DNA from: Cloacibacillus evryensis DSM 19522
Lineage (GTDB): Bacteria; Synergistota; Synergistia; Synergistales; Synergistaceae
Direction: 5' to 3'
Length of the DNA stretch: 64,000 nt
NCBI RefSeq assembly: GCF_000585335.1
Contig: NZ_KK073872.1
Coordinates: 564,001-628,000, forward strand
Below the pieces are notes generated by a model. It saw nothing but the letters and a program-made list of their open reading frames with translations, searched no databases and was not told where the DNA came from. Position 1 is the stretch's first letter, and each line of letters starts with the position of its first letter. The translations under genes and the position numbers were made by a program. Positions 1-64,000 of this stretch are shown here, in pieces.

Positions 1-1
1 T

Positions 2-895
2 GGGTATCAGCTCGCCGAGGAGTGGGCCTGTAAGACCGGGGATACGGTGGACGGCATAGCGTATAGCGCGAAGGTGTATGCGTCATATGCCAAGTCTGCG
101 GCGGAGAGCGCCTTATCTTCGGCGGCGACCGCGGTCGATGCGAAGTCTGCGGCTGAGCTGGCCAAAGCAGGGGCGGAAAACGCCAGAGACGCAGCGGCGG
201 GGAGTGCGGCGGCGGCTGGTGCGGCGGCTACGGCGGCGGGCTCCAGCGCGTCGGTAGCTGCGGCGGCGGAGCAATCGGCGCTGGCGGCGAAAGAGTCCGC
301 TGAGGCGGCAAAGGCAGCGGCGGAGAATGCTCAGAGTGAGGCGGCAGGGAGCGCGGCAGGGGCGGCGGGCTCTGCTACTGCGGCGGAGAGTGCGAAGGTT
401 GCCGCGGAGAACGCCAAAGCGGCGGCGGCAAGTTCTGAGGCTGAGGCATCGGCTTCGGCAACGGCCGCTGTAAATGCGAAAAACGACGCCCAGGCTGCGA
501 AGCAGGCGGCGGAGAGTGCGGAAACCGGCGCGGAAGCGGCTAAGAATGCGGCTGAAGCCGCTGCCGGGAATGCCGCGCAAAACGTGAGCGACACTCTTGC
601 TGGGTATGTTTCCGATGCGAACTCGGCGAAAAATGCGGCGGCAAATAGCGCTGCGGCCGCCGCCGGCAGCGCGCAAGAGGCCGCCGATACAGTGGCGAGC
701 CTGACCTTCAGCGCGGCGACACCGGCGGCGGAGAGCGAGGCTGGGGCTCCGGGAACGACCAATCAGATTCCGCGGGCGGACCACAGCCACCCGCGGGGGC
801 CTAAGACGGCGGTGTTTGTAAATGGCGAATCCGACTCGGCGATCCTTGCCGATACTAAAGTTGGCGACATAATAATCAGGAAGGTGACGGTATGA
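2..895 (+). CDS. Phage tail fibre shaft protein, alanine-rich (5' end outside window)
   Basis: The frame is open from base 2, so the start lies upstream; 297 residues are visible. The first residues (GYQLAEEWACKTGDTVDG then YSAK) match the usual lead-in of phage side-fibre shafts. About 200 residues of Ala/Ser/Glu/Lys heptad-like repeats follow, expected to form a trimeric coiled coil. Near the C-terminus the motif RADHSHPRG is a common short metal-binding segment of fibre proteins. The stop overlaps the ATG of the next gene (ATGA), so the shaft and the first tip gene are probably translationally coupled. Its role would be to hold the receptor-binding tip on the baseplate or portal side. The GTG at base 47 is just an internal valine. 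The fibre call is firm; the morphotype is not shown by this gene. Confidence 0.8.
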   Translation, partial: GYQLAEEWACKTGDTVDGIAYSAKVYASYAKSAAESALSSAATAVDAKSAAELAKAGAENARDAAAGSAAAAGAAATAAGSSASVAAAAEQSALAAKESAEAAKAAAENAQSEAAGSAAGAAGSATAAESAKVAAENAKAAAASSEAEASASATAAVNAKNDAQAAKQAAESAETGAEAAKNAAEAAAGNAAQNVSDTLAGYVSDANSAKNAAANSAAAAAGSAQEAADTVASLTFSAATPAAESEAGAPGTTNQIPRADHSHPRGPKTAVFVNGESDSAILADTKVGDIIIRKVTV

Positions 896-1359
896 GCGAC
901 ATCCTAGAGATATTGGCGCGCGGTGACGGTGGGCTTGCATCACTGCTCAAAAGCGTTTTGCTGGACTCCGAGGGCAAGGTCCCTGCGGACAGGCTGCGCA
1001 TCGTCGGTGCACTGGCGTCCGGGGCGATCATCGAGAGCGGCTCAAACGCCAATGGCCGATACATAAAGTATGCGGACAATACGATGATCTGCACGCAAGT
1101 TGTAAACCTCGGTACGATGACGGTTGCACAAAACGATGGTGCGCTTGTAAGTTGGGCATACCCTGCGCAATTCGTAGATACGGAAGATTTATGTATAATT
1201 GCCCAGCCGACAGGTTGGGCATCAAATAGATTCGTGGCAAATTTGTATCCGAATACAACGACATATGCCTACGGTGGATGCTTTGCAATTACCGGTACGT
1301 GGAATTTAACAGGCGCAACATATCTAGTTCAGATAGCCATAGGCCGTTGGAAGGCGTGA
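892..1359 (+). CDS. Tail fibre tip protein, expressed cassette of candidate invertible segment
   Basis: A 155-aa protein starting at the ATG that overlaps the stop of the shaft gene. Residues 1-36 are a private N-terminus. From IVGAL onward it follows the fibre-tip pattern of this locus: GAIIESGSNANG, then IKYAD..M.C, a variable beta-rich core, and the terminal IAIGRWKA. That layout resembles gp53-like C-terminal domains of phage fibres. The constant/variable boundary (codons at 1000-1014) lies on a 16-bp sequence repeated in inverted orientation at 1695-1710, and the gene meets the opposite-strand cassette tail to tail two bases after its stop. It likely binds the host receptor. Which receptor cannot be told. 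Confidence 0.75.
   Translation: MSDILEILARGDGGLASLLKSVLLDSEGKVPADRLRIVGALASGAIIESGSNANGRYIKYADNTMICTQVVNLGTMTVAQNDGALVSWAYPAQFVDTEDLCIIAQPTGWASNRFVANLYPNTTTYAYGGCFAITGTWNLTGATYLVQIAIGRWKA
999..1014 (+). repeat. Left arm of 16-bp inverted repeat in fibre tip gene
   Basis: CATCGTCGGTGCACTG, exact reverse complement of bases 1695-1710. It codes for the I-V-G-A-L residues where fibre constant and variable parts meet. Confidence 0.85.
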
Positions 1360-1361
1360 GG

Positions 1362-1775
1362 CTATTTCCAGCGGCCTATAGACCTCCATTGAATAAGGAA
1401 TGTACCAGACCTTGCCGCGATATCAATAACTCTAACTATTAGCTCATTTGATGACTTTAGTAAACAACTACACCATACAGATTGTGACGGGAATTGAACA
1501 GACGCAATATTCGCCACGTTATCATCCACATATTGCGCCGGATATGGTATCCACACGGAACCATCATATAGGCTGCCGTAAGCCGTGAGCGTTAGCGTGC
1601 TGCCAGTTATACCATAGCATTCCATTATTCCATTGGCGTATTTTATCCAGTGCCCGTTGGCGTTTGAACCTTCCTCAAAAATGGCCCCGTCCGTCAGTGC
1701 ACCGACGATGTACAGGTCAAGCAGGCAACAGAGCGGGCTCGGAAACAATAGGCTAATACTCGTGTAATAAGACAA
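1362..1775 (-). CDS. Silent, inverted fibre tip cassette
   Basis: Reading on the minus strand, residues from about 23 onward (IVGALTDGAIFEEGSNANG, then IKYA..IMEC and the terminal SIGRWK) match the tip module of the plus-strand fibre genes, with a different variable core. The first 22 residues (MSYYTSISLLFPS...) do not resemble any fibre N-terminus, and I see no convincing ribosome-binding site. The cassette therefore looks like a promoterless spare tip that needs DNA inversion to be fused to the N-terminal part at 892-1014. The minus-strand start is nominal. Alternatively it is a dead remnant of an ancestral inversion, but the intact frame with no stops argues for use. Confidence 0.6.
   Translation of the reverse strand: MSYYTSISLLFPSPLCCLLDLYIVGALTDGAIFEEGSNANGHWIKYANGIMECYGITGSTLTLTAYGSLYDGSVWIPYPAQYVDDNVANIASVQFPSQSVWCSCLLKSSNELIVRVIDIAARSGTFLIQWRSIGRWK
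1366..1379 (-). repeat. Shared cassette end, inverted with 1339-1352
   Basis: TTCCAGCGGCCTAT here is the reverse complement of 1339-1352 with one mismatch. It encodes the common IGRWK ending of both convergent cassettes, and the same sequence closes the fibre genes at about 2750 and 3760. It could be a second crossover point or simply conserved coding sequence. Confidence 0.6.
1695..1710 (-). repeat. Right arm of 16-bp inverted repeat in silent cassette
   Basis: Exact inverted copy of bases 999-1014, in the same codon phase relative to the minus-strand cassette. Confidence 0.85.
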
Positions 1776-1857
1776 AAAGCATAAATACCCAAATCACAGG
1801 CCACCACCTGACTAATGATGTGTGGCTGAGTAAAAAGCGTGTAAAGGAGAGATAAAA

Positions 1858-2193
1858 ATGTTCAAAATCAACCTTAGTCCACAGGTGCGGGAGGATACCT
1901 TATCTGTATCTGTCAGCGGCTCGACAATAATCATAAACGGCCAAACTTTTGACCTTGAACCTCTGCAAGACGGGGCGACATTGCCTTGCGATGCTTTTGC
2001 CACGGAGTTTATAGTGTCGGACGTTGCGCGCAGCGGAGACACTATTGAACTGACACTGCTATTCCCGATACCTAGCAATGCGACGGAAGAGCAGCGGTTT
2101 CCCAAACCCGTATATGTCGATGCATCCGGGCAGGTAATAGCGATAGATGAATTAGGTGCCGAAGACCAGGCTATTGAGCCAGAAGTTGTATAG
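1858..2193 (+). CDS. Hypothetical phage protein of the tail fibre region
   Basis: A 111-aa acidic protein beginning MFKINLSPQVREDTLSVSVSG, preceded by AAAGGAGAG a few bases before the ATG. Alternating hydrophobic residues suggest an all-beta fold. No catalytic motif or family signature is recognised. Position between fibre-tip cassettes points to a tail accessory or fibre-assembly role, but this is context only. It is followed after 23 bases by a leader frame containing a poly-G tract. Confidence 0.55.
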   Translation: MFKINLSPQVREDTLSVSVSGSTIIINGQTFDLEPLQDGATLPCDAFATEFIVSDVARSGDTIELTLLFPIPSNATEEQRFPKPVYVDASGQVIAIDELGAEDQAIEPEVV

Positions 2194-2216
2194 GAGAATG
2201 ACAGGAGGACGTAACA

Positions 2217-2264
2217 ATGATAACAACTTGTAATGTAGCCAGGGGGGGGGGCGCTCCTAGGTAA
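2217..2264 (+). CDS. Short leader frame interrupted by poly-G tract
   Basis: A strong Shine-Dalgarno (AGGAGG, 2203-2208) precedes ATG 2217. The frame reads MITTCNVARGGGAPR and stops at TAA 2262 with the present 10 Gs. With 11 Gs it would stop at TAG 2258. With 9 or 12 Gs it would run on to a TGA at 2308-2310, just after the fibre ATG at 2303, an arrangement suited to translational coupling. It may be a regulatory leader rather than a functional peptide. This reading is inferred from frame analysis alone. Confidence 0.4.
   Translation: MITTCNVARGGGAPR
2242..2251 (+). repeat. Poly-G tract (10 G)
   Basis: Ten consecutive Gs inside the leader frame. Homopolymers of this length in translated DNA are typical slipped-strand contingency sites. 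Confidence 0.75.
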
Positions 2265-2302
2265 CATATGTCCCATAGTTAACATTTTGGAGTGTGCGCA
2301 CT

Positions 2303-2767
2303 ATGCCTGAGAAATATCTTGTGCAGAGGCGCACGGCGGATGGACTTGAGACTGTGGCCGAGCTGCCGATGTTAGATGGGGATAAAATAGATATCTCTTT
2401 GTTGCCGGTTGTCGGGACGATAGGAAGCGCCATAATAGAGCGCGGTTCTAACGCCAACGGAGAATATGTCAAATTTGCGGATGGTACGATGCACTGCTGG
2501 TCTGTATATATTCCTTTTGGAAGTGACCCTGGTGTTATGCAAACATTTACATATCCAGCAGCATTTGCAGCAGTGCCTATTGTCTTGCCTTCTGTTGCAA
2601 TCTATATGGGAGATACAGATACTACTTTGGCAACGTCGTTCCTATTTGCCCCTGTCAGTAACGGCGAAAGAACTACTTATTGCCAGATGTGCTGCCAAAC
2701 TTTGGGTGGCAACACGCCGCTGCTGAACGGAAGGGCAAAATTTGTTGCCATAGGCCGCTGGAAATAG
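2303..2767 (+). CDS. Tail fibre tip protein, second cassette
   Basis: A 154-aa protein beginning MPEKYLVQRRTADG; ATG 2303 is chosen because TTTTGGAG lies about ten bases upstream and the same start is conserved in the third cassette. Residues 1-43 are almost identical to those of the gene at 3273. Then come AIIERGSNANGEYVKFADGTM, a variable core and the terminal VAIGRWK. It is a self-standing receptor-binding tip with its own N-terminal docking segment. The following gene is a putative fibre assembly protein. Confidence 0.7.
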   Translation: MPEKYLVQRRTADGLETVAELPMLDGDKIDISLLPVVGTIGSAIIERGSNANGEYVKFADGTMHCWSVYIPFGSDPGVMQTFTYPAAFAAVPIVLPSVAIYMGDTDTTLATSFLFAPVSNGERTTYCQMCCQTLGGNTPLLNGRAKFVAIGRWK

Positions 2768-2782
2768 AAAGGACTGGTAAAT

Positions 2783-3202
2783 ATGGGAAACATTAACTGG
2801 ACAAAACTAGACACGCCCGAGATGAAATTTGCGCGCGCAAAAGAGGCGAAGCGCCGCCAGATATGGGCGGCAGGCGACGCCGTACTCGCCGAGGTAAAGG
2901 CGAACTATACGGAGGCAGAGATAGAGTCGTGGCGCAAGCAGGAGCAGGGGGCGAAGGATTTTGCCGCGGGCAACACAGAAACGGAGGCGGCGCAATTTGT
3001 CGCGGCAATCGCTACCACGCGGGGCATAGAAACCGCCGTGCTGGTGGAGAAGATACTCGCCAATGTGGCCGCATACGGCGCGTTATCTGCCTCGGTGATC
3101 GGCAAGCAGCAGCGGCTTGATACCGCCGTCACCGCAGCCACGACCCAGGCCGAACTTGACGCGATAACGTGGGAGGCCGCCAACAATGATAACAATGTGT
3201 AA
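2783..3202 (+). CDS. Tail fibre assembly-like protein (DUF4376-like)
   Basis: A 139-aa helical protein with the pattern YTEAEIESWRKQEQGA, then repeated Ala-rich helices, RGIETAVLVEKI..N, V.GKQQ..D and TQAELDAITW. This is the typical C-terminal helical bundle found in phage fibre assembly or chaperone-like proteins. It sits directly behind a fibre tip gene (15-base gap, AAAGGA upstream), fitting a chaperone for tip folding or attachment. Its 3' end overlaps the second poly-G leader frame (ATG 3186). The family match is from memory. Confidence 0.55.
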   Translation: MGNINWTKLDTPEMKFARAKEAKRRQIWAAGDAVLAEVKANYTEAEIESWRKQEQGAKDFAAGNTETEAAQFVAAIATTRGIETAVLVEKILANVAAYGALSASVIGKQQRLDTAVTAATTQAELDAITWEAANNDNNV

Positions 3203-3230
3203 TGTGGACAGGGGGGGGGGGCGCTCCTAG
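3186..3230 (+). CDS. Second short leader frame with poly-G tract
   Basis: ATG 3186 lies inside the end of the upstream gene, with GGGAGG nine bases before it. The frame reads MITMCNVDRGGGRS and stops at TAG 3228 with the present 11 Gs. With 9 or 12 Gs it would extend to a TGA overlapping the start region of the fibre gene at 3273. It has the same logic as the leader at 2217 and is supported mainly by that duplication. Confidence 0.35.
   Translation: MITMCNVDRGGGRS
3211..3221 (+). repeat. Poly-G tract (11 G)
   Basis: Eleven consecutive Gs, against ten in the paralogous tract at 2242-2251. The difference itself suggests slippage since duplication. Confidence 0.75.
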
Positions 3231-3272
3231 GTAACATATGCCCCAAAGTTGACATTTTGGAGCGTGCGCACT

Positions 3273-3776
3273 ATGCCTGAGAAATATCTTGTGCAGAGGC
3301 GCACGGCATCTGGACTTGAGACTGTGGCCGAGCTGCCGATGTTGGCAGGGGATAAAATAGATATCTCTTTGTTGCCGGTCGTCGGAACGATGGGAAGCGC
3401 CGTGATAGAAAGCGGCGAGAATGCAAATGGCCGGTATATAAAATGGGCCGATGGCACAATGATCTGCACCCATACATATGTTAAAGAGCCTAGGTATTCT
3501 GATTTTCTCTTTCTCACTGGAGAATGGGTATTGCCTATAGCCAACGTCGGGACAGTATATAAATTAGTTGTTGGTTTTGGCGCAACAACAAACGACAGCC
3601 CTACGGCTAATCATGGTGTATATACAAGTATAGGCTACCAGGGGACAGAAACATATGTATGGAGCACCGGCAGTAATTCAGCGGTAAAGAGGCTTGCCGA
3701 TGCGATAAGGACCGGAGGCAGCTTCGGTGTTGTAAGTTACACCGCATATCTGGTCGCCATAGGCCGCTGGAAATAG
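3273..3776 (+). CDS. Tail fibre tip protein, third cassette
   Basis: A 167-aa protein beginning MPEKYLVQRRTASG with TTTTGGAG upstream; an in-frame TTG at 3249 is a less likely start. The N-terminal 43 residues match the gene at 2303. The rest is a different tip (VIESGENANGRYIKWADGTMICT and a Gly/Thr/Tyr-rich core) ending VAIGRWK. It is the last gene before a terminator, and so the most distal of the tip array. Confidence 0.7.
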   Translation: MPEKYLVQRRTASGLETVAELPMLAGDKIDISLLPVVGTMGSAVIESGENANGRYIKWADGTMICTHTYVKEPRYSDFLFLTGEWVLPIANVGTVYKLVVGFGATTNDSPTANHGVYTSIGYQGTETYVWSTGSNSAVKRLADAIRTGGSFGVVSYTAYLVAIGRWK

Positions 3777-3788
3777 CAAAAACAACGT

Positions 3789-3820
3789 AGAGCCACGGGA
3801 GCCGCAGGGCTCTTTTTTTT
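3789..3820 (+). terminator. Intrinsic terminator after the fibre cassettes
   Basis: Stem AGAGCC (3789-3794) with GGCTCT (3808-3813), followed by a run of eight Ts. Confidence 0.8.
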
Positions 3821-3844
3821 GTGCTCGTTGATAGGGGGGATTGA

Positions 3845-4219
3845 ATGAAGGTTTTGACGCCGCGCCCTTTTGGCTGGTGGATGAAGCGGTATTTGGATAG
3901 GGTGGGCTCTTCTGATTGCCGGTTCGGCGAGTATGAGGAGCTTTTTTTTGATCCTCTGCGCGGCTTTATGTGCTGGGAGGTTTCGCCGGGGATGCGGGAG
4001 CTGTATGTCACAAAAGTCTGCGGGGACGGGCGGTTCTGGCGCGATAAGGCTTATGAGATGTTCGCCTGGGCAAAGGAGCGGTACGGGGTGCGTTATCTGT
4101 GCTGCTGTACGCGGCGCGGGCCGGAGGCTTTTTGTCGTCTGTTCGGCGGCGATGTTTTTAAGGTAGAGGAGCGGGACGGCCGCCCGCTTTTCTGGATCAG
4201 GACAAAGGAGTTGATGTGA
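3845..4219 (+). CDS. Small phage protein, possibly GNAT-like internal protein
   Basis: A 124-aa protein starting MKVLTPRPFGWWMKRYL. The pattern of W/F-rich N-terminus, a central strand-helix (FMCWEVSPGMRELYVTKVC), KAYEMFAWAKERYGVRYL and a final strand resembles the GNAT-like small proteins that precede ejection proteins in short-tailed phages (T7 gp13 type). No acetyl-CoA loop (Q/RxxGxG/A) is visible, so enzymatic activity is doubtful. Two bases separate it from the next structural gene. The functional assignment rests on position and is tentative. Confidence 0.45.
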   Translation: MKVLTPRPFGWWMKRYLDRVGSSDCRFGEYEELFFDPLRGFMCWEVSPGMRELYVTKVCGDGRFWRDKAYEMFAWAKERYGVRYLCCCTRRGPEAFCRLFGGDVFKVEERDGRPLFWIRTKELM

Positions 4220-4220
4220 T

Positions 4221-4805
4221 ATGGGCGGAGGCGGCGGCAGTTCGCATTCGGAGACGGTGCGCAAGCGGGACCCGGACAGCGCGGAGATTTCAGCACTCCA
4301 GAGCCTGCTATATTCTCAGTACACGCCGATGGCCTCTCAGTTGGGAGGCGATTATGCGGCGGCGAAGGAGAACGCGGCGAAGTACGGGCAGCAGTACGAC
4401 AAGGCTTATGGCGGGCTGGCCGATTTAACGGAGTCGGGGAATTTGCCGGCGGGGCTGACTGACGCAATGAACGGATACATCACGCGGTCAATGGACAAGT
4501 CTCTCGGCTCGGCGATGGCGCAGATGGGCGGTAAGGGTATCTTGAACAGCTCGGTCACGGGCAGGGCGATCAATGAGATTGGAAGCAACACCGCGGATGC
4601 GTTCGCGAAGAATTACATGGACGCTTATAAGGCGGCGTCAGGGAATTATGGCACGCTGATGGATGCTGCGGGATCGGCGCAAAAGCAGCAGTACGACAAT
4701 CTTACGGCGCAGTATGCGCCGCTGATGGAGTTTTTTAAGACGGTGCGGGCGTCTGAGGACCAGGATGACTATGACACGGTGGTTTATCAGGACGGCGGGA
4801 AGTAA
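4221..4805 (+). CDS. Putative virion internal / ejection protein
   Basis: A 194-aa mostly helical protein starting MGGGGGSSHSETVRKRDP, with AAGGAG upstream. The central GGKGILNSSVTGRAINEI and the overall Gly-start, long-helix design are seen in small internal core proteins of podoviruses. The stop overlaps the next ATG. It would reside in the capsid core or travel into the cell with DNA. No enzyme motif is visible. Confidence 0.5.
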   Translation: MGGGGGSSHSETVRKRDPDSAEISALQSLLYSQYTPMASQLGGDYAAAKENAAKYGQQYDKAYGGLADLTESGNLPAGLTDAMNGYITRSMDKSLGSAMAQMGGKGILNSSVTGRAINEIGSNTADAFAKNYMDAYKAASGNYGTLMDAAGSAQKQQYDNLTAQYAPLMEFFKTVRASEDQDDYDTVVYQDGGK

Positions 4806-5734
4806 TGCAGGGGCCGTTTTATAACCGCTATAATTCGGCGCTGTCACCGGAGGAGCGTCAAGGGCTGTATGAGCGCCTTATGGATATGTCTATGTCTGAG
4901 GGCCGTAATCGCTATAACGATATGAATGATTACGACATGGCGGGGGCGTATCTTGCGGGAGCGATGGAGCCGGGCGGCAACGGGCATTTCACAGATGAAT
5001 GGAAAAAACCGAATCATCCGACTTTCTCCCAGGAGAGCCGCTATAACGGCGTGGATGGGTATTCCGGTGGTGTGTGGGCGGAGGACGGTTCAGGTGAAAC
5101 GACGTTTACACCTTCGGCGTGGAATTTGGAGAATATGCCGCCGGAGGAGATGCAGCGTTATTTCGGGATCGCGGAGCCGGACGCGAGGCTGGTTCTGCCG
5201 GGTAATGGAGGAGGTAATAAGGATATGGCGGTTCAGTATGTGCAGAATGGCGGAGGCGGCGGCCCCTGGGGATTAGTAGGTTCGCTGTTGTCTTTGGCTG
5301 TGCCTGGCGCCGCACCCTGGATTGCGGGCGCTAAGGCGGTGGGGTCGGCGGTAAAGGGGGATTACGGTGGCGCGGTGAAGCAGGCTGCGGGATTGCTTGC
5401 TCCCAATATCGGTGGTGGCTCCAATGGAAAAATACCCTCTCTATCAGGTTCGTCTCCAGCGGATTTGACAGGGATGTTAAAGCAAAATCTCAGCAACGCC
5501 AATCCTACAGCCCTGCCGGATTTTAGCAAGATTCCAGACAATCTTTCCGATATGGGGACGCGCTATGTCGGAAATAGGATGCAGAGCCCCGGGTTTGTCT
5601 CCAATTTGATTGGCGGTGGCGGGAATGGGTATCGGCTCTCCGACGCGGATAAGCGCCGGTATGATGAGCTGCTGGTGCAGTATGGCCTGTCGGATATGGA
5701 TTATAGCACCCGGCAGCGCAGGAATATGATGTAA
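4805..5734 (+). CDS. Putative virion structural protein with hydrophobic glycine-rich segment
   Basis: A 309-aa protein, ATG overlapping the previous TAA. The first 140 residues are polar and Tyr/Asp/Gly-rich. Around residues 150-200 lies a hydrophobic, Gly/Ala-rich stretch (WGLVGSLLSLAVPGAAPW then AGAKAVGSAV), a design common in phage ejection proteins that insert into the host envelope. The C-terminus (RYDELLVQYGLSDMDYSTR) is polar. I recognise no named family. Neighbours and spacing support a morphogenesis operon from 3845 to the giant gene. Confidence 0.5.
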   Translation: MQGPFYNRYNSALSPEERQGLYERLMDMSMSEGRNRYNDMNDYDMAGAYLAGAMEPGGNGHFTDEWKKPNHPTFSQESRYNGVDGYSGGVWAEDGSGETTFTPSAWNLENMPPEEMQRYFGIAEPDARLVLPGNGGGNKDMAVQYVQNGGGGGPWGLVGSLLSLAVPGAAPWIAGAKAVGSAVKGDYGGAVKQAAGLLAPNIGGGSNGKIPSLSGSSPADLTGMLKQNLSNANPTALPDFSKIPDNLSDMGTRYVGNRMQSPGFVSNLIGGGGNGYRLSDADKRRYDELLVQYGLSDMDYSTRQRRNMM

Positions 5735-5746
5735 GGAGGGGTTGGC

Positions 5747-6826
5747 ATGGCGGTATATTTTGCTCCCCGCAATAGTAACAGGATAACGATCAACGACATC
5801 CTGGGTATGGTGGGAGGCCGGTTCCTGGATAGTATGATGGCCCGCGATGAGGCGGCCAGGCAGTATAAGTATAGGAGCAGGCTTGACGCGGAGGCGGCGG
5901 CGCGGTCGGAGGCCGAGAAGCGCGGATATATCGACATGATGCGCTCCGGAGTAGATAACAATCCGAATCAGCAGGCGGGGGCGGCGGATTTTCTCGGCGG
6001 CGCGGTGGGGGCCGGGGCCAATCTCCAGCATTTACAGAATTATTGGCTGCCGCAGATGCTTACGGTGGATCAGGGGAATCAAAAGACGGTTGCTCCAGCC
6101 TGGTCAAACGGTGCTGTCGGCGACGGCCGTTCGTATGATATGGGCGTCGATCCCGCAAAGGCGCAGGAGATGTCCGACAAGTTGAAGATGTATAACGCCG
6201 GTCTCGCGTGGGATAGGGAGCAGGGGCTTTGGGAGAGGGATTATAAGAACAGGGCTCTTGCGCAGGAGGCGTCAATCCGGCGCGAAGGACAGCGTAGGCA
6301 GCAGCCGGCACAGCTGATGCCTGACGGCAAGGGCGGCATGGTATGGGTCGATCCCGTATCGCGTTCTATTGTGCCTGCGGAGGGGATAACGCCGGGCAGC
6401 GGCGGCAGTATGCTTGAGTCTCTTTTTAAGGCGTCTGGCGCTTATAAGAATTTTTACGGCAATAATGGCGGTTCCAGCGGGCAGGGCGTTGTTGACGGCG
6501 GCGACGGCGCGGCGCAGCCGCAGATGGACCCTATCAAGTTTTTGCAGGTAATGGGGCTCTTGGGCAATGACGGTGGGGTGCCATTCTCCGACTATAAGCC
6601 ATTGTATGAAAGTATTGGTGATGGCGGGCTGAACGCTTATTCGTCCGCGCTTGGCGGCGTTGGCGGTCCCGCCGCGGCAGGCGGCGCGGCGCGTTCGCCG
6701 CAGACAGCCGGAAGCGGCGGCAAGCGGATCAGCATGGCGGATATTATCAATGAGGCAAATATACAGAACCGGCTGCCGGCAGATCTGGTGAGAGAGGCGC
6801 AAGAGAGCGGTTTTACAGTTTATTGA
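5747..6826 (+). CDS. Putative virion internal protein, unknown family
   Basis: A 359-aa protein with AAGGAGG ten bases upstream of the ATG. The N-terminal 70 residues are helical and basic/acidic, the middle is Gly-rich (GGVVDGGDG-like spacers), and the C-terminus (ISMADIINEANIQNRLPADLVREA) looks like the start of a lysozyme-like or helical docking segment. It ends just before a hairpin terminator and the giant gene. No motif proves a function; the ejection-complex role is contextual. Confidence 0.5.
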   Translation: MAVYFAPRNSNRITINDILGMVGGRFLDSMMARDEAARQYKYRSRLDAEAAARSEAEKRGYIDMMRSGVDNNPNQQAGAADFLGGAVGAGANLQHLQNYWLPQMLTVDQGNQKTVAPAWSNGAVGDGRSYDMGVDPAKAQEMSDKLKMYNAGLAWDREQGLWERDYKNRALAQEASIRREGQRRQQPAQLMPDGKGGMVWVDPVSRSIVPAEGITPGSGGSMLESLFKASGAYKNFYGNNGGSSGQGVVDGGDGAAQPQMDPIKFLQVMGLLGNDGGVPFSDYKPLYESIGDGGLNAYSSALGGVGGPAAAGGAARSPQTAGSGGKRISMADIINEANIQNRLPADLVREAQESGFTVY

Positions 6827-6831
6827 TTTTT

Positions 6832-6857
6832 AGGCGGGGGCTTCCCCGCCTTTATTT
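6832..6857 (+). terminator. Hairpin terminator between internal-protein genes
   Basis: AGGCGGGG (6832-6839) pairs with CCCCGCCT (6844-6851), followed by TTATTTT. It may attenuate entry into the giant gene. Confidence 0.6.
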
Positions 6858-6873
6858 TGGGGGAGGTCTTTTT

Positions 6874-9800
6874 ATGGCCAACTGGCTTGATAAATATTCG
6901 AAAAAAGAAGAAGCTGCAACTGGAACAAATTGGCTAGAAAAATACGCAGATTTGCGATCTGATACAGAAGGTACGGCGGAATCCGATATGTCCGATACGG
7001 AGACGATCACGCCGTCGCGGAAAGAGGGCGGCGGCTGGAAGGGTGTTATTCCCGCGCTCCTCCCTCCGCGTAATAGGATCGAGCGCATGAAGGGCGGCAG
7101 CGTCGATGAGAGGGTAGCGGGCAACGCGGCAAATTATGATCCGAATCTCCCGGACTGGACGATGGGGAAGGCTTTCAAGGGCGGTATCAGCGATAGTCTG
7201 GGGCGGACCGGCGCCATTATCAACATGAATACCAACGAGATAGAATCTTCCGCCGCCAATAAGGATATGACCGAGGTGGCGGCAAGCCCATATCTGACGC
7301 AGACGGAGAAGGCGGCCATTTTACGGTCAAAGAGTATTGGTTCTCCCGAGCTTTATAATGAGCTGATGGCGCAGCGCGAGTGGGCGAAGGAGGCCGCTCT
7401 TTCCGGACAGGAGTATTTTGACCCTGGCGCCTATAATATGCCGACCTCTGTCGCCGGGCAGCTTGTCCACGATGTCACGCGAGCGATGCCCTATACTTTG
7501 GGTTCGATGGCCTATAACATCCCCGTTGGTATAGCCTCCGGCGGCGGGTCTTTTATGGCCTCTCTACTTGCGGCCTCTCCCGAAGCGCAGATGGAGCAGG
7601 CGGATGTCTATGACGAGCTGCGGAAGCGCGGGATGAGCCACGAGGAGGCTTATGAGGCGTCGCAGAAGGTGCTGGCGGCAAATATGGCGATGCTGCCCAT
7701 GTCGAATTACTTGCAGTCGATGGCGGTAACGGGGATGACGAAGGCGGTTCGGGCCGCCGACGCTGGCGCACCGCTCGACACTCTTCTTGGCCGCACGGTC
7801 GGACGGGCAATGAAAAATGAAAGGCTTGGCGGTATCCTCCGCTCCGATAATGTCCGCGCCGCGGCGGGAACGCTGGTTGATATTTTAGGCGAGGGCGGAG
7901 AAGAGGTCGCCCAGGGATACGCCTCGGACAAGGCGCTGGGGAACGAGATCGATAAACGCGCCCTCGCTTATGAGGGTGTCGTCGGCGGCATGATGGGAGC
8001 GTTGTTCGGCATTGGCGGCAATATTGCCGACCGCGCCTTTAACGGCCGCGTCAATGTCAAAGGTAAGCCCCGTTCCGAGGTGGATAGTTTTATGGACGGT
8101 ATCGCCGGTGATATAGAGAATGCCTCCGCTGCTGCGCCGCAGAGCGGCGTGGAGGGGACAATCATGGGCGAGGGGGATACGGAGGGCGTATCGCGTAAGT
8201 TTGTGCCGAATACGCGCATTCTGAACGAGATGCGGAATTTTTACCGCGAGATCAGGAGTATCCCGGAGGCGCAGCGGTCGGCGGAAGATAATGAGAGTTT
8301 TAGCACTTTGCGCCATATTCTTGAGATGTATTCTTCGGGCCATGAGCGCGAGGCGGAGGCCCTGGCCAGGGAGCGATTTGATACGGGGCCGCTTGAAGAG
8401 GCCCCGCAAACTGCCCCAATTAACATGAGGGAGCGCGCGGCGTCTGAATTGGCTGTCCCCGTGGAGCGTCAGACACCGGCTAATGAGAGTATGGCGCTGT
8501 TAAACGCTATTCGAGGGAAGTTTGTTGAGGATTTCCGTCGCTACGGGGCCGTCGATATGGATTCGCTTTCCGGAGATGAGCGTTATCACGCCGCGCTGGT
8601 GCGCGCCGCTGGCGACGCTTATCAGCAGGGAGATTTTCAGCGCATGGTCAATATTCTCGCGCATCTTTACGCCCCTGCCGAGACGACTTCTGAGACCGGG
8701 CCTATTGCCGCCAGGGAACGCGCCACTTCGGAGCTTGCGGTCCCTGGCTGGCGTATGCCGGAAGCCGTGCGTCCGGAGGCGGCGGTACAGGCAGAGGCAG
8801 GGCCGCGGTACGTCGAAGTGCCGTATCCCTCTCGCCGCCGTAAAGAGGTGGCCGCCGATATGTCTAAGATGTCAAAGGGCGAGGTCGGCAGGAAGTATGG
8901 CAAGGATATTGCCGAGCTTGCCGCGAAGCGCGGTGCTTTAGCCGCCGCCGACGCCGTGGCAAAGCAGGATCAAATTGCAAAGGCGGATGCAGATAAAGCA
9001 AGGACGCAGGAAGTAGCGGAGCCGGTATCTGTTCCCGATGTGCCGCAGAATGCAGAGCCGCCGCAGGCAGAGAAGGCGCGGGAATTGGAGAACTCGCCGG
9101 AAGCGCCAGACGCGGCTGCAAAAAAGGATTTTCTTAAGGAACATGTGGTTGTGAGCGGAGTGCCAAAGAACGAGGGGGCCCAGCCTGCTAATGTTGGGCA
9201 GGCGGTGGATGGCGGCGAACGTTTTCCGGTCGGCTATGAATGGGAGGAGGACGGTGTTCTCTCGCGTGTCGTTGACATCAGAAAGTCTAAGGGGCCGACG
9301 GTTACTATGGAGAGCGCCATGCTGACCCCGACGCGCAACGGTATTGTCGCCACGCCTGTAGAATCGCGGGAGTATCCTATTGCCGGTGAAAAGAGATATA
9401 TTGTCCACAGGGACGGCCCGGACGGGACGGAGATATACTCCATTCCCGAGCGAGAGATGCCGGGTGCTGCACATGAGCGCGCGGCAGGCGCGAAAGCCGG
9501 GGAGACAAAGGGGCGGCAGCCGCTTGACAATGGTAAGATTATAGGACAAGATAAGGCAAAAGAGAAACAGGCTCAGGAGTCCGTCGGTAAGGATAAACCG
9601 GTTAAGGAGGGTAGCTCCGATGACGATAGAGGAAATGACGCAGCAGACGATAAATCACTGGAAGATGTATTACCCGGAGGAGTACGCGGCGCTGGACGGC
9701 GGGTGGGCGATGAGGCAGGCGACGGCCTGCGCAAAGCTGACTCGCTCGGAGATGGACGCGCAGAAGATGGTGTCACCGGGCATGACGGACGAGGAAGCGT

Positions 9801-12800
9801 GGAACGAGTCGCGGAATCTGTTTTGCCTGACGCCGCCGCCGGAACCGGAGGAGGAAGAACCGGAGGAGGAGACGGAGGCGGAAAAGGCCCGTCGGAGAGC
9901 GGATTACATGGAGTACAAGCTCGGGAGGAAACCGGAGGTTCCGAAGGGGTAGAATCCGCGAAGGAAGAGAAAACGCAGCAGGCGCCCCAGTCCCTGCTGA
10001 ATCCAAGAGAATCTAAGCCAGCGAAGTTGTCGGGAGAGAATCCCGGCAACTTTTTTATTGGCGAGGATTTTGGGCTTGGCGGCGGTACGGCAGGAGAGAA
10101 GATCGCCGGGAATTTAACCGCGCTGCGCACTCTTATGAAGCTGCGGAAGGAGCAGCGTTACCCAACGCGCGAGGAGCAGGCGGCTCTTGCCCGTTATGTG
10201 GGCTGGGGCGGATTGAAGTCTGTCTTTGACGTGAAGAAGGCAGGGGCTGGAGATATGTACGGCAAGGCGCAGCGGGTCCTCAAGGAGCTGCTTTCTCCCG
10301 ATGAGTACGCCGCAGCATTTCGCACGGTAAGCGACGCGCATTATACGTCAAAGCCTGTCGTGGACGCTATGTGGCGCGTGGTAAGGTTTTTCGGCTTTAA
10401 GGGCGGCCGTGCGCTGGAGCCGACGGTCGGGGTGGGTAATTTCCTTGGACTTGAGCCGTTGGATATCGCTTCTGCGACGGAGTGGCACGCCTCGGAGATC
10501 GACACTGTGACCGGGGATATCGCCGCTCTGCTGTATCCCGAAGCGAATATCCTCTCTTCGACCGGCTTTCAGGATGCTCCTTTTGCCGATAATGTATTTG
10601 ACCTGGTTATCGGCAATCCTCCGTTCGGTGAGACGACGATTAAGGATAGGCACAAGAGCCGCGCGCATTTGTCGGGGATGAAGATTCACAATTATATTAT
10701 CGCCAAGGCCGGTATGCATCTGCGTCCCGGCGGCGTGATGTCCGTCGTCGTAACGCATCGTTTTCTGGACACGGCCAATCCCGAGGCGCGCCGTGTGCTT
10801 GCCAAGGATTTTCGCTTTCTGGGCGCTTTCAGACTGCCGAATGACGCCTTTGCAAAAAACGCCGGCACGGATGTCGTCACCGATGTGATTTTCATGCAGA
10901 AGCTGCGGGCCGATGAAAAACCGGAGCTTAACGCAGCCTGGCTGGATACTAATGGCAGGATCACCGTTGACGGCAAAGATATTCCCGTAAATAGGTATTA
11001 TCAGGAGTATCCCAGCCATATTTTAGGACGTTCGGCGATGGACGGTACGATGTACGCCAGTTCGCGCGGTAATGAGTACACGGTGCATAGCGACGGGCGC
11101 GATATTAGTAAGGCGATCGATGATCTGCTGCGCGGCGATTTTGCAAAGCTGGCGGGCGTGATGGAGGAGACTGCCTCGGATGCCGATACGAAGGCAGCGA
11201 TGATCGTCCAGAGCGATATTCCCATCGGCAGTATGGCGCTGGATGATAATGGCCGCATTGTACGCCGCGCGATGGACGACGCCGGCGGCAACAGCGTGAT
11301 GGAGGAGATCACCCCCAATACGCTTTGGAAGGATAACGCCGCCGAGTGGAGCGCGGTGATCGACGCGCTGAAGGATGTGAAAAAGGCGGCCGCAGGCGGC
11401 AAGGGGCTGGAAGGGGCCCGCGATATGCTGGATTCGGTCTCTTATGTCGCCCGCACCGCGACGGGAGCCAAGCGCGGCAGTCCCACGGCGGCGGAGAGGG
11501 CGCTTTATTCCGTGCAGGACGCGCTTGAATCTGAGGGGCCGTCATTCTCATGGCGTTTCGACCAGGAGCTGAAGGAGATCGACGCCTCTTACCGCAGGAA
11601 GCAGCTCGGGCAGGAGAATTATTTGCGACTTCGCGGGATGTTGGAGCTGCGTCGTAAGCTGCAGGAGCTGAATAGGGCGGAGCGGGCGAATGACCCGAGG
11701 ATGGAGGCAATACGTAAGGGGCTCAACGGATTGTATGATTCGTTCGTCTTCAAGTATGGCCCGATCAGTGATAAGAGAAATTTCAGCCTGCTCGGCGTGG
11801 ACGTCGGGGTGGAGAGCGGTCTTGAGGCGGATTATCTGCCCGGCATCACTCCGGCGCAGGCGAAGTCCAAGGGGATTAAGGCCCGCAAAGCCTCCGCGAC
11901 GAAGGCCGATATTTTTACGAAGCGTGTATTTTACCCGGCGGAGGAGATAAAAAGGGCAGGCAGCGCCTACGACGCGATGGAGATTTCGCTCTCTCAGCGC
12001 GGCACTGTCGATATTGCCTATATGTCTGACCTTACCGGTAAACCGGTTACGGATGTTATTGAAGAGCTGAGTAAGGGCGAGCACCCGCAGCTTTTTATGA
12101 ACCCGGAGACGGATGTATATGAACATGCGGGAGAGTATTTATCCGGAAATGTGCGCCGCAAGCTGGAGGTGGCACGCAACGCCGGTCTTGAGCCCAATAT
12201 AAAAGCCCTGGAGGCGGTTCAGCCTCAGCCGAAGGATAAGAAGCATGTTACGCCGAATATCCGTGCCACCTGGATACCCGCCTCCGTTTATGAGAGTTTT
12301 CTCTCCGCGCTTGGCTGCGAGCGGCCGAAGGTGGGGATTATTCCCGGTATAGGCCGCATCAGGGTGGACGACGCGCGGTTCAACGCGACGGATTTCGGGA
12401 TGCAGTTCACGAACGAGTATAAGAGCGTGCCGGATATTTTTAACGCCGCCGCCGCGGGTAAGAGCCTCACGGTACGCGACAGCAAGAAGCAGGTGATCGA
12501 GGAGGCTACGCAGAAGGTCAACGCGCTTGTCGATCGAATGGGAAAGGTTTTTTCGGAGTGGGTTTATACGGACGAGGAGCGGACAAAGCAGATCGTAGAC
12601 GCCTATAACGAGAAGATGAATACGAATGTCGATCGGGGTTTTGACGGCGTGAAGTATCTGAAAACGGTCGGCAGCAGTCCCTCTATCGTTTTGCGTAATA
12701 CGCAGAAGAACGCCGCCTGGCGCATGATTCAGTCCAAGTCCGTGCTGCTTGACCATGTGGTTGGCGCCGGAAAGACTTTCACCGTGATTACCGGAGTGAT

Positions 12801-15800
12801 GGAACGTCGGCGGCTGGGGCTGTCGAAGAAGCCGCTGATTGTGGTGCCGAATCACCTGGTCACGCAGTGGGCGCAGGATTTTTACCGGCTTTACCCGGGG
12901 GCGAAGGTGCTCGCGGCGACGCCGGCGGATTTCACGGCGAAGAACCGGAAGCGGCTTTTCTCCCGGATAGCCACAACGAAGGATGTTGACGCGATCGTTA
13001 TCGGCCATTCGTCGCTGGGGTATATTCCTTCTCCGGGGGCGGACTTGAAGGCGATCATCAGAGAGCAGTTAGGTATTCTGCAGCAGGCTTTGGATGAAGC
13101 GCGGATTAACGGAGAGAGTAAGCGTTCTTTGTCGCAGATAGCACAGCGCATAGATTCTTATAAGGGGCAGCTCGAAGAGATCAGCAACCGCCCGTCGGAT
13201 AAGATTGGGCATGACTTGGAGACTCTCGGGATCGATTATATCGCCGTCGATGAGGCGCACGAGTTTAAGAATCTTGAGTACGCGACCGCGGGGGACCGAA
13301 TTGTCGGTATGAATGACCCTAGCGGATCGAAGAAGGCGTTTGACCTCTATGTTAAGCTGCGCGGCCTGCAGCAGCGCGGCGGGGGCGTTACTTTTGCCAC
13401 CGGCACGCCGCTCTCGAATTCTCTGGTAGAGCTTTACACGATGATGAAGTATCTGGCCGCCGATGACCTGAAGGAGAGGAATATGCTCTTTTTCGACGCC
13501 TGGGCCGGTTCTTACGCCGTGACCGAGACGCGCCTTGAGTATACGCCGACGCAGAAGCTGACGCTGCGGCGCGTGCTGGCGGGGCTGAATAATCTGTCGT
13601 CTCTGCGTCAGATGTACACCAGCTTTGCCGATATTATCACGATGCAGGATCTCAAGGATATGTATAGGAGGGAGATGGAGGAGCGGAACCGCAAAAATAA
13701 GACGAAGCTGCGTACGGAGTTCCCCGTGCCGAAGGTGACGGACGGCGGCCGCAAGCTAGATACCGCGCCTGCCACGGAGACGCAGCGGCTTCTGACGGAC
13801 TGGCTGGTCGCGCGCATGGACGCCGTTCAGAAGAACTCCGGGGATAAGGAGTATCGAAGCATCGACAATTATCTGACGGTGATGACGGACGCGCGGAAGA
13901 TGTCGCTCGATCCGCGGATCATCGATCCCTCTTTGCCCCGCGACGAGAATGGCAAGGTGATGCGCTGCGCCCGTAAGGTTAAGGCCACGTATGACAGGTG
14001 GGCCGATAAGAAGGGGACGCAGCTTATTTTCTGCGATATGTCCACACCCGCGAAGGCCGGGCAGAGGTCTGCGAAGAAGCTCGTGGACGACGCCGCGAAG
14101 ATGGTTTTCAGCGACGCGGAGCTGCGCGCTTTTAAGCAGCGGGCGAAGGGGCTGTCTTTTACGCGCCAGTGGGATATTGTGACTTCGGAGCGGGAACGGC
14201 TGCTTGGTGCTGAATCTTTGAGTCCGGCGCAGAGGGACCGCATGGAGGAGTATTTCAGCAAGCTGGAGGATGTGGACGCCGCGCTGTCTGTTGCCGACAG
14301 CGGGTTTTCTGTTTATGACGACCTGAAAACGGTGTTGACGGATATGGGGATTCCCGAGCGCGAGATCGCCTTTATTCACGATTATGAGTCGCCGGAGAAG
14401 AAGCAGGCGTTGTTTGACAGTGTGAATAACGGCGACGTGCGCGTGCTTTTGGGATCGTCGGCGAAGATGGGCGCGGGGATGAATGTGCAGAAGCGTCTGG
14501 TCGGGCTGCATCATCTTGATTCGCCCTGGCGGTCGTCGGATGTGGAGCAGCGCGAGGGGCGCATTATCCGGCAGGGGAATATGTTTTATGAGGCGGACCC
14601 GGAGGGGTTCAGCGTCGATATCACCAGTTATTCTACCTCCGGCACGGCTGATACGGTTATGTGGCAGATTCTCGCCCGCAAGGCGGCGGCGATAGAGCAG
14701 TTCCGTAATGGCGGTGAGATTGACGCGATGGCGGAGTCTAGCTCGGACGCAGATCAGTACGCCGATTTTATGGCGAGTTCGACAGGCGATCCGGTATTCA
14801 AGAAGAAGATGGAGGCGGAGCGCCGTTTCCAGGAGCTGGATGCCGAGGTGAGCGGCGCGCTGATGGCGCAGCAGAACGCGAGGGATTTTCTCAAAAGTTA
14901 TGAGGCGCGCAGCCGTGAGAATCAAAATGGACTGAGGATTTTGAAGGATGTCACGTTCGACGGTAAGGAGCTTTCCGCTTTTTCCGAGGCGCTGCGGCAG
15001 ACGGAGAAGCAGTACGGCGAGGATTATGCCAATTTTGAGAGGGACAACGCGGCATATAAGCGAGAGCTGTCTGTGTGGGAGAACGAGCCAGATAAGAAGC
15101 GGCGCGGCAAGAAGCCTGAAGCGCCTGTCCGTCCCAAGCGTCCCGGGATTTTATCTCCTGACGTGCAGAGGGCGTCCGCATTTGCACGCGCGGTCAAGAG
15201 GGCGATAGAGCCGCTGACGGAATCTTCCGCAACGGGCACGGTAAGTATCCCCTTCGCCGGCGGCAAGGTGGTGGTCTCCAGGATTAACGAACAGTACACC
15301 ACGCCGTCGTGGCTGGTGAAGTTTATCCCGGGAGGCACCGATACGTATGATGTCGTCATCGGCCAGGCGGAAGGCAAGGTACCGAAAAATCTTTCGCAGC
15401 TGACGGAGGTATTGTTGTCGCCGACTCATATTCAGAGCAAGATCGTATCGGCTACAAGGAATCTTGAACAGATCATACGCCGGATGGAATCGCAGAAGAA
15501 GTCCAGCGAGGCGTTGGCCGATAGGGATATTCCGCATCAGGCGAGGGACGACGCGAAGGAGGCAATGGACTGGTACGCTCTGCAGGTGGCGCTCGCCGAG
15601 GTCCGCGCCGACGTGGAGCGGGCCAAGAGGAAGAATCCTTTTATAGAGAATGACCGCAAGCATCGTCTTAAAACGGCGGCCGTCTCACGGATGGCGGAAG
15701 GTGTTATCAAGGTGGATGGCGTCGAGTACCGCACTACGGGGATTTCGGCGGCGACCCCGAACGGCTCCGGTACAGTGCTTGAGGCTGTACGCGTGGATAA

Positions 15801-18800
15801 CGGCGAGCCTGCCACGATCATCAGTTCTTCCGGTCAAAGCGGATCGGCGTTCACTGTTATGCGTATGCCTGAGTCGGTGGCCAAGGAGGCTGGCGGGAAG
15901 AAGGATACTCATTACCGGCTGGGGCCGACGGCGCAGGCTCGGCTCGACGCCGACGCCGCGGCCTTTGCGAAGCAGGTGGATGATTTTGTAGCTGGAAAGA
16001 TGGGACGTTATGCAGAATTTCAGGTGATGCAGACGCCGCTGGTGCTGCAGATCAGCGATGCGCGTGTAAAGCCTCTTCAAATAGTTATGTCGCAAAATAC
16101 GTTAAAGAAGATTTTTACGAAGCACAAGCTGTCGCCAAATTTGGTAAAACAGATCCCCGCGGCGCTGGCTGATCCTATCATGGTATTTGAATCGGAAGGG
16201 AGGGCAAAGCAGCTTCAAAACGGGTTGGTCGTGATGCTGGAGCTGAAGGACTCACAGGGGGCGACGATAAATGTGCCAATCGCGTTAAACGCTGCGCATA
16301 AGGGCGCACAGGGGCAGATTGTCTGCAATGATATTGCCAGTGCCTATGGACGGTTAAGCCCTCTGACGGGAAAGCCTTTTAACGACTGGTTTGTAAAGCA
16401 GGCTGCCGCTCCAGGGCGGCTTAAGTATGTCAACACAAAAAAATACTCTCAATGGATATCGCAAGCCGGACTAGTAGGGTCCGGGGGTCAATCCATCAAG
16501 AGCTTGTTTAATAGTGTAAAGACCGAGGCTGATCTTGTCAAGGCACAGAGCGCCGCTCCCGGAAGTTACGCGCTGGGCGAAAAACGGGCGGGGCTGCCGC
16601 CGCTTTCGGTGAGCGAGGTCGCCGCGCGCGTGAAGGGCGCTAAGGTCACAGAACTTGGCGAGGGGAAGATGCGGCTGGACTTTGAGAACGGTGTGTCGTG
16701 GATCGTTGACACGCAGGCGGAGGCGATCGCCGCCGACCCGGAGGTTGTGAAACGGGATTATGGCCGCGAGGTACGTCCTGGAGAGGTGGTCTCCGGGCGC
16801 ACGCGCGTTATCGACGGGCAGCGGTTTATCGATCTCGTCGCCGGCATGAGCGACGCCCGCACGTTTGGCCATGAGGTGTTTGAATCTGCGTGGGATTCTC
16901 TTTTGAAGGAAGAGCAGGCCGCGGTGCTGAAAACGCATGGGAGCCGCGAGAGGGCCGCCGAGATGTACGGCGAGTTCCTGGAGGGGCGCGTCGGTAAGCT
17001 GACGAAGAGGACGCAGGCGATTTTCCAGCGATTGAAGGATTTTTTCTCTGCGATACGCGCGACGTTGTTTGGCAGGAACTCTGAGGATGTTTTTCGTGAG
17101 ATTGCCTCCGGGAAGGCGCTGAATCGTAAGGCCGGCACCGTCGAGAATCAGGAGCATTACCGGCTGTCCGTTCGTAAACCGGCAGAGGCGTCGCCGGTGA
17201 GTGAGGCGGTGACGGTAGAGCCTGATGCTTCCGTCGTCGTGGAGAAGGACGCGCAGTGGCTACGCGACATGGGGACGGCAGAGCTTGAGCGGGTGGTGCG
17301 GCCTTCGCGGCAGGATGAGTCTATTAAGGATAAGCTCATTCATGTGAAGAATAATTATTACCGTCAGTGGCACGACCGGTTAAATCCGATCAAGAAGAAT
17401 TTTGGCGATGATATTTACTTTGATGCCGAGAACGCGATTTATGGCGCGGCCAGCCGCGCGGAGAGGCGCTTTGAGAAGGGAGACCCCGACAGCGGCGTAA
17501 AGGGATTGGTCGAGATTATGAAACCGATCGCGGCAAGCGAGCAGCAGGGATTTGCCGCGTATACGGTTTATAAGCATTTGAACGATATTGCGGCCAACAG
17601 TGAAAAATTGCTGAAAGCGGCCTCCGCGCTAGACGAAGCCGCCAAAGCGAAGCAGCGCGAGATCGTGGAAGATCGAAGGCTGCCGTCGCCTGATAAAGAG
17701 GCGCTTTCCGAATGGAAGAAGCGGATGACTGCCTTACGGGCAGAGCATGACCTTTATCGCGAGCAGGCACAGGCTCTGCGCGAGGCGGTGAAGTTTACGA
17801 AGGGGAGCGCGGCTCAGTATGCAGCGGCGGTACGGAAGATCGAGGAACATTATCCTCATTGGAAGAAGTCACAGCGCGAACTTGTGAAGTATAACCGGGC
17901 CCTGCTGGAGATGATCCGCGATTCCGGCATGATCTCTGATGAGATGTATTCGCGGTTGATCGACCTGTATCCAAATTATGTTCCTTTGCAGCGTGATTTC
18001 GGAGCGGACGAAAAGAGTGTCGGCGGCTTTGTCGGCGGTATGGGGCTGGTGAATATTCAGTCTCCGCTGAGAAGGTTAAAAGGGTCGTCGCGTGACGTCA
18101 TCGATCCTTTGGAGCAGATCGTGCGTAATACTTTTCAGTTTGAATCTGCGGCCGCCAGGCAGTCGGTGGGTCGCCAGATCATGGAGGAGTATGACAAGGG
18201 AAATTTCCATGAGCTGATGGAGGAGGTCGAGAATCGCCACCACGAGCCGGACGAGATGGTTTGGCATGTGTGGGATAACGGTGTGAAGAGGCTGTTTCGT
18301 TCGGAGCGCGATATTTACGAGGCGCTGATGCCCAGGGCACGCGCGAAGTGGGAGGATAATCCCGTGGTGGCCGCGTCGCGTTTTATTACTTCGCTGCTGA
18401 GGAAGGGGACTACGCACGGTCTGACTTTCGCGCTTCGCAACCCGGTGCGTGACACGTTCAATTATGCCATCGTCGGAGAGAATTTCCGCCCGGTGGTTGA
18501 CACTGTGCGGGGGTTGATGATGTGCTTCGACAAGCGCGTCGGCAGTATATATGACGAGTTTATGCAGCACGGCGGCGCGCAGGGGATGACGGTGCTGACG
18601 AGGAATGAACATGCGGAGCGCATGAAGCAGCTGCGGCACGAGAGTGGAACGGTCCTGTTGAGCTGGGCCAGTCTGAAGAACCCGCCTAAAGCCGTATATG
18701 AACTGATCGGGCAGCTCTCCGAATATGGAGAGCTGGCGTCTCGACTTGGGCAGTATGAACGGGCGAAGGCGGCGGGGTTCAGCGCAGAGGAGGCGGCCAA

Positions 18801-19914
18801 TATCACCCGCGACAATATGAATTTTATGCGCATGGGGACGCTGGGCGAGCAGGTCAATCAGCATGTTGGGTTTTTCAACGCTGCGCTTCAGGGCGTGGAT
18901 AAGATGTTCCGTACCTATTTTAAGGGCGGCAGGATCAACAAGAAGGCCCTGCTGCGGTCGTTTATGTATATAACGATCCCGTCTATGTTACAGATGTTGT
19001 ACAACTTTGGCGACGACGACCGAAGGAAGAGGTACGAGAATTTACCCGCCTGGCGCAAGAATACGTTCTGGAATTTTGTAATCGGCAAGGATGGGCCAAT
19101 CGTCACTATCCCAAAGCCTTTTGAGATAGGGATGATCTTCGGCAGCCTGCCGGAGCGTGCGCTTGAGTATGTCTATACGAAGAATAAACGGGCCTTTGAC
19201 GGCGTAGGGTCGTCTATGCTCTCTTCTCTTACGCCGGAGTTTTATCCGAATGCGATGCTGTTGCTGGCCGAGATTGGCTCGAATCATTCTTTTTTCTATC
19301 AGCGTCAGATCGTCTCTGAAAGGGAAAAACGTTTCGAGCCGGCTTTGCAATATGGACCGTATACGGCAGAGTGGGCTAAGGCGGCAAGCAAGGCGTTGAA
19401 TGTTTCGCCCAGGCTGCTGGAGTATTCCGTTTTTTCCATTGGCGGCGGGCTTGCAAAGGAGACGTCGAATGTCTCTGATGCCCTGATAAGAAAGTTTCTG
19501 ACGAAGGAGACTCGCCCGGATCGTCCCTGGTATGAAGCGGCTCCAGGCACGAGAGGGTTTTTCGCCAGCGATGGTGATGCAACGGAGAGCGCCTTTCAGT
19601 CGGAGATTCAGCTGCTCAATAGGAAGCGGGCCACGGCAGAGGAGATTCTCAAGACGAAGGGACCCCAGGCTCTCAGCGAGACGCAGAAGAGGCTTATCCG
19701 CGCGAATAACGATATTAAAGCGTTATCGAAACTGAATAACGGCAAGGGCGGTATTTATGACGCGTACAGAGCGGTCCGCGAGATTACTACGGCAAAGAAT
19801 TTGAGCGCCGTTGAGAAGCGAATCCGTATCCGTCGTATTGAGGAGAATATCCGTAATGCCTCCGAGCGGGGCCTGGCACGGATAGACAAGATCAATGCTT
19901 ATCTGGACAGATAG
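6874..19914 (+). CDS. Giant polyvalent virion protein: membrane region, DNA methyltransferase, SNF2 helicase, MuF-C-like and LPD domains
   Basis: About 4,346 aa from ATG 6874 (GGGGAGG upstream). Residues about 180-400 are Gly/Ala-rich and membrane-active, as in ejection proteins. About 915-1030 is a low-complexity linker that also encodes a second gene. An N6-adenine methyltransferase follows: LEPTVGVGNF near 1180 and NPPF near 1248. An SNF2-like helicase has VVGAGKTF near 1964, DEAH near 2126, GTPLSNS near 2180 and EQREGRIIRQGN near 2558. A MuF-C-like domain lies near 3050-3200, then a HEVFE segment near 3333 and long helical polyvalent-associated regions to the end (FGDDDRRKRY near 4050). 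Such polyvalent proteins are thought to be injected with phage DNA to protect and process it. The protein could be cleaved after synthesis; no protease site was identified. Confidence 0.85.
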   Translation: MANWLDKYSKKEEAATGTNWLEKYADLRSDTEGTAESDMSDTETITPSRKEGGGWKGVIPALLPPRNRIERMKGGSVDERVAGNAANYDPNLPDWTMGKAFKGGISDSLGRTGAIINMNTNEIESSAANKDMTEVAASPYLTQTEKAAILRSKSIGSPELYNELMAQREWAKEAALSGQEYFDPGAYNMPTSVAGQLVHDVTRAMPYTLGSMAYNIPVGIASGGGSFMASLLAASPEAQMEQADVYDELRKRGMSHEEAYEASQKVLAANMAMLPMSNYLQSMAVTGMTKAVRAADAGAPLDTLLGRTVGRAMKNERLGGILRSDNVRAAAGTLVDILGEGGEEVAQGYASDKALGNEIDKRALAYEGVVGGMMGALFGIGGNIADRAFNGRVNVKGKPRSEVDSFMDGIAGDIENASAAAPQSGVEGTIMGEGDTEGVSRKFVPNTRILNEMRNFYREIRSIPEAQRSAEDNESFSTLRHILEMYSSGHEREAEALARERFDTGPLEEAPQTAPINMRERAASELAVPVERQTPANESMALLNAIRGKFVEDFRRYGAVDMDSLSGDERYHAALVRAAGDAYQQGDFQRMVNILAHLYAPAETTSETGPIAARERATSELAVPGWRMPEAVRPEAAVQAEAGPRYVEVPYPSRRRKEVAADMSKMSKGEVGRKYGKDIAELAAKRGALAAADAVAKQDQIAKADADKARTQEVAEPVSVPDVPQNAEPPQAEKARELENSPEAPDAAAKKDFLKEHVVVSGVPKNEGAQPANVGQAVDGGERFPVGYEWEEDGVLSRVVDIRKSKGPTVTMESAMLTPTRNGIVATPVESREYPIAGEKRYIVHRDGPDGTEIYSIPEREMPGAAHERAAGAKAGETKGRQPLDNGKIIGQDKAKEKQAQESVGKDKPVKEGSSDDDRGNDAADDKSLEDVLPGGVRGAGRRVGDEAGDGLRKADSLGDGRAEDGVTGHDGRGSVERVAESVLPDAAAGTGGGRTGGGDGGGKGPSESGLHGVQAREETGGSEGVESAKEEKTQQAPQSLLNPRESKPAKLSGENPGNFFIGEDFGLGGGTAGEKIAGNLTALRTLMKLRKEQRYPTREEQAALARYVGWGGLKSVFDVKKAGAGDMYGKAQRVLKELLSPDEYAAAFRTVSDAHYTSKPVVDAMWRVVRFFGFKGGRALEPTVGVGNFLGLEPLDIASATEWHASEIDTVTGDIAALLYPEANILSSTGFQDAPFADNVFDLVIGNPPFGETTIKDRHKSRAHLSGMKIHNYIIAKAGMHLRPGGVMSVVVTHRFLDTANPEARRVLAKDFRFLGAFRLPNDAFAKNAGTDVVTDVIFMQKLRADEKPELNAAWLDTNGRITVDGKDIPVNRYYQEYPSHILGRSAMDGTMYASSRGNEYTVHSDGRDISKAIDDLLRGDFAKLAGVMEETASDADTKAAMIVQSDIPIGSMALDDNGRIVRRAMDDAGGNSVMEEITPNTLWKDNAAEWSAVIDALKDVKKAAAGGKGLEGARDMLDSVSYVARTATGAKRGSPTAAERALYSVQDALESEGPSFSWRFDQELKEIDASYRRKQLGQENYLRLRGMLELRRKLQELNRAERANDPRMEAIRKGLNGLYDSFVFKYGPISDKRNFSLLGVDVGVESGLEADYLPGITPAQAKSKGIKARKASATKADIFTKRVFYPAEEIKRAGSAYDAMEISLSQRGTVDIAYMSDLTGKPVTDVIEELSKGEHPQLFMNPETDVYEHAGEYLSGNVRRKLEVARNAGLEPNIKALEAVQPQPKDKKHVTPNIRATWIPASVYESFLSALGCERPKVGIIPGIGRIRVDDARFNATDFGMQFTNEYKSVPDIFNAAAAGKSLTVRDSKKQVIEEATQKVNALVDRMGKVFSEWVYTDEERTKQIVDAYNEKMNTNVDRGFDGVKYLKTVGSSPSIVLRNTQKNAAWRMIQSKSVLLDHVVGAGKTFTVITGVMERRRLGLSKKPLIVVPNHLVTQWAQDFYRLYPGAKVLAATPADFTAKNRKRLFSRIATTKDVDAIVIGHSSLGYIPSPGADLKAIIREQLGILQQALDEARINGESKRSLSQIAQRIDSYKGQLEEISNRPSDKIGHDLETLGIDYIAVDEAHEFKNLEYATAGDRIVGMNDPSGSKKAFDLYVKLRGLQQRGGGVTFATGTPLSNSLVELYTMMKYLAADDLKERNMLFFDAWAGSYAVTETRLEYTPTQKLTLRRVLAGLNNLSSLRQMYTSFADIITMQDLKDMYRREMEERNRKNKTKLRTEFPVPKVTDGGRKLDTAPATETQRLLTDWLVARMDAVQKNSGDKEYRSIDNYLTVMTDARKMSLDPRIIDPSLPRDENGKVMRCARKVKATYDRWADKKGTQLIFCDMSTPAKAGQRSAKKLVDDAAKMVFSDAELRAFKQRAKGLSFTRQWDIVTSERERLLGAESLSPAQRDRMEEYFSKLEDVDAALSVADSGFSVYDDLKTVLTDMGIPEREIAFIHDYESPEKKQALFDSVNNGDVRVLLGSSAKMGAGMNVQKRLVGLHHLDSPWRSSDVEQREGRIIRQGNMFYEADPEGFSVDITSYSTSGTADTVMWQILARKAAAIEQFRNGGEIDAMAESSSDADQYADFMASSTGDPVFKKKMEAERRFQELDAEVSGALMAQQNARDFLKSYEARSRENQNGLRILKDVTFDGKELSAFSEALRQTEKQYGEDYANFERDNAAYKRELSVWENEPDKKRRGKKPEAPVRPKRPGILSPDVQRASAFARAVKRAIEPLTESSATGTVSIPFAGGKVVVSRINEQYTTPSWLVKFIPGGTDTYDVVIGQAEGKVPKNLSQLTEVLLSPTHIQSKIVSATRNLEQIIRRMESQKKSSEALADRDIPHQARDDAKEAMDWYALQVALAEVRADVERAKRKNPFIENDRKHRLKTAAVSRMAEGVIKVDGVEYRTTGISAATPNGSGTVLEAVRVDNGEPATIISSSGQSGSAFTVMRMPESVAKEAGGKKDTHYRLGPTAQARLDADAAAFAKQVDDFVAGKMGRYAEFQVMQTPLVLQISDARVKPLQIVMSQNTLKKIFTKHKLSPNLVKQIPAALADPIMVFESEGRAKQLQNGLVVMLELKDSQGATINVPIALNAAHKGAQGQIVCNDIASAYGRLSPLTGKPFNDWFVKQAAAPGRLKYVNTKKYSQWISQAGLVGSGGQSIKSLFNSVKTEADLVKAQSAAPGSYALGEKRAGLPPLSVSEVAARVKGAKVTELGEGKMRLDFENGVSWIVDTQAEAIAADPEVVKRDYGREVRPGEVVSGRTRVIDGQRFIDLVAGMSDARTFGHEVFESAWDSLLKEEQAAVLKTHGSRERAAEMYGEFLEGRVGKLTKRTQAIFQRLKDFFSAIRATLFGRNSEDVFREIASGKALNRKAGTVENQEHYRLSVRKPAEASPVSEAVTVEPDASVVVEKDAQWLRDMGTAELERVVRPSRQDESIKDKLIHVKNNYYRQWHDRLNPIKKNFGDDIYFDAENAIYGAASRAERRFEKGDPDSGVKGLVEIMKPIAASEQQGFAAYTVYKHLNDIAANSEKLLKAASALDEAAKAKQREIVEDRRLPSPDKEALSEWKKRMTALRAEHDLYREQAQALREAVKFTKGSAAQYAAAVRKIEEHYPHWKKSQRELVKYNRALLEMIRDSGMISDEMYSRLIDLYPNYVPLQRDFGADEKSVGGFVGGMGLVNIQSPLRRLKGSSRDVIDPLEQIVRNTFQFESAAARQSVGRQIMEEYDKGNFHELMEEVENRHHEPDEMVWHVWDNGVKRLFRSERDIYEALMPRARAKWEDNPVVAASRFITSLLRKGTTHGLTFALRNPVRDTFNYAIVGENFRPVVDTVRGLMMCFDKRVGSIYDEFMQHGGAQGMTVLTRNEHAERMKQLRHESGTVLLSWASLKNPPKAVYELIGQLSEYGELASRLGQYERAKAAGFSAEEAANITRDNMNFMRMGTLGEQVNQHVGFFNAALQGVDKMFRTYFKGGRINKKALLRSFMYITIPSMLQMLYNFGDDDRRKRYENLPAWRKNTFWNFVIGKDGPIVTIPKPFEIGMIFGSLPERALEYVYTKNKRAFDGVGSSMLSSLTPEFYPNAMLLLAEIGSNHSFFYQRQIVSEREKRFEPALQYGPYTAEWAKAASKALNVSPRLLEYSVFSIGGGLAKETSNVSDALIRKFLTKETRPDRPWYEAAPGTRGFFASDGDATESAFQSEIQLLNRKRATAEEILKTKGPQALSETQKRLIRANNDIKALSKLNNGKGGIYDAYRAVREITTAKNLSAVEKRIRIRRIEENIRNASERGLARIDKINAYLDR
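9620..9952 (+). CDS. Overprinted small gene in +1 frame inside the giant gene
   Basis: A 110-aa frame with a textbook Shine-Dalgarno (AAGGAGG, 9604-9610, nine bases before ATG). The protein MTIEEMTQQTINHWKMYYPE... has normal composition with Trp, Tyr and Met, and patterns such as ACAKLTRSEMDAQKM and DEEAWNESRNLFCLT. These resemble small proteins that accompany methyltransferase-helicase genes of gut phages and integrative elements. In the same bases the giant gene encodes a Gly/Asp/Arg-rich low-complexity linker, as expected if the small frame is the constrained one. The likely history is fusion of two genes across a small gene. Function unknown. Confidence 0.7.
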   Translation: MTIEEMTQQTINHWKMYYPEEYAALDGGWAMRQATACAKLTRSEMDAQKMVSPGMTDEEAWNESRNLFCLTPPPEPEEEEPEEETEAEKARRRADYMEYKLGRKPEVPKG

Positions 19915-19945
19915 GGGGTGGCGGTAATGTGACAACGGGGATTCT

Positions 19946-20031
19946 CACTTTACAAAATGGGCTATTTGGGTGAAGATACTTTCCCTAACCAGAGAAAGTA
20001 TTTTGCCGTTTTAGGTGTGTTTTGTAAAGTG
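19946..20031. repeat. Nested inverted repeats between giant gene and endolysin
   Basis: Outer arms CACTTTACAAAA (19946-19957) and TTTTGTAAAGTG (20020-20031) are perfect. Inner arms ATACTTTC (19976-19983) and GAAAGTAT (19994-20001) are also perfect, and the spacing between inner and outer arms is 18 bases on both sides. The element could fold as a cruciform RNA or be a binding site. It is flanked by a direct echo, TGGCGGTAATGT against TGGCGGTTATGT. Confidence 0.6.
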
Positions 20032-20050
20032 GCGGTTATGTATGTTCAGC

Positions 20051-20083
20051 AAAGAGGGAGGGCTTAATGCCCTCTCTTTTTTT
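20051..20083 (+). terminator. Terminator upstream of lysis genes
   Basis: A 13-pair stem (20051-20063 with 20069-20081, two G-T pairs, loop TTAAT) running into Ts. It ends 16 bases before the endolysin GTG start, so lysis genes are either read through or started from a nearby promoter. Confidence 0.7.
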
Positions 20084-20099
20084 ATGGGAGGTGTTCGCG

Positions 20100-21269
20100 G
20101 TGGATAATGTGACGGCGTATGAGGTTTTGAAGAGGTATCAGGGGCGGATAAATGCGTACGGTGCGCTCTGCCAGATGAATTGGGAGACGCGCAGCGGTGG
20201 TAAAGCGTGGGCCTCGGAGCTGTTTCTTGCCGCGAATAACGCGGCGGGGATAAAGGCGGGGACTGGATGGTCGGGGCCGGTATATAACAAGGTCTCTTGG
20301 GAGCAGCGTGCAAACGGAGAGAGGTATTCACAGTTGAGCGCCTTCCGTAAGTACAGCTCTTTTGATGAGTTCGCAGCCGATTATGTTAAGAAGATCGAGG
20401 CGAATTATCCTCTGTGTGCCAGCCGCGCTGATAATTTTTATGGATATTTCGCGGGGCTGCTCGCGGGGCGATATGGAGCGTGGGCAACTGATAAGGCGTA
20501 TTTTCGCCGTATGGTTGAGAGCGCCGTAACTCTCGCACCTGAGATATTTGGCGCGGCCGCCGCAGCACCGAAGATTAAGGCTGCGCTCTTATATGCGATC
20601 GAAAGCGATTATCTTTCCGATGCGGAGGCCGCGGTCGCGCTGGAGGTGTTGGGTATCGGAGACGGGAACGATGGTACTGAAAGCGTACCATTAACGCCGG
20701 AAATCAAGACCGATAGCGCCATATCTACGGACAATACCGGGCGGAAAATAATCTGTATTGATCCCGGGCATGGTGGCAAAGATCCTGGAGCCTGCGCGGG
20801 AGGCGTACAAGAGAAGGATATCGCGTTAAAGGTGGCACAGATGATTGGAAGCTCCCTTGCTGGCTACAGGGTAGTTTATACCCGCGAGGGAGATACATAT
20901 CCAACGCTTTCAGAGCGTGCCGCGCTTGCCAATAAGATTAGAGCTGATCTGTATGTCTCCGTACACTGCAACAGTGCGACCAGCGCGCAGGCGAACGGCA
21001 TAGAGGTTTTTACGCATACCAATCAAAGCAAAGGGGCGGTCGCCGCGGCAAAGGCAGTATATAGGCGGCTACTCCCAGTTTCCGGCATGAATGGCCGTGG
21101 TGTGAAGAACGCTAATCTGCAGGTGCTGCGCAATACGGCAATGCCGGCGGTGCTTGTGGAGTTGGGGTTCCTCTCTAACGCAGGCGACAGGGCAAAACTC
21201 ACAGCCGCCGACTGGCAGGAGAAAGCGGCGGTTGCGATAGCAGCTGGCATAGAAGAGGTTTTTGCATGA
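20100..21269 (+). CDS. Bifunctional phage endolysin: glucosaminidase-like plus N-acetylmuramoyl-L-alanine amidase
   Basis: 389 aa from GTG 20100, preceded by GGGAGG. An upstream in-frame ATG at 20067 lies inside the terminator stem and is rejected. Residues 1-165 resemble FlgJ/LytG-type glucosaminidases (WASELFLAANNAAGIKAG, YSQLSAFRKYSSFDEFAADY). Residues from about 216 are an Amidase_3 domain: IDPGHGGKDPGA, GVQEKDIAL, SVHCNSA and VLVELGFLSN supply the zinc histidines and catalytic glutamates. There is no signal peptide, consistent with release through the holin encoded next. It cuts peptidoglycan at both glycan and amide bonds at lysis. The end overlaps the following ATG. Confidence 0.88.
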   Translation: MDNVTAYEVLKRYQGRINAYGALCQMNWETRSGGKAWASELFLAANNAAGIKAGTGWSGPVYNKVSWEQRANGERYSQLSAFRKYSSFDEFAADYVKKIEANYPLCASRADNFYGYFAGLLAGRYGAWATDKAYFRRMVESAVTLAPEIFGAAAAAPKIKAALLYAIESDYLSDAEAAVALEVLGIGDGNDGTESVPLTPEIKTDSAISTDNTGRKIICIDPGHGGKDPGACAGGVQEKDIALKVAQMIGSSLAGYRVVYTREGDTYPTLSERAALANKIRADLYVSVHCNSATSAQANGIEVFTHTNQSKGAVAAAKAVYRRLLPVSGMNGRGVKNANLQVLRNTAMPAVLVELGFLSNAGDRAKLTAADWQEKAAVAIAAGIEEVFA

Positions 21270-21589
21270 AGATGGTCGATGATTTTGTTACGGCCGCACT
21301 GGCTATGCTGCCGACGATCGTCATTACCATGATTGGCAACACGGTCCGATATACGCGGCATCATCGGCAGGAGCCGTTTTCTCCAGGAGAATTTGCCTGT
21401 GGCATGTTCGCGGCGGCTTTCATGGGGGTCATGATCCATGCGTTTTGTTATGTGATCGGGGCCAGCGGGTGGCTGCAGATGGCCGTCGGCGGTATGTGCG
21501 GGTATGCAGGGGCGTCGCTGCTGGATACGGTAGCGGCGCTGATGGTTAAGCAAATCAAGGTGTTCTTTGGAGGAGGAGAGAAGAAATGA
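21266..21589 (+). CDS. Putative phage holin
   Basis: A 107-aa protein overlapping the endolysin stop. Hydrophobic spans at about residues 10-25, 45-65 and 68-92, separated by short basic loops (RYTRHHRQE), and a charged C-terminus (KQIKVFFGGGEKK) fit a three-span holin. Its place between endolysin and a second 3-TM protein supports pore formation in the inner membrane for endolysin export. No specific family signature is recognised. Confidence 0.65.
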   Translation: MKMVDDFVTAALAMLPTIVITMIGNTVRYTRHHRQEPFSPGEFACGMFAAAFMGVMIHAFCYVIGASGWLQMAVGGMCGYAGASLLDTVAALMVKQIKVFFGGGEKK

Positions 21590-22116
21590 ATCTTTTAGAG
21601 CTGATTCCTGGTGTTGGCAGCATAATAGAGAAGGTCGTTCCTGACCCGAATAAACAAAATGAGTTAAAAATTGAGCTGGCGAAGCTCGACACACAGGAGG
21701 CGACGGCGCGCCTCGGTGTGCTGCAAGCGATGTTTCAGAATAAAAGCATCTTCGTCAGCGGAGCCATACCCGCGCTGATATGGGTATTCGTGCTCTCCGT
21801 GACCAACAACTATATATTAGTTCCCTGGGCGAGAGGGTTTGGCCTCAGCATACCCGACGTTCCATTGCCGGATTCTATCGTGGGGTTGGTTGGTTTTGTT
21901 ATTACCGTCATCCTCGGTAAAAAGTACAAAGATGACGAGGAGACATACTATTCAAACGGGCAGTTGAAGAATCCATCTAAGAAGAGGATTCAGGCAGAGG
22001 TCGCTGCCTGTGAAGCAGCGAAGAGCGTGTCCACGGTGGCCACCGTAGATTATGATGATCCAGAGGCCGTTGATACAAGGTTAAAGAAAATCGCGCGTGA
22101 AAAAGGGCTGTTGTAA
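21586..22116 (+). CDS. GTA-type 3TM holin-like protein
   Basis: A 176-aa protein overlapping the previous stop by ATGA. It begins MNLLELIPGVGSIIEKVVPDPNKQNELKIELAKL, the usual start of the three-transmembrane holin family found in phages and gene-transfer agents. Hydrophobic segments lie at about 58-78 and 86-105. The C-terminal 60 residues are hydrophilic. With the preceding gene it forms a two-component holin or holin/antiholin set. It is the last recognisable phage gene. Confidence 0.75.
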   Translation: MNLLELIPGVGSIIEKVVPDPNKQNELKIELAKLDTQEATARLGVLQAMFQNKSIFVSGAIPALIWVFVLSVTNNYILVPWARGFGLSIPDVPLPDSIVGLVGFVITVILGKKYKDDEETYYSNGQLKNPSKKRIQAEVAACEAAKSVSTVATVDYDDPEAVDTRLKKIAREKGLL

Positions 22117-22304
22117 GCCCTATGATCTGTGGTAATATGGTCAATGTGGTCGTTGGTATGAGTCCGGAGACGCATTTTTTACAGGATATCGTCTCACCGT
22201 ATATATGACCGTATAAGGACTGCACTCATGATTTTGGGAATCGTGCGTCTAAGCCAGTTCATGCGATTTGTATGGGGCCGGGAGTCGGCTCCATTTAAAA
22301 TTAT

Positions 22305-22331
22305 ATCCTCTGTATAGGCAGAGGATTTTTT
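22305..22331 (+). terminator. Intrinsic terminator after the prophage lysis genes
   Basis: ATCCTCTG (22305-22312) pairs perfectly with CAGAGGAT (22319-22326), followed by six Ts. Confidence 0.85.
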
Positions 22332-22489
22332 GTTCTCCTGCCGTCGGATATTTTGGGCGGTGCAAACATCCTTTGAATAACATCATTTTTGCCGCTGGTT
22401 GTTTGTGAATGACTGTTGTTAAGGGGAATCACAGTGGTTATATAGTGAGGTTGTTCACTTTGTCCTCATTTTAGCGGCTAGCTGTCCGT

Positions 22490-22519
22490 TTGACATTCCC
22501 ACCGGGCGCTCTTTATAAT
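22490..22519 (+). promoter_or_regulatory. Sigma-70-type promoter of the BASS transporter
   Basis: TTGACA (22490-22495), 18-base spacer, TATAAT (22514-22519), 67 bases before the start codon. Confidence 0.75.
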
Positions 22520-22585
22520 TCTCACGCGCCATTATTCATTAATGGTCTCTATAATTATGCAAGCGGAAAGAAGAGTGTTTTTGTG

Positions 22586-23524
22586 ATGAAGTTTCTTGAA
22601 AAACTCAGTGATTTTGTGGGAAGGTATATGGCCTTTATTGTTGTTGTGGTTGCCGCGACGGCTCTTTTTGAGCCATCCGCCCTGTTATGGATAAAGACGT
22701 CGTGGATCACGACGCTGCTTATGATAGTTATGTTCGGTATGGGGCTTACGCTGGACCCCGCCGATTTCGCCGTGGTTTTTCGGAGGCCGAAGGATATTAT
22801 CCTCGGGTGCGTCGCGCAGTTTACGATCATGCCGCTTTTGGCTTTCGGTCTTGGCAAGATCTTTGCCTTGGACGACGCGCTGCTTGTCGGCGTGATCCTC
22901 GTCGGGACTTGCCCGGGAGGCACGTCTTCGAATGTGATAACTTACCTCAGCAAAGGCGACGTCGCCCTCTCCGTCGGCATGACGAGCGTATCCACGCTGC
23001 TTGCCCCGGTGCTGACTCCGGCGCTGACCTATCTTTTGCTGAAACAGACCGTCTCCGTCGATATGGCGGCGATGTTCATGTCGATAGTCAAGGTGGTGAT
23101 ATTGCCTATCGCCGCCGGCTTCGTCATTAATAAATTTTTCAGCAGCACGACGCAGAAAGCGGTCAGGGTGCTGCCTCTGGTCTCCGTCACGGCGATCGTT
23201 ATGATCGTCGCCGCGGTCGTTTCCGCCAACTCCGCGAAGATAATGACCACCGGCCTTGTTGTATTTTCGGTCGTTATTTTGCACAATATCCTGGGCTACG
23301 CGCTAGGGTATATGATCGCGGCGTTTTTAAAGGTCCCGCTTGCCAAGAAAAAGGCTATTTCGATCGAGGTCGGGATGCAGAATTCCGGACTTGCCACCAG
23401 CCTGGCGGCAAGCTCGTTCCCATCTCTTGCCCTTGCCACGGTGCCGGGAGCCGTATTCAGCGTCTGGCATAATATATCCGGAGCGATTCTCGCGAATATA
23501 TATTCTCAGATGCGCGAAAAATAA
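22586..23524 (+). CDS. Bile acid:sodium symporter (BASS) family transporter
   Basis: 312 aa with about nine to ten hydrophobic segments. Diagnostic BASS segments are visible: FGMGLTLDPADFAVVFRRPK early on, LVGTCPGGTSSNVITYLSKGDVALSV in the core, and SIEVGMQNSGLATSLA near the C-terminus. The family co-transports organic anions (bile acids, 2-keto acids, pantothenate-like compounds) with Na+; the substrate here is unknown. ATG 22586 is chosen although the Shine-Dalgarno is weak; GTG 22583 is adjacent. It stands alone between a promoter and a terminator. Confidence 0.88.
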   Translation: MKFLEKLSDFVGRYMAFIVVVVAATALFEPSALLWIKTSWITTLLMIVMFGMGLTLDPADFAVVFRRPKDIILGCVAQFTIMPLLAFGLGKIFALDDALLVGVILVGTCPGGTSSNVITYLSKGDVALSVGMTSVSTLLAPVLTPALTYLLLKQTVSVDMAAMFMSIVKVVILPIAAGFVINKFFSSTTQKAVRVLPLVSVTAIVMIVAAVVSANSAKIMTTGLVVFSVVILHNILGYALGYMIAAFLKVPLAKKKAISIEVGMQNSGLATSLAASSFPSLALATVPGAVFSVWHNISGAILANIYSQMREK

Positions 23525-23870
23525 CGGGGGTTCTTCCCTGTGAGGATTTTTGCGCAGAAAACGGGCCCCGTCGCTTTCAAACCGGCGGGGGTCGTTTTTT
23601 GCCGTTGTTTGGGCGGCGTTGTGGGGGATTTCCCTGCTTTTTGCCCCCTGACGCATGTTAAAATATGTTCATCGGAAGTCGAAATGATCTCCGGGCAGCC
23701 ACAAAATCAGATGATCGTGATGTGATGACCGGGTGAAGATTAGCGAGATCGTCAAGAGATCTAGCGCGCTCTGATGAAGGTCGGACGGAGACGATTTTAA
23801 GGCCGTAGCTACGCCGGTGTCATATAAATATTCATAGATATTTTATATTTTTTGAAATGTGGTGTTGTGT
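23525..23870. other. Intergenic stretch before the gamma-glutamyltransferase gene
   Basis: 346 bases holding a terminator at 23561-23600. The remainder is AT-richer near 23810-23860 (ATAAATATTCATAGATATTTTATAT), where a promoter is likely but no clear -35/-10 pair stands out. The frame at 23540-23725 has no start signal or protein-like character. Confidence 0.5.
23561..23600 (+). terminator. Intrinsic terminator of the BASS gene
   Basis: GC-rich 13-pair stem (23561-23573 with 23583-23595, one mismatch and two G-T pairs) followed by TTTTTT. Confidence 0.75.
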
Positions 23871-25478
23871 ATGAAGATGGACGCTCTGAGATATAAATAC
23901 CCTTCGCGCCGTACTCTAGTCTATGGCTCGCGAGGCATGGTCGCCACCACGCAGCCGCTTGCCGCTCAGGCCGGCCTGGATATGCTGAAAAGGGGCGGGA
24001 ACGCGGTCGATGCCGCGGTGGCTGCGGCCGCCTGCCTGACGGTGGTGGAACCGACCAGCAACGGGATCGGCGGCGACGCTTTTGCGCTCGTATGGACGCG
24101 CGGCAGACTGCACGGCCTCAACTCCAGCGGATATGCGCCGGCGCTCGCGAACGCGGAGGAGCTGCGCGGAGCCGGCGGGGGAAAGATGCCGCTCTATGGG
24201 TGGCACGCCGTCACCGTCCCCGGGGCGCCCTACGCTTGGGCCGAGCTTAACGCCAAGTTCGGCCGCCTGCCGCTCGGCGAGCTTCTGGAACCGGCGATAC
24301 ACTATGCGCGTAAAGGTTTTCCCGTTTCGCCGACGGTAAGCCTGCTTTGGAAGAGAGCATTCGCCGGTTTCTCAAAGAACCTGGCAGGCGAAGAGTTTGC
24401 GCCGCTTTTTGAGTGTTTCACGGAAGGCGGGAAAACTCCTTCCGCGGGACAGCTCTGGCGTTGCGAGGCACAGGCGCGTACGCTGGAAAAGATCGCGGAG
24501 ACGAATGCGGCGGCTTTTTACACCGGGGAGCTTGCGGAGGCGATAGACCGCTTTTCGAGGGATCATCATGGCTGGCTGCGGGCCGAAGACCTCGCCTCGT
24601 TCACTCCGGAATGGGTGGAGCCGATATGCGCGAACTACCGGGGCTATGACGTCTGGGAGATACCGCCGAACGGCCAGGGCATCGTTGCGCTGATGGCGCT
24701 GAACATTCTGAAAAAATTTGAATTGGCGGAGCGTGAATGCGCGCGCAGTTATCACCTGCAGATAGAGGCGATAAAGCTGGCCTTTGCCGAGGCCATAGCC
24801 GAAGTCGGGGACCCGCGCTGCATGCGCCGTTCGGTGGGAGAACTGCTTTCCGAGGGGTTCGCCGAACATGGAGCGGCCCTTGTAGACCCCTCCGCGGCGG
24901 GGCTACCGACGTCGCGCCGCCAGTCGTCCGGCGGCACGGTATATCTAGCGGCGGCTGACGGAGAGGGGAACATGGTCTCGATGATCCAGAGCAACTACCG
25001 CGGCTTCGGGTCCGGACTCTGCGTGCCGGGGACGGGAATCGCCCTGCACAACCGCGGCAATAACTTTTCTCTCGACCCGTCGTCGCCGAACTTCCTCGCC
25101 CCGGGCAGGAAGCCGTATCATACGATAATACCGGGTTTCATAACCAGGGGCAACGAGCCGGTCGGCCCCTTCGGCGTAATGGGGGCCTTTATGCAGCCTC
25201 AGGGGCACCTCCAGATGATCGCCAATATGGTGGACTTCGAGCTGAATCCTCAGGAGGCGCTCGACGCGCCGCGGTGGCAGTGGCTGGAGGGCAGGAAGGT
25301 CGGACTTGAGCAGGGTGTGGAGAATCACATCATCAAAGAGCTTGCCTCAATGGGGCATGAAGTCCACGTCGATTACGATCAAACCTCTTACGGGCGCGGG
25401 CAGATGATAATACGCGGCGGCGGAGCCCTTATAGGAGCGACGGAGCCGAGGGCCGACGGATACATCGCCGTATACTAG
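23871..25478 (+). CDS. Gamma-glutamyltransferase family Ntn-hydrolase
   Basis: 535 aa. The N-terminal part has the family hallmark GMVATTQPLAAQAGLDMLKRGGNAVDAAVA and EPTSNGIGGDAFA. The autoprocessing and catalytic threonine is expected at Thr356 (SSGGTVYL), with the small subunit following (GNMVSMIQSNYRGFGSG). No signal peptide is seen, so it is likely cytoplasmic, closer to YwrD/oxamate-amidohydrolase-type members than to secreted GGT. It would hydrolyse gamma-glutamyl or related amides. The start is uncertain: ATG 23871 has little Shine-Dalgarno, GTG 23859 is upstream. It is monocistronic with its own terminator. Confidence 0.85.
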   Translation: MKMDALRYKYPSRRTLVYGSRGMVATTQPLAAQAGLDMLKRGGNAVDAAVAAAACLTVVEPTSNGIGGDAFALVWTRGRLHGLNSSGYAPALANAEELRGAGGGKMPLYGWHAVTVPGAPYAWAELNAKFGRLPLGELLEPAIHYARKGFPVSPTVSLLWKRAFAGFSKNLAGEEFAPLFECFTEGGKTPSAGQLWRCEAQARTLEKIAETNAAAFYTGELAEAIDRFSRDHHGWLRAEDLASFTPEWVEPICANYRGYDVWEIPPNGQGIVALMALNILKKFELAERECARSYHLQIEAIKLAFAEAIAEVGDPRCMRRSVGELLSEGFAEHGAALVDPSAAGLPTSRRQSSGGTVYLAAADGEGNMVSMIQSNYRGFGSGLCVPGTGIALHNRGNNFSLDPSSPNFLAPGRKPYHTIIPGFITRGNEPVGPFGVMGAFMQPQGHLQMIANMVDFELNPQEALDAPRWQWLEGRKVGLEQGVENHIIKELASMGHEVHVDYDQTSYGRGQMIIRGGGALIGATEPRADGYIAVY

Positions 25479-25550
25479 CGCCGGAACGCGGGATGCCGCC
25501 CCGCTCCCTGCATGATATGAGATGCAAGCTTGAATGTGGCTAATATCAGT

Positions 25551-25586
25551 AAGGCAGCCGTTGCTTTATCTGCGGCTGCCTTTATT
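25551..25586 (+). terminator. Intrinsic terminator after gamma-glutamyltransferase gene
   Basis: AAGGCAGCCG (25551-25560) pairs with CGGCTGCCTT (25573-25582), with a T-rich tail. Confidence 0.8.
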
Positions 25587-25716
25587 ATGTCCTTACGTGG
25601 GCGGTAAAGGCATAAGGGAGAGAAATTATTTTTATACTTGACTTTTCTTAAATTAGGGCTAAGCTACATGTTAATGTAATAAAAAAAAATACATATAATA
25701 TCCGGAGGTGCTGTTC

Positions 25717-27084
25717 ATGGAAATGTATGACGTTATAGTGATCGGTTTCGGCAAGGGAGGCAAAGTCCTTGCAAGTACCCTGGCGGCGCAGGGACAGAGG
25801 GTCGCGCTGGTGGAGAAGTCCGATAAAATGTACGGCGGGACATGTCCCAACGTGGGCTGCGTGCCCACAAAGTTCCTTGTCCACAGAGCGGAGATATCAC
25901 AAATAAAAGGATTTCCGGAATTCGCCCAAAAGGCGGCTTTTTACAGAGAGTCGATACTCGATAAAAAAGAGCTGCGGAAGAAGATCCTTGGCAAAATGTT
26001 TAACATGTTTGACAGCAACCCCAATATCACCCTTTATACCGGAACGGCGAAGTTCGTTTCTCCGAAAGAGATAGAGATTCGCGGCAAAGATTTTACCGCC
26101 GCAGCCACCGCGGACAGGATCGTGATCGACACCGGTTCCGTTCCCTTCATCCCCCCGATCGAGGGCCTTGGCGAGTGCGGGTGCGCGTATACCAGCGAAG
26201 GCATGCTCGACCTTGAAAAGCTGCCGGAGCGCCTCGTGATAATCGGCGGCGGGAACATCGGACTTGAGTTTGCCTCGTTCTACCGCCAATTCGGTTCGGA
26301 GGTGACGGTGCTTCAGGATCTGCCGGACTTCTTCCCGAACGAGGATGCCGACGTCGCCGCCGCGGTCAAAGAGACGATGGAGCGGCAGGGCGTCAAGTTT
26401 GTCTTCGGCGTGAAGGTCCTGTCGGTGAAGAATGACGCGGAGGGCGCAATTGTGAGATACAGCGCCGGCGGCGTGGAAAGAGAGGCAAAGGGCGACGCGG
26501 TGCTCGTATCCACGGGGCGTATCCCCAATACTCGCGAGCTGAATCTGGCGGCGGCCGGCGTAGAGACGACGCCGCGCGGCGCGATAGCCGTTGACGGGAA
26601 TATGCGTACGTCTGTGTCCGGCATATGGGCCATCGGCGATGTCGCCGGCAGCCCCCAGTTTACCTACATATCGCAGGATGACGCGCGTATCGTAATGGCC
26701 GATTTCAGCGGCGGCGGCAGGACAAGCGCCGGGCGCAACGTCCCCTACAGCATCTTCCTTGCGCCGCCGCTCTCGCGCGTGGGGCTGACGGAAAAGGCGG
26801 CGCTGGCACAGGGATACAAGACAAAGACGGCGGTGATCCCGGTGACGGGGCTGCCCAGATCCCACGTACTGGGGAGGTACACCGGACTGCTGAAGGCCGT
26901 CGTTGACGCTGACAGCGGCCTGATCCTCGGCGCCGCGCTGTACTGTGAAGAGTCCCACGAGCTGATAAACATCGTCACGCTGGCGATGAATGAGAAACTC
27001 CACTATACGGTGCTGCGGGACATGATCTTCACGCATCCCGTGATGAGCGAGGCGCTGAACGACCTCTTCGGCGCGGTTAAATAA
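25717..27084 (+). CDS. RclA-like pyridine nucleotide-disulfide oxidoreductase
   Basis: 455 aa from ATG 25717 (GGAGG upstream). FAD-binding GFGKGGK lies at about residues 10-16. The redox-active disulfide motif GGTCPNVGCVPTK (Cys43 and Cys48) has Thr-Lys in place of the lipoamide dehydrogenase Ser-Lys. An NAD(P)H Rossmann motif IIGGGNIGLEFAS follows, then AIGDVAG and a C-terminal HPVMSEAL. The Cys spacing and GFGK..K start match E. coli RclA, a flavoprotein that reduces Cu(II) and protects against hypochlorous acid. Mercuric reductase is less likely, lacking the heavy-metal domain and C-terminal cysteines. It is monocistronic. Confidence 0.8.
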   Translation: MEMYDVIVIGFGKGGKVLASTLAAQGQRVALVEKSDKMYGGTCPNVGCVPTKFLVHRAEISQIKGFPEFAQKAAFYRESILDKKELRKKILGKMFNMFDSNPNITLYTGTAKFVSPKEIEIRGKDFTAAATADRIVIDTGSVPFIPPIEGLGECGCAYTSEGMLDLEKLPERLVIIGGGNIGLEFASFYRQFGSEVTVLQDLPDFFPNEDADVAAAVKETMERQGVKFVFGVKVLSVKNDAEGAIVRYSAGGVEREAKGDAVLVSTGRIPNTRELNLAAAGVETTPRGAIAVDGNMRTSVSGIWAIGDVAGSPQFTYISQDDARIVMADFSGGGRTSAGRNVPYSIFLAPPLSRVGLTEKAALAQGYKTKTAVIPVTGLPRSHVLGRYTGLLKAVVDADSGLILGAALYCEESHELINIVTLAMNEKLHYTVLRDMIFTHPVMSEALNDLFGAVK

Positions 27085-27142
27085 AGCCTGGCCGTAAAGA
27101 CCGGAGGATGTCCCGCGATGATGCGGGGAATGAGATAAAATC

Positions 27143-27179
27143 AAAGAGGGACATGCCGTTTATCGACATGTCCCTCTTT
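27143..27179. terminator. Bidirectional terminator between convergent genes
   Basis: AAAGAGGGACATG (27143-27155) pairs perfectly with CATGTCCCTCTTT (27167-27179). A-rich and T-rich flanks serve both strands. Confidence 0.85.
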
Positions 27180-27206
27180 ATAAAGAATCTGCCTTTATAT
27201 GCGGCG

Positions 27207-27947
27207 TCATTTGCCGTATATTTTTATTCCGGCGCGCTCCGCGGCATTCTTGAGATGCGTGAGCGCCGCCTCCTGCGCCGCGGCGGCCTCTTTGGCCAAG
27301 ATGAATTTCACCACGCGCCGGTGCTCCTCGAGGACGTTATGCGCCCTCTCCGGCGAGGCCATCGTCCGTATTCGCAGTTCTTTCGCCAGGTCGTGCAGCT
27401 TTCCCTGTAAAAACAGAATAAATTCTATCAACACCGGATTATGGCTCGCGCGCGCGATCGCCGCGTTGTAGCGGTCGTGGGCCTCCGCCCCCGGGGCCTT
27501 GTCGCTGACAGCCTCTTCCATTTCCCTGAAAGAGGCCATTATCTCCTCGATATCCTCCTGCGTGCGCCGCGTCGCGGCAAGCCCGGCCGCCTCTGATTCA
27601 AGCAGGGCGCGCATTTCATAGAAATAGTTTATCTCGTCCATGGAGATCGTTTCGAAGACGTCGGAAAACCTGAATGCCTGCCGGCTGCGCGCGTTCTTCA
27701 CAACGATGCCGCGTCCCTGCTTCGATTCGAGGATGTCTTCATTCTTAAGGCTGGCGATGGCTTCGCGGAGAATGGTGCGGCTCACGCCGTACCTCTGGGC
27801 AAGCTCAATCTCCGGCGGCAGCTTGTCTCCCACAGTGAGCTGTCCCGATTGTATCTCGGATAAGATCAGCTTCGATATCTGAGACGACAATCTTTCCGCT
27901 TTGACCGGCATCACCGGCGGAATATTTTTTTCCAGGATTGGATCCAT
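27207..27947 (-). CDS. GntR family (FCD domain) transcriptional regulator
   Basis: 246 aa from the ATG at 27947 (GAGGGG upstream on the minus strand). The winged helix-turn-helix (residues about 18-80) shows GDKLPPEIELAQRYGVSRTILREAIASL and GRGIVV. The C-terminal all-helical FCD effector domain has the usual D..FH/H pattern reduced to NYFYEMRALLESEAAGLAA, HDRYNAAIARASHNPVL and EEHRRVV. It is divergent from the peptidase/transporter operon starting at 28191 and most likely represses it until the substrate or a breakdown product binds. FadR-type members recognise short inverted repeats; one palindrome lies in the shared promoter region. Confidence 0.88.
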   Translation of the reverse strand: MDPILEKNIPPVMPVKAERLSSQISKLILSEIQSGQLTVGDKLPPEIELAQRYGVSRTILREAIASLKNEDILESKQGRGIVVKNARSRQAFRFSDVFETISMDEINYFYEMRALLESEAAGLAATRRTQEDIEEIMASFREMEEAVSDKAPGAEAHDRYNAAIARASHNPVLIEFILFLQGKLHDLAKELRIRTMASPERAHNVLEEHRRVVKFILAKEAAAAQEAALTHLKNAAERAGIKIYGK

Positions 27948-28093
27948 ATGAGAACCCCTCTTTCGAAACTGCTTCCGAATCATCAATATCCTACCTTTTT
28001 ATTTAGTTTATCGCAAGTATCGCCGCGCATAAAACTATTTTGATTGAATTTTTACAGAAATACAAAAAAATGTTTAAAAACTGTCTAAAGCTA

Positions 28094-28142
28094 TTGACAT
28101 ATTTTTGTATGATTGTAGTATTATATTATAAAATGATCATTT
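28094..28142 (+). promoter_or_regulatory. Promoter and palindromic operator of the peptidase/ABC operon
   Basis: TTGACA (28094-28099), a 19-base spacer and TATTAT (28119-28124), then the perfect 12-bp palindrome AAATGATCATTT (28131-28142) around the expected transcription start. It lies between the divergent GntR gene and the operon, so it is a good candidate GntR operator. Confidence 0.55.
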
Positions 28143-28190
28143 AGAAAAACGTTTCACAGGCAGATGCTTTATCAAAGAGGAGTGGTTTTT

Positions 28191-29165
28191 TTGGAAATGA
28201 AAGAGGCGCTTATGATGCAGGGAGCCAGGACGATCATGGACAACTGCGTCTCGCTCAGGGCCGGGGAGACGGTGCTCATCGTTACCGACATGGTCCAGGA
28301 AAAAATCGCCAAGGTCTTATCGGCGGCGGCAGTGGAGCGCGGCGCGGAGGTCATCGTGAGCATAATGAAGCCGCGTAAAAGGGCGGGAGAGGAACCGCCT
28401 AAGATCATCGCCGAAAGCATGAAGCACGCGGATGTCGTTCTAATCCCCGTCAGTTATTCCGTGACGCACACCTTCGCCGTGAAAGAGGCGGCGGAGAGCG
28501 GCGCGCGGCTGTTGGTCCTCACCGATTTCACGGAAGAGATGCTCATCTCCGGCGGCATAGAGGCCGATTTCAGGTCAATCAAGCCGATTTGCAAAGGGGT
28601 GGCCGACGCCTTTACTAAGGGCAGCAAGGTTCACGTCACGACGCCGGGCGGTACCGATCTTTGGCTTGACATCACCGGCAGGCGCGGCAACGCCCTCTAC
28701 TGTGTCGTAGAACCGGGAGAATTTTCTACGATACCGACGGTGGAGGCCAACTCATCTCCCGTCGAAGGCTCGGCGAACGGGCGCATCGTAGCGGACGCCA
28801 GCATTCCCTATCTTGGGATCGGCGTGCTGGACGAGCCGGTGGTCGTGGACGTAAAAGATGGATTCATCACCGACATCAGGGGCGGGCGGCAGGCTGAAGT
28901 GCTGAAAAGGGATCTTGCGAGCCACAACGACCCGAACTGCTACAACATCGCGGAGCTCGGCGTCGGCCTTAACCCCAAATGCAGGCTTTGCGGCATCATG
29001 CTCGAGGACGAAGGCGTGATCTCGACGGCGCACATCGGCATCGGCACGAGCATCACGCTCGGCGGCGTCGTCAAGGCCCCCACCCATTATGACCTTCTGA
29101 TGTGGAATCCCAGGATCGAGGTCGACGGAAGGGTGATCGTCGACGGGAACGAAATTTTTATTTGA
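28191..29165 (+). CDS. M29-like aminopeptidase family protein
   Basis: 324 aa from TTG 28191, chosen because AAAGAGGAG lies about eight bases before it; ATG 28197 is the alternative. The sequence shows the helical N-domain (GARTIMDNCVSLRAGETVLIV) and C-terminal metal-site-like segments (TVEANSSPVEGSANG, GEFSTIPT, NIAELGVGLNPKC, TAHIGIGTS) of the aminopeptidase T / NicX superfamily. At 324 residues it is shorter than classical M29 enzymes. It probably hydrolyses N-terminal residues from an imported peptide, but ring-cleaving dioxygenases belong to the same superfamily, so activity is not certain. First gene of the operon. Confidence 0.75.
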   Translation: MEMKEALMMQGARTIMDNCVSLRAGETVLIVTDMVQEKIAKVLSAAAVERGAEVIVSIMKPRKRAGEEPPKIIAESMKHADVVLIPVSYSVTHTFAVKEAAESGARLLVLTDFTEEMLISGGIEADFRSIKPICKGVADAFTKGSKVHVTTPGGTDLWLDITGRRGNALYCVVEPGEFSTIPTVEANSSPVEGSANGRIVADASIPYLGIGVLDEPVVVDVKDGFITDIRGGRQAEVLKRDLASHNDPNCYNIAELGVGLNPKCRLCGIMLEDEGVISTAHIGIGTSITLGGVVKAPTHYDLLMWNPRIEVDGRVIVDGNEIFI

Positions 29166-29230
29166 AGCGATAAGAGCTGGGCGACTCTTAAAATACGGTC
29201 CAAATTTATATTTAGGGGAGGTAGTTGGTA

Positions 29231-30424
29231 ATGAAGAAATCGGCTCTATTGTTGGTGGTTTCGTTGTTTTTGTTCGCAAGCGCCGCCGCGTCGTTCGCGG
29301 ACGCCCCATTTCATATCGGGATAGCGACGCTCACGGTTTCCCAGGCGGAGGATACGTACCGCGGCGCTGAGTATATGGTGAAAAAGTATGGTGATACCAG
29401 CAGCGGCGGTATGATCAAACACATAACCATGCCCGATAATTTTATGCAGGAAATGGAGACCACCATATCGCAGATAGCCGGACTCGCCGACGATCCGAAG
29501 ATCAAGGCTATCGTCGTCGTGGAAGCGATACCCGGTACGACCGAAGCGCTGCGCAGGGTAAAGGAAAAGAGAAAAGATATAATCTGCCTCACAGGTTCCC
29601 CGCAGGAGGATCCTAACGTTATCTCCTCTGTCGCCGATTACAGCGTCGCCTCGGATAAGATAATAAGAGGATATTTAAATATTTACGCCGCGAAAAAGCT
29701 GGGAGCAAAGACTTTCGTCATTATTTCCTTCCCGCGTCACATGAGCTATGAACTGCAGGCGCGCCGCCGCGCCATCTTTGAAGAGGCGTGCAAAGACCTG
29801 GGGCTCAAGTATGTATTTGAAACCGCCCCAGACCCTGTGAGCGACGTAGGCGTTGCCGGAGCCCAGCAGTTCATACTTGAGAAGGTGCCGGCCTGGATCA
29901 ACAAATACGGCAAAGACACGGCCTTCTTCTGCACAAACGACGCGCAGACGGAGCCGCTGCTCAGGCAAGTCGCGAAATACGGAGCCATCTTCATCGAACC
30001 AGATCTTCCGTCGCCGCTTATGGGATATCCCGGTGCCTTTGGCATAGACCTCAAGAAAGAGGCGGGCAACTGGCCGGCGATAATGGACAAGGTCGAAAAG
30101 ACGGTCATCGCGGCCGGCGGAAAAGGCCGGATGGGAACCTGCTCATATTCGCAGTCATGGGCGACGGTATGCGCTCTTACGGAATATGGCAAGCAGATCG
30201 TCGAAAAGAAGGCGAAGCTCGGGAAGCCGAAAGATCTGCTTGAGTGCTACGATACCTATACTCCAGGCGCGAAATGGTTCATAAGGCCTTACACGGAACT
30301 TGGCACCGGCGTTACCAACAAAAAATATCAGCTCATCTATCAGGATACCTATATATTCGGAAAAGGCTATCTGAAACTCACCAGTGTCAAAGTCCCGGAG
30401 AAATACCTTAACCTGAAAAAATAA
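29231..30424 (+). CDS. DUF3798 periplasmic substrate-binding protein
   Basis: 397 aa from ATG 29231 with GGGGAGG upstream. The first 24 residues form a signal peptide (MKKSALLLVVSLFLFASAAA then SFADA). The mature protein has the two-lobed periplasmic-binding look of sugar/BMP-type receptors (HIGIATLTVSQAEDTYRGAE, KAIVVVEAIPGTTEALR, TAFFCTNDAQTEPLLRQ) and matches what I know of the DUF3798 family, typical of Synergistota and Fusobacteria. It should feed the ABC transporter encoded at 32437-36202. No lipobox cysteine is visible. Ligand unknown. Confidence 0.75.
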   Translation: MKKSALLLVVSLFLFASAAASFADAPFHIGIATLTVSQAEDTYRGAEYMVKKYGDTSSGGMIKHITMPDNFMQEMETTISQIAGLADDPKIKAIVVVEAIPGTTEALRRVKEKRKDIICLTGSPQEDPNVISSVADYSVASDKIIRGYLNIYAAKKLGAKTFVIISFPRHMSYELQARRRAIFEEACKDLGLKYVFETAPDPVSDVGVAGAQQFILEKVPAWINKYGKDTAFFCTNDAQTEPLLRQVAKYGAIFIEPDLPSPLMGYPGAFGIDLKKEAGNWPAIMDKVEKTVIAAGGKGRMGTCSYSQSWATVCALTEYGKQIVEKKAKLGKPKDLLECYDTYTPGAKWFIRPYTELGTGVTNKKYQLIYQDTYIFGKGYLKLTSVKVPEKYLNLKK

Positions 30425-30619
30425 TGGTTTCCCGGACGAATACGAAGTAAAAGTACCAATTAAATGATTGTCAGCGGGGGCTGCGGCTATTCACTTCTTT
30501 AACCTTCGGCGGGCGCTCAGCCGGCGGGAATTCGTTTGCCGAAGGTAATTTAAGCCGCGTAAGTCCCCTTGTCATTCCTTAGCTTTATTCAACGCGGCTC
30601 CTATTTGGGAGGAAAATCC

Positions 30620-32419
30620 ATGGACTTTTTAGGTAAACTTGGTGTCATACGTGAAAAAATGAGAGGGAACGGCGTGGGAGCCGTTGTGCTGCCCTCGGCT
30701 GATCCGCACCAGAGCCCGTCGGTCTCGGCTCACTGGAAAACGGTACAGTGGCTCACCGGCTTCTCCGGCAGTCTTGCCATCTGCATAATATCGGCAGATG
30801 CCGCCGCTTTATGGACGGACGGCAGATACCTCCTGCAAGCGCAGAGAGAGCTTGAGGGGAAAGATGTGGAAATTTACATCTCTTCCGATCCTGACGCCCC
30901 TGATTATACGCAGTGGATATGCGGCCATATAAAAGACGGGGAAACGGCGGTTGTCGATAAGAGCCTGATATCCGCGGCTGAATATAACTCTGTTTCTCAA
31001 AAACTTGCCTTGAAAAATATAAAAATAGACGACTACGATGATTATGTAGGAGAATTTTGGAAAGAGCGTCCGCCAATATCGCGTGAACCTTTATTCGAAC
31101 TTGCCGACGCTTACGCTGGTGTTTCAAGAAAAGCAAAGGCCGAATCAGTTCGGGCAAAGATGAGGGAGAAACAAGCCGACTGCTATATCGCCTCTTCTCT
31201 GGACGCCGTCGCCTGGCTGACCAATCTGCGCGGCGGCGACAATCCGATATACCCGCTCTTTCACTCCTACCTTTTATTTACGGAAGAAAATATTTGGCTC
31301 TGCGCGGAGCTTTCCAAGGTCGGCGCGGATATCGCGGAGAAGTTAAAGAGCGACGGCTTCAGACTCTGCGGGCTAAATGACATATTTGCCCTGGCCGCGG
31401 TTGAAACCGTGGGAAAAAGGGTGTATTTGGATAGGTACAAAACTTCCGCGCGGCTCTGTGATTCGCTGCCGCAGAAATCCTCCGTAGTAGAGGGCATCGA
31501 CTTGATCACGTCGATAAAATCGAAAAAAAGCGAAGCCGAACGTGAGAATATACGCCTCAGCAATATCAAGGAATGCGTCGCTCTCTGCCGCCTCATAAAA
31601 TATATCAAGGAAAATGTCGGCAAGAGCGCTATGGACGAATATGGCATTGGACAAAAGGTCAATGAATTTCGCGCCATGGATCCGCTTTTTATGCGTCCGG
31701 CGAATGTGCCGATCGTAGCGGTTTCGGAGAACGCGGCCCTGCCTCACTATAAACCGCGGCAAGGCGCCAGTCGGGCAATTGAGCCCAATGGTTTTCTGCT
31801 CTTTGACCTTTGCGCGCATTATTACACCGGCAGCACCGATATAACGCGCACGATCCAGATCGGCCCCTTAAGCGATGAGATGCGCCGCGATTATACCAAC
31901 GTGCTCAAAGCCCATATATCTCTCGCCACTCTTGTTTTCCCCTTTGGGACTACCGGTTTCGTCATTGACGGCATCGTGAAATCGCACCAGTGGCGCAGAC
32001 GCATGAACTATGACACCGGCACGGGGCATGGTATAGGCTATTGTCTTGACATTCATGAAGGGCCGTGCAAGATCGTGAGCGAATTCAGCCCGCTTTTTCC
32101 GTATGCGATGACTGTCCCGCTTGACGTTGGCATGCTCTTTTCAAACGAACCAGGGGTATATAAGAAGGGCAGGTTCGGAGTCCGCCTTGAAAATAATATC
32201 ATGGTCCGCGAGGATTGCGTCAATGAATTCGGCCGTTTCTTAAAATTTGAGACGCTCACTTATTGTCCATTTGAACGCGGCGCGATAGTCAAAGAGATGC
32301 TGACCGAAGAAGAGCTTGAATGGCTTAACGCGTATCACAGGAAAACATACGTAATACTGTCGCCATGCCTTAACGCCGAGGAAAAAGCATGGCTCAAAAA
32401 CGAGACGGCGGAAATGTAA
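30620..32419 (+). CDS. Xaa-Pro aminopeptidase (M24B), three-domain form
   Basis: 599 aa from ATG 30620 (GGGAGGA upstream). Two creatinase-like N-domains (ADPHQSPSVSAHWKTVQWLTGFSGS and a second around residue 180-300) precede a pita-bread catalytic domain. Metal ligands are Asp396 and Asp407 (FDLCAHYYTGSTDITRT), His470 (GTGHGIG), Glu510 (SNEPGVY) and Glu524 (VRLENN). It removes N-terminal residues ahead of proline. The length matches the approximately 600-residue eukaryotic-type aminopeptidase P. In the middle of a transporter operon it suggests that imported cargo contains Xaa-Pro bonds. The 195-base gap upstream carries an imperfect inverted repeat (AGCCGCG / CGCGGCT) but no clear terminator. 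Confidence 0.9.
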   Translation: MDFLGKLGVIREKMRGNGVGAVVLPSADPHQSPSVSAHWKTVQWLTGFSGSLAICIISADAAALWTDGRYLLQAQRELEGKDVEIYISSDPDAPDYTQWICGHIKDGETAVVDKSLISAAEYNSVSQKLALKNIKIDDYDDYVGEFWKERPPISREPLFELADAYAGVSRKAKAESVRAKMREKQADCYIASSLDAVAWLTNLRGGDNPIYPLFHSYLLFTEENIWLCAELSKVGADIAEKLKSDGFRLCGLNDIFALAAVETVGKRVYLDRYKTSARLCDSLPQKSSVVEGIDLITSIKSKKSEAERENIRLSNIKECVALCRLIKYIKENVGKSAMDEYGIGQKVNEFRAMDPLFMRPANVPIVAVSENAALPHYKPRQGASRAIEPNGFLLFDLCAHYYTGSTDITRTIQIGPLSDEMRRDYTNVLKAHISLATLVFPFGTTGFVIDGIVKSHQWRRRMNYDTGTGHGIGYCLDIHEGPCKIVSEFSPLFPYAMTVPLDVGMLFSNEPGVYKKGRFGVRLENNIMVREDCVNEFGRFLKFETLTYCPFERGAIVKEMLTEEELEWLNAYHRKTYVILSPCLNAEEKAWLKNETAEM

Positions 32420-32436
32420 CGAAAGAGGTGAGTAAA

Positions 32437-34056
32437 ATGTCCGAGAAAGCTCCTCTGCTGAGAATAGAAAACATAGGGAAAGATTACTTTGGAAATTGTG
32501 TCCTTCAGGATGTCACTTTCTCCCTGAAAGAGGGTGAAATCATGGGATTGGTCGGAGAAAACGGCGCCGGCAAATCAACGCTTATGAACATTCTCTTTGG
32601 TATGCCTGTAATTCACCAAACGGGAGGTTATACCGGCAAGATCGTTATGGATGGCGAAGAGGTCTGCTTTAAAGATCCGACAGACGCGCTTAATGCGGGT
32701 ATCGGCATGGTGCATCAGGAATTTTCCCTTATACCAGGCTTCAGCGCGACGGAAAACATCCTGCTCAACCGCGAATCGACAAAATATAACCCGCTGGTGG
32801 AGGTCTTCGGCGACCGTTTGAAGACGCTTGACAGAGCCGATATGAAAAAAAGGGCCGAAAGCGCCATCCGTACCCTGGGCGTGGATCTGAAGGCGGATAC
32901 GCTCATAAGCGAGATGTCGGTCGGCCATAAACAATTTACCGAAATAGCCAGGGAGATAGACCGCAGCAAAACGCGCCTGCTCGTTTTAGACGAGCCTACG
33001 GCCGTGCTTGCCGAATCGGAGGCGGAGGTGCTCATTTCCGCGCTCAAAGCCCTTGCCGGCCAGGGCATCGCGATTATTTTTATCTCTCACAGACTGCAGG
33101 AGATCATAGAACTGTGCGATAAATTCGTGGTCCTGCGTGACGGGCGCGTAATCAAGGAATCGCCGGCGGCAAACTCCAGCGTGCGTCAGATAGCAAGCTG
33201 GATGGTAGAGCGCAAAACTGACGGTGCGGAAGACATTTCCGCGAAAGAGAGAACTCGCACGATCGGCGGCGTGCTGCTGAAAACGGAACACCTTTGGGTC
33301 GATATGCCGGGAGAGACTGTCCGCGACGCCTCCCTTGAAATACATGAGGGCGAAATATTTGGTATCGGAGGTCTTGCCGGACAAGGGAAGGTCGGCATCT
33401 CCAACGGCATTATGGGACTTTGCGCGGCGGGAGGAAAGGTTTACCTACGCGGCAAAGAGATAGTACTCAACGATCCCCAGGCTTCGTTAAAAGAAGGCAT
33501 GGCCTTTGTTTCCGAGGATCGCCGCGGAGTCGGTCTCCTGCTGAAAGAGGGGATTGACTGGAATATCGCCTTCACGGCTTTACAGGTGCAGGAAAAATTC
33601 TTGAGAAGCTTTTTAAGCGGTTTGGTCAAATGGAGGGACGACCGGGCAATAGAAAAATGCACGCGGGAGTATATAAGTTCGCTGAAAATACGCTGTACCG
33701 GCCCTAAACAGAGGGCGATCGAGCTTTCGGGCGGCAACCAGCAAAAGGTTTGCCTGGCAAAAGCATTTGCCGTAGCCCCCGATATTTTGTTTGTTTCCGA
33801 GCCGACGCGCGGGATAGATGTGGGCGCGAAAAAACTGGTGCTCGATACTTTGCGCGAGGCCAATGAAAAACATGGCACGACGATTATCATGACCTCTTCG
33901 GAACTGGAAGAGCTGAGGTCCGTCTGCGACCGTATCGCGGTCGTCAACGAAGGAACAGTGTCCGGGATACTCCCCGCGCAATCGCCGGCGGAAGAATTTG
34001 GTCTCATGATGTTGGGACACGCAGGCGTTGGTTCGCCAGAAAGTCAGGTGGCGTGA
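32437..34056 (+). CDS. ABC importer ATPase with two nucleotide-binding domains (RbsA/YufO-like)
   Basis: 539 aa from ATG 32437. Domain 1 has VGENGAGKSTLMN, a Q-loop in MVHQEFSLIPG, SVGHKQFTEIAR and LLVLDEPTAVL. Domain 2 has the altered P-loop GGLAGQGKVGI, ELSGGNQQKVCLAKA and LFVSEPTRGIDVGAKK. This asymmetric layout is standard for the sugar/nucleoside/BMP class of importers with BPD_transp_2 permeases. Its stop overlaps the first permease start. It powers uptake of the substrate captured by the DUF3798 protein. Confidence 0.9.
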   Translation: MSEKAPLLRIENIGKDYFGNCVLQDVTFSLKEGEIMGLVGENGAGKSTLMNILFGMPVIHQTGGYTGKIVMDGEEVCFKDPTDALNAGIGMVHQEFSLIPGFSATENILLNRESTKYNPLVEVFGDRLKTLDRADMKKRAESAIRTLGVDLKADTLISEMSVGHKQFTEIAREIDRSKTRLLVLDEPTAVLAESEAEVLISALKALAGQGIAIIFISHRLQEIIELCDKFVVLRDGRVIKESPAANSSVRQIASWMVERKTDGAEDISAKERTRTIGGVLLKTEHLWVDMPGETVRDASLEIHEGEIFGIGGLAGQGKVGISNGIMGLCAAGGKVYLRGKEIVLNDPQASLKEGMAFVSEDRRGVGLLLKEGIDWNIAFTALQVQEKFLRSFLSGLVKWRDDRAIEKCTREYISSLKIRCTGPKQRAIELSGGNQQKVCLAKAFAVAPDILFVSEPTRGIDVGAKKLVLDTLREANEKHGTTIIMTSSELEELRSVCDRIAVVNEGTVSGILPAQSPAEEFGLMMLGHAGVGSPESQVA

Positions 34057-35102
34057 TGAATGATAAATTGAGAAGTTTTATAGAGAGCGCAGGTTGGCCG
34101 CGGATCATCATCGCGCTTTTCCTGCTCTCCCTTTTTATCGCTGCGCCGTTCGTCGGCGTGCGCATAGACGCGTCCCTATCCGACACGTTGGTGCGCGTGG
34201 GCATGAACGGCATACTCGTACTTGCCATGGTCCCGATGGTCCAGTCAGGCTGCGGCCTAAACTTCGGCCTTCCTCTCGGCATCATCGCCGGCCTGCTTGG
34301 AGCGGTGACTTCGATTCAATTAGGCGTCGCAGGGCCGGCTGGGTTCCTGGCGGCCATCGGCATCGCCGCCCCCATCGCGGCGGCGTTCGGATGGCTTTAC
34401 GGACAGCTCCTGAATCGGGTCAAGGGCGATGAAATGATGATCGCCACCTACGTAGGTTTTTCATCTGTGGCGCTGATGTGCATCGCATGGCTGCTGCTGC
34501 CTTATACCAGCCCCACGATGATATGGGGGTACGGAGGATCTGGACTCAGGACCACCATCAGCGTGGAAGGCTTCTGGCTCAACGCGCTGAGCAAATACCT
34601 GCATATACAGATTGGGGAATTTTTTTACTTCCCTGTCGGTATGTATATATTTTTCATCCTGACGGCCCTGACCGTCCATGGGTTTTTTCACACGAAGACG
34701 GGCACGGCGATGACGGCGGTAGGCTCCAACCCGGAATTTGCCAGGGCTTCGGGGATAAATGTGGATCGGATGCGTACGATATCTGTCATTCTCTCTACGC
34801 TCCTCGGCGCTTTGGGAATCCTGGTATACGAGCAGAGCTTTGGCTTCATTCAGCTCTATATGGGACCTTTCTACATGGCATTCCCGGCGGTGGCCGCGAT
34901 ACTTCTGGGAGGGGCTTCCGTCAATAAGGCCACGATCGTAAACGTCGTTGTCGGAACATTTCTGTTCCAGGGGATACTTACCATGACCCCGTCAGTCATC
35001 AACAGCGTGATGCAGACTGACATGTCGGAGGTCATACGCATAATAGTCAGCAACGGCATGATACTTTATGCGCTTACGCGGAAAGTGAAGGTGAAACGCT
35101 GA
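34056..35102 (+). CDS. ABC importer permease, BPD_transp_2 family (first)
   Basis: 348 aa with about eight to ten membrane spans. The family pattern is clear: GMNGILVLAMVPMVQSGCGLNFGLPLGIIAG early, MTAVGSNPEFARASGINVDR in the conserved cytoplasmic loop, and AIAAILLGGASV-like FPAVAAILLGGASVNKATIVNVVVG near the end. Start ATG 34056 overlaps the ATPase stop (GTGATG), and the end overlaps the next permease. It forms the channel heterodimer with the following gene product. Confidence 0.88.
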   Translation: MNDKLRSFIESAGWPRIIIALFLLSLFIAAPFVGVRIDASLSDTLVRVGMNGILVLAMVPMVQSGCGLNFGLPLGIIAGLLGAVTSIQLGVAGPAGFLAAIGIAAPIAAAFGWLYGQLLNRVKGDEMMIATYVGFSSVALMCIAWLLLPYTSPTMIWGYGGSGLRTTISVEGFWLNALSKYLHIQIGEFFYFPVGMYIFFILTALTVHGFFHTKTGTAMTAVGSNPEFARASGINVDRMRTISVILSTLLGALGILVYEQSFGFIQLYMGPFYMAFPAVAAILLGGASVNKATIVNVVVGTFLFQGILTMTPSVINSVMQTDMSEVIRIIVSNGMILYALTRKVKVKR

Positions 35103-36202
35103 TGGCAAATAAAATGAAAGGGCGCTGCGCAAAAGACCTCCTTGCCGATTACGCGGTGCCGATAGTTTTTCTGGGGCTCTCCGTGGTCGCCATCCCTCTT
35201 TCAGGTTTTTCTGCCGTTTATCTCATTCAGGAGATGCTTACGCGCCTGGCCAGAAATTCTTTTCTAGTGCTGTCGCTGCTGATACCGATCTTTGCCGGCA
35301 TGGGGCTCAATTTTGGAATGGTGCTCGGCGCCATGGCCGGGCAGATAGGCATGATCTTTGTGACGGATTGGGCCGTATCAGGCTGTTATGGGATGCTGTT
35401 GGCGGCGTTGGTGGGAATGCCGATAGCGATAGTGCTGGGGTGTATCTGCGGCGCGGTTTTGAACCGGGCCAAGGGCAGGGAGATGGTTACGTCATATATC
35501 CTCGGCTTCTTCATAAACGGCATCTACCAGATGGTCGTCCTCTACGGCATGGGCAAAATTTTCCCCATTTCCAATCCGCAGCTTGTGTTGTCGCGCGGGT
35601 ACGGCATACGCAACGCAATCAATCTTACCGGACTCCGCCATGTGTTGGACAACCTGATCCCGCTCAAAGTATATGGTATAGACGTTCCGCTGGCCACATT
35701 CATTTTGATCGGTTTCTTCTGCGTGTTCATCGTGTGGTTCAGGCGGACGAAACTGGGGCAGGATATGCGCGCGCTGGGGCAGAATATGGCGGTGGCGGAA
35801 TCCGCAGGAATCCCGGTGGAACGCACGAGGATCATCGCCATTTTGATATCGACGGTGCTCGCCTGTTTTGGGCAGATAATATTTCTGCAAAATATCGGTA
35901 CGATGAACACATACAACAGCCACGAACAGGCCGGCATGTTTGCGATAGCGGCCATACTCATCGGCGGAGCCTCCGTGAGCCGCGCCACGATCAGCAACGT
36001 CTTTGTCGGCGTGGTCCTTTTCCATCTGATGTTCCTGGTATCGCCTATGGCCGGAAAGGAACTTATCGGGCAGGCACAATTGGGAGAATACTTCAGGGTG
36101 TTCGTCTCCTATGGGATCATCGCCCTAGCGCTCGTCCTGCACGCTTGGAAACGCCAGAGGAATAAAATCGAGGCTCGCAGGAGCCTGAGAGGGGAATCAT
36201 AA
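35102..36202 (+). CDS. ABC importer permease, BPD_transp_2 family (second)
   Basis: 366 aa with multiple hydrophobic spans. RNSFLVLSLLIPIFAGMGLNFGMVLGAMAGQIG and the coupling loop MRALGQNMAVAESAGIPVERTRI, then FAIAAILIGGASVSRATISNVFVGV, parallel the first permease. A basic C-terminal tail (WKRQRNKIEARRSL) is cytoplasmic. The stop overlaps the next start by one base, so translation of the four transport genes is coupled. Confidence 0.88.
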   Translation: MANKMKGRCAKDLLADYAVPIVFLGLSVVAIPLSGFSAVYLIQEMLTRLARNSFLVLSLLIPIFAGMGLNFGMVLGAMAGQIGMIFVTDWAVSGCYGMLLAALVGMPIAIVLGCICGAVLNRAKGREMVTSYILGFFINGIYQMVVLYGMGKIFPISNPQLVLSRGYGIRNAINLTGLRHVLDNLIPLKVYGIDVPLATFILIGFFCVFIVWFRRTKLGQDMRALGQNMAVAESAGIPVERTRIIAILISTVLACFGQIIFLQNIGTMNTYNSHEQAGMFAIAAILIGGASVSRATISNVFVGVVLFHLMFLVSPMAGKELIGQAQLGEYFRVFVSYGIIALALVLHAWKRQRNKIEARRSLRGES

Positions 36203-36669
36203 TGTCGTCAGCGACAAAAATCAAGGGCAGGCAGACAATGATCTGTATCATCATGACGGCGTTGTTGGTCCTGCTGGGGTGCGCCCTGTTTTATTATGGG
36301 AAAGATCATGACATCATATTAGATAATAAAAGTGTTGTGATAGATGGCGTGTGCTACGAGGCCATTCCATATCTGACTGCTGCGATAGATGGAAATTCTG
36401 AAACGGAGCTTGAGTTTTATCCTGACGACCGCGATATGGCGAAGGTTAGCGGTCCGCGTCACACAATAAAAATAGCGGTCGTCAACGAAGAGACCGAGGA
36501 AATCGTAAAAACGGTCGAGAGGACGCTCTCGCTGGGTATATCTCCCTCCGTGATGCTTTCGCTGCCGGCCGTCGTGGCGGAGGCCTCCGACGTGATGCTG
36601 CCGCTGCCGAAAACTAACGCGCCCCAGGATGACGGCAACAGCGAAGAAAACGCGGAAGAGAGCATGTAG
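36202..36669 (+). CDS. Small membrane-anchored protein of the DUF3798 ABC locus (DUF6672-like)
   Basis: 155 aa. One N-terminal membrane span (ICIIMTALLVLLGCALFYY, residues about 14-33) is followed by an extracytoplasmic beta-rich domain with VVIDGVCYEAIPYLTAAIDGNSETELEFYPDDRDMAKVSG-like features, a Lys/Ile-rich strand and an acidic tail. I associate it with the small proteins found behind DUF3798 transporters, but that match is from memory. It may stabilise the permeases or the binding protein. Last gene of the operon, before a strong terminator. Confidence 0.55.
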   Translation: MSSATKIKGRQTMICIIMTALLVLLGCALFYYGKDHDIILDNKSVVIDGVCYEAIPYLTAAIDGNSETELEFYPDDRDMAKVSGPRHTIKIAVVNEETEEIVKTVERTLSLGISPSVMLSLPAVVAEASDVMLPLPKTNAPQDDGNSEENAEESM

Positions 36670-36703
36670 TTTGCAAAAACATGTCCATAGTTTTGCAGTG
36701 CGG

Positions 36704-36741
36704 GAAGAAGCCGCCTGGCTTATACAGGCGGCTTCTTCTTG
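36704..36741 (+). terminator. Terminator of the peptidase/ABC operon
   Basis: GAAGAAGCCGCCTG (36704-36717) pairs over all 14 bases with CAGGCGGCTTCTTC (36725-36738), then TT. Confidence 0.85.
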
Positions 36742-36770
36742 AGGATCGGTCATTAGGCAAGTTGTTGCCT

Positions 36771-37208
36771 TTATTTTTCACGCCTCGTCATCTCCGCGAG
36801 TTTTGCGGTGAAGCGGCGGTCGTCCTCCTTCGTCCTTTTCGCGGGGCCCTTTGTGCGGCCGCCGGCGCGGCGGTACTTGGCCTTTAGTTCGCGCTCTTCC
36901 AGGCTGGCCTCCATCTGTTTCCCGACGTATTCGAAGCCCGTGGGGCCGAGCGCTCTTGCGCCCTTTGCGAGCGCCATCGCGGCGAGGCCGATGTCCTGCG
37001 TTATGACGATGTCGCCGGCGCGCGCGAGGTTTATTATCTTCAGGTCCGCCTCCTGCGGATCTCCGCCCACGGTGATGTGGTGCTCCGAGGCGATCTCGTG
37101 GTTGAAGTTTGCGACGGTTATCAGCTCCGCGTTTGCCGCGGCGGCGGTCTTCGCTGCCGCTTCAAAGGCGCCGCGCGGGCAGGCGTCGGCGTCGATTATT
37201 ATCCGCAC
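36771..37208 (-). CDS. UPF0178 (YaiI/YqxD) family protein
   Basis: 145 aa. The family signature MRIIIDADACPRG, then ITVANFNHEI, GGDPQEADLKIINLARAGDIVITQDIGLAAMALAKGA and the C-terminal R-rich AGGRTKGPAKRTKEDD are all present. The fold is PIN-like with clustered aspartates, suggesting a nuclease, but the cellular role is not established for the family. It follows the 37577 gene with no gap on the minus strand, so they form a two-gene operon. Confidence 0.88.
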   Translation of the reverse strand: MRIIIDADACPRGAFEAAAKTAAAANAELITVANFNHEIASEHHITVGGDPQEADLKIINLARAGDIVITQDIGLAAMALAKGARALGPTGFEYVGKQMEASLEERELKAKYRRAGGRTKGPAKRTKEDDRRFTAKLAEMTRREK

Positions 37209-37577
37209 TCAGCCCTTCATGCAGCCGCAGATCTCGGTGTTGTCCCCCGAAGCCGGCTCGGCCTTTATCTCGGTTATCTTGATGCGTCCCTCCCGGTGGA
37301 GGGTGAGCGCGAGTGAAATGATGGTCGCGGGCGTAACGCCGATGTTCTGCGCCAGCTCGTCGGGATAGAGGCCGCCCTCTTTCTCCACGGCGCTTATGAT
37401 GGCGTCGCCGAGGCAGTCCACCCACTGGGAGAAGAGCTGCTGCATTTCGGGAGTGTTGGAGGCCGCGAGCTGGCTTACCCTCACCACCGAGTCGAATATG
37501 CGCGCGGAAACAAGTTCAAGGGACTTCACTAGCTGTTTCATGTCCTGGTCTTCGAGATTTTTTATATCGAGATTCAT
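37209..37577 (-). CDS. Hypothetical protein with winged-helix-like C-terminus
   Basis: 122 aa from ATG with AAGGAGGG upstream on the minus strand. The N-terminal half is helical (NLEDQDMKQLVKSLELVSARIFDSVVRVSQ). The C-terminal half (GLYPDELAQNIGVTPATIISLALTLHREGRIKITEI) looks like a winged helix DNA-binding unit, and the last residues hold two cysteines (ICGCMKG). I do not recognise the family. Divergent from YfcE and immediately upstream of the UPF0178 gene, it could be a small regulator. Confidence 0.6.
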   Translation of the reverse strand: MNLDIKNLEDQDMKQLVKSLELVSARIFDSVVRVSQLAASNTPEMQQLFSQWVDCLGDAIISAVEKEGGLYPDELAQNIGVTPATIISLALTLHREGRIKITEIKAEPASGDNTEICGCMKG

Positions 37578-37663
37578 AGAAATTCCCTCCTTAACGGTAT
37601 GTCTTTCATGCCGCTGTGAATTATAATATAAATCAGCACTTTGAGAGAAGGGATGGAATTTTT

Positions 37664-38236
37664 ATGTCCGTTGTAACAATAGATGATAAAAAGATCGGCG
37701 TCCTCTCCGATACGCATGGAAGTTTCCCCGCCTGGCAGAAGGCGCTCGCGCTTTTCGGCCCGGAGGTGCGGACTGTCCTGCACGCTGGGGACGTGCTTTA
37801 CCACGGCCCGCGCAACAGCATTCCCGGCGGCTACACCCCGGCGGACCTGCTGGAGGCGATAAACGGCTTTCAGCGGGACGGGGGACGGGTGCTGCTCGCC
37901 GAGGGCAACTGCGACGCCGCCGTCGACCGCATGGTGCTAGATCCCGAGATGGAGAAATATGTCTCGCTGGTATGGCGCGGCAAGAAGATACTCATGATGC
38001 ACGGGGACAATTTTCCGCTGCTGCGCGAGATGGCGCTCCATAACGGGGTGGATCTGGCGATATCCGGCCATACTCACGTCGGCTCGCTTGTGCGCGAAGG
38101 CGGCGTCATTTTTCTCAATCCGGGCTCCACGACGATCCCCAAGGGGCGGGACCCGGAGAGCGCCGCGCTGCTCGACGACGAGGGCATCAGGATAATGACG
38201 CTTGACGGAGGGGAACTTCACTTTGAAAGATGGTAA
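37664..38236 (+). CDS. yfcE: YfcE-type metallophosphodiesterase
   Basis: 190 aa from ATG 37664 (AGAAGGGA upstream). Metallophos_2 motifs appear in order: VLSDTHGS, HAGDVLYHGP, EGNCDA, MMHGD and ISGHTHVG, supplying the dinuclear metal site. The family hydrolyses phosphodiesters in vitro (bis-pNPP) and its natural substrate is unclear. It overlaps the following gene by 14 bases, so they are likely co-translated. Confidence 0.85.
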   Translation: MSVVTIDDKKIGVLSDTHGSFPAWQKALALFGPEVRTVLHAGDVLYHGPRNSIPGGYTPADLLEAINGFQRDGGRVLLAEGNCDAAVDRMVLDPEMEKYVSLVWRGKKILMMHGDNFPLLREMALHNGVDLAISGHTHVGSLVREGGVIFLNPGSTTIPKGRDPESAALLDDEGIRIMTLDGGELHFERW

Positions 38237-39041
38237 GAGCGGGATGTATCCGGTGTTCAGGCCGCGCAGGTTTTGGACGTCGGTGCTTTGGCTCGTTTTC
38301 CTCGCGGCCGGTTCCGCTTTCAGCTGCGTCTTCGGGATATTCGCCTTTTTCACGGCGGTGCTGGTGTCGGTATTTATAGGGCTGAACGAGTTTGGTCGCT
38401 GGTCGTATAAGACCAATCTCGTGATCTGTGCTGGCACCTCCGTCGTGGTCGCGGTGGCCGGGGTATTCACATGGATGGAGATCGCGTCGCTTTTCGTGCT
38501 CTTTTTTGCGGTGAGCGCCTACCTGCTCTATTTCAGAGACCGTGCGAGCCGCCTCATTCCCTCGCTTGAAGCTTTTGCCGCCTCTCTCGCGAAAGCGCCG
38601 GATTTTGATTCTATAATTGAGAGTGCCTGGCGCGGCATACAGGAGATGGCGCCGGAGGCCGCGGTTTTCATCGTCCTCGCCGATATTGAGGGGTGTTTGT
38701 ATGTGCCGGACCATTTCGATGTACCGGGGCGCGCGCTTAAGAGAAACGGCGGCACTCCGTGGAAGGTCTTTGCCTCGGGGCGTCCGATGAACGTTATCCG
38801 GGTGTCGACCGGGCGCGACCAGCCGCTGGACCGCGACGCGCTCTCGCTGATCTCGGTCCCGATCACGGCGCGGGGCGAAAAGCTCGGCGTGCTTCAGCTT
38901 GAGGCCGGCACGGCGGGCGCCTTCAGCGAGGAGGATGTGGCGAAGCTCTCTCTCGCGGCGATGATCATCGGCCACGAGCTCTATATGTTTGAGTCTTCCG
39001 AAGCCGTCGTAAGGGAGGCCGATGAAGATGATCCTGATTGA
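38223..39041 (+). CDS. Membrane protein with C-terminal GAF domain
   Basis: 272 aa from TTG 38223, which has GGAGGGG about ten bases upstream. Four hydrophobic spans occupy residues about 14-105 (FWTSVLWLVFLAAGSAF and others). A soluble C-terminal domain follows (PDFDSIIESAWRGIQEMAPEAAVFIVLAD, LISVPITARGEKLGVLQLEAG, FSEEDVAKLSLAAMIIGHELYMFE), characteristic of GAF domains in sensor proteins. No kinase, GGDEF or other output domain is attached, so it may sense a ligand for a separate partner. It lies between phosphodiesterase genes. Confidence 0.7.
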   Translation: MKDGKSGMYPVFRPRRFWTSVLWLVFLAAGSAFSCVFGIFAFFTAVLVSVFIGLNEFGRWSYKTNLVICAGTSVVVAVAGVFTWMEIASLFVLFFAVSAYLLYFRDRASRLIPSLEAFAASLAKAPDFDSIIESAWRGIQEMAPEAAVFIVLADIEGCLYVPDHFDVPGRALKRNGGTPWKVFASGRPMNVIRVSTGRDQPLDRDALSLISVPITARGEKLGVLQLEAGTAGAFSEEDVAKLSLAAMIIGHELYMFESSEAVVREADEDDPD

Positions 39042-39852
39042 TATGCATGTGCACAGCTGTTATTCCGACGGTACTTTCACGCCGGAGCAGCTCGTGTCGG
39101 CGGCGCGGCGGCGCGGACTTTCGCTGCTCTCTCTTACCGATCATGACACGACCGCCGGGCTGGGGCCGCTCATGAGGGCCTGCGCCAAAGAGGGGATCAA
39201 GGGGCTCTGCGGCATTGAGCTGTCGGCTGAGGCCCCCTTCACGCTCCATATATTGGGCTACAGGATATCGCCGGGCGCGGGCAGGCTGGAAGGCCGGCTT
39301 GATTATATCCGCGGACGGCGCGACGCGCGCAACCTCATGATGTGCGAAAAGCTCCGCGCGCTCGGCCTTGGCGTCACCATCGAAGAGGTGCGGGAAATTT
39401 CGGGCGGAGAGGTGGTCGCGCGTCCGCATATAGCGCGGCTTTTGATAAATAAAGGCTATGTGGGCAGCGTGGCGGAGGCCTTCGCGAAGTACCTCGCGAG
39501 GGGGGCCGCCGCCTATGTTTCGCGCGAGCGGCTCTCCGCCGAGGAATGTATTTCGCTCATCCGCGAGGCGGGCGGCGTGGCCGTTCTCGCTCACCCGTTT
39601 CAGTGCCGGCTGGACGACGACGGATTGGCGGCGCTGCTTTGCAGGCTCAGGGATGCCGGGCTCTGGGGGATGGAGGCGATCTACGGCGCAAATTCGCCGG
39701 AGACGACCTACCGGCATTTGAAGATGGCGGGGCGGTTCGGCCTGTACACGACGGCGGGCTCGGATTTTCACGGCGGCAACAGCCCGGGGATAGAGCTGGG
39801 CATGCCGGTCAGCGATGATATTTTGCCGTGGGCCAGGCTGGGGATAAGATAA
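39028..39852 (+). CDS. PHP domain phosphoesterase (TrpH/YciV-like)
   Basis: 274 aa; ATG 39028 gives the best distance from GGGAGG, ATG 39022 is also possible. Metal-binding PHP motifs are MHVHSCYSDGT, SLTDHDT, GIELSAE, ARPHIARLL, AHPF and SDFHG. The family includes 3'-5' RNases acting on 5'-monophosphorylated oligonucleotides and 3',5'-nucleotide bisphosphates. It overlaps the GAF protein gene, and the next gene follows after 46 bases. Confidence 0.87.
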   Translation: MILIDMHVHSCYSDGTFTPEQLVSAARRRGLSLLSLTDHDTTAGLGPLMRACAKEGIKGLCGIELSAEAPFTLHILGYRISPGAGRLEGRLDYIRGRRDARNLMMCEKLRALGLGVTIEEVREISGGEVVARPHIARLLINKGYVGSVAEAFAKYLARGAAAYVSRERLSAEECISLIREAGGVAVLAHPFQCRLDDDGLAALLCRLRDAGLWGMEAIYGANSPETTYRHLKMAGRFGLYTTAGSDFHGGNSPGIELGMPVSDDILPWARLGIR

Positions 39853-39898
39853 AATATGACGATTATCGGACGAATATCGGCAGGAGGTCGAAGATGAG

Positions 39899-40939
39899 AT
39901 GTACCATAAAATAATGGATTTTAGAAGCGATACCGTTACCAAACCGTCGGAGGAGATGCGCAGGGCCATCGCCGGCGCCGAGGTCGGGGACGACATCTAC
40001 GGGGACGATCCCTCCGCGAACGCGCTCTGTAAGTACGCGGCGGAGATAACGGGGAAGGAGGACGCTCTCTTTGCCTGCTCGGGAACGATGGGCAACCTTC
40101 TTGCCTTTACAACTGTGGGACGCCACGGCGAAAGCCTGCTCGCGGGGAAGCGTTCCCATGTGTGGTGCGCCGAGGTCGGCGGCTTTTCCGCCGTCGCCGG
40201 GCTCTGTCCCTATCCGCTCGGCGACGACGACGGCATTCCCGACCCCGCTGAGCTCGCCGTGGCCAGCAGGGCCGACAACGACATCCACCATCCGGATACG
40301 ACGATACTTGCGCTTGAAAATACGCACAACTACACCGGCGGCATCGCCGTGCCTCCCGAGCGTTTCGCTCTGACGGCGCGCGAGGGCAGGCGGCTCGGTT
40401 TTCATGTCCATCTTGACGGCGCGCGCATCTTCAACGCCGCGGTCCGTCACGGCGTTGATGTGAGAAAGTACGCCGACGAAGTTGATTCCGTGCAGTTTTG
40501 CCTCTCGAAGGGGCTGGGCGCGCCGCTCGGTTCGATGCTCTGCGGATCGCGCGAGCTGATCGAGGGGGCGAAAAAGTGGCGCAAGCGCCTTGGCGGCGCG
40601 CAGCGGCAGGTTGGGATCGCCGCCGCCGCGGGGCTCTACGCGCTGAAGAACAACGTCGCTCGCCTTGCCGAAGACCACGCCAACGCCGCGCTGCTCGTCG
40701 ACATGCTGAAGAGGGGCGGCGTCGAAGTGGAGGAGAGGCCGAATATGACGAATATGGTATTCTTCCCCCTCAAGGAGGGGCAGGTCAGCGACGCCGAGTT
40801 TGAGGCGAGGTGTCTTGAAAAGGGGCTGCTCGCGCATATGATATCGCCGCGCCGCGCGCGTTTCGTCACACATCTGGACGTTGGCCGCGAAGATGTGGAG
40901 CGCGCCGCCGCGATAATTCTGGAGGTCCTTTCGGCGTGA
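39899..40939 (+). CDS. ltaE: Low-specificity L-threonine aldolase
   Basis: 346 aa. Fold-type I PLP enzyme with MDFRSDTVTKPSEEMRRAI, AEVGDDIYGDDPS, ACSGTMGNLLA, HLDGARIFNAAV and the Schiff-base lysine at about Lys204 (FCLSKGLGAPLGS). It splits L-threonine and L-allo-threonine to glycine and acetaldehyde, suiting an amino-acid fermenter. AGGAGG lies upstream. The stop overlaps the PmbA-like start, so the two are coupled. Confidence 0.9.
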   Translation: MYHKIMDFRSDTVTKPSEEMRRAIAGAEVGDDIYGDDPSANALCKYAAEITGKEDALFACSGTMGNLLAFTTVGRHGESLLAGKRSHVWCAEVGGFSAVAGLCPYPLGDDDGIPDPAELAVASRADNDIHHPDTTILALENTHNYTGGIAVPPERFALTAREGRRLGFHVHLDGARIFNAAVRHGVDVRKYADEVDSVQFCLSKGLGAPLGSMLCGSRELIEGAKKWRKRLGGAQRQVGIAAAAGLYALKNNVARLAEDHANAALLVDMLKRGGVEVEERPNMTNMVFFPLKEGQVSDAEFEARCLEKGLLAHMISPRRARFVTHLDVGREDVERAAAIILEVLSA

Positions 40940-42297
40940 TAAAGTTTCTTCCGCACGATGAAGTAGAGGCCCTTGCCGCCCATGCGCTCGACCTTGCGGC
41001 AAAGAGCGGCGCCTGGGGAGCGGACCTCCTTTACAGCGAGGGCAGCGGCAGCGGGCTGACTCTTAAAGACGGAGAGACGGAGGAATGCGCCTCCGGCTCC
41101 TCTGCCGGCATCGGCATCAGGACGATAATGTCGGACGGACGTCAGGGGATCGCCTATGGCAGCCGGCTAGACAAAGCGTCCGTCGACTCTCTTGTTGAGT
41201 GGAGCCTGCATAACGCGCTGGCATCCGAGCCGGAGGAGGGCATCACCCTCTACGAAGGGCCGCTTGTGCGCTGTCGGGAGCTTGACGCCGAGGACAGGCG
41301 GATACGTGAGATCACCGCAGCAGACCGCATGAAATATTGTCTCGAAATGACGCGGGAGGCGCGGTCGCTCGACAGCCGCATCGTCTCCGTGCGCTCCGCC
41401 TCATGGAGAGACGGATGGGGTGCTTCCTTCTTTGCCACGACCAAGGGGCTTTGCGGCTGGGAGGAGGGCTCCAGCGCCAACTGTGGCGTCATGGTGCTCG
41501 CCCAGTCCGGCGAGTCCACCGAGATGGGCGGTTACGGAATGGAAGCGCTGCGCCTGGACGAGCTGGACATAATAAAGAGCGCGCGCACGGCGGTGGAGCA
41601 GACAGTCGCCTCGCTTGGCGGCAGACAGCTCGCGACGGGGAGCTACACCATCATGATAGAACCGGAGACGGCGGCCTCTCTCGTAGACGTTATCGGCGGC
41701 CTTTTCTGCGCCTCCGACGTGCACCGGGGACGTTCGATGATGAAGGGGCGTCTTGGCGAGCTCGTCGCCTCTCCCTGCGTCAACCTTACGGACGATGGGC
41801 GCATCCCGTGGAAGCCCGGCAGTTCGTCGTGGGATTCCGAAGGTGTCCCGACCGGTCGCACGGAGCTGATAAAAAACGGAGAGGCCAACGCCTTCCTCTA
41901 TAATTTGCAGTATGCCATAAAAGACGGCGTAAGCTCAACCGGCAACTGCTCGCGCGGGATGTCGTCCCTGCCCGATGTGGGAACGACGAACCTCGTGTTC
42001 GCGGCGGGGACGGAAAGCCCCGACGCGCTGCGTGCGCGGATCACAAACGGCATGTACGTAACGGAGTTCATGGGGCTGCACACCATCGACCCGATCAGCG
42101 GCGATTTTTCTATCGGCGCCAAGGGGCACCGCATAGAGAACGGCGAGATCACAACGCCGGTGAGCGGTGTCACAATGGCGTCCAATCTGTTAGAATTTAT
42201 GAGAAATATCTCGGCGGCGGCCTCCGACCTGAAATATTCCGGTTCGGTGGCGGCCCCTACACTGGTGGTTGAGAATGTTGTCATTGCGGGTAAATAA
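40936..42297 (+). CDS. PmbA/TldE-like protein of the TldD/PmbA family
   Basis: 453 aa from a GTG overlapping the aldolase stop. Family features include SGLTLKDGETEECASGSSAGIGIRT, TASLVDVIGGLF-like EPETAASLVDVIGGLFCASD, GRSMMKG.LGE, SVTNDGRIPWKPGSSSWDSEGVPT-like region, and a C-terminal THTIDPISGDFSIGAKG-like segment. There is no HEXXXH zinc motif, which marks TldD, so this is the non-catalytic TldE/PmbA-type subunit. The partner TldD is not in the window. Together they degrade unfolded peptides and mature microcins in other bacteria. Confidence 0.85.
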   Translation: MIKFLPHDEVEALAAHALDLAAKSGAWGADLLYSEGSGSGLTLKDGETEECASGSSAGIGIRTIMSDGRQGIAYGSRLDKASVDSLVEWSLHNALASEPEEGITLYEGPLVRCRELDAEDRRIREITAADRMKYCLEMTREARSLDSRIVSVRSASWRDGWGASFFATTKGLCGWEEGSSANCGVMVLAQSGESTEMGGYGMEALRLDELDIIKSARTAVEQTVASLGGRQLATGSYTIMIEPETAASLVDVIGGLFCASDVHRGRSMMKGRLGELVASPCVNLTDDGRIPWKPGSSSWDSEGVPTGRTELIKNGEANAFLYNLQYAIKDGVSSTGNCSRGMSSLPDVGTTNLVFAAGTESPDALRARITNGMYVTEFMGLHTIDPISGDFSIGAKGHRIENGEITTPVSGVTMASNLLEFMRNISAAASDLKYSGSVAAPTLVVENVVIAGK

Positions 42298-43609
42298 TAG
42301 GATATTCACAGGGCTCATAGCGGTTTTTGCGTCGCTCTTCATCCTTTCGGCCTCCTGCGCCTTCGCCGCGGAGACGCTCTCTTTCTGGAACGGGGAGGTT
42401 AAAAAGGGCGACGTCGCGGCGCGCCGGAACGGAACGATACAGGAGGTCGCCATTGACGAGGTCGTCTCGTCGCTGGGTTTCATCCCGAAGGTGGACGCCT
42501 CCTCTATAATAGTGGTTCTTGAGGGGAAGAAGATCGAATTCTGGAACGCCTCGAATGTGGTCCGCGCCGCCGGAAGCATAATCAGCTTCCCGCTGCCGGT
42601 GAGCAACACGGACGGACATTGGTGGGGAGATGCGAAATCGGTGGCCGCCGCGTTCGGTTACTTCTACGCCGCGATAGGCAAACCTTCGGCCTTCCGCTGG
42701 GGCGAACCTTCGGCGGCCCCGCAGCCGCCCGTCCAGCCAAAGGTTTCGGAGCCGCAGCGGCCGGTTGAGGAAAAACCGGCCGAACCTGAAAAAAGGCCGG
42801 TCGTGAAGATCCCTTCCGCCGAGCCGGCCCAGCCCCCGGCGGCGCAGAAGGGGGAGCCGGAGGAAAAGTACACGCCCGCCGCTCCGGTCGCGACCTTCAG
42901 CGGGAATAAACGCCCCGTCGTCGTCGTAGACGCGGGACACGGAGGGCACGATCCCGGAGCCGCGGCAAACGGCGTGAGGGAGAAGGACGTCAACCTCAAG
43001 GCGGCGATCGAGCTTGGCGAGATATTGCGCCAGTACGGGATCGACGCGAGGCTGACGCGCAGAACCGATGTCTATCTGAAACTTGCGGAGCGTACCGCCT
43101 TCGCGAATAAAAACGACGCAGACGTCTTTGTCAGCCTCCATTGCAACGCGATGCCCAAAGGCCGGTCAAGCGTCGCCGGGCTTGAATATTACATCATGGC
43201 CCTTCCCTCGGACAAAGACGCGATGAACCTGGCCATCGCGGAAAACAAAGAAATTTCCGCCGGCGTCGACAGCGCCGCCGAGGCGCAGCGCGCCGACAAA
43301 AAGACGCAGCTGCTGCTGAAGATATTGGGCGACATGCAGCAAAATGATAAAATAAACGAAAGCACGACGCTGGCAGAGGTGATGCACAAGGCGGCGAAAG
43401 CCGGCTCGATGCCGATGCGAAAGGTGGCCCAGGCTCCCTTCTTCGTACTGCGCGGCGCGGGGATGCCGGCCGTGCTGGTGGAAATGGGATATCTTACGAA
43501 CGCGGCGGAGGCGAGAAAACTCAACTCCGCCTCATACAGGGAGGCGCTCTGCCGCAGTATCGCGCAGGGGATCGTGCAGTATATAAAGGAGCATCCCACG
43601 CAGAGATGA
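42275..43609 (+). CDS. Secreted N-acetylmuramoyl-L-alanine amidase (AmiC-type)
   Basis: 444 aa; ATG 42275 within the end of the previous gene is preferred, TTG 42269 is possible. A signal peptide (RIFTGLIAVFASLFILSASCAFA) precedes a copper-amine-oxidase-like or SLH-like N-domain and a Pro/Glu-rich linker (about 130-205). The Amidase_3 catalytic domain starts near 214: VDAGHGGHDPGA, GVREKDVNLKAA, SLHCNA and VLVEMGYLTNAAEA. Zinc ligands and the catalytic Glu are present. It should cleave septal peptidoglycan in the periplasm. It is unrelated in role to the phage endolysin despite the same domain. Confidence 0.88.
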   Translation: MLSLRVNNRIFTGLIAVFASLFILSASCAFAAETLSFWNGEVKKGDVAARRNGTIQEVAIDEVVSSLGFIPKVDASSIIVVLEGKKIEFWNASNVVRAAGSIISFPLPVSNTDGHWWGDAKSVAAAFGYFYAAIGKPSAFRWGEPSAAPQPPVQPKVSEPQRPVEEKPAEPEKRPVVKIPSAEPAQPPAAQKGEPEEKYTPAAPVATFSGNKRPVVVVDAGHGGHDPGAAANGVREKDVNLKAAIELGEILRQYGIDARLTRRTDVYLKLAERTAFANKNDADVFVSLHCNAMPKGRSSVAGLEYYIMALPSDKDAMNLAIAENKEISAGVDSAAEAQRADKKTQLLLKILGDMQQNDKINESTTLAEVMHKAAKAGSMPMRKVAQAPFFVLRGAGMPAVLVEMGYLTNAAEARKLNSASYREALCRSIAQGIVQYIKEHPTQR

Positions 43610-43649
43610 CGGTTTTTGACACGAAAGAGAGCCATAGGGAGGACTGCTG

Positions 43650-44513
43650 ATGAGAGATTCTGAGGGAAGACAGCGGCATTTTGTGATCCGCGATAAAAAG
43701 GATGAAAGCTATGACTCGCCGTCCGTGCGCCGCCGCGGGGTCATCAAGGAGCGCGAGGAGGAGATGGAAGAGGCCCTCGAAGAGCCGCGCGCGCCGCGCC
43801 AGCGCAAATCACTGCGCGAGCGCGAGATGGAGGAAGAGGACGAGCAGAACATCCTGCGCCGGGGCCGCGGCAATAAGCGTATAAAAGAGGAAGAGGATTA
43901 CGAAGAAGAGGAAGAAGAAAATTACGGCTCCAAGGCTCCCAAAGTCGTTCGCGTCTTCGCCTGGATCGCGCTGATGATCATCCTCTTTGCCTGCGGCTAC
44001 CTCGCCACCAACTACTTCTTCAGCTGGTCCGACAAAAAGGGCGGCGAGCGTATAGGCAGCGTCTACGGCACGGGCTCCGAGGTCAAAGAATCAGCGGCGA
44101 CGGAGGAGACTGCCGCCTCCAATACGAAATATACCCTCTATCTGCCCGACGGAGAGGGCTTCCAGAGCCGCGGCATCGATATAACCGGCGGCGGCACGAG
44201 GGAAGAAGACATCGCGAAGGTGATGTCGATGTACGTTGACAGCCTGAAAGAGACGAAGGCGCTCGACCCGGCGGTCTCCATAAACGAAATATTCCAGAGC
44301 GGCGACTGGCTCTATCTCAACATGACGCCCACCTTCCAGAGCTCGCTCAAGAGCCTCGGTAAGGCCAAGGCGGAGAAGCTGCTCAGTGGCTTTACCAAGA
44401 CGGTACAGGAAAACTTCCCGCCGCTGAAAAAGGTAAAATTCTACGTGAACTCCAAGGAGATCACCGACAAAAATCCCGTGGACCTCACCCAGCCCTGGGA
44501 AAGGACCAATTAA
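43650..44513 (+). CDS. GerMN-domain membrane protein
   Basis: 287 aa. The first 95 residues are a highly charged, Arg/Glu-rich cytoplasmic segment. One membrane span lies at about 101-122 (VFAWIALMIILFACGYLATNY). The extracytoplasmic C-terminal half carries a GerMN domain (KYTLYLPDGEGF, DSLKETKALDPAVSINEIF, LNMTPTFQSSL, FPPLKKVKFYVNSKEI). In Firmicutes GerM acts in sporulation and germination; in Gram-negative-type cells it is an envelope protein of unknown role. Its place between a cell-wall amidase and RNase PH hints at envelope function. GGAGG precedes the ATG. Confidence 0.8.
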   Translation: MRDSEGRQRHFVIRDKKDESYDSPSVRRRGVIKEREEEMEEALEEPRAPRQRKSLREREMEEEDEQNILRRGRGNKRIKEEEDYEEEEEENYGSKAPKVVRVFAWIALMIILFACGYLATNYFFSWSDKKGGERIGSVYGTGSEVKESAATEETAASNTKYTLYLPDGEGFQSRGIDITGGGTREEDIAKVMSMYVDSLKETKALDPAVSINEIFQSGDWLYLNMTPTFQSSLKSLGKAKAEKLLSGFTKTVQENFPPLKKVKFYVNSKEITDKNPVDLTQPWERTN

Positions 44514-44514
44514 G

Positions 44515-45279
44515 ATGACAGAATTGATCCGCATAGACGGGCGCGGCGTGGAGACGCTGCGCCCGATAACCTTTGAGCGCGCCGTCAGCCGTTACGCCGA
44601 GGGGTCGGCGCTTGTCAGATGGGGCAACACCCATGTTCTCTGCACCGCCTCGGTCGACGAAAAAGTCCCCCCCTTCATGCGCGCCTCCGGCAGCGGCTGG
44701 ATAACCGCGGAATATGCGATGCTCCCGCGGGCGACCCACCAGCGCAGCCCGCGGGACATCAGCAGGGGAAAACAGAACGCGCGCGGCAGCGAGATACAGC
44801 GCCTTATCGGCCGCTCCCTGCGCGCGGCGGTGGATATGCCCAAGCTTGGAGAGCGGACGATAACTATAGACTGCGATGTGCTCCAGGCCGACGGCGGCAC
44901 GCGCACGGCCTCCATCACGGCGGGGTTCATCGCGCTCTTCGACGCGCTGCGCTGGCTTCGCGCGAACGGCAGGATCGTTTCCATACCGCTGAAAAATCAG
45001 ATCGCCGCTGTCAGCGTCGGCAAAGTCGCGGGCGCGCCGATGCTGGACCTTTGCTACGAAGAGGACTCCACGGCGGAGGTCGACGCGAACCTTGTCATGA
45101 CCGGCGCCGGGGACTTTATCGAGCTGCAGGGCACGGGAGAGGGCGGTTCTTTCTCATATACGGAACTTGCGCAGATAATAGACCTCGGCTGGAGCGGCAT
45201 CTCGGAGATACAGCAGAGGCAGCGCGAAATCCTTGCACTCAGCGAAGAAGAGAGAGAGCTGTTTGAAAAATGCAGATGA
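44515..45279 (+). CDS. rph: Ribonuclease PH
   Basis: 254 aa. MTELIRIDGRGVETLRPITFER, GNTHVLCTASVDEKVPPFMR, GWITAEYAMLPRATHQRSPRD, GRSLRAAVDM, DCDVLQADGGTRTASITAGF and TGEGGSFSYTELAQII are diagnostic. It trims the 3' ends of tRNA precursors phosphorolytically. It starts one base after the GerMN stop region and overlaps the next gene by ten bases, a common rph-rdgB pairing. Confidence 0.95.
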   Translation: MTELIRIDGRGVETLRPITFERAVSRYAEGSALVRWGNTHVLCTASVDEKVPPFMRASGSGWITAEYAMLPRATHQRSPRDISRGKQNARGSEIQRLIGRSLRAAVDMPKLGERTITIDCDVLQADGGTRTASITAGFIALFDALRWLRANGRIVSIPLKNQIAAVSVGKVAGAPMLDLCYEEDSTAEVDANLVMTGAGDFIELQGTGEGGSFSYTELAQIIDLGWSGISEIQQRQREILALSEEERELFEKCR

Positions 45280-45875
45280 TACTTGCGAGCACCAACAGGG
45301 GCAAATACCGCGAGATGAAGGCCCAGCTTGAACCTTTGGGGATAGAGCTGCTCTTCGGCGGAGATTTTGAAAAACCGCTTGACGTGGACGAGACGGGAGA
45401 AAGCTATGCGGAAAACGCGCTGCTCAAGGCCAGGGCGTGGGCGGAGGCGACCGGCCTGCCGGCGCTGGCTGACGACAGCGGCCTCGAGGCGGAGGCCCTC
45501 GGCGGCAGGCCGGGGATACATTCCGCGCGCGCAGTCGAGGGCAGCGACAGCGACCGCATGTACTGGCTGCTTGGCGAGATGAAAGACAAGAGCGACCGCC
45601 GCGGGCGTTTCGCCTGTGCCATCGCGGTGGTCTTTCCGGATAAAAAGGAGCCGCTCACGGTCACAAAATACTGTCCCGGACAGATAACGCGCGAACCGGC
45701 GGGGGAGTCCGGCTTCGGCTATGACCCCATCTTTGTCCCGGACGGTTTCGACAAGACCTTTGCCGAACTTGGCGGCGAAATAAAAAATAAAATTTCTCAC
45801 CGCGCAATGGCCGTAAAAGGTATAGCCGAAATGCTCATACCTGTGGTACAATCATACGCTGTACGTGGTATGTAA
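45270..45875 (+). CDS. rdgB: XTP/dITP pyrophosphatase (RdgB/HAM1)
   Basis: 201 aa. Signature segments are LASTNRGKYREMKAQL, DETGESYAENALLKARAWAEATGLPALADDSGLEAEALGGRPGIHSARA and SGFGYDPIF, with the C-terminal ISHRAMAVK. The enzyme removes non-canonical purine nucleotides (XTP, dITP). It is co-translated with RNase PH through a ten-base overlap. Confidence 0.94.
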   Translation: MQMILASTNRGKYREMKAQLEPLGIELLFGGDFEKPLDVDETGESYAENALLKARAWAEATGLPALADDSGLEAEALGGRPGIHSARAVEGSDSDRMYWLLGEMKDKSDRRGRFACAIAVVFPDKKEPLTVTKYCPGQITREPAGESGFGYDPIFVPDGFDKTFAELGGEIKNKISHRAMAVKGIAEMLIPVVQSYAVRGM

Positions 45876-45936
45876 AATACTAGGGCGAAGCTGCGGCTTT
45901 TGCCTCTTTATTTAGAAAATTTTGGAGGTGTGGTTT

Positions 45937-46167
45937 GTGAAAATTCTTCTTGGAATAATTCACATCCTTGTTTGTCTCGCACTCATCACTGTCGTGCTGA
46001 TGCAGCACAGAAAATCCGGCGGCTTCACCGGCGCGTTCGGCGGCGGCGGAACGCAGGCCGATATGAATAACGGCACCTGGCAGCGCATGTCCGGCCTTAC
46101 GAAGGTCACGGCGGTGCTGATGGGGGCTTTCATGGTCATTTCAATACTTCAGGTAGTAGTCAGATAG
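45937..46167 (+). CDS. secG: Preprotein translocase subunit SecG
   Basis: 76 aa from GTG 45937 (TTGGAGG upstream). Two membrane spans (LLGIIHILVCLALITVVLMQ and LTKVTAVLMGAFMVISILQVVV) flank the conserved loop HRKSGGFTGAFGGGG. The protein assists SecYE-mediated export in the inner membrane. The earlier GTG at 45922 overlaps the ribosome-binding site and is rejected. Confidence 0.93.
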   Translation: MKILLGIIHILVCLALITVVLMQHRKSGGFTGAFGGGGTQADMNNGTWQRMSGLTKVTAVLMGAFMVISILQVVVR

Positions 46168-46179
46168 CGGGATCGTGAT

Positions 46180-47223
46180 ATGACCGTAAACCCCCTGGAC
46201 GGCCAGAAAGACATCGCCTCATACGAGCCTGTCGACGGCCGCCTCTTTTCCGCTACCCATGAGGAAATATTGACAGGCTGGACCACGGACATCTATTTCC
46301 TCAAGACGCGCGACGTCCTGAGATCCGCCGGATTGCTTGAAACTCCGGTGGTCGCCGAAGTCTTCACCCGTAAGCCGGGCACCTTCGCCGGCTCCGAAGA
46401 GGTATTGAACCTCTTCCGCAAACTTCCGAACCCTCCCCGGGTGGAGGCGCTGTCGGAGGGCGAAAGCTTCGAGGCTAAAGAGGTCGTGATGCGCATAACC
46501 GGCACCTACGAATCATTCGGCCTTTACGAGACGGTGCTGCTCGGCATGCTCGCCTCATCGACCGGTTGGGCCACGGCCGCCAAAGAATGCGTGGAAGCGG
46601 CGGAAGGCAGAAACGTCCTCTGTTTCGGCGCGCGCCACGTCCATCCCGCCATCGCTCCCGTAATGGAGCGGGCGGCGAAGATCGCCGGCTGCAGCGCTAT
46701 GAGCTGCATCCTTGCCGCGAAGCTCTGCGGCGAGGAACCCAAGGGTACGGTGCCGCACGCGGCGATACTGATGGTCGGGGACACGGTGAAGCTCGCGAAA
46801 CTCTACGACGCGCAGGTCCCTGCCGAAGAGCCGAGGATAGTCCTCGTCGATACCTTCAAGGACGAAGCGGAAGAGACGATGAGGGTCGCGGAGGCTCTCG
46901 GCGACAAACTCTCTGGCATCCGCCTCGACACGCCCGGCGAGCGCGGCGGCGTGACGCCGGATCTCGTGCGCGAAATACGCTGGCGGCTGGATACGGCGGG
47001 CTATAACAAAGTTCAGATAATCGCCACCGGCGGACTGACGCCGGAGCGCATCAAGGTCATGAACGAAGCCGGCGCGGACGTTTACGGCGTAGGCAGCTAC
47101 ATCACGAACGGCGCGCAGCGCGACATGACGATGGATATAAAGATGGTCAACGGCAGACCGATCGCGAAGAGAGGACGCCTGCCGGGAATAATACCGAACC
47201 CTAAGCTTAAACGCGTGCTCTAG
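46180..47223 (+). CDS. Nicotinate phosphoribosyltransferase, archaeal-type
   Basis: 347 aa. Segments TDIYFLKTRDVLR, VVAEVFTRKPGTFAGSEEV, FGARHVHPAIAPVMERAA, GTVPHAAILMVGDT, VDTFKDEAEE, GIRLDTPGERGG and IATGGLTPERIKVMNEAGADVYGVGSYI mark the type II PRTase fold of the short, archaeal-like nicotinate phosphoribosyltransferases. It salvages nicotinate to NaMN for NAD synthesis. Twelve bases after secG. The downstream 170 bases lead into the ribosomal operon and contain no clear gene. Confidence 0.88.
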   Translation: MTVNPLDGQKDIASYEPVDGRLFSATHEEILTGWTTDIYFLKTRDVLRSAGLLETPVVAEVFTRKPGTFAGSEEVLNLFRKLPNPPRVEALSEGESFEAKEVVMRITGTYESFGLYETVLLGMLASSTGWATAAKECVEAAEGRNVLCFGARHVHPAIAPVMERAAKIAGCSAMSCILAAKLCGEEPKGTVPHAAILMVGDTVKLAKLYDAQVPAEEPRIVLVDTFKDEAEETMRVAEALGDKLSGIRLDTPGERGGVTPDLVREIRWRLDTAGYNKVQIIATGGLTPERIKVMNEAGADVYGVGSYITNGAQRDMTMDIKMVNGRPIAKRGRLPGIIPNPKLKRVL

Positions 47224-47394
47224 CCCCGCCGCCCGGTCCTCCCCCACGATGACCGGGAGCGTCTCCCATGCCGGCCTCCGACGTTACGTAAGGATGCGCA
47301 TGCCACGGCAGAAGGGAGCCGGTAGAAAACGCTTTGAGATATAAAATAAAAAATAAAACTAAGAATTGACTCTCTTTCTTAAGGAGGAAGATCC

Positions 47395-47829
47395 ATGATA
47401 GGCACACGTTCCTTCATGGCCAAAGGCGAAGAAGTCGAGCACAAATGGTATATCATCGACGCTGAAAACAAACCCCTTGGCCGTCTCGCAGTACAGGTAG
47501 CCCGCATACTCTCCGGCAAGCACAAACCCACCTACACCCCCCACGTGGACACAGGTGATTTTGTGGTCGTCATCAACGCCGAGAAGGTAGGCCTCACCGG
47601 CAATAAACTTACCCAGTCCACCATCTCAAAGCACTCCGGACACCCCGGCGGACTTAAAGTGCTCACATACAAACAGATTCTTGAGCGCCGCCCCGAACGC
47701 CTCGTAGAGCGCGTGGTATGGGGAATGCTCCCGAAGACGAAGCTTGGCCGCGACATGTACCGCAAACTTAAGGTATATGCCGGAGCGGCACATCCGCACG
47801 CGGCCCAGAAGCCCGAGCAGATAGACTAA
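47395..47829 (+). CDS. rplM: Ribosomal protein L13
   Basis: 144 aa with AAGGAGG upstream. [48 protein letters not shown] and [25 protein letters not shown] are canonical L13. It assembles early into the 50S subunit. Paired with S9 after 18 bases as in most bacteria. Confidence 0.97.
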
Positions 47830-47847
47830 GGATAGAGGTGGAATAAA

Positions 47848-48243
47848 ATGGCAGACAAAAAATTCCTTTGGGGAACAGGCAGAAGAAAGAACGCTATCGC
47901 CCGTGTACGCATCTGCGAAGGCACCGGCCAGTTCCTCATCAACAACCGTGAAGTAAAAGACTACCTCCCCCGTTTCTACTGGGCCTCGCAGGCCGTTGAG
48001 CCCCTCGCGGCGGCAGGTGTCGAAGGTAAAATAGACGTCTTTGTGAACGCCCATGGCGGCGGCCTCACCGGACAGGCCGGAGCCATCCGCCTCGGTGTGG
48101 CGAGAGCGCTGCTCAAGATGTATCCCAATGTACGCCCCGTGCTTAAAAAGGCCGGACTCCTCACGCGCGACTCACGTATGGTCGAGCGCAAGAAGGTCGG
48201 ACTCAAGGGCGCGCGCGCGAACAAGCAGTTCTCAAAGCGTTAA
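47848..48243 (+). CDS. rpsI: Ribosomal protein S9
   Basis: 131 aa: WGTGRRKNAIARVRICEGTGQFLINNREV, HGGGLTGQAGAIRLGVARALL and the C-terminal GLLTRDSRMVERKKVGLKGARANKQFSKR, whose basic tail reaches the ribosomal P site. Co-transcribed with rplM and closed by the terminator at 48328. Confidence 0.97.
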   Translation: MADKKFLWGTGRRKNAIARVRICEGTGQFLINNREVKDYLPRFYWASQAVEPLAAAGVEGKIDVFVNAHGGGLTGQAGAIRLGVARALLKMYPNVRPVLKKAGLLTRDSRMVERKKVGLKGARANKQFSKR

Positions 48244-48327
48244 TCGCGCGGGAGCCGCTTACTGTTCAAAAAGTAAAGGCCGTCCAATTTTGGCGGCGAT
48301 TGTCAAACAAGATACGATCACTTTCAG

Positions 48328-48359
48328 AAAACGGCGCTGCTTCGGCAGCGCCGTTTTTT
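48328..48359 (+). terminator. Terminator of the rplM-rpsI operon
   Basis: AAAACGGCGCTGC pairs with GCAGCGCCGTTTT around a TTCG tetraloop, followed by Ts. Confidence 0.9.
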
Positions 48360-48575
48360 CGTCTTTCAATCCGTTTAACGAAGGACGCTGGCCATACCTC
48401 CGCGGGAACATAAAAAATATCGATCCACAGCTGCCTCAGGGCGGAGGCCGCAAATGTACAAACAAAAACATTGAACGGCCGGTGCCGTGGGGCGGCTGCT
48501 GAACTATGCGCCGCCCCGGAAGCCGACGCCGTCCGTTTGGCCTGGCGAAGCGGCAGATTTATAAACTTTGCTGCC

Positions 48576-48625
48576 TTGACAGGTAAACGAGCGTTTACTA
48601 TAATATTCAGTAAACGCTCGTTTAC
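48576..48625 (+). promoter_or_regulatory. TetR promoter with two embedded operators
   Basis: TTGACA (48576-48581), 17-base spacer, TATAAT (48599-48604): a perfect consensus promoter. The spacer contains GTAAACGAGCGTTTAC (48583-48598), and its reverse complement GTAAACGCTCGTTTAC lies just downstream at 48610-48625. Both are near-palindromes with GTAAACG half-sites, so a TetR dimer could bind each and block RNA polymerase. Confidence 0.85.
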
Positions 48626-48644
48626 TTACGGGAGGCGTAAGAAG

Positions 48645-49301
48645 ATGGGAACAAAGGAAAAAATTCTCGTAACCGCCCTTCGGCTGTTTGCGCAGGATGG
48701 ATATGAGGCGGTCTCTGTGAGCCGGATCGCGGGAGAATTGGGCATGACGAAGGGCGCGCTTTATAAGCACTACAAAAATAAGCGCGACATCTATGACAGC
48801 ATCGTGGCGCATATCTTTCAGCTGGATGCGGAACGGGCGAAAACATCAAAAGTTCCCGAGAAAACCTTTGATGAAACGCCCCTGCCCTTTCGTTATGCCA
48901 CCGTAGAGGGGCTAAAGACATTTATGGAGGCGCAGTTTCGTTATTGGTCGGAGGATGAGACCGCCTGTAATTTTCGCAGGATGCTGACGCTGGAACAATA
49001 TCGAAATCCGGAATTGACGGAACTGTATCACCGGGCCTTTACAAGCGGGCCGCTCGGTTATACGGAAGATTTATTCCGTGAGATGATGGGGCGGGGGCTT
49101 TGGCATAAGGGAAATCCCCGGCAAATGGCGGTGGAATTTTACGCGCCCTTTTACCTGCTGCTGAGTATCTCCGACGCCGCCTTAAGTGAGCCCGAAAAGA
49201 GAGCGACGGCGGAGCTTTTTACGGCGCACGTTGAAGGGTTCATAGAAAAATATGCCTCGGATGGCGAAGAAGCGGCTGACGGCGGGGATCATAAAAGCTG
49301 A
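48645..49301 (+). CDS. TetR family transcriptional regulator
   Basis: 218 aa from ATG 48645 (GGGAGG upstream). The N-terminal helix-turn-helix is ILVTALRLFAQDGYEAVSVSRIAGELGMTKGALYKHYKNKRDIYDSI. The C-terminal ligand domain (FMEAQFRYWSEDETACNFRRMLTLEQYRNPELTELY) fits a group often placed next to acetyltransferase or efflux genes. It almost certainly represses its own promoter, where two matching operators sit, and probably the downstream GNAT gene. Confidence 0.9.
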   Translation: MGTKEKILVTALRLFAQDGYEAVSVSRIAGELGMTKGALYKHYKNKRDIYDSIVAHIFQLDAERAKTSKVPEKTFDETPLPFRYATVEGLKTFMEAQFRYWSEDETACNFRRMLTLEQYRNPELTELYHRAFTSGPLGYTEDLFREMMGRGLWHKGNPRQMAVEFYAPFYLLLSISDAALSEPEKRATAELFTAHVEGFIEKYASDGEEAADGGDHKS

Positions 49302-49383
49302 ATGTGCCGCGCCAGGTATGCGGAGATAAGGGACGCCCGCGTTCGTTAAAGGCAGTATTAATAAGAAATGAGGAGAATTTGCA

Positions 49384-50019
49384 GTGATAAAGATAAGAAA
49401 CGAAAGAGAAACAGATTACAAAACAGTAGAGGATATCACCAGGAAAGCCTTTTATAACCTCTATATTCCCGGGTGCGCGGAACATTATTTAGTTCATATC
49501 ATGCGCGGGCATGAGGATTTTATCGCGGAGCTGGATTTTGTGATCGAACTTGACGGACAGGTAATCGGAAACATCATGTACACGAAAGCTAAGCTGATCG
49601 ACGAGGCGGGGACGAAAAAAGAGACACTCACCTTTGGCCCCGTCTGCATCGCCCCTGAACATCAAAGAAAGGGCTATGGGAAGATGCTCTTGGAGCATTC
49701 CTTTCAAGAGGCGTTGGTGCTTGGCTACGACGCCGTCGTCATATTTGGCAGTCCGGTAAACTATGTGAGCAGCGGTTTCAAGAGCTGCAAAAAATATAAC
49801 GTCTGTCTGGAAAATAATAAATTCCCCGCGGCGATGATGGTAAAGGAGCTCACCCCCAATGTCTTTGACGGCAGAAAATGGACCTACTACGACAGCCCGG
49901 TGATGGCGATCTCGGAGCAGGCGGCCCGGCAGTATGACGATGCTCTGGAAAAAATGGAAAAGAGGTATCAGCCCAGCCAGGATGAATTTTATATTATGAG
50001 CCGTTCTTTTGTCGAATGA
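49384..50019 (+). CDS. GNAT family N-acetyltransferase
   Basis: 211 aa from GTG 49384 with GAGGAG upstream. The GNAT acetyl-CoA motif is TFGPVCIAPEHQRKGYGKMLLEHSFQEA, preceded by strand VIELDGQVIGNIMYTKAKL. The C-terminal half (VIFGSPVNYVSSGFKSCKKYNV, GRKWTYYDSPV) is typical of small-molecule acetyltransferases near TetR regulators. The substrate is unknown. Eighty-two bases after the TetR gene and probably under its control. Confidence 0.85.
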   Translation: MIKIRNERETDYKTVEDITRKAFYNLYIPGCAEHYLVHIMRGHEDFIAELDFVIELDGQVIGNIMYTKAKLIDEAGTKKETLTFGPVCIAPEHQRKGYGKMLLEHSFQEALVLGYDAVVIFGSPVNYVSSGFKSCKKYNVCLENNKFPAAMMVKELTPNVFDGRKWTYYDSPVMAISEQAARQYDDALEKMEKRYQPSQDEFYIMSRSFVE

Positions 50020-50132
50020 GACGAATTATCCGTGTCGGAGGGATAGGACAGGCTCGATAAGAAATTAAATCCTGAGATCATAATTGATAAAACCGGATAA
50101 TTGCCTCGCGCCATCGTGGCTCGAGGTCAACG

Positions 50133-50169
50133 ACGAACCCCGCCGCGTCAGCGGCGGAGTTCGTTTTTT
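50133..50169 (+). terminator. Terminator after the GNAT gene
   Basis: ACGAACCCCGCCGC (50133-50146) pairs with GCGGCGGAGTTCGT (50151-50164) with one mismatch and a GTCA loop, followed by Ts. Confidence 0.85.
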
Positions 50170-50237
50170 CGCTCCCGCGCCGTTCTCCTCTTTCGTAAAT
50201 TTTAAATTTTTGAAGGCCGCTCTTTTTGACATATGCC

Positions 50238-50277
50238 TTGACAAAGTAACAACTTTAAATATAGTATAAAGTTGTTA
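50238..50277 (+). promoter_or_regulatory. Promoter with overlapping inverted-repeat operator, betaine operon
   Basis: TTGACA (50238-50243), 16-base spacer, TATAGT (50260-50265). An 11-bp perfect inverted repeat TAACAACTTTA (50247-50257) / TAAAGTTGTTA (50267-50277) covers the spacer and the start region. It is the best candidate binding site for the BusR-like regulator at the end of the operon. Confidence 0.65.
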
Positions 50278-50524
50278 TTTGCTCTTGTATGGGCGGCTGA
50301 GAAAAAACAGTACGGACAGCGTCGCCGAAACTGTGGAAAGACGGCAGGCTGTCACAGCATGTTGTCTTTGTTTACCTCGTTAGGTTTGGGTATTCATAAA
50401 AAGGGGCGGTTCCGCGTTCCTTTATTTAGAGGCTGATAGGAGCCTGCTGTTGGTCTCTTCTTTACTGTTTTCTCCGCCCGCTCCGTCAAGGAAAACCAAA
50501 ACTTATGGAAAAGAGGGGAAAAGC

Positions 50525-51538
50525 ATGACGAAAAAAGGCAGGAATATCTTGTTAGCCGCAGCAGCGGTGTTGGCAGTGGCCGGGCTCTTTACGGCCTTTG
50601 GCCAAAAGGAGACGGAGAAGACCGTAATTACGGCGAGCGCGAACAATTGGGACAGTCAGAATCTCCACAACGCGATAGCGAAACTTGTGGTCGAGCATGC
50701 CTATGACGGCTACGAATTTGGAACGTCGGCCGCCTCTTCAACGATGAACTGGCAGTCGCTGCTCGCGGGGGAGGTCGATCTCGATATCGAAAGCTGGACC
50801 TTCAACGTACCCTCATATCCCGACGATATCGCGCGCGGCGATATCGTCGACCTTGGAACGCTGGTCCCCGACAGCAAACAGGGACTTTATGTGCCGCGCT
50901 ATGTGATAGAGGGAGACCCCGCCCGCGGCATCAAAGCGCTGGCTTCGGGGCTAAAGAGCGTCGCGGACCTCGTAAAATACTGGCAGGTATTCCCTGATGA
51001 TGAAAAAGCGGGGCGCGGACGCATCTACGGTTCCCTGCCCGGCTGGATGGCGGATGAGATCCTCTACAAAAAGTATGAGGCCTACGGCCTGAATAAACAT
51101 TATGAATATGTGCGGCTTGGAGACGAATCAACGCTCTTCGCCTCGCTGACCTCGGCCTATAACCAGGGGCTCCCCTGGGTCGGATACTGCTACGAGCCGA
51201 CGGCGGTCACCGGCAGGCTGGACCTCGTGCTGCTGGACGACCGGCCTTACGACGCGGCGCTTTATCTCAAAGGAGAATGCGCCTTTCCCGATCAGGAGCT
51301 GAAGATCGTCGCAAGCAAAAAGTTTCTCACCAAGGCTCCGGAACTGGCAGAGTTCTTTAAAAAGTACAAAACGGGCAGCAGCCTGATATCAAAGGCGCTC
51401 GCGCATCTCGACGAGACGCAGGACGGCATAGACCAGACCGCGGTGTGGCTCCTCAAGGGCAATGACGAACTGCTGGAGCAGTGGCTGCCGGCGGAAAATG
51501 CGAAGAAGCTGCGTGATTACCTGAAGACACTTGATTGA
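50525..51538 (+). CDS. Glycine betaine/proline ABC transporter substrate-binding protein
   Basis: 337 aa from ATG 50525 (AGAGGGG upstream). A signal peptide (MTKKGRNILLAAAAVLAVAGLFTAF) precedes an OpuAC-type domain: SANNWDSQNLHNAIAKLVVEHAYDGYEF, SLLAGEVDLDIESWTFN, PGWMADEILYKKYEAYGLNKHYEYV, GLPWVGYCYEPTAVTG. Aromatic residues in these segments would form the trimethylammonium cage. It captures betaine-like osmolytes in the periplasm for the permease encoded next. Confidence 0.87.
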   Translation: MTKKGRNILLAAAAVLAVAGLFTAFGQKETEKTVITASANNWDSQNLHNAIAKLVVEHAYDGYEFGTSAASSTMNWQSLLAGEVDLDIESWTFNVPSYPDDIARGDIVDLGTLVPDSKQGLYVPRYVIEGDPARGIKALASGLKSVADLVKYWQVFPDDEKAGRGRIYGSLPGWMADEILYKKYEAYGLNKHYEYVRLGDESTLFASLTSAYNQGLPWVGYCYEPTAVTGRLDLVLLDDRPYDAALYLKGECAFPDQELKIVASKKFLTKAPELAEFFKKYKTGSSLISKALAHLDETQDGIDQTAVWLLKGNDELLEQWLPAENAKKLRDYLKTLD

Positions 51539-51557
51539 TACGGGGACGGAGATTTTT

Positions 51558-52448
51558 ATGGACTTCGTACAGCAGTATATACTGAACTTTCCGCAGAGCT
51601 GGCAGTTTAAGGCCGGCAAGGTGATCGATGCCATGGTGATGGAGTTCGCCCGTGACCACCGAAGCGGACTGGAACTCATAAAATCAGGGATCATCTTTAT
51701 GATCAACTGCGTCAGGTGGTTTCTCTCCTCTGTTCCTTGGGTGGTGATTGTGCTCTTTGTCGCGCTGCTCTCGTGGTACTTGATGAAAAAGTGGTATGTG
51801 GGGGCGTTATACGGCGCGATGCTCATCTTTATCGGCAGCTGCGGGCTCTGGAACGAGATGATAGAGACGCTCAGCATTGTGGTCATGGGGGTGGCCGTCT
51901 GCGTCGTGCTCGGTTTTCCGCTGGGGGTCTTTCTCGCCGTCAACCCGCGGGCCAACAGGATAGTGCGTCCCATTCTCGACACGATGCAGACGATGCCCTC
52001 GTGGGTCTACCTGGTGCCGGCGGTGCTGCTTTTTCAGGTGGGGATGACGCCGGCGCTGATCGCGACGGCGACCTACGCGATCGTTCCGATGGTGCGCATG
52101 ACGAGCCACGGGCTGATATATGTCGATAAGGAGATGCTTGAGGCCTCCTATGCCTTTGGTTCGACGAAGATTCAGACGCTCATGAAGGTGCAGATACCGC
52201 AGGCGAAGCCGACCATCATGGCCGGTGTCAACCAGACGATCATGATGGCGATGTCGATGGTCGTCACCTGCGCCCTCATCGGCGCGAAGGGGCTGGGCAT
52301 GGAAATACTCATCGCCACGAACCGTGTGGAGGTCGGCCGGGCGCTCTTCCCCGGCATCTGCATCGTCATGCTCGCGATAATTCTTGACCGGCTGACGCAG
52401 GTCGCCGTCAAACGTCAGGACGTTTTGGGGGAAGAGGCCGATGGTTAG
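51558..52448 (+). CDS. Glycine betaine ABC transporter permease (ProW/OpuAB-like)
   Basis: 296 aa from ATG 51558 (CGGAG upstream). Six or so membrane spans; the binding-protein-dependent permease core has PILDTMQTMPSWVYLVPAVLLFQVGMTP, the EAA-like loop EMLEASYAFGSTKIQTLMKVQIPQAKPTIMAGVNQTIM and GAKGLGMEIL. It overlaps the ATPase gene by eight bases. It conducts betaine/proline import during osmotic stress. Confidence 0.9.
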   Translation: MDFVQQYILNFPQSWQFKAGKVIDAMVMEFARDHRSGLELIKSGIIFMINCVRWFLSSVPWVVIVLFVALLSWYLMKKWYVGALYGAMLIFIGSCGLWNEMIETLSIVVMGVAVCVVLGFPLGVFLAVNPRANRIVRPILDTMQTMPSWVYLVPAVLLFQVGMTPALIATATYAIVPMVRMTSHGLIYVDKEMLEASYAFGSTKIQTLMKVQIPQAKPTIMAGVNQTIMMAMSMVVTCALIGAKGLGMEILIATNRVEVGRALFPGICIVMLAIILDRLTQVAVKRQDVLGEEADG

Positions 52449-53622
52449 TCCGGAGATCATCCTCGAGGCCCGCAGCCTTTCTGTCATCTACGGCTCTTCG
52501 AAGAGGGAAGCAGTGCGGATGATGGAGGAGGGCTCCGATAAGGCCGGGGTATACTCCAAGACCGGTGCCACCGTCGCGCTGTGGGACGTGAACTTTCAGG
52601 TGAAGCGCGGAGAGCTTTTCGTCATCATCGGTCTCTCCGGCTCCGGGAAGTCGACGCTTGTGCGCTGCTTCAATCAGCTTCTCCGTCCGACCTCGGGACA
52701 TGTCCTCTTTGAGGGAAGAGAGATAGATTCAATGAAGAAAAAAGAGCTGCTGGATTTTCGGCGCGACAAGGTCTCGATGGTCTTTCAGCACTTCGGCCTC
52801 TTCACGCACCGTTCCGTGATGGATAATGTCGCCTACGGCCTTGAGGTGCGCGGCATCCCGCCGGAGGAGAGGCGCGCCAAGGCGCTGGAATTTATCCGCA
52901 TGGTCGGCCTCGACGGCTGGGAGGACAAGGCGATCTCAAGCCTTTCGGGGGGTATGAAGCAGCGCGTCGGCATCGCCCGCGCGCTGGCGAACGACCCGGA
53001 GGTCCTGCTGATGGACGAACCCTTCTCGGCGCTCGACCCTATCGTGCGCCGCGAGATACAGTTTGAATTTCTCCAGATACAGCGGAAGCTCAATAAGACC
53101 GTCCTCTTCATTACGCACGACATCGACGAGGCCTTCAAGCTCGGAGATACCGTCGCGATCATGAGGGACGGCAGGATAATTCAGGTCGATACCCCAGAGG
53201 AGATGTCCGCCAATCCGGCCGACGATTATGTGCGCGCCTTCATCGAAGGAGCCGACCGTTCGCAGGTGCTAACGGCGAAGAACATTATGACGGTGCCCGC
53301 CTGCCTGATCCGCGCGAGAAACGACCCCGCCGGCGCCATCCGCGAGATGAGCCACGGCAACCTTTCCAGCGCCTACGTCGTGGACGACAGGATGCGGCTC
53401 GTGGGAGTGATCCCGATGGACGCGGCGCTGAAATGTCTGCGGGACAAGACGCCGCTCTCCGAGGCTATCGAGCGGGAACCGGTGACGACGACGGAGGACA
53501 CCCTGCTGAGCGACATCATCCCTCTCGCCGCGGGCACCCGTTATCCGATCGCGGTCGTTGATTCCGACGGAGTGCTGAAGGGCATCGTGAGCCGCGCAGC
53601 GGTGCTCTCTTCTTTGGTATGA
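52441..53622 (+). CDS. Glycine betaine ABC transporter ATPase with CBS domains (ProV/OpuAA-like)
   Basis: 393 aa. Nucleotide-binding domain: Walker A GLSGSGKSTLVR, Q-loop MVFQHFGLFTHRSV, signature SLSGGMKQRVGIARAL, Walker B VLLMDEPFSALDP and ITHDIDEAF. The C-terminal 120 residues are a CBS pair (DRSQVLTAKNIMTVPACLIRAR, AYVVDDRMRLVGVIPMDAAL, YPIAVVDSDGVLKGIVSRAAVL), the ionic-strength sensor of OpuA-type importers. The stop overlaps the downstream regulator start (ATGA). Confidence 0.92.
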   Translation: MVSPEIILEARSLSVIYGSSKREAVRMMEEGSDKAGVYSKTGATVALWDVNFQVKRGELFVIIGLSGSGKSTLVRCFNQLLRPTSGHVLFEGREIDSMKKKELLDFRRDKVSMVFQHFGLFTHRSVMDNVAYGLEVRGIPPEERRAKALEFIRMVGLDGWEDKAISSLSGGMKQRVGIARALANDPEVLLMDEPFSALDPIVRREIQFEFLQIQRKLNKTVLFITHDIDEAFKLGDTVAIMRDGRIIQVDTPEEMSANPADDYVRAFIEGADRSQVLTAKNIMTVPACLIRARNDPAGAIREMSHGNLSSAYVVDDRMRLVGVIPMDAALKCLRDKTPLSEAIEREPVTTTEDTLLSDIIPLAAGTRYPIAVVDSDGVLKGIVSRAAVLSSLV

Positions 53623-54362
53623 CGGTTGCCTTTTATGCCGCTTGTGATAGTATTTCCCCTATCGGAACCACACATATCAAAGAAGAAAGCGCAGGTTTTC
53701 TGTTGATGACAGAGGAAGATGTCCCGGTAAGCAGTCCCCGTTACAGACAGGTCGCGGTGGATATCGCGGCAAAGATCGTAAACCGCCAATACAGGGTCGG
53801 GGAGCGGATATATGCCCGTTCGCTCATTGCGAGCACCTATTCCGTCTCGCCGGAGACGGCGAGGCGGGCTATCGCCGTACTGGCCGATCTCGGCATTGTC
53901 GAGGCGACCAAGGGCAGCGGCGTACATATCATCTCCTATGACAACGCCATGAAGTTTCTCCGGCAGTCCAAAGACTATAAGACCCTGTCGGGGTACAGGC
54001 ACAGCATTAAAAAAATGGCCGAAGAGGTATTCAGCCAGTGCGGGAAACTGAAGGACGAGATAGAGAGTCTGGTGAGCCACGCGGAGCAGTTCCGTTCCAG
54101 CAACCCCTTCACCCCCTATGAGGCCACGGTGCAGGAGGGGGCGCCATGTACGGGGCGGAGCCTCTCCGACCTGAAATTCTGGCAGAACACCGGCGCGACG
54201 ATAGTCGCTATCGGGCGGGGCGGCGCCTGTATGCTCTCCCCGGGGCCGCACATGAGCCTTCGCGAGGGGGACGTCCTCTATTATGTGGGGGATGAGCGTT
54301 GTATCGACCGGGTGCTGCACCTGACAAAAGGCGAACTTTCCCTCTCAAACGCCAACATGTAG
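53619..54362 (+). CDS. BusR-like GntR-RCK_C transcriptional regulator
   Basis: 247 aa from ATG 53619, coupled by ATGA to the ATPase; ATG 53706 is a shorter alternative that keeps the whole conserved part. A GntR winged helix (SSPRYRQVAVDIAAKIVNRQYRVGERIYARSLIASTYSVSPETARRAIAVL) is followed by a helical linker and a C-terminal RCK_C/TrkA-C domain (GRSLSDLKFWQNTGATIVAIGRGGACMLSPGPHMSLREGDVLYYVGD). This is the architecture of BusR, which binds c-di-AMP and represses betaine uptake in streptococci and lactococci. Position in the betaine operon supports the same job here. Confidence 0.8.
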   Translation: MTVAFYAACDSISPIGTTHIKEESAGFLLMTEEDVPVSSPRYRQVAVDIAAKIVNRQYRVGERIYARSLIASTYSVSPETARRAIAVLADLGIVEATKGSGVHIISYDNAMKFLRQSKDYKTLSGYRHSIKKMAEEVFSQCGKLKDEIESLVSHAEQFRSSNPFTPYEATVQEGAPCTGRSLSDLKFWQNTGATIVAIGRGGACMLSPGPHMSLREGDVLYYVGDERCIDRVLHLTKGELSLSNANM

Positions 54363-54394
54363 ATACTTTGTCAGGGAACATAACGCCGCAATGG

Positions 54395-54424
54395 TCCGCG
54401 CCGGAGGTTGGCCTCCGGCGCGGA
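54395..54424. terminator. Perfect hairpin after the betaine operon
   Basis: TCCGCGCCGGAGG (54395-54407) and CCTCCGGCGCGGA (54412-54424) pair over 13 bases around TTGG. No T run follows, so it may be a Rho-assisted terminator or a transcript stabiliser. Confidence 0.55.
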
Positions 54425-54546
54425 TGCCGTTACGCGGCCCGCGCGCGCCGGAGCTTTAACAAATTTTAATTAAGATATATACTTCAAGAGATATGCAAGC
54501 GGAACGTTCCCGCTAAATTGGGTACGAAAGAAGATGAGTTGAGCCA

Positions 54547-55344
54547 ATGACTGGTGATAAATTACTGGAAATAGAGGATCTGCATGTCTCCGTGGAGGGG
54601 CGCGCTGTCTTAAAGGGAGTCTCGCTTTCGGTCGGAGAGGGCGAGATACACGCGCTTTTTGGCCCCAACGGCTCTGGCAAGACGACGCTGCTCAATACCG
54701 TGATCGGCTTTTCACGCTATAAGATAACGCGCGGCGCGATATATTTTAAGGGACGGGATATCACCGGCGCGACAATCGACGAGCGCGCGCGGCTGGGGGT
54801 AGGCATCTCCTTCCAGCGGCCGCCGACGATAAAGGGTGTGACGCTGCGTTCGCTGATCTCCTTCGGCAGCCCTAACCTCTCGCGGGAGGAGATCGAGAAG
54901 ACGGCGGCAAAGCTCGACGCCGAAGAATTCCTCGACCGCGAGATAAACGCCGGGCTCTCCGGCGGAGAGATGAAGCGCACGGAGATGCTTCAGATAATTC
55001 TCCAGTCGCCGGAGCTCGTCTGTCTCGACGAGCCGGAATCGGGCGTCGACCTGGAGAATATGGCGCTGATCGGCAAGGCGGCGCGCATCGCCCTCGGGCG
55101 CGACAGCTTTGACGGCGCGGCCTGCCGCCGCTCGATCAAGAGCCGCCGTGCCGATTATAAATCCGGCCTCATCATCACGCATACAGGGCAGATAATGGAT
55201 CATCTCTATGTCGATAAGGGACATGTGCTGATGAACGGCGAAATAGTCTGCTCGGGAAACGCCCTGGAACTGCTCGGTGAGATAAGGAGCCACGGCTATA
55301 CCGAATGCTTCCGCTGCGCGGGCTGCGAAAGGAGTGAGGGCTGA
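54547..55344 (+). CDS. sufC: SufC-type Fe-S assembly ATPase
   Basis: 265 aa. ABC ATPase with Walker A GPNGSGKTT (residues 39-47), Q-loop SFQRPP, signature LSGGEMKR (137-144) and Walker B LVCLDEPESGVD (157-168), whose Glu-Ser-Gly-Val-Asp form is specific to SufC. An insertion of roughly 20 residues (about 182-205, RDSFDGAACRRSIKSRRADY) precedes the H-loop ITHTG, and the C-terminus has a C..C (FRCAGCE). It drives cluster assembly on the SufB-like partner whose ATG overlaps its stop. No sufD, sufS or sufU follows. Confidence 0.88.
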   Translation: MTGDKLLEIEDLHVSVEGRAVLKGVSLSVGEGEIHALFGPNGSGKTTLLNTVIGFSRYKITRGAIYFKGRDITGATIDERARLGVGISFQRPPTIKGVTLRSLISFGSPNLSREEIEKTAAKLDAEEFLDREINAGLSGGEMKRTEMLQIILQSPELVCLDEPESGVDLENMALIGKAARIALGRDSFDGAACRRSIKSRRADYKSGLIITHTGQIMDHLYVDKGHVLMNGEIVCSGNALELLGEIRSHGYTECFRCAGCERSEG

Positions 55345-56519
55345 TGAAAGAAGAATTCCGTGTGGACGAACATCTGGACGATTTCAGAGCCGACGCTCCC
55401 GTCCATGACGAGATAAAAAATATCGCCGAACTTCCCGCCGGTGATCGTGAAAGGCTTCTGCGGGCCGGTATCGACGACGAGGAGAAGGCGGCGGGGACCT
55501 TTGTCCACGCCGACCATAACACCGTCTACTGCAACGCGAACCTCAAGGGCGTGGAGCTGATGCCCATCTCCTACGCGCTCTTTAAGTATGACGGGCTCAA
55601 AGACTACTGCTGGAAGATCATCGAGAAAGAAAAAGACCCCTTCACCGAATTGGCGGCGAAGCGTTCCGAGGGCGGATACTTCATCCGCACCGAAAAGGGC
55701 GCGAAGGTCGACTATCCCGTCCAGGCCTGCATGTACATTGAGACGGACGCGCTGGCGCAGGACGTGCACAATATCGTCATCGCGGAGGAGGGTTCGGAGC
55801 TTAATATCATCTCCGGCTGCGCCTCCGGCCCCAACGTGCGCTCCGGCCTCCATGTCGGGGTCTCTGAGATGTATGTCAAGAAGGGGGCGACGCTCTCCTT
55901 CACGATGGTCCACGACTGGGCCGAGGAGATGTCGGTGCGCCCGCGTACCGTCGTCGTCGTCGAAGAGGGGGGCCGCTACATCTCCAACTACATCTGCCTC
56001 AAACCGGCAAAAGACCTGCAGATGTACCCGACTGTCTATCTCAACGGCGAGGACTCCGTCGCCACATTCAACACCGTGCTGATGGCGGGTCCCGGTTCGA
56101 AGATGGACACCGGCTCGCGCGTCTATCTGCGCGGGGGGGGTAGCCGCGCGGAGATCGTCTCGCGCACCGTCTCCACCGGAGGTGACATCTACGCGCGCGG
56201 CCACCTCATCGGCGAAGAGGCGGGCGTCAAGGCGCACCTGGAATGCAACGGCCTGCTGCTCTCAAACCAGGGCAAGATCCACGCAATACCGGAGCTTGAG
56301 GCGCGCCATAAAGACCTAGAGATGTCGCACGAGGCGGCGGTCGGCAAGATAAACCAGGAGGAGACGGAATATCTCATGGCGCGCGGCCTCTCCGAGACCG
56401 AGGCGCAGTCGCTGATCATCAAAGGCTTCCTCTCGCTCGACATCCTCGGCCTGCCGGAGTTGCTGCGCAAAGACGTGGAGCGGACGATCGAGGAATCGAC
56501 GGCCGCCGGGGCGATGTGA
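55344..56519 (+). CDS. sufB: SufB/SufD-like Fe-S scaffold protein
   Basis: 391 aa. The beta-helix core and C-terminal helical domain of the SufBD family are visible: GSELNIISGCASGPNVRSGLHVGVSEMYVKKGATLSFTMVHDWAEE, then DTGSRVYLRGGGSRAEIVSR, GLLLSNQGKIHAIPELEARHKDLEMSHEAAVGKINQEETEYLMARGLSETEAQSLIIKGFL. The segment LEARHKDLEMSHEAAVGKI holds the Glu and His of the SufB-SufD interface. At 391 residues and without a second paralogue it fits the minimal two-gene SUF (SmsCB) system of anaerobes. Confidence 0.87.
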   Translation: MKEEFRVDEHLDDFRADAPVHDEIKNIAELPAGDRERLLRAGIDDEEKAAGTFVHADHNTVYCNANLKGVELMPISYALFKYDGLKDYCWKIIEKEKDPFTELAAKRSEGGYFIRTEKGAKVDYPVQACMYIETDALAQDVHNIVIAEEGSELNIISGCASGPNVRSGLHVGVSEMYVKKGATLSFTMVHDWAEEMSVRPRTVVVVEEGGRYISNYICLKPAKDLQMYPTVYLNGEDSVATFNTVLMAGPGSKMDTGSRVYLRGGGSRAEIVSRTVSTGGDIYARGHLIGEEAGVKAHLECNGLLLSNQGKIHAIPELEARHKDLEMSHEAAVGKINQEETEYLMARGLSETEAQSLIIKGFLSLDILGLPELLRKDVERTIEESTAAGAM

Positions 56520-56545
56520 CCTGCTGTGCGGCTATGGCTGTAAAC

Positions 56546-56579
56546 GACGGGCGCTCTCGCCAAAGAGAGCGCCCGTCTT
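56546..56579 (+). terminator. Terminator of the suf pair
   Basis: GACGGGCGCTCTC (56546-56558) pairs perfectly with GAGAGCGCCCGTC (56565-56577), followed by TT only. Confidence 0.75.
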
Positions 56580-56625
56580 GCAGATATGCGGCGGCTTACA
56601 GCGTTATCTGTCACGTAATTTTTAC

Positions 56626-56654
56626 TTGACCTCAATCATCTGAAAGACTAAAAT
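56626..56654 (+). promoter_or_regulatory. Promoter of corA leader transcript
   Basis: TTGACC (56626-56631), 17-base spacer, TAAAAT (56649-56654). Transcription would begin near 56661, leaving a leader of about 160 bases. Confidence 0.6.
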
Positions 56655-56713
56655 TTATTAGTTGACGCTATGGAAAATCGGGCATTATGCCTGAGAAGGG
56701 AGAACTCTTTTTT

Positions 56714-56773
56714 ATGGACGCAAGCGGCCCCAGTCCTGAACCTGTGGGACAATCTCTTTTAATTTTCATCTAG
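56714..56773 (+). CDS. Candidate CorA leader peptide, acidic and proline-rich
   Basis: A 19-codon frame, MDASGPSPEPV... ending LLIFI, with AGGGAG about eleven bases upstream of ATG 56714. Its opening Asp/Pro/Pro/Glu/Pro pattern recalls MgtL of Salmonella, whose Asp/Glu/Pro-rich nascent chain makes translation sensitive to Mg2+. The stop lies six bases before hairpins preceding the CorA start. A competing 30-codon frame from ATG 56670 overlaps it but lacks a Shine-Dalgarno. Confidence 0.45.
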   Translation: MDASGPSPEPVGQSLLIFI

Positions 56774-56778
56774 CAGAC

Positions 56779-56813
56779 CCCGGGCCGTTTCGTACCCGGG
56801 CGATGCGGGTACG
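56779..56813 (+). promoter_or_regulatory. Mutually exclusive hairpins in front of corA
   Basis: CCCGGG (56779-56784) can pair with 56795-56800. Alternatively CGTACCC (56791-56797) pairs with GGGTACG (56807-56813), whose last G begins the GGAGGG ribosome-binding site. The two stems share bases 56795-56797, so only one forms at a time, suggesting translational control. Confidence 0.5.
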
Positions 56814-56824
56814 GAGGGAATTTT

Positions 56825-57781
56825 ATGTTAAAGATCACCAAGACCACCGAGTCGCAGCTCATCGAGCTGACGCCCGACCGGATAGAGGTCGGCGCGTGGA
56901 TAAACCTTGTACGCCCGTCGGCGGACGAACTCAACGCGGTAGAGGCGATAACGGAGGCGCCGCAGGACTTCATCAGGTCCGCGCTTGACCCCGAGGAATC
57001 GTCTCGTATTGAGATAGAGGATAACCATATCCTTGTCCTTATAAATGTTCCGATAAATCATGACTCGCATGTCTATGAATACGACACGATACCGCTCGGC
57101 ATTATAATCACCCCTGATTACATCGTCACCATCTGCCAGGAATACAACGACGTCATCCAGAATTTTTCCGAGACGCGCTTCCGTTATTTCAGCACCTTCA
57201 AGCGCACGCGGCTCTTATTCCAGATACTGTACCGTTCGGCGATGCTCTTCCTGAAAGACCTGCGTCAGATGACGCGCCGTTCCGACCAGATAGAGCAGGA
57301 CCTGCGCAAGTCGATGAAGAACGAGGAGCTCTTCCAGCTGCTCGACCTGCAAAAGGGGCTCACCTACTATTCAATGTCCCTGCGCTCCAACAAGGTCGTC
57401 GTGGAAAGGCTGCTGCGTCTCTGTTCCAACCCGCAGGTGAGCCACATCATCAAATTCCGCGAGGAGGACGAAGAGCTGCTCGACGACGTCCGTGTCGAAT
57501 ACGACCAGGCGATCGAGATGGCGCAGATACAGACCGACGTCCTCGCGGGGATGATGGACGCCTTCGCCTCCGTCATCTCCAACAACCTGAACATCGTGAT
57601 GAAATTCCTCGCCTCGATAACCATCGTCATGGCTATCCCGACGATGGTGGCCAGCTTCTTCGGCATGAACGTTCCCGTCCCCTGGGAGGGCGATCCGATG
57701 GGATTCGTCATCGTCAGCATCGTCGCGCTGGGGCTGACGATCGTCTCTATCTGGGTGCTCTGGAAGAAGCGGCTCTTCTAA
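56825..57781 (+). CDS. corA: CorA family divalent cation transporter
   Basis: 318 aa from ATG 56825 (GGAGGG upstream). A large acidic cytoplasmic N-domain is followed by a long helix (VEYDQAIEMAQIQTDVLAGMMDAFASVISNNLNIVMKFLASITIVMAIPTMVASFFGMN) and the signature GMN at residues 280-282, then a second span (FVIVSIVALGLTIVSIWVLW) and a basic tail (KKRLF). It is a pentameric Mg2+ (or Co2+/Ni2+) channel in the inner membrane. The leader suggests Mg2+-linked control. No neighbouring gene shares its transcript. Confidence 0.92.
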   Translation: MLKITKTTESQLIELTPDRIEVGAWINLVRPSADELNAVEAITEAPQDFIRSALDPEESSRIEIEDNHILVLINVPINHDSHVYEYDTIPLGIIITPDYIVTICQEYNDVIQNFSETRFRYFSTFKRTRLLFQILYRSAMLFLKDLRQMTRRSDQIEQDLRKSMKNEELFQLLDLQKGLTYYSMSLRSNKVVVERLLRLCSNPQVSHIIKFREEDEELLDDVRVEYDQAIEMAQIQTDVLAGMMDAFASVISNNLNIVMKFLASITIVMAIPTMVASFFGMNVPVPWEGDPMGFVIVSIVALGLTIVSIWVLWKKRLF

Positions 57782-57820
57782 AGAAACACTGATTAATTCA
57801 CTTTGTCACATAAAACCTGA

Positions 57821-57979
57821 CGTATCGTCCGCTGATTAGATGTGCCAGCCGCTAAACAGGCAGCCCTTGAGCGGGGCGGAGGCGTATTAGCATACGTTGG
57901 AGCCACGGTCGGGGGCTGCCTGTGACGCGGATGGTGCATATAATCAGCGATTCACTAAATCAAACGGACAAAAGATACG
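57821..57979 (+). ncRNA. Candidate rod-shaped structured RNA
   Basis: The 159-base stretch can fold into one long hairpin. Base arms CGTATCGTCCGCTGATTA (57821-57838) pair with TAATCAG (57941-57947), CGGAC (57965-57969) and GATACG (57974-57979), leaving a 15-base bulge. The middle 57839-57856 pairs with most of 57923-57940. The inner arms CAGGCAGCCC (57857-57866) and GGGCTGCCTG (57913-57922) are perfect, and the tip is CGTAT-TAGC-ATACG (57883-57896). A terminator follows five bases later. A rod with one large bulge recalls 6S RNA, but no class is proven, and a small inverted-repeat element is the alternative. Confidence 0.5.
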
Positions 57980-57984
57980 AAACG

Positions 57985-58018
57985 GGAGGGCGGCTGCGAT
58001 GCCAGCGCCCTCCTTTTT
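57985..58018 (+). terminator. Intrinsic terminator after the structured element
   Basis: GGAGGGCG (57985-57992) pairs with CGCCCTCC (58006-58013), then TTTTT. Confidence 0.75.
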
Positions 58019-58039
58019 ATGGTTGGGACTGGGCCGGCT

Positions 58040-58615
58040 TTATTTTATCGCCGCTTTCAGGATGTCTATTGTTTCAAGGGCCCTCTTATCCTTGCCCTCC
58101 GCAAGATACTGCGTGGAGACGCCGAGGATGAGGGCGATGATAAAATTCGCGACTTGCCGCGGTGAATGTGTCTTCAGGATCTCCAGGTGGGGGGCGTAGT
58201 CGGAGACGTACGAGGCGACGATGTCCAAGAGTTCGCCGACGAGGGTGCTGAATTCCGCCCTGAAGGGCCCGGGGCCCATCGCGAGGTTGGAAAATTCAAG
58301 GCGCAGCCGGTGGATGTCGGAGTCCCTGACGATGCTCTCTTTTGAATATTCGCAGAGAAAATCGATAAACTCGTCCGAGGTGGAGATCCGGCTCATCTTT
58401 TCCTGAATGTCGCCGAGAAAAGATTCTTTGACCTGTCTTATCAGGGCGATGAAGAGCCCCTCTTTGTTTTTGTAATGGTAGGCGATCTGGCTGATGGCGA
58501 CGCCGGCCTGCCTGGCGATGTCGCGCATGGAGACATTGGCGTATCCCCTCTGTGAAATAAGGTCAAGCGCGGCCTCCAGTATTCTTTTCGACGTATCCCT
58601 CTCTTCAGCGTACAA
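58040..58615 (-). CDS. TetR family regulator of the efflux operon
   Basis: 191 aa from a TTG at 58615 (AAAGGA upstream on the minus strand). The helix-turn-helix is ILEAALDLISQRGYANVSMRDIARQAGVAISQIAYHYKNKEGLFIALI; the effector domain follows (FLCEYSKESIVRDSDIHRLRLEFSNLAMG). It is divergent from the HlyD/ABC/TolC genes, and a perfect palindrome lies in the shared promoter. It likely represses the pump until a toxic compound binds, much like YbiH/CecR next to ybhGFSR in E. coli. Confidence 0.88.
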   Translation of the reverse strand: MYAEERDTSKRILEAALDLISQRGYANVSMRDIARQAGVAISQIAYHYKNKEGLFIALIRQVKESFLGDIQEKMSRISTSDEFIDFLCEYSKESIVRDSDIHRLRLEFSNLAMGPGPFRAEFSTLVGELLDIVASYVSDYAPHLEILKTHSPRQVANFIIALILGVSTQYLAEGKDKRALETIDILKAAIK

Positions 58616-58685
58616 AACGGCATATCCTTTCTCCGTACACGGCGTTCATCTCCCTAAGAAATAAATATATCACAATTGCTGTGGA

Positions 58686-58725
58686 TTGACACTGCAGGTA
58701 CTTTTGTTATAATACGAACGTTCGT
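58686..58725 (+). promoter_or_regulatory. Efflux operon promoter with palindromic TetR operator
   Basis: TTGACA (58686-58691), 16-base spacer, TATAAT (58708-58713). The perfect 12-bp palindrome ACGAACGTTCGT (58714-58725) directly abuts the -10 box, where repressor binding would block initiation. Confidence 0.8.
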
Positions 58726-58840
58726 TCTAATATGGATGCTGAAAAAGTTATAAGCTGCGTCATTTGCTCTTTGACTTTTATCGGCAGGGAATGGATAATA
58801 AAAAAATTATCGGAAAAGCCTTTTCGAAGGGAGCAGTTAG

Positions 58841-59836
58841 ATGAAGGTCTCGGAATTCTTTACAGGCAAGAGGATCCTCATAGCGATTTTAGTGATACTT
58901 ATCGTCGGCTCATCCGTCGCCATCTACTTTAAGGAGAAGCCAAAGGACAAATATGTCAGGGCCTCGGGAACTGTCGAGGTGACGCAGGTGCAGCTCGCGC
59001 CGCTCGCCGGCGGGCGGATCGTGGAGCTCGCGGTGGAGGAGTCCGACCATGTCAGGAAAGGGCAGTTCATCGCGCGCCTCTCAATGGACGGGGCCGACGA
59101 CGAGCTGAAGATGGCGGAGGCGGCTCTTGCCGGCGCGAAGGCGCAGCTTGACGAGTTGAAAAACGGTTTCCGCAAGGAGGATATCTCAAAGGCGAAGGCC
59201 GAGCTCGCCGCGCGCCGTGTGCAGTATGAGCAGGCCCGGCGCGACGAAAAGCGCTTTGCGGCGCTTGCGGCAGACGGCGTGGTGGCGGAGCGGGACGCGG
59301 AGCTCTACAGCGAGGCGGCGAAAGCCTCCCGCAGCGCGATGCAGGCGGCCTCCGACCAGGTGCGGCTGTTGGAAAACGGCATGCGCCCCGAGCAGATAGC
59401 GGCGGCGGAGGCTAATGTCGCGCGCGCCGAATCCGCTTACCGAAAGGCCAAGACCCTGGTAGGCTATAAAGAATTTTACTCGCCCGCGGACGGCGTCGTA
59501 CTGACGAAAAACTATCAGGTCGGCGACGTCGTGAACGCTGGCGCGCCCATCGCCACTCTCGGCGATATGAACGACTGCTGGGTCAAGCTCTATATCCCCT
59601 CGACGCAGCTTGGCCTTATCAAGCTGGGCGCGAAGTGCAGCGTCTATGTAGATCCCTTCCCCAAACGCGCCTTCGAGGCGACCGTAACGGAGGTCAACCA
59701 GCAGGCCGAATATAATCCGCGCATGTCGCTGACGCAGAACGAGCGCGCGAATATGGTCTTCTGGATAAAGATATCCATCAACGACACGGAGGGCGTCATA
59801 AAGCCCGGAATGCCGGCCGACGTCACGATATTATGA
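58841..59836 (+). CDS. HlyD-family membrane fusion protein (YbhG-like)
   Basis: 331 aa from ATG 58841 (GAAGGGAG upstream). One N-terminal membrane anchor (ILIAILVILIVGSSVAIYF), a lipoyl-type half motif (VQLAPLAGGRIVELAVEESDHVRKGQFIARL), a long coiled-coil hairpin (about residues 85-200, Ala/Glu/Lys-rich) and the returning barrel (FYSPADGVVLTKNYQVGDVVNAGAPIATLGDMND). It bridges the inner-membrane ABC pump and an outer-membrane TolC channel. The stop overlaps the next ATG. Confidence 0.9.
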   Translation: MKVSEFFTGKRILIAILVILIVGSSVAIYFKEKPKDKYVRASGTVEVTQVQLAPLAGGRIVELAVEESDHVRKGQFIARLSMDGADDELKMAEAALAGAKAQLDELKNGFRKEDISKAKAELAARRVQYEQARRDEKRFAALAADGVVAERDAELYSEAAKASRSAMQAASDQVRLLENGMRPEQIAAAEANVARAESAYRKAKTLVGYKEFYSPADGVVLTKNYQVGDVVNAGAPIATLGDMNDCWVKLYIPSTQLGLIKLGAKCSVYVDPFPKRAFEATVTEVNQQAEYNPRMSLTQNERANMVFWIKISINDTEGVIKPGMPADVTIL

Positions 59837-60759
59837 CGGCGGCCGCGCAGGAGCGCATCCTCTCTTATCGCGGCGTCGCGAAAAGCTTCGGCGCGCAGCG
59901 CGCTCTCGACGGCGTGGATCTGGAGATAAAGAGAGGGGAAATATTCGGATTCATCGGCCCGGACGGGGCGGGGAAGACGACGATGATGCGCATCGCGATG
60001 GGGATCATCAACCCCGACGGCGGCGAGTGTATGCTGCTCGGTTCGGCGGACAGGAGAAGGGCGCGCGTCATGGCGGGCTATGTGCCGCAGCTCTTCAGCC
60101 TTTATATGAACATGAGCGTCATGGAGAATATCAACCTTTTCGGCTCGCTCTACGGCAAGCCCGTGAGCGAGGTCGTGGCGCGCGCGGAATACATCCTTTC
60201 GCGCGTCGGACTATGGGGGTTCCGCGACCGTTTCGCGGGGAACCTCTCGGGAGGCATGAAGCAGAAGCTGGCGCTGGCGATCGGGCTGCTCAACACGCCG
60301 GAGATACTGCTGCTTGACGAGCCGACGACGGGCGTAGACCCCGTGGCGCGGCGCGAGTTCTGGGCGCTGCTCTACCAGTTCAACCACGAGGGGCTCACGA
60401 TCGTGGTCAGCACTCCTTATATGGACGAGGCCGAGCTCTGCACGCGCAAGCTCTTCCTCAACAACGGAAAGATACTTGACGTCGGCACGACGGGCGAGCT
60501 GCTCTCGCGCTATCCCTACAAACTGCTGAGCCTTGACAGCGGCGGCCGCGAGGTCCGCGGCTGGCTTGCGGGCCGCCCGCATATCGTGGACGCCAACATG
60601 TTCGGTTCGAAATACCATATCGTGACGGACGACGCCTGCGGCGCGCGCCGTTCCGTCGAGGCGGCCTTCAGGGAACACGGAGGCACTCCGCCCGGACTGC
60701 GCGATATCGATCCGGGCCTCGAGGACCTCTTCGTCGCCTTCGCGGGAAAGGAGGATTAA
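59833..60759 (+). CDS. ABC exporter ATPase (first; YbhF N-half-like)
   Basis: 308 aa. Walker A GPDGAGKTTMMR, Q-loop YVPQLFSLYMNMSV, signature NLSGGMKQKLALAIGLL, Walker B ILLLDEPTTGVDPVARRE and an H-loop changed to VVSTPYMDEAELC (Thr-Pro instead of Thr-His). The missing H-loop histidine suggests reduced hydrolysis, as in asymmetric ATPase pairs. In E. coli YbhF the two halves are fused; here they are separate genes. The next ATPase starts one base after its stop. Confidence 0.88.
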   Translation: MTAAAQERILSYRGVAKSFGAQRALDGVDLEIKRGEIFGFIGPDGAGKTTMMRIAMGIINPDGGECMLLGSADRRRARVMAGYVPQLFSLYMNMSVMENINLFGSLYGKPVSEVVARAEYILSRVGLWGFRDRFAGNLSGGMKQKLALAIGLLNTPEILLLDEPTTGVDPVARREFWALLYQFNHEGLTIVVSTPYMDEAELCTRKLFLNNGKILDVGTTGELLSRYPYKLLSLDSGGREVRGWLAGRPHIVDANMFGSKYHIVTDDACGARRSVEAAFREHGGTPPGLRDIDPGLEDLFVAFAGKED

Positions 60760-60760
60760 G

Positions 60761-61759
60761 ATGCCTCCCGTAGTGGTACAGACAGAACATCTGACGAAAA
60801 AATTCGGCAGCTTCACCGCCGTCGACGATATAAACATGTCCATCGAAGAGGGGGAAGTCTACGGCTTTCTCGGCCCCAACGGAGCGGGAAAATCGACGAC
60901 GATCAGGATGCTCTGCGGCCTGCTCGCCCCCACCTCGGGCAAGGGGCTCGTCCTTGGGCTCGACCTCGCATCGAACGGACAGGAATTGAAAGAGAAGATC
61001 GGCTACATGTCGCAGAAGTTCTCGCTCTATCCCGAGCTCTCCGTGCTTGAGAACCTCAACCTCTATTCCGGGCTCTACGGACTTACGGGCGCGGCAAAGA
61101 AAAAACGCATCGATGAAATGCTTGATCTCGCGGGGCTCGTCGGGCGCGAAAACGAACCGACCTCCGCCCTCTCGGGAGGCTGGCGGCAGCGGCTCGCGCT
61201 CGGATGCGCCATCCTCCATAAACCGAAGATACTTTTCCTCGACGAGGCGACGAGCGGCGTCGACCCCAAGGCGCGCCTGCTCTTCTGGGACATCATCTAC
61301 GACCTCGCCGCGGATGGCACCACCGTGATGGTCACCACCCATTTCATGGACGAGGCGGAGCACTGCAACAAAGTCGCCTTCATCTATTACGGCAGGCTTA
61401 TCGCCGACGACTCGCCGGATAATCTCAAGAAAAAGATCCCCGGCAAGCTCTACGAGGTGACGGCGGACGACCCGATGGCGCTGCTCGCGAAGGTGCAGGC
61501 CGGCGAGGACGGCCCGGTGATCGACTCCTATTTCTTCGGCGACAAGATACACCTGCTCGTATCGCCGGATAGGGAGATAACCGCGGAGGGCATCTTCGCG
61601 GAGAGCAAAATAGAGCGCATCGAACAATCGATGGAGGACGTCTTCGTCTACCTCGTTAAATCCCACGCCGGCGACGACCTGGGCAGCGGGCGGATATCCG
61701 GGATCGGAAATATAACTACGTCACAGGCCAAAGGCGCCGAAAAAGAGGGGATAAAATGA
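60761..61759 (+). CDS. ABC exporter ATPase (second; YbhF C-half-like)
   Basis: 332 aa. Walker A GPNGAGKSTTIRM, Q-loop YMSQKFSLYPELSV, signature ALSGGWRQRLALGCAIL, Walker B ILFLDEATSGVDPKARL and intact H-loop VTTHFMDEAEHC. The tail (MEDVFVYLVKSHAGDDLG) matches the drug-exporter DUF4162-like end. It is the fully active partner of the preceding ATPase. It overlaps the permease gene by four bases. Confidence 0.9.
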   Translation: MPPVVVQTEHLTKKFGSFTAVDDINMSIEEGEVYGFLGPNGAGKSTTIRMLCGLLAPTSGKGLVLGLDLASNGQELKEKIGYMSQKFSLYPELSVLENLNLYSGLYGLTGAAKKKRIDEMLDLAGLVGRENEPTSALSGGWRQRLALGCAILHKPKILFLDEATSGVDPKARLLFWDIIYDLAADGTTVMVTTHFMDEAEHCNKVAFIYYGRLIADDSPDNLKKKIPGKLYEVTADDPMALLAKVQAGEDGPVIDSYFFGDKIHLLVSPDREITAEGIFAESKIERIEQSMEDVFVYLVKSHAGDDLGSGRISGIGNITTSQAKGAEKEGIK

Positions 61760-62889
61760 ACTGGGAACGGATGCACGCACTGATAGTAAAAGAATTCATA
61801 CAGCTCATGCGCGACCGCATCACGCTGGCGATAGTCGTCTTCATGCCGCTGGCGCAGCTGCTCATCTTCGGTTTCGCCATCAACACCGACATCAAGCACC
61901 TGCCCACCGTCATCTTCGACCAGTCGCGCACGCAGGAGAGCCGTTCGATGATAAACAGCCTTACCTCGAGCAACTATTTCGACGTCGCCAGATACGCCGG
62001 CAGCGTGAAGGAGGTCGACGAGACCGTCGAATCGGGACGCGCGAAGGTCGGCATCGTCTTCCCGCCTGATTACGCGAGCCGGATAAAGGGCGGCCGCCAG
62101 ACCTCCGTGCAGGTGATCATCGACGCGACGGACAACCTCAGCGCCTCCTCGGCGCTTGCCGCGGCGCAGACTATCGGCATGCTCAAATCGCAGGAGATAC
62201 TGGCGGAGAAATTTTCGCGGCTCGGCGTCAAAGTGCCGGGGCAGACCATAGACATGAGGATACGCCTCTGGTACAACCCCGACTTTATCACCTCGTGGTA
62301 TATCGTGCCGGGCATCATGGGGATGCTGCTCACCATAACCCTCATATCGATGATGTCGATGGCGATCGTCCGCGAAAGCGAGCAGGGGACGCTTGAACAG
62401 CTGCTCGTCACGCCGATGAAGATCTGGGAGCTGCTCTTTTCCAAGATAATCCCCTATATCGTCGTCGGCTACGTGCAGGTGTTCATCTCGATCATCGTCG
62501 GCATCTTCGTCTTCAACATGCCCTTCCTCGGGAGCATCACCCTCTTCTACTTCCTCACCTTCTTCTACGTGGTGGCGAGCCTCTCTCTGGGCATAATGAT
62601 CTCCTGCTTCGCGCAGAACCAGACGCAGGCGCTGCAGATGTCGGTATTCATCATCCTGCCGAGCGTGCTCCTTTCGGGCTTTGTCTTCCCGCTGGAATCA
62701 ATGCCGCTGGGTTTTCGCTACCTCGGAGAGTGTCTGCCGATAACATATTACATCAGCCTCTCGCGCCAGATAATCCTGAAGGGCGGCGGCCTCGCCTACG
62801 TATGGCGGGACACCCTCGCGCTCATCGCCTACATCGCGGTGATGTTCACGGCCTCGATACTGATGTTCAAACGCCGCTTCGTTCCGTAA
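61756..62889 (+). CDS. ABC-2 type exporter permease (YbhS/YbhR-like)
   Basis: 377 aa. One N-terminal membrane span (ITLAIVVFMPLAQLLIFGFAI), a periplasmic domain of about 150 residues, then five C-terminal spans with the ABC-2 signature ESEQGTLEQLLVTPMKIWELLFSKIIPYIVVGYVQ and FVFPLESMPLGFRYLGECLPITYYISLSRQIILKGGGL. It forms the translocation path. E. coli uses two such permeases; only one precedes the TolC gene here, so a homodimer or a second gene beyond the window is expected. Confidence 0.9.
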   Translation: MNWERMHALIVKEFIQLMRDRITLAIVVFMPLAQLLIFGFAINTDIKHLPTVIFDQSRTQESRSMINSLTSSNYFDVARYAGSVKEVDETVESGRAKVGIVFPPDYASRIKGGRQTSVQVIIDATDNLSASSALAAAQTIGMLKSQEILAEKFSRLGVKVPGQTIDMRIRLWYNPDFITSWYIVPGIMGMLLTITLISMMSMAIVRESEQGTLEQLLVTPMKIWELLFSKIIPYIVVGYVQVFISIIVGIFVFNMPFLGSITLFYFLTFFYVVASLSLGIMISCFAQNQTQALQMSVFIILPSVLLSGFVFPLESMPLGFRYLGECLPITYYISLSRQIILKGGGLAYVWRDTLALIAYIAVMFTASILMFKRRFVP

Positions 62890-62967
62890 GCGGCCGCGCC
62901 GCCAAAGCGGAATAGGCGTTCGTATTTTTGCAATGCTCTTTAATAAGCAGGGGAAAGGACAGATAAA

Positions 62968-64000
62968 ATGCTTACCAGAAAAATAATCATGGCATTTCTG
63001 ATAATATCATTCGCGGCGGGCGCCGTCGCGGCGGCACCCGCCCCAATGCCGTCCGCCGCGCCTCGCTCTGCCGATATGGCGCCTGCCGTCGACGACGCGG
63101 CGCTCGCGGCGCTGCTGGTAAAGGCCGCCGCCAACAACCCGCAGATAGCGGCGGCGGCGCAGAAAACCGCGGCCGCCGAGGCGCAGGTCTCTCAGGCTCA
63201 GGCAAAGATGGGACCGAAGGCCTCCGCCGGCATGGGCGCGCTGTGGATGCGCGACGGGATATCAAAAAATGCAGATATTCCCGGCATGGGCATGCTTAAC
63301 GTACCGATACTGGGTTCACACACATACGCGGCGGCGGTCGGCCTTACGCAGGTCATCTATGCCGGAGGCTCGCTGACGGCACAGAAACAGGCGGCGCAGC
63401 TCGCGCGCGACGCGGCGGCGGCGCAGGAGAGGCGTACCGCGCAGAGCGTGGAAAACGCCGTCTGCCGCGCCTATTACACACTGCGCTGCGCGCAGGCCAA
63501 GGAACTTGTGGCCGAAGAGGCCGTGTCGCTGTCGAAAAGCCACATGGCGCAGGCCGAAAAACTCTTAAAAGCCGGCGTCGTGGCGAAAAATGACGTCCTG
63601 CGCAGCAAAGTCGCGGTCGCCTCCGCGGAGCTGGACCTTATCCGCGCGCAGAACGGCAGCGCCGTCGCCTTCACGGCGCTGCGGCGCGCCGTAGGCGCAG
63701 ACCTCCCCGACGGACTTGCCGAGACGCGCCCTCTCAATAAAATACTTACCGCCGCGGAGGGACAGCCGCCGTACGGCGAAGCCAAAGGCGCGGCGGAACT
63801 GGCGATGGAGAGGCGCGAGGAACTGAAGGTCTACGCGCTGCTTTCCGGACAGGCGGAAAAACTCGCGCGCGCCGCGCAGGGGCAGATGCTGCCGCAGATA
63901 CTGGGCGCGGTCGGTTACTTTGCCGCCGATGATAAATTTTTCCCCAGCGAGCAGAGCGAACCGGCGGCTGCCGTCGGCCTCTACTGGAACTTCTACGACA
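62968..64000 (+). CDS. TolC-family outer membrane efflux protein (3' end outside window)
   Basis: 344 residues visible, frame open to the last base. ATG 62968 has GGAAAGGA upstream. A signal peptide (IIMAFLIISFAAGAVAAAP) is followed by the outer membrane efflux protein pattern: LLVKAAANNPQIAAAAQKTAAAEAQVSQAQAKMGPKASAG, QVIYAGGSLTAQKQAAQLARDAA, AYYTLRCAQAKELVAEEAV, AGVVAKNDVLRSKVAVASAELDLI and REELKVYALLSGQAEKLARAAQGQMLPQI. It supplies the exit duct for the HlyD/ABC pump encoded immediately upstream, completing a tripartite exporter. Confidence 0.87.
   Translation, partial: MLTRKIIMAFLIISFAAGAVAAAPAPMPSAAPRSADMAPAVDDAALAALLVKAAANNPQIAAAAQKTAAAEAQVSQAQAKMGPKASAGMGALWMRDGISKNADIPGMGMLNVPILGSHTYAAAVGLTQVIYAGGSLTAQKQAAQLARDAAAAQERRTAQSVENAVCRAYYTLRCAQAKELVAEEAVSLSKSHMAQAEKLLKAGVVAKNDVLRSKVAVASAELDLIRAQNGSAVAFTALRRAVGADLPDGLAETRPLNKILTAAEGQPPYGEAKGAAELAMERREELKVYALLSGQAEKLARAAQGQMLPQILGAVGYFAADDKFFPSEQSEPAAAVGLYWNFYD

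Follow-up and report, generated by a model that had tools for sequence, protein, structure and literature searches.

Evidence for a conserved small gene nested in the +1 frame of giant DarB-like antirestriction genes

Does a short open reading frame that lies wholly within a giant prophage gene encode a protein of its own, and, if so, how did it come to lie there? The window (the whole 64-kb stretch of DNA analysed) raises this question with an ORF of 110 codons at 9620-9952, running from an ATG start to a TAG stop and wholly enclosed, in the +1 frame, by an ORF of 4,363 amino acids at 6823-19914; all features described here are on the plus strand. The coordinates of the giant gene are counted from a mechanical TTG start, and the true start may lie downstream. 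Its product matches phrog_10089, DarB-like antirestriction (1090.7 bits), and combines an N6-adenine methyltransferase region (10054-11499, with an Eco57I-type match at approximately 10564-10815 and a conserved NPPF motif), an SNF2-related helicase domain (SNF2-rel_dom, 12709-13278), a Helicase_C match (14356-14577), a MuF_C domain (16117-16449) and the large polyvalent protein associated domain LPD38 (19027-19533). The N6-methyltransferase followed by an SNF2 helicase in one polypeptide, together with LPD domains, places it among the DarB-like proteins. Such giant genes, so far treated as encoding a single protein, can occupy at least a fifth of a phage genome; in phage JC1 the DarB-like gene accounts for 22% of the genome and gp69, a relative, was detected among the structural proteins (PMC9144972).

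The overlap falls within a linker of the giant frame (9451-10020) that is rich in Gly, Asp and Arg and predicted to be disordered, with a pLDDT of about 30 and no predicted secondary structure. The first-pass annotation had described the giant protein here as a linker of this composition, and the 110 residues encoded by the overlapping bases indeed include 30 Gly, 15 Asp and 10 Arg. For the same bases AlphaFold assigns a pLDDT of 92 to the predicted nested product, an acidic and mostly alpha-helical protein of 110 residues. The AAGGAGG Shine-Dalgarno sequence reported nine bases 5' of the ATG is present at 9604-9610. Of 43 nonredundant copies of the gene, 40 retain an ATG or GTG start with a Shine-Dalgarno sequence of at least four bases, against a background of 0.6%.

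Homologues of the 110-residue protein, on whose existence the first-pass annotation had made its proposal depend, are present both nested in giant genes and as free-standing genes. The window protein as sole query gave almost no matches in public phages and viral contigs, and relatives emerged only once free-standing copies and a profile were in hand; a weak match in Itty13 (E=0.2), which at first looked like noise, turned out to be a nested copy. A profile made without the window's protein selects ORF 9620-9952 as its sole pick among 850 six-frame segments of the window (E=7e-27), and the same ORF is found by a profile built from distant nested copies only (E=1e-13). When 80 viral contigs were chosen by their methyltransferase domain alone, and not by the small protein, 69 had a profile-detectable homologue in the same slot, always at +1 and never at +2, and nine further contigs of this set carried a second nested +1 subfamily. 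Retrieval via the small protein gave 107 loci; in 93 of these it is nested at +1 in a methyltransferase-holding ORF, in none at +2, and in most free-standing copies there is no long open reading frame corresponding to the giant one. Free-standing copies are found in several phyla, and the bacterial ones include G040 (52% identity), G089-G092 and G008. The nested arrangement is not local to this phage but common to many phages, plasmids and conjugative-type elements; a tblastn search of plasmids with a proteobacterial nested copy as query gave no match. No such nested ORF occurs in DarB of phage P1, so such an ORF is not indispensable to the module, and some free-standing copies sit near unrelated genes, so the small protein is not bound to the methyltransferase-SNF2 module everywhere. 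P1 Ulx was considered as a counterpart and rejected, as it shows no similarity and its gene lies downstream of darB.

The length of the ORF was dropped as evidence for a gene after synonymous recoding of the giant frame, which left the +1 frame open 17% of the time for the window, against a median of 64%; an open +1 frame is therefore weak evidence by itself. Likewise, the constant +1 frame was dropped as proof of a single origin, since in free-standing copies that frame is naturally more open than the other. Between close pairs, substitutions in the overlap number 150/57/38 at giant codon positions 1/2/3, against 63/27/431 at codon positions 1/2/3 of the methyltransferase as control (overlap versus control, p=6e-17), which argues that the small frame is the constrained one. 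Third-position variation, the check proposed at first pass, thus follows the small frame and not the giant one. The second nested subfamily points in the same direction (20/5/7, 20/10/6 and 10/4/6), and identity is higher in the small than in the giant frame in 98% of pairs, in an alignment guided by the small frame. The divergence of the small protein tracks that of the methyltransferase (Mantel rho 0.73, compared with 0.20 for the 150 codons upstream), and the upstream sequence is dissimilar in 30 of 53 pairs with a methyltransferase identity of at least 90%. The giant frame stays open across the nested copies and runs on into the methyltransferase. It is conservation, and not the openness of the frame, that puts the nested ORF beyond chance, and by sequence criteria both frames of this same-strand nested overlap appear to be coding. 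The early suggestion that the +1 frame conceals a gene is borne out by profile matches, start signals and codon-position bias, and ORF 9620-9952 is almost certainly a genuine, previously unannotated protein-coding gene. The window protein has no Pfam match up to E=10, including to the DUF1896 model (PF08989), and neither a nuclease nor any other Pfam domain was found above cut-off in the nested proteins.

We consider it probable, at roughly 80%, that the gene encodes a conserved small partner of a methyltransferase-SNF2 antirestriction module, translated by internal initiation in the giant mRNA and nested by way of an upstream fusion. The conserved signals suggest that ribosomes would start independently at the nested Shine-Dalgarno sequence and ATG on this mRNA. 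The product would share a superfamily with TnpV, as a distant relative, would resemble DUF1896 in structure, and would accompany the LPD36/N6-methyltransferase/SNF2 (DarB-type) antirestriction module. The putative counterpart in Bacteroidota stands apart as its own gene, just 5' of the methyltransferase gene. For phages, conjugative-type elements and some plasmids we propose that an upstream gene was joined to the methyltransferase gene by a frame that crosses the small gene out of register, with the consequence that the small gene now lies within the disordered linker of the giant protein. The fusion probably trapped a pre-existing small gene, a direction of change that we infer, and free-standing homologues, interchangeable upstream halves and split genes all fit such a course. 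Being encoded in the module's own mRNA, the small protein would be made together with the methyltransferase-helicase. It may bind or regulate the module, for example by holding it inactive, or in a state fit to be packaged and ejected, up to the point where it protects the incoming DNA; we put such a role at slightly under even odds. A somewhat more tentative extension is that TnpV, DUF1896 and the nested phage proteins form one superfamily with one role, the control or delivery of a DarB-type antirestriction enzyme, and that the small partner is integral to this machine.

The product of a real gene might also act alone, as an injected anti-defence or regulatory protein that is only co-transcribed with the methyltransferase-helicase, an idea we hold to be possible if rather less probable. 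TnpV stands alone in many mobile elements, and free-standing copies occur near type I methyltransferase and specificity subunits (L189), restriction helicases (L198, L200), AbiEii (L004) and HicAB (L197); however, these neighbours are raw observations, uncorrected for a background rate, most of them are not co-directional, and the tight methyltransferase link with its correlated distances speaks against action alone. An origin de novo, with the small gene arising through overprinting of the giant linker and escaping afterwards to become free-standing, is unlikely: viruses are known to acquire overlapping genes through overprinting (reviewed in PMC8227390) and a disordered linker is tolerant, but the small protein's fold is ordered and conserved, separate counterparts occupy the same position (DUF1896), free-standing copies are spread over several phyla, and it is the giant frame that looks like filler. 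Even less credit is given to programmed frameshifting from the giant frame, by which the small protein would form the C-terminus of an upstream-half product. Phage PBC5 has its upstream half in the small frame, terminating at the small stop, and its methyltransferase as a separate ORF, and phrog_938 has the small protein at its end; yet PBC5 is one case that could reflect an indel or a sequencing error, and start signals lie at the same place in nearly all copies, the free-standing ones starting there too. That no protein is made, and that the ORF merely reflects the base composition of the linker and its repetitive Gly/Asp/Arg codons, is hardly credible, for although recoding often leaves the frame open and long spurious ORFs are frequent in the window, the free-standing homologues, the conserved start, the clustering of substitutions at third positions of the small frame and the confident fold already contradict it. 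Equally remote is the idea of a selfish or homing element that has settled within the methyltransferase gene. The HNH endonuclease of the ShiLan domain, hidden out of frame in a phage methylase gene (PMC11855218), is a precedent, but one without a Shine-Dalgarno sequence, whereas the gene here has one, lacks a nuclease domain, occurs in almost every relative and not just sporadically, and diverges in step with the methyltransferase.

If the gene is a conserved partner of the module, it would follow that a second gene in giant antirestriction genes, found in nearly every related giant gene examined, has escaped notice through its nesting in a different frame of what is, in many phages and mobile elements, the largest gene. 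A protein would be missing from annotations and virion proteomics, and genetic work aimed at the giant gene may have affected two genes. The proposal suggests a testable function for TnpV and DUF1896, both frequent in conjugative elements, and the locus would provide a clear natural example of how fusion between neighbours can leave a gene nested, its separate, split and nested states all being extant.

Among known systems, TnpV (PF14198) of Tn4451-like and conjugative elements, for which a role in excision like that of lambda Xis has been postulated (PMC3158075), shares with the window protein its size and a helical (W/L)KEH-P-Y-L-G-L pattern. Many, though not all, TnpV genes lie adjacent to and 5' of methyltransferase-SNF2 genes or nested at +1 in such giant ORFs, and the arrangement of TnpV in L133, L134, L142-L146, L149, L152, L157 and L170 is identical to that in the window. 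Judged by sequence, TnpV appears to be a distant relative only: hhalign supports the link at p of about 1e-4, the best nested relative scores 16.6 bits against the Pfam model, below its 27-bit gathering cut-off as does the window protein, and the N-terminal GDYLIPxL motif and the C-terminal half of TnpV are not seen in the window protein. The first-pass annotation had also pointed to separate counterparts beside methyltransferase-helicase genes, and DUF1896 of Bacteroidota, encoded directly 5' of the methyltransferase ORF, answers to that description. Its structure 2apl (PG0816 of Porphyromonas gingivalis), likewise helical, is the top VIA match of the predicted model (Z 7.1, 2.3 A over 64 residues), a modest score that helical bundles can reach by chance. 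Sequence profiles show no link between DUF1896 and the nested family (hhalign p=0.37), Foldseek against the PDB gave no match at E<=0.001, and its best match in BFVD, Q8W6J4_2 (E=0.008), may be the PBC5 fusion protein. The resemblance to DUF1896 is thus one of modelled structure and gene position; unlike the window gene, DUF1896 is separate, overlaps the methyltransferase start by about 14 nt and has a longer C-terminus. The giant host gene shares its methyltransferase, SNF2 helicase, MuF_C and LPD38 with the DarB-like polyvalent proteins (PMC5512222), of which P1 darB differs in its want of a nested gene, and neither the overlap nor TnpV appears in the main text of the 2017 survey by Iyer et al. 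(PMC5512222). Embedded Rz1 spanins (PMC9144972) and the ShiLan HNH gene (PMC11855218) likewise lie wholly within another gene and are read in a different frame, but encode different proteins with different roles; unlike these cases, the nested pair described here occurs across phages, plasmids and conjugative-type elements, and its two genes are also known in separate form.

A small frame of 110 codons (9620-9952, plus strand) lies wholly within, and in the +1 frame of, the giant antirestriction gene at 6823-19914 (plus strand, 4,363 codons), with the Shine-Dalgarno motif AAGGAGG (9604-9610, plus strand) nine bases 5' of its ATG. Both are present exactly as the first-pass annotation had described them, as is the Gly/Asp/Arg-rich linker in the giant protein, which counts 30 Gly, 15 Asp and 10 Arg among its 110 residues across the overlap. 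The open frame alone says little, because synonymous recoding of the giant frame often leaves the +1 frame open (17% of trials in the window, a median of 64% in relatives). Elsewhere in the window, an ORF at 25708-27084 matches phrog_6397, a phage family of ribonucleotide reductase large subunits.

As sole query, the window protein gave no significant match in Pfam, phage or viral collections, and the match to PHROG was weak only (E=0.0027). The homologue search proposed at first pass nevertheless recovered both free-standing and nested relatives, the latter by tblastn against the fetched loci. Free-standing homologues occur in genomes of the same phylum, at 52% identity in G040, 50-53% in three further genomes and 32-44% in four others, while relatives inside the giant genes of other phages (L030, L031 and Pseudomonas phage Itty13) are all in the +1 frame and directly 5' of the methyltransferase. 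In Itty13 the real giant gene is unannotated, and the deposited long hypothetical ORFs run antisense to it. The closest free-standing homologue (G040) is located directly 3' of a CRISPR-like repeat array (L003, 58-1170). In a Pseudidiomarina locus (L188, 4974-5762) a 262-aa protein begins with the small protein and continues into a C-terminal part that resembles membrane helices, and in the endolysin family phrog_938 the small protein forms the C-terminal end. Several free-standing copies lie in the vicinity of restriction or abortive-infection genes; six such loci have as neighbours type I methyltransferase and specificity subunits, SNF2 and ResIII helicases, AbiEii, HicAB and an AAA_5 ATPase that weakly matches a type II restriction enzyme. 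These neighbours, noted at individual loci, may be compatible with a role in restriction biology.

The nesting was also looked for in 80 viral contigs fetched by alignment of the methyltransferase domain only, a set therefore independent of the small protein. A member of the small family (profile E<=0.01) was present in 69 of them, every time in +1 relative to the giant ORF; none was in +2. In nine of the other 11 this slot is occupied by another +1 ORF, which begins MQTLYKP or similar; this second subfamily, with the pattern MQTLYKP..ANRWALGW..GEYLEAL, takes the place of the first, and its homology to it is only suggested by profile comparison (hhalign p=0.005). A third, divergent version occurs in the Burkholderia phages BcepIL02, JC1, DC1 and CSP3, its ATG preceded by AAGGAGA in JC1 and AAGGAGG in the others. 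When the small family itself served as the query, it was nested in +1 within the methyltransferase-holding ORF at 93 of the 107 loci retrieved, and enclosed in +2 at none. The small ORF has no gene annotation in SopranoGao, PEp14, BcepIL02, VvAW1, Atu_ph08, JC1, DC1 and CSP3.

In 40 of 43 copies nonredundant at 80% identity, the aligned start is an ATG or GTG with a Shine-Dalgarno sequence of four or more bases, compared with a background of 0.6% among same-frame codons up to 600 nt away. The start scored was the candidate closest to the profile start, at a distance of up to nine bases, and this choice lifts the chance expectation to no more than a few per cent. In DNA alignments of 14 disjoint close pairs, differences over the first 75 small codons number 150/57/38 at giant codon positions 1/2/3, corresponding to small positions 3/1/2, against 63/27/431 in the methyltransferase of the same pairs (p=6e-17). 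Third-position variation, the check put forward at first pass, thus follows the small frame and not the giant one, and the small frame is the more constrained of the two. The same bias is seen in the second subfamily (20/5/7, 20/10/6 and 10/4/6). The giant frame matters as well: nested copies keep it open, whereas in most free-standing copies it closes after between a few and roughly 250 codons. AlphaFold predicts five helices for the small protein (pLDDT 92), and no secondary structure for the giant frame across the overlap (pLDDT about 30, compared with mostly 75-95 in the methyltransferase).

Small-protein distances track those of the methyltransferase (Mantel rho 0.73), while the 150 giant codons directly upstream hardly correlate with it (rho 0.20). 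Where methyltransferases are at least 90% identical, 30 of 53 pairs have dissimilar upstream sequence (<45% identity), and in these the small protein nonetheless retains a mean identity of 86%. The small gene is therefore part of the methyltransferase module, and the fused upstream part is swapped by recombination. In Sinorhizobium phage PBC5 and three other loci (L147, L148 and L153) the giant ORF is broken up, either around the small gene or downstream of it. The upstream half in PBC5 (L124/L126) lies in the small frame and shares its stop codon, with the methyltransferase in an ORF of its own; this may be a natural split, an indel or a sequencing error.

Outside phages, a likely but distant relative is TnpV (PF14198). 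The Pfam model matches the nested copies below threshold, but the TnpV profile reaches E values down to 8e-7 against phage nested proteins (a small set) and the two families align with p of about 1e-4 (hhalign), so that homology is likely, if distant. A search of related genomes placed TnpV 5' of the methyltransferase, at loci showing +1 nesting in a giant methyltransferase-SNF2 ORF, and the same nesting occurs in faecal contigs, one Monoglobus and one Virgibacillus plasmid, and IMG/VR contigs; most other TnpV copies are free-standing without a long enclosing frame. A TnpV-like nested ORF (E=1e-8) is carried by an Enterococcus faecalis plasmid; a nested ORF on a Campylobacter coli plasmid matches more weakly, and both have a Shine-Dalgarno sequence.

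The first-pass annotation had likened the small protein to separate genes beside methyltransferase-helicase genes, and DUF1896 (PF08989) is a likely counterpart of this kind. For the small-protein model, VIA ranks first 2apl, the structure of PG0816 from Porphyromonas gingivalis (Z 7.1, 2.3 A, 64 residues; next-best match 5.4), which is a DUF1896 protein (E=2e-28 against a DUF1896 sequence). The expected position of DUF1896 beside the methyltransferase was tested on Bacteroidota genomes and a Phocaeicola plasmid, where these genes lie directly 5' of the methyltransferase ORF and overlap its start by about 14 nt. Sequence profiles gave no connection between DUF1896 and the small family (p=0.37); the modelled structure, pointing to the same gene position, is strong circumstantial evidence for a link between the two.

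The gene is conserved, has start signals, is under constraint and is linked to the methyltransferase. Internal initiation at the small frame would occur independently on the giant mRNA, and the small protein would be produced together with the giant one, perhaps as a partner holding, regulating or delivering the methyltransferase-helicase, for example. The main text of the 2017 survey of polyvalent proteins mentions neither the overlap nor TnpV, and the nested gene is not described in the literature searched, which includes few subscription papers, so that this absence is no proof. Nested phage genes as such are already known, as in the embedded Rz1 (PMC9144972) and the out-of-frame HNH of ShiLan (PMC11855218).
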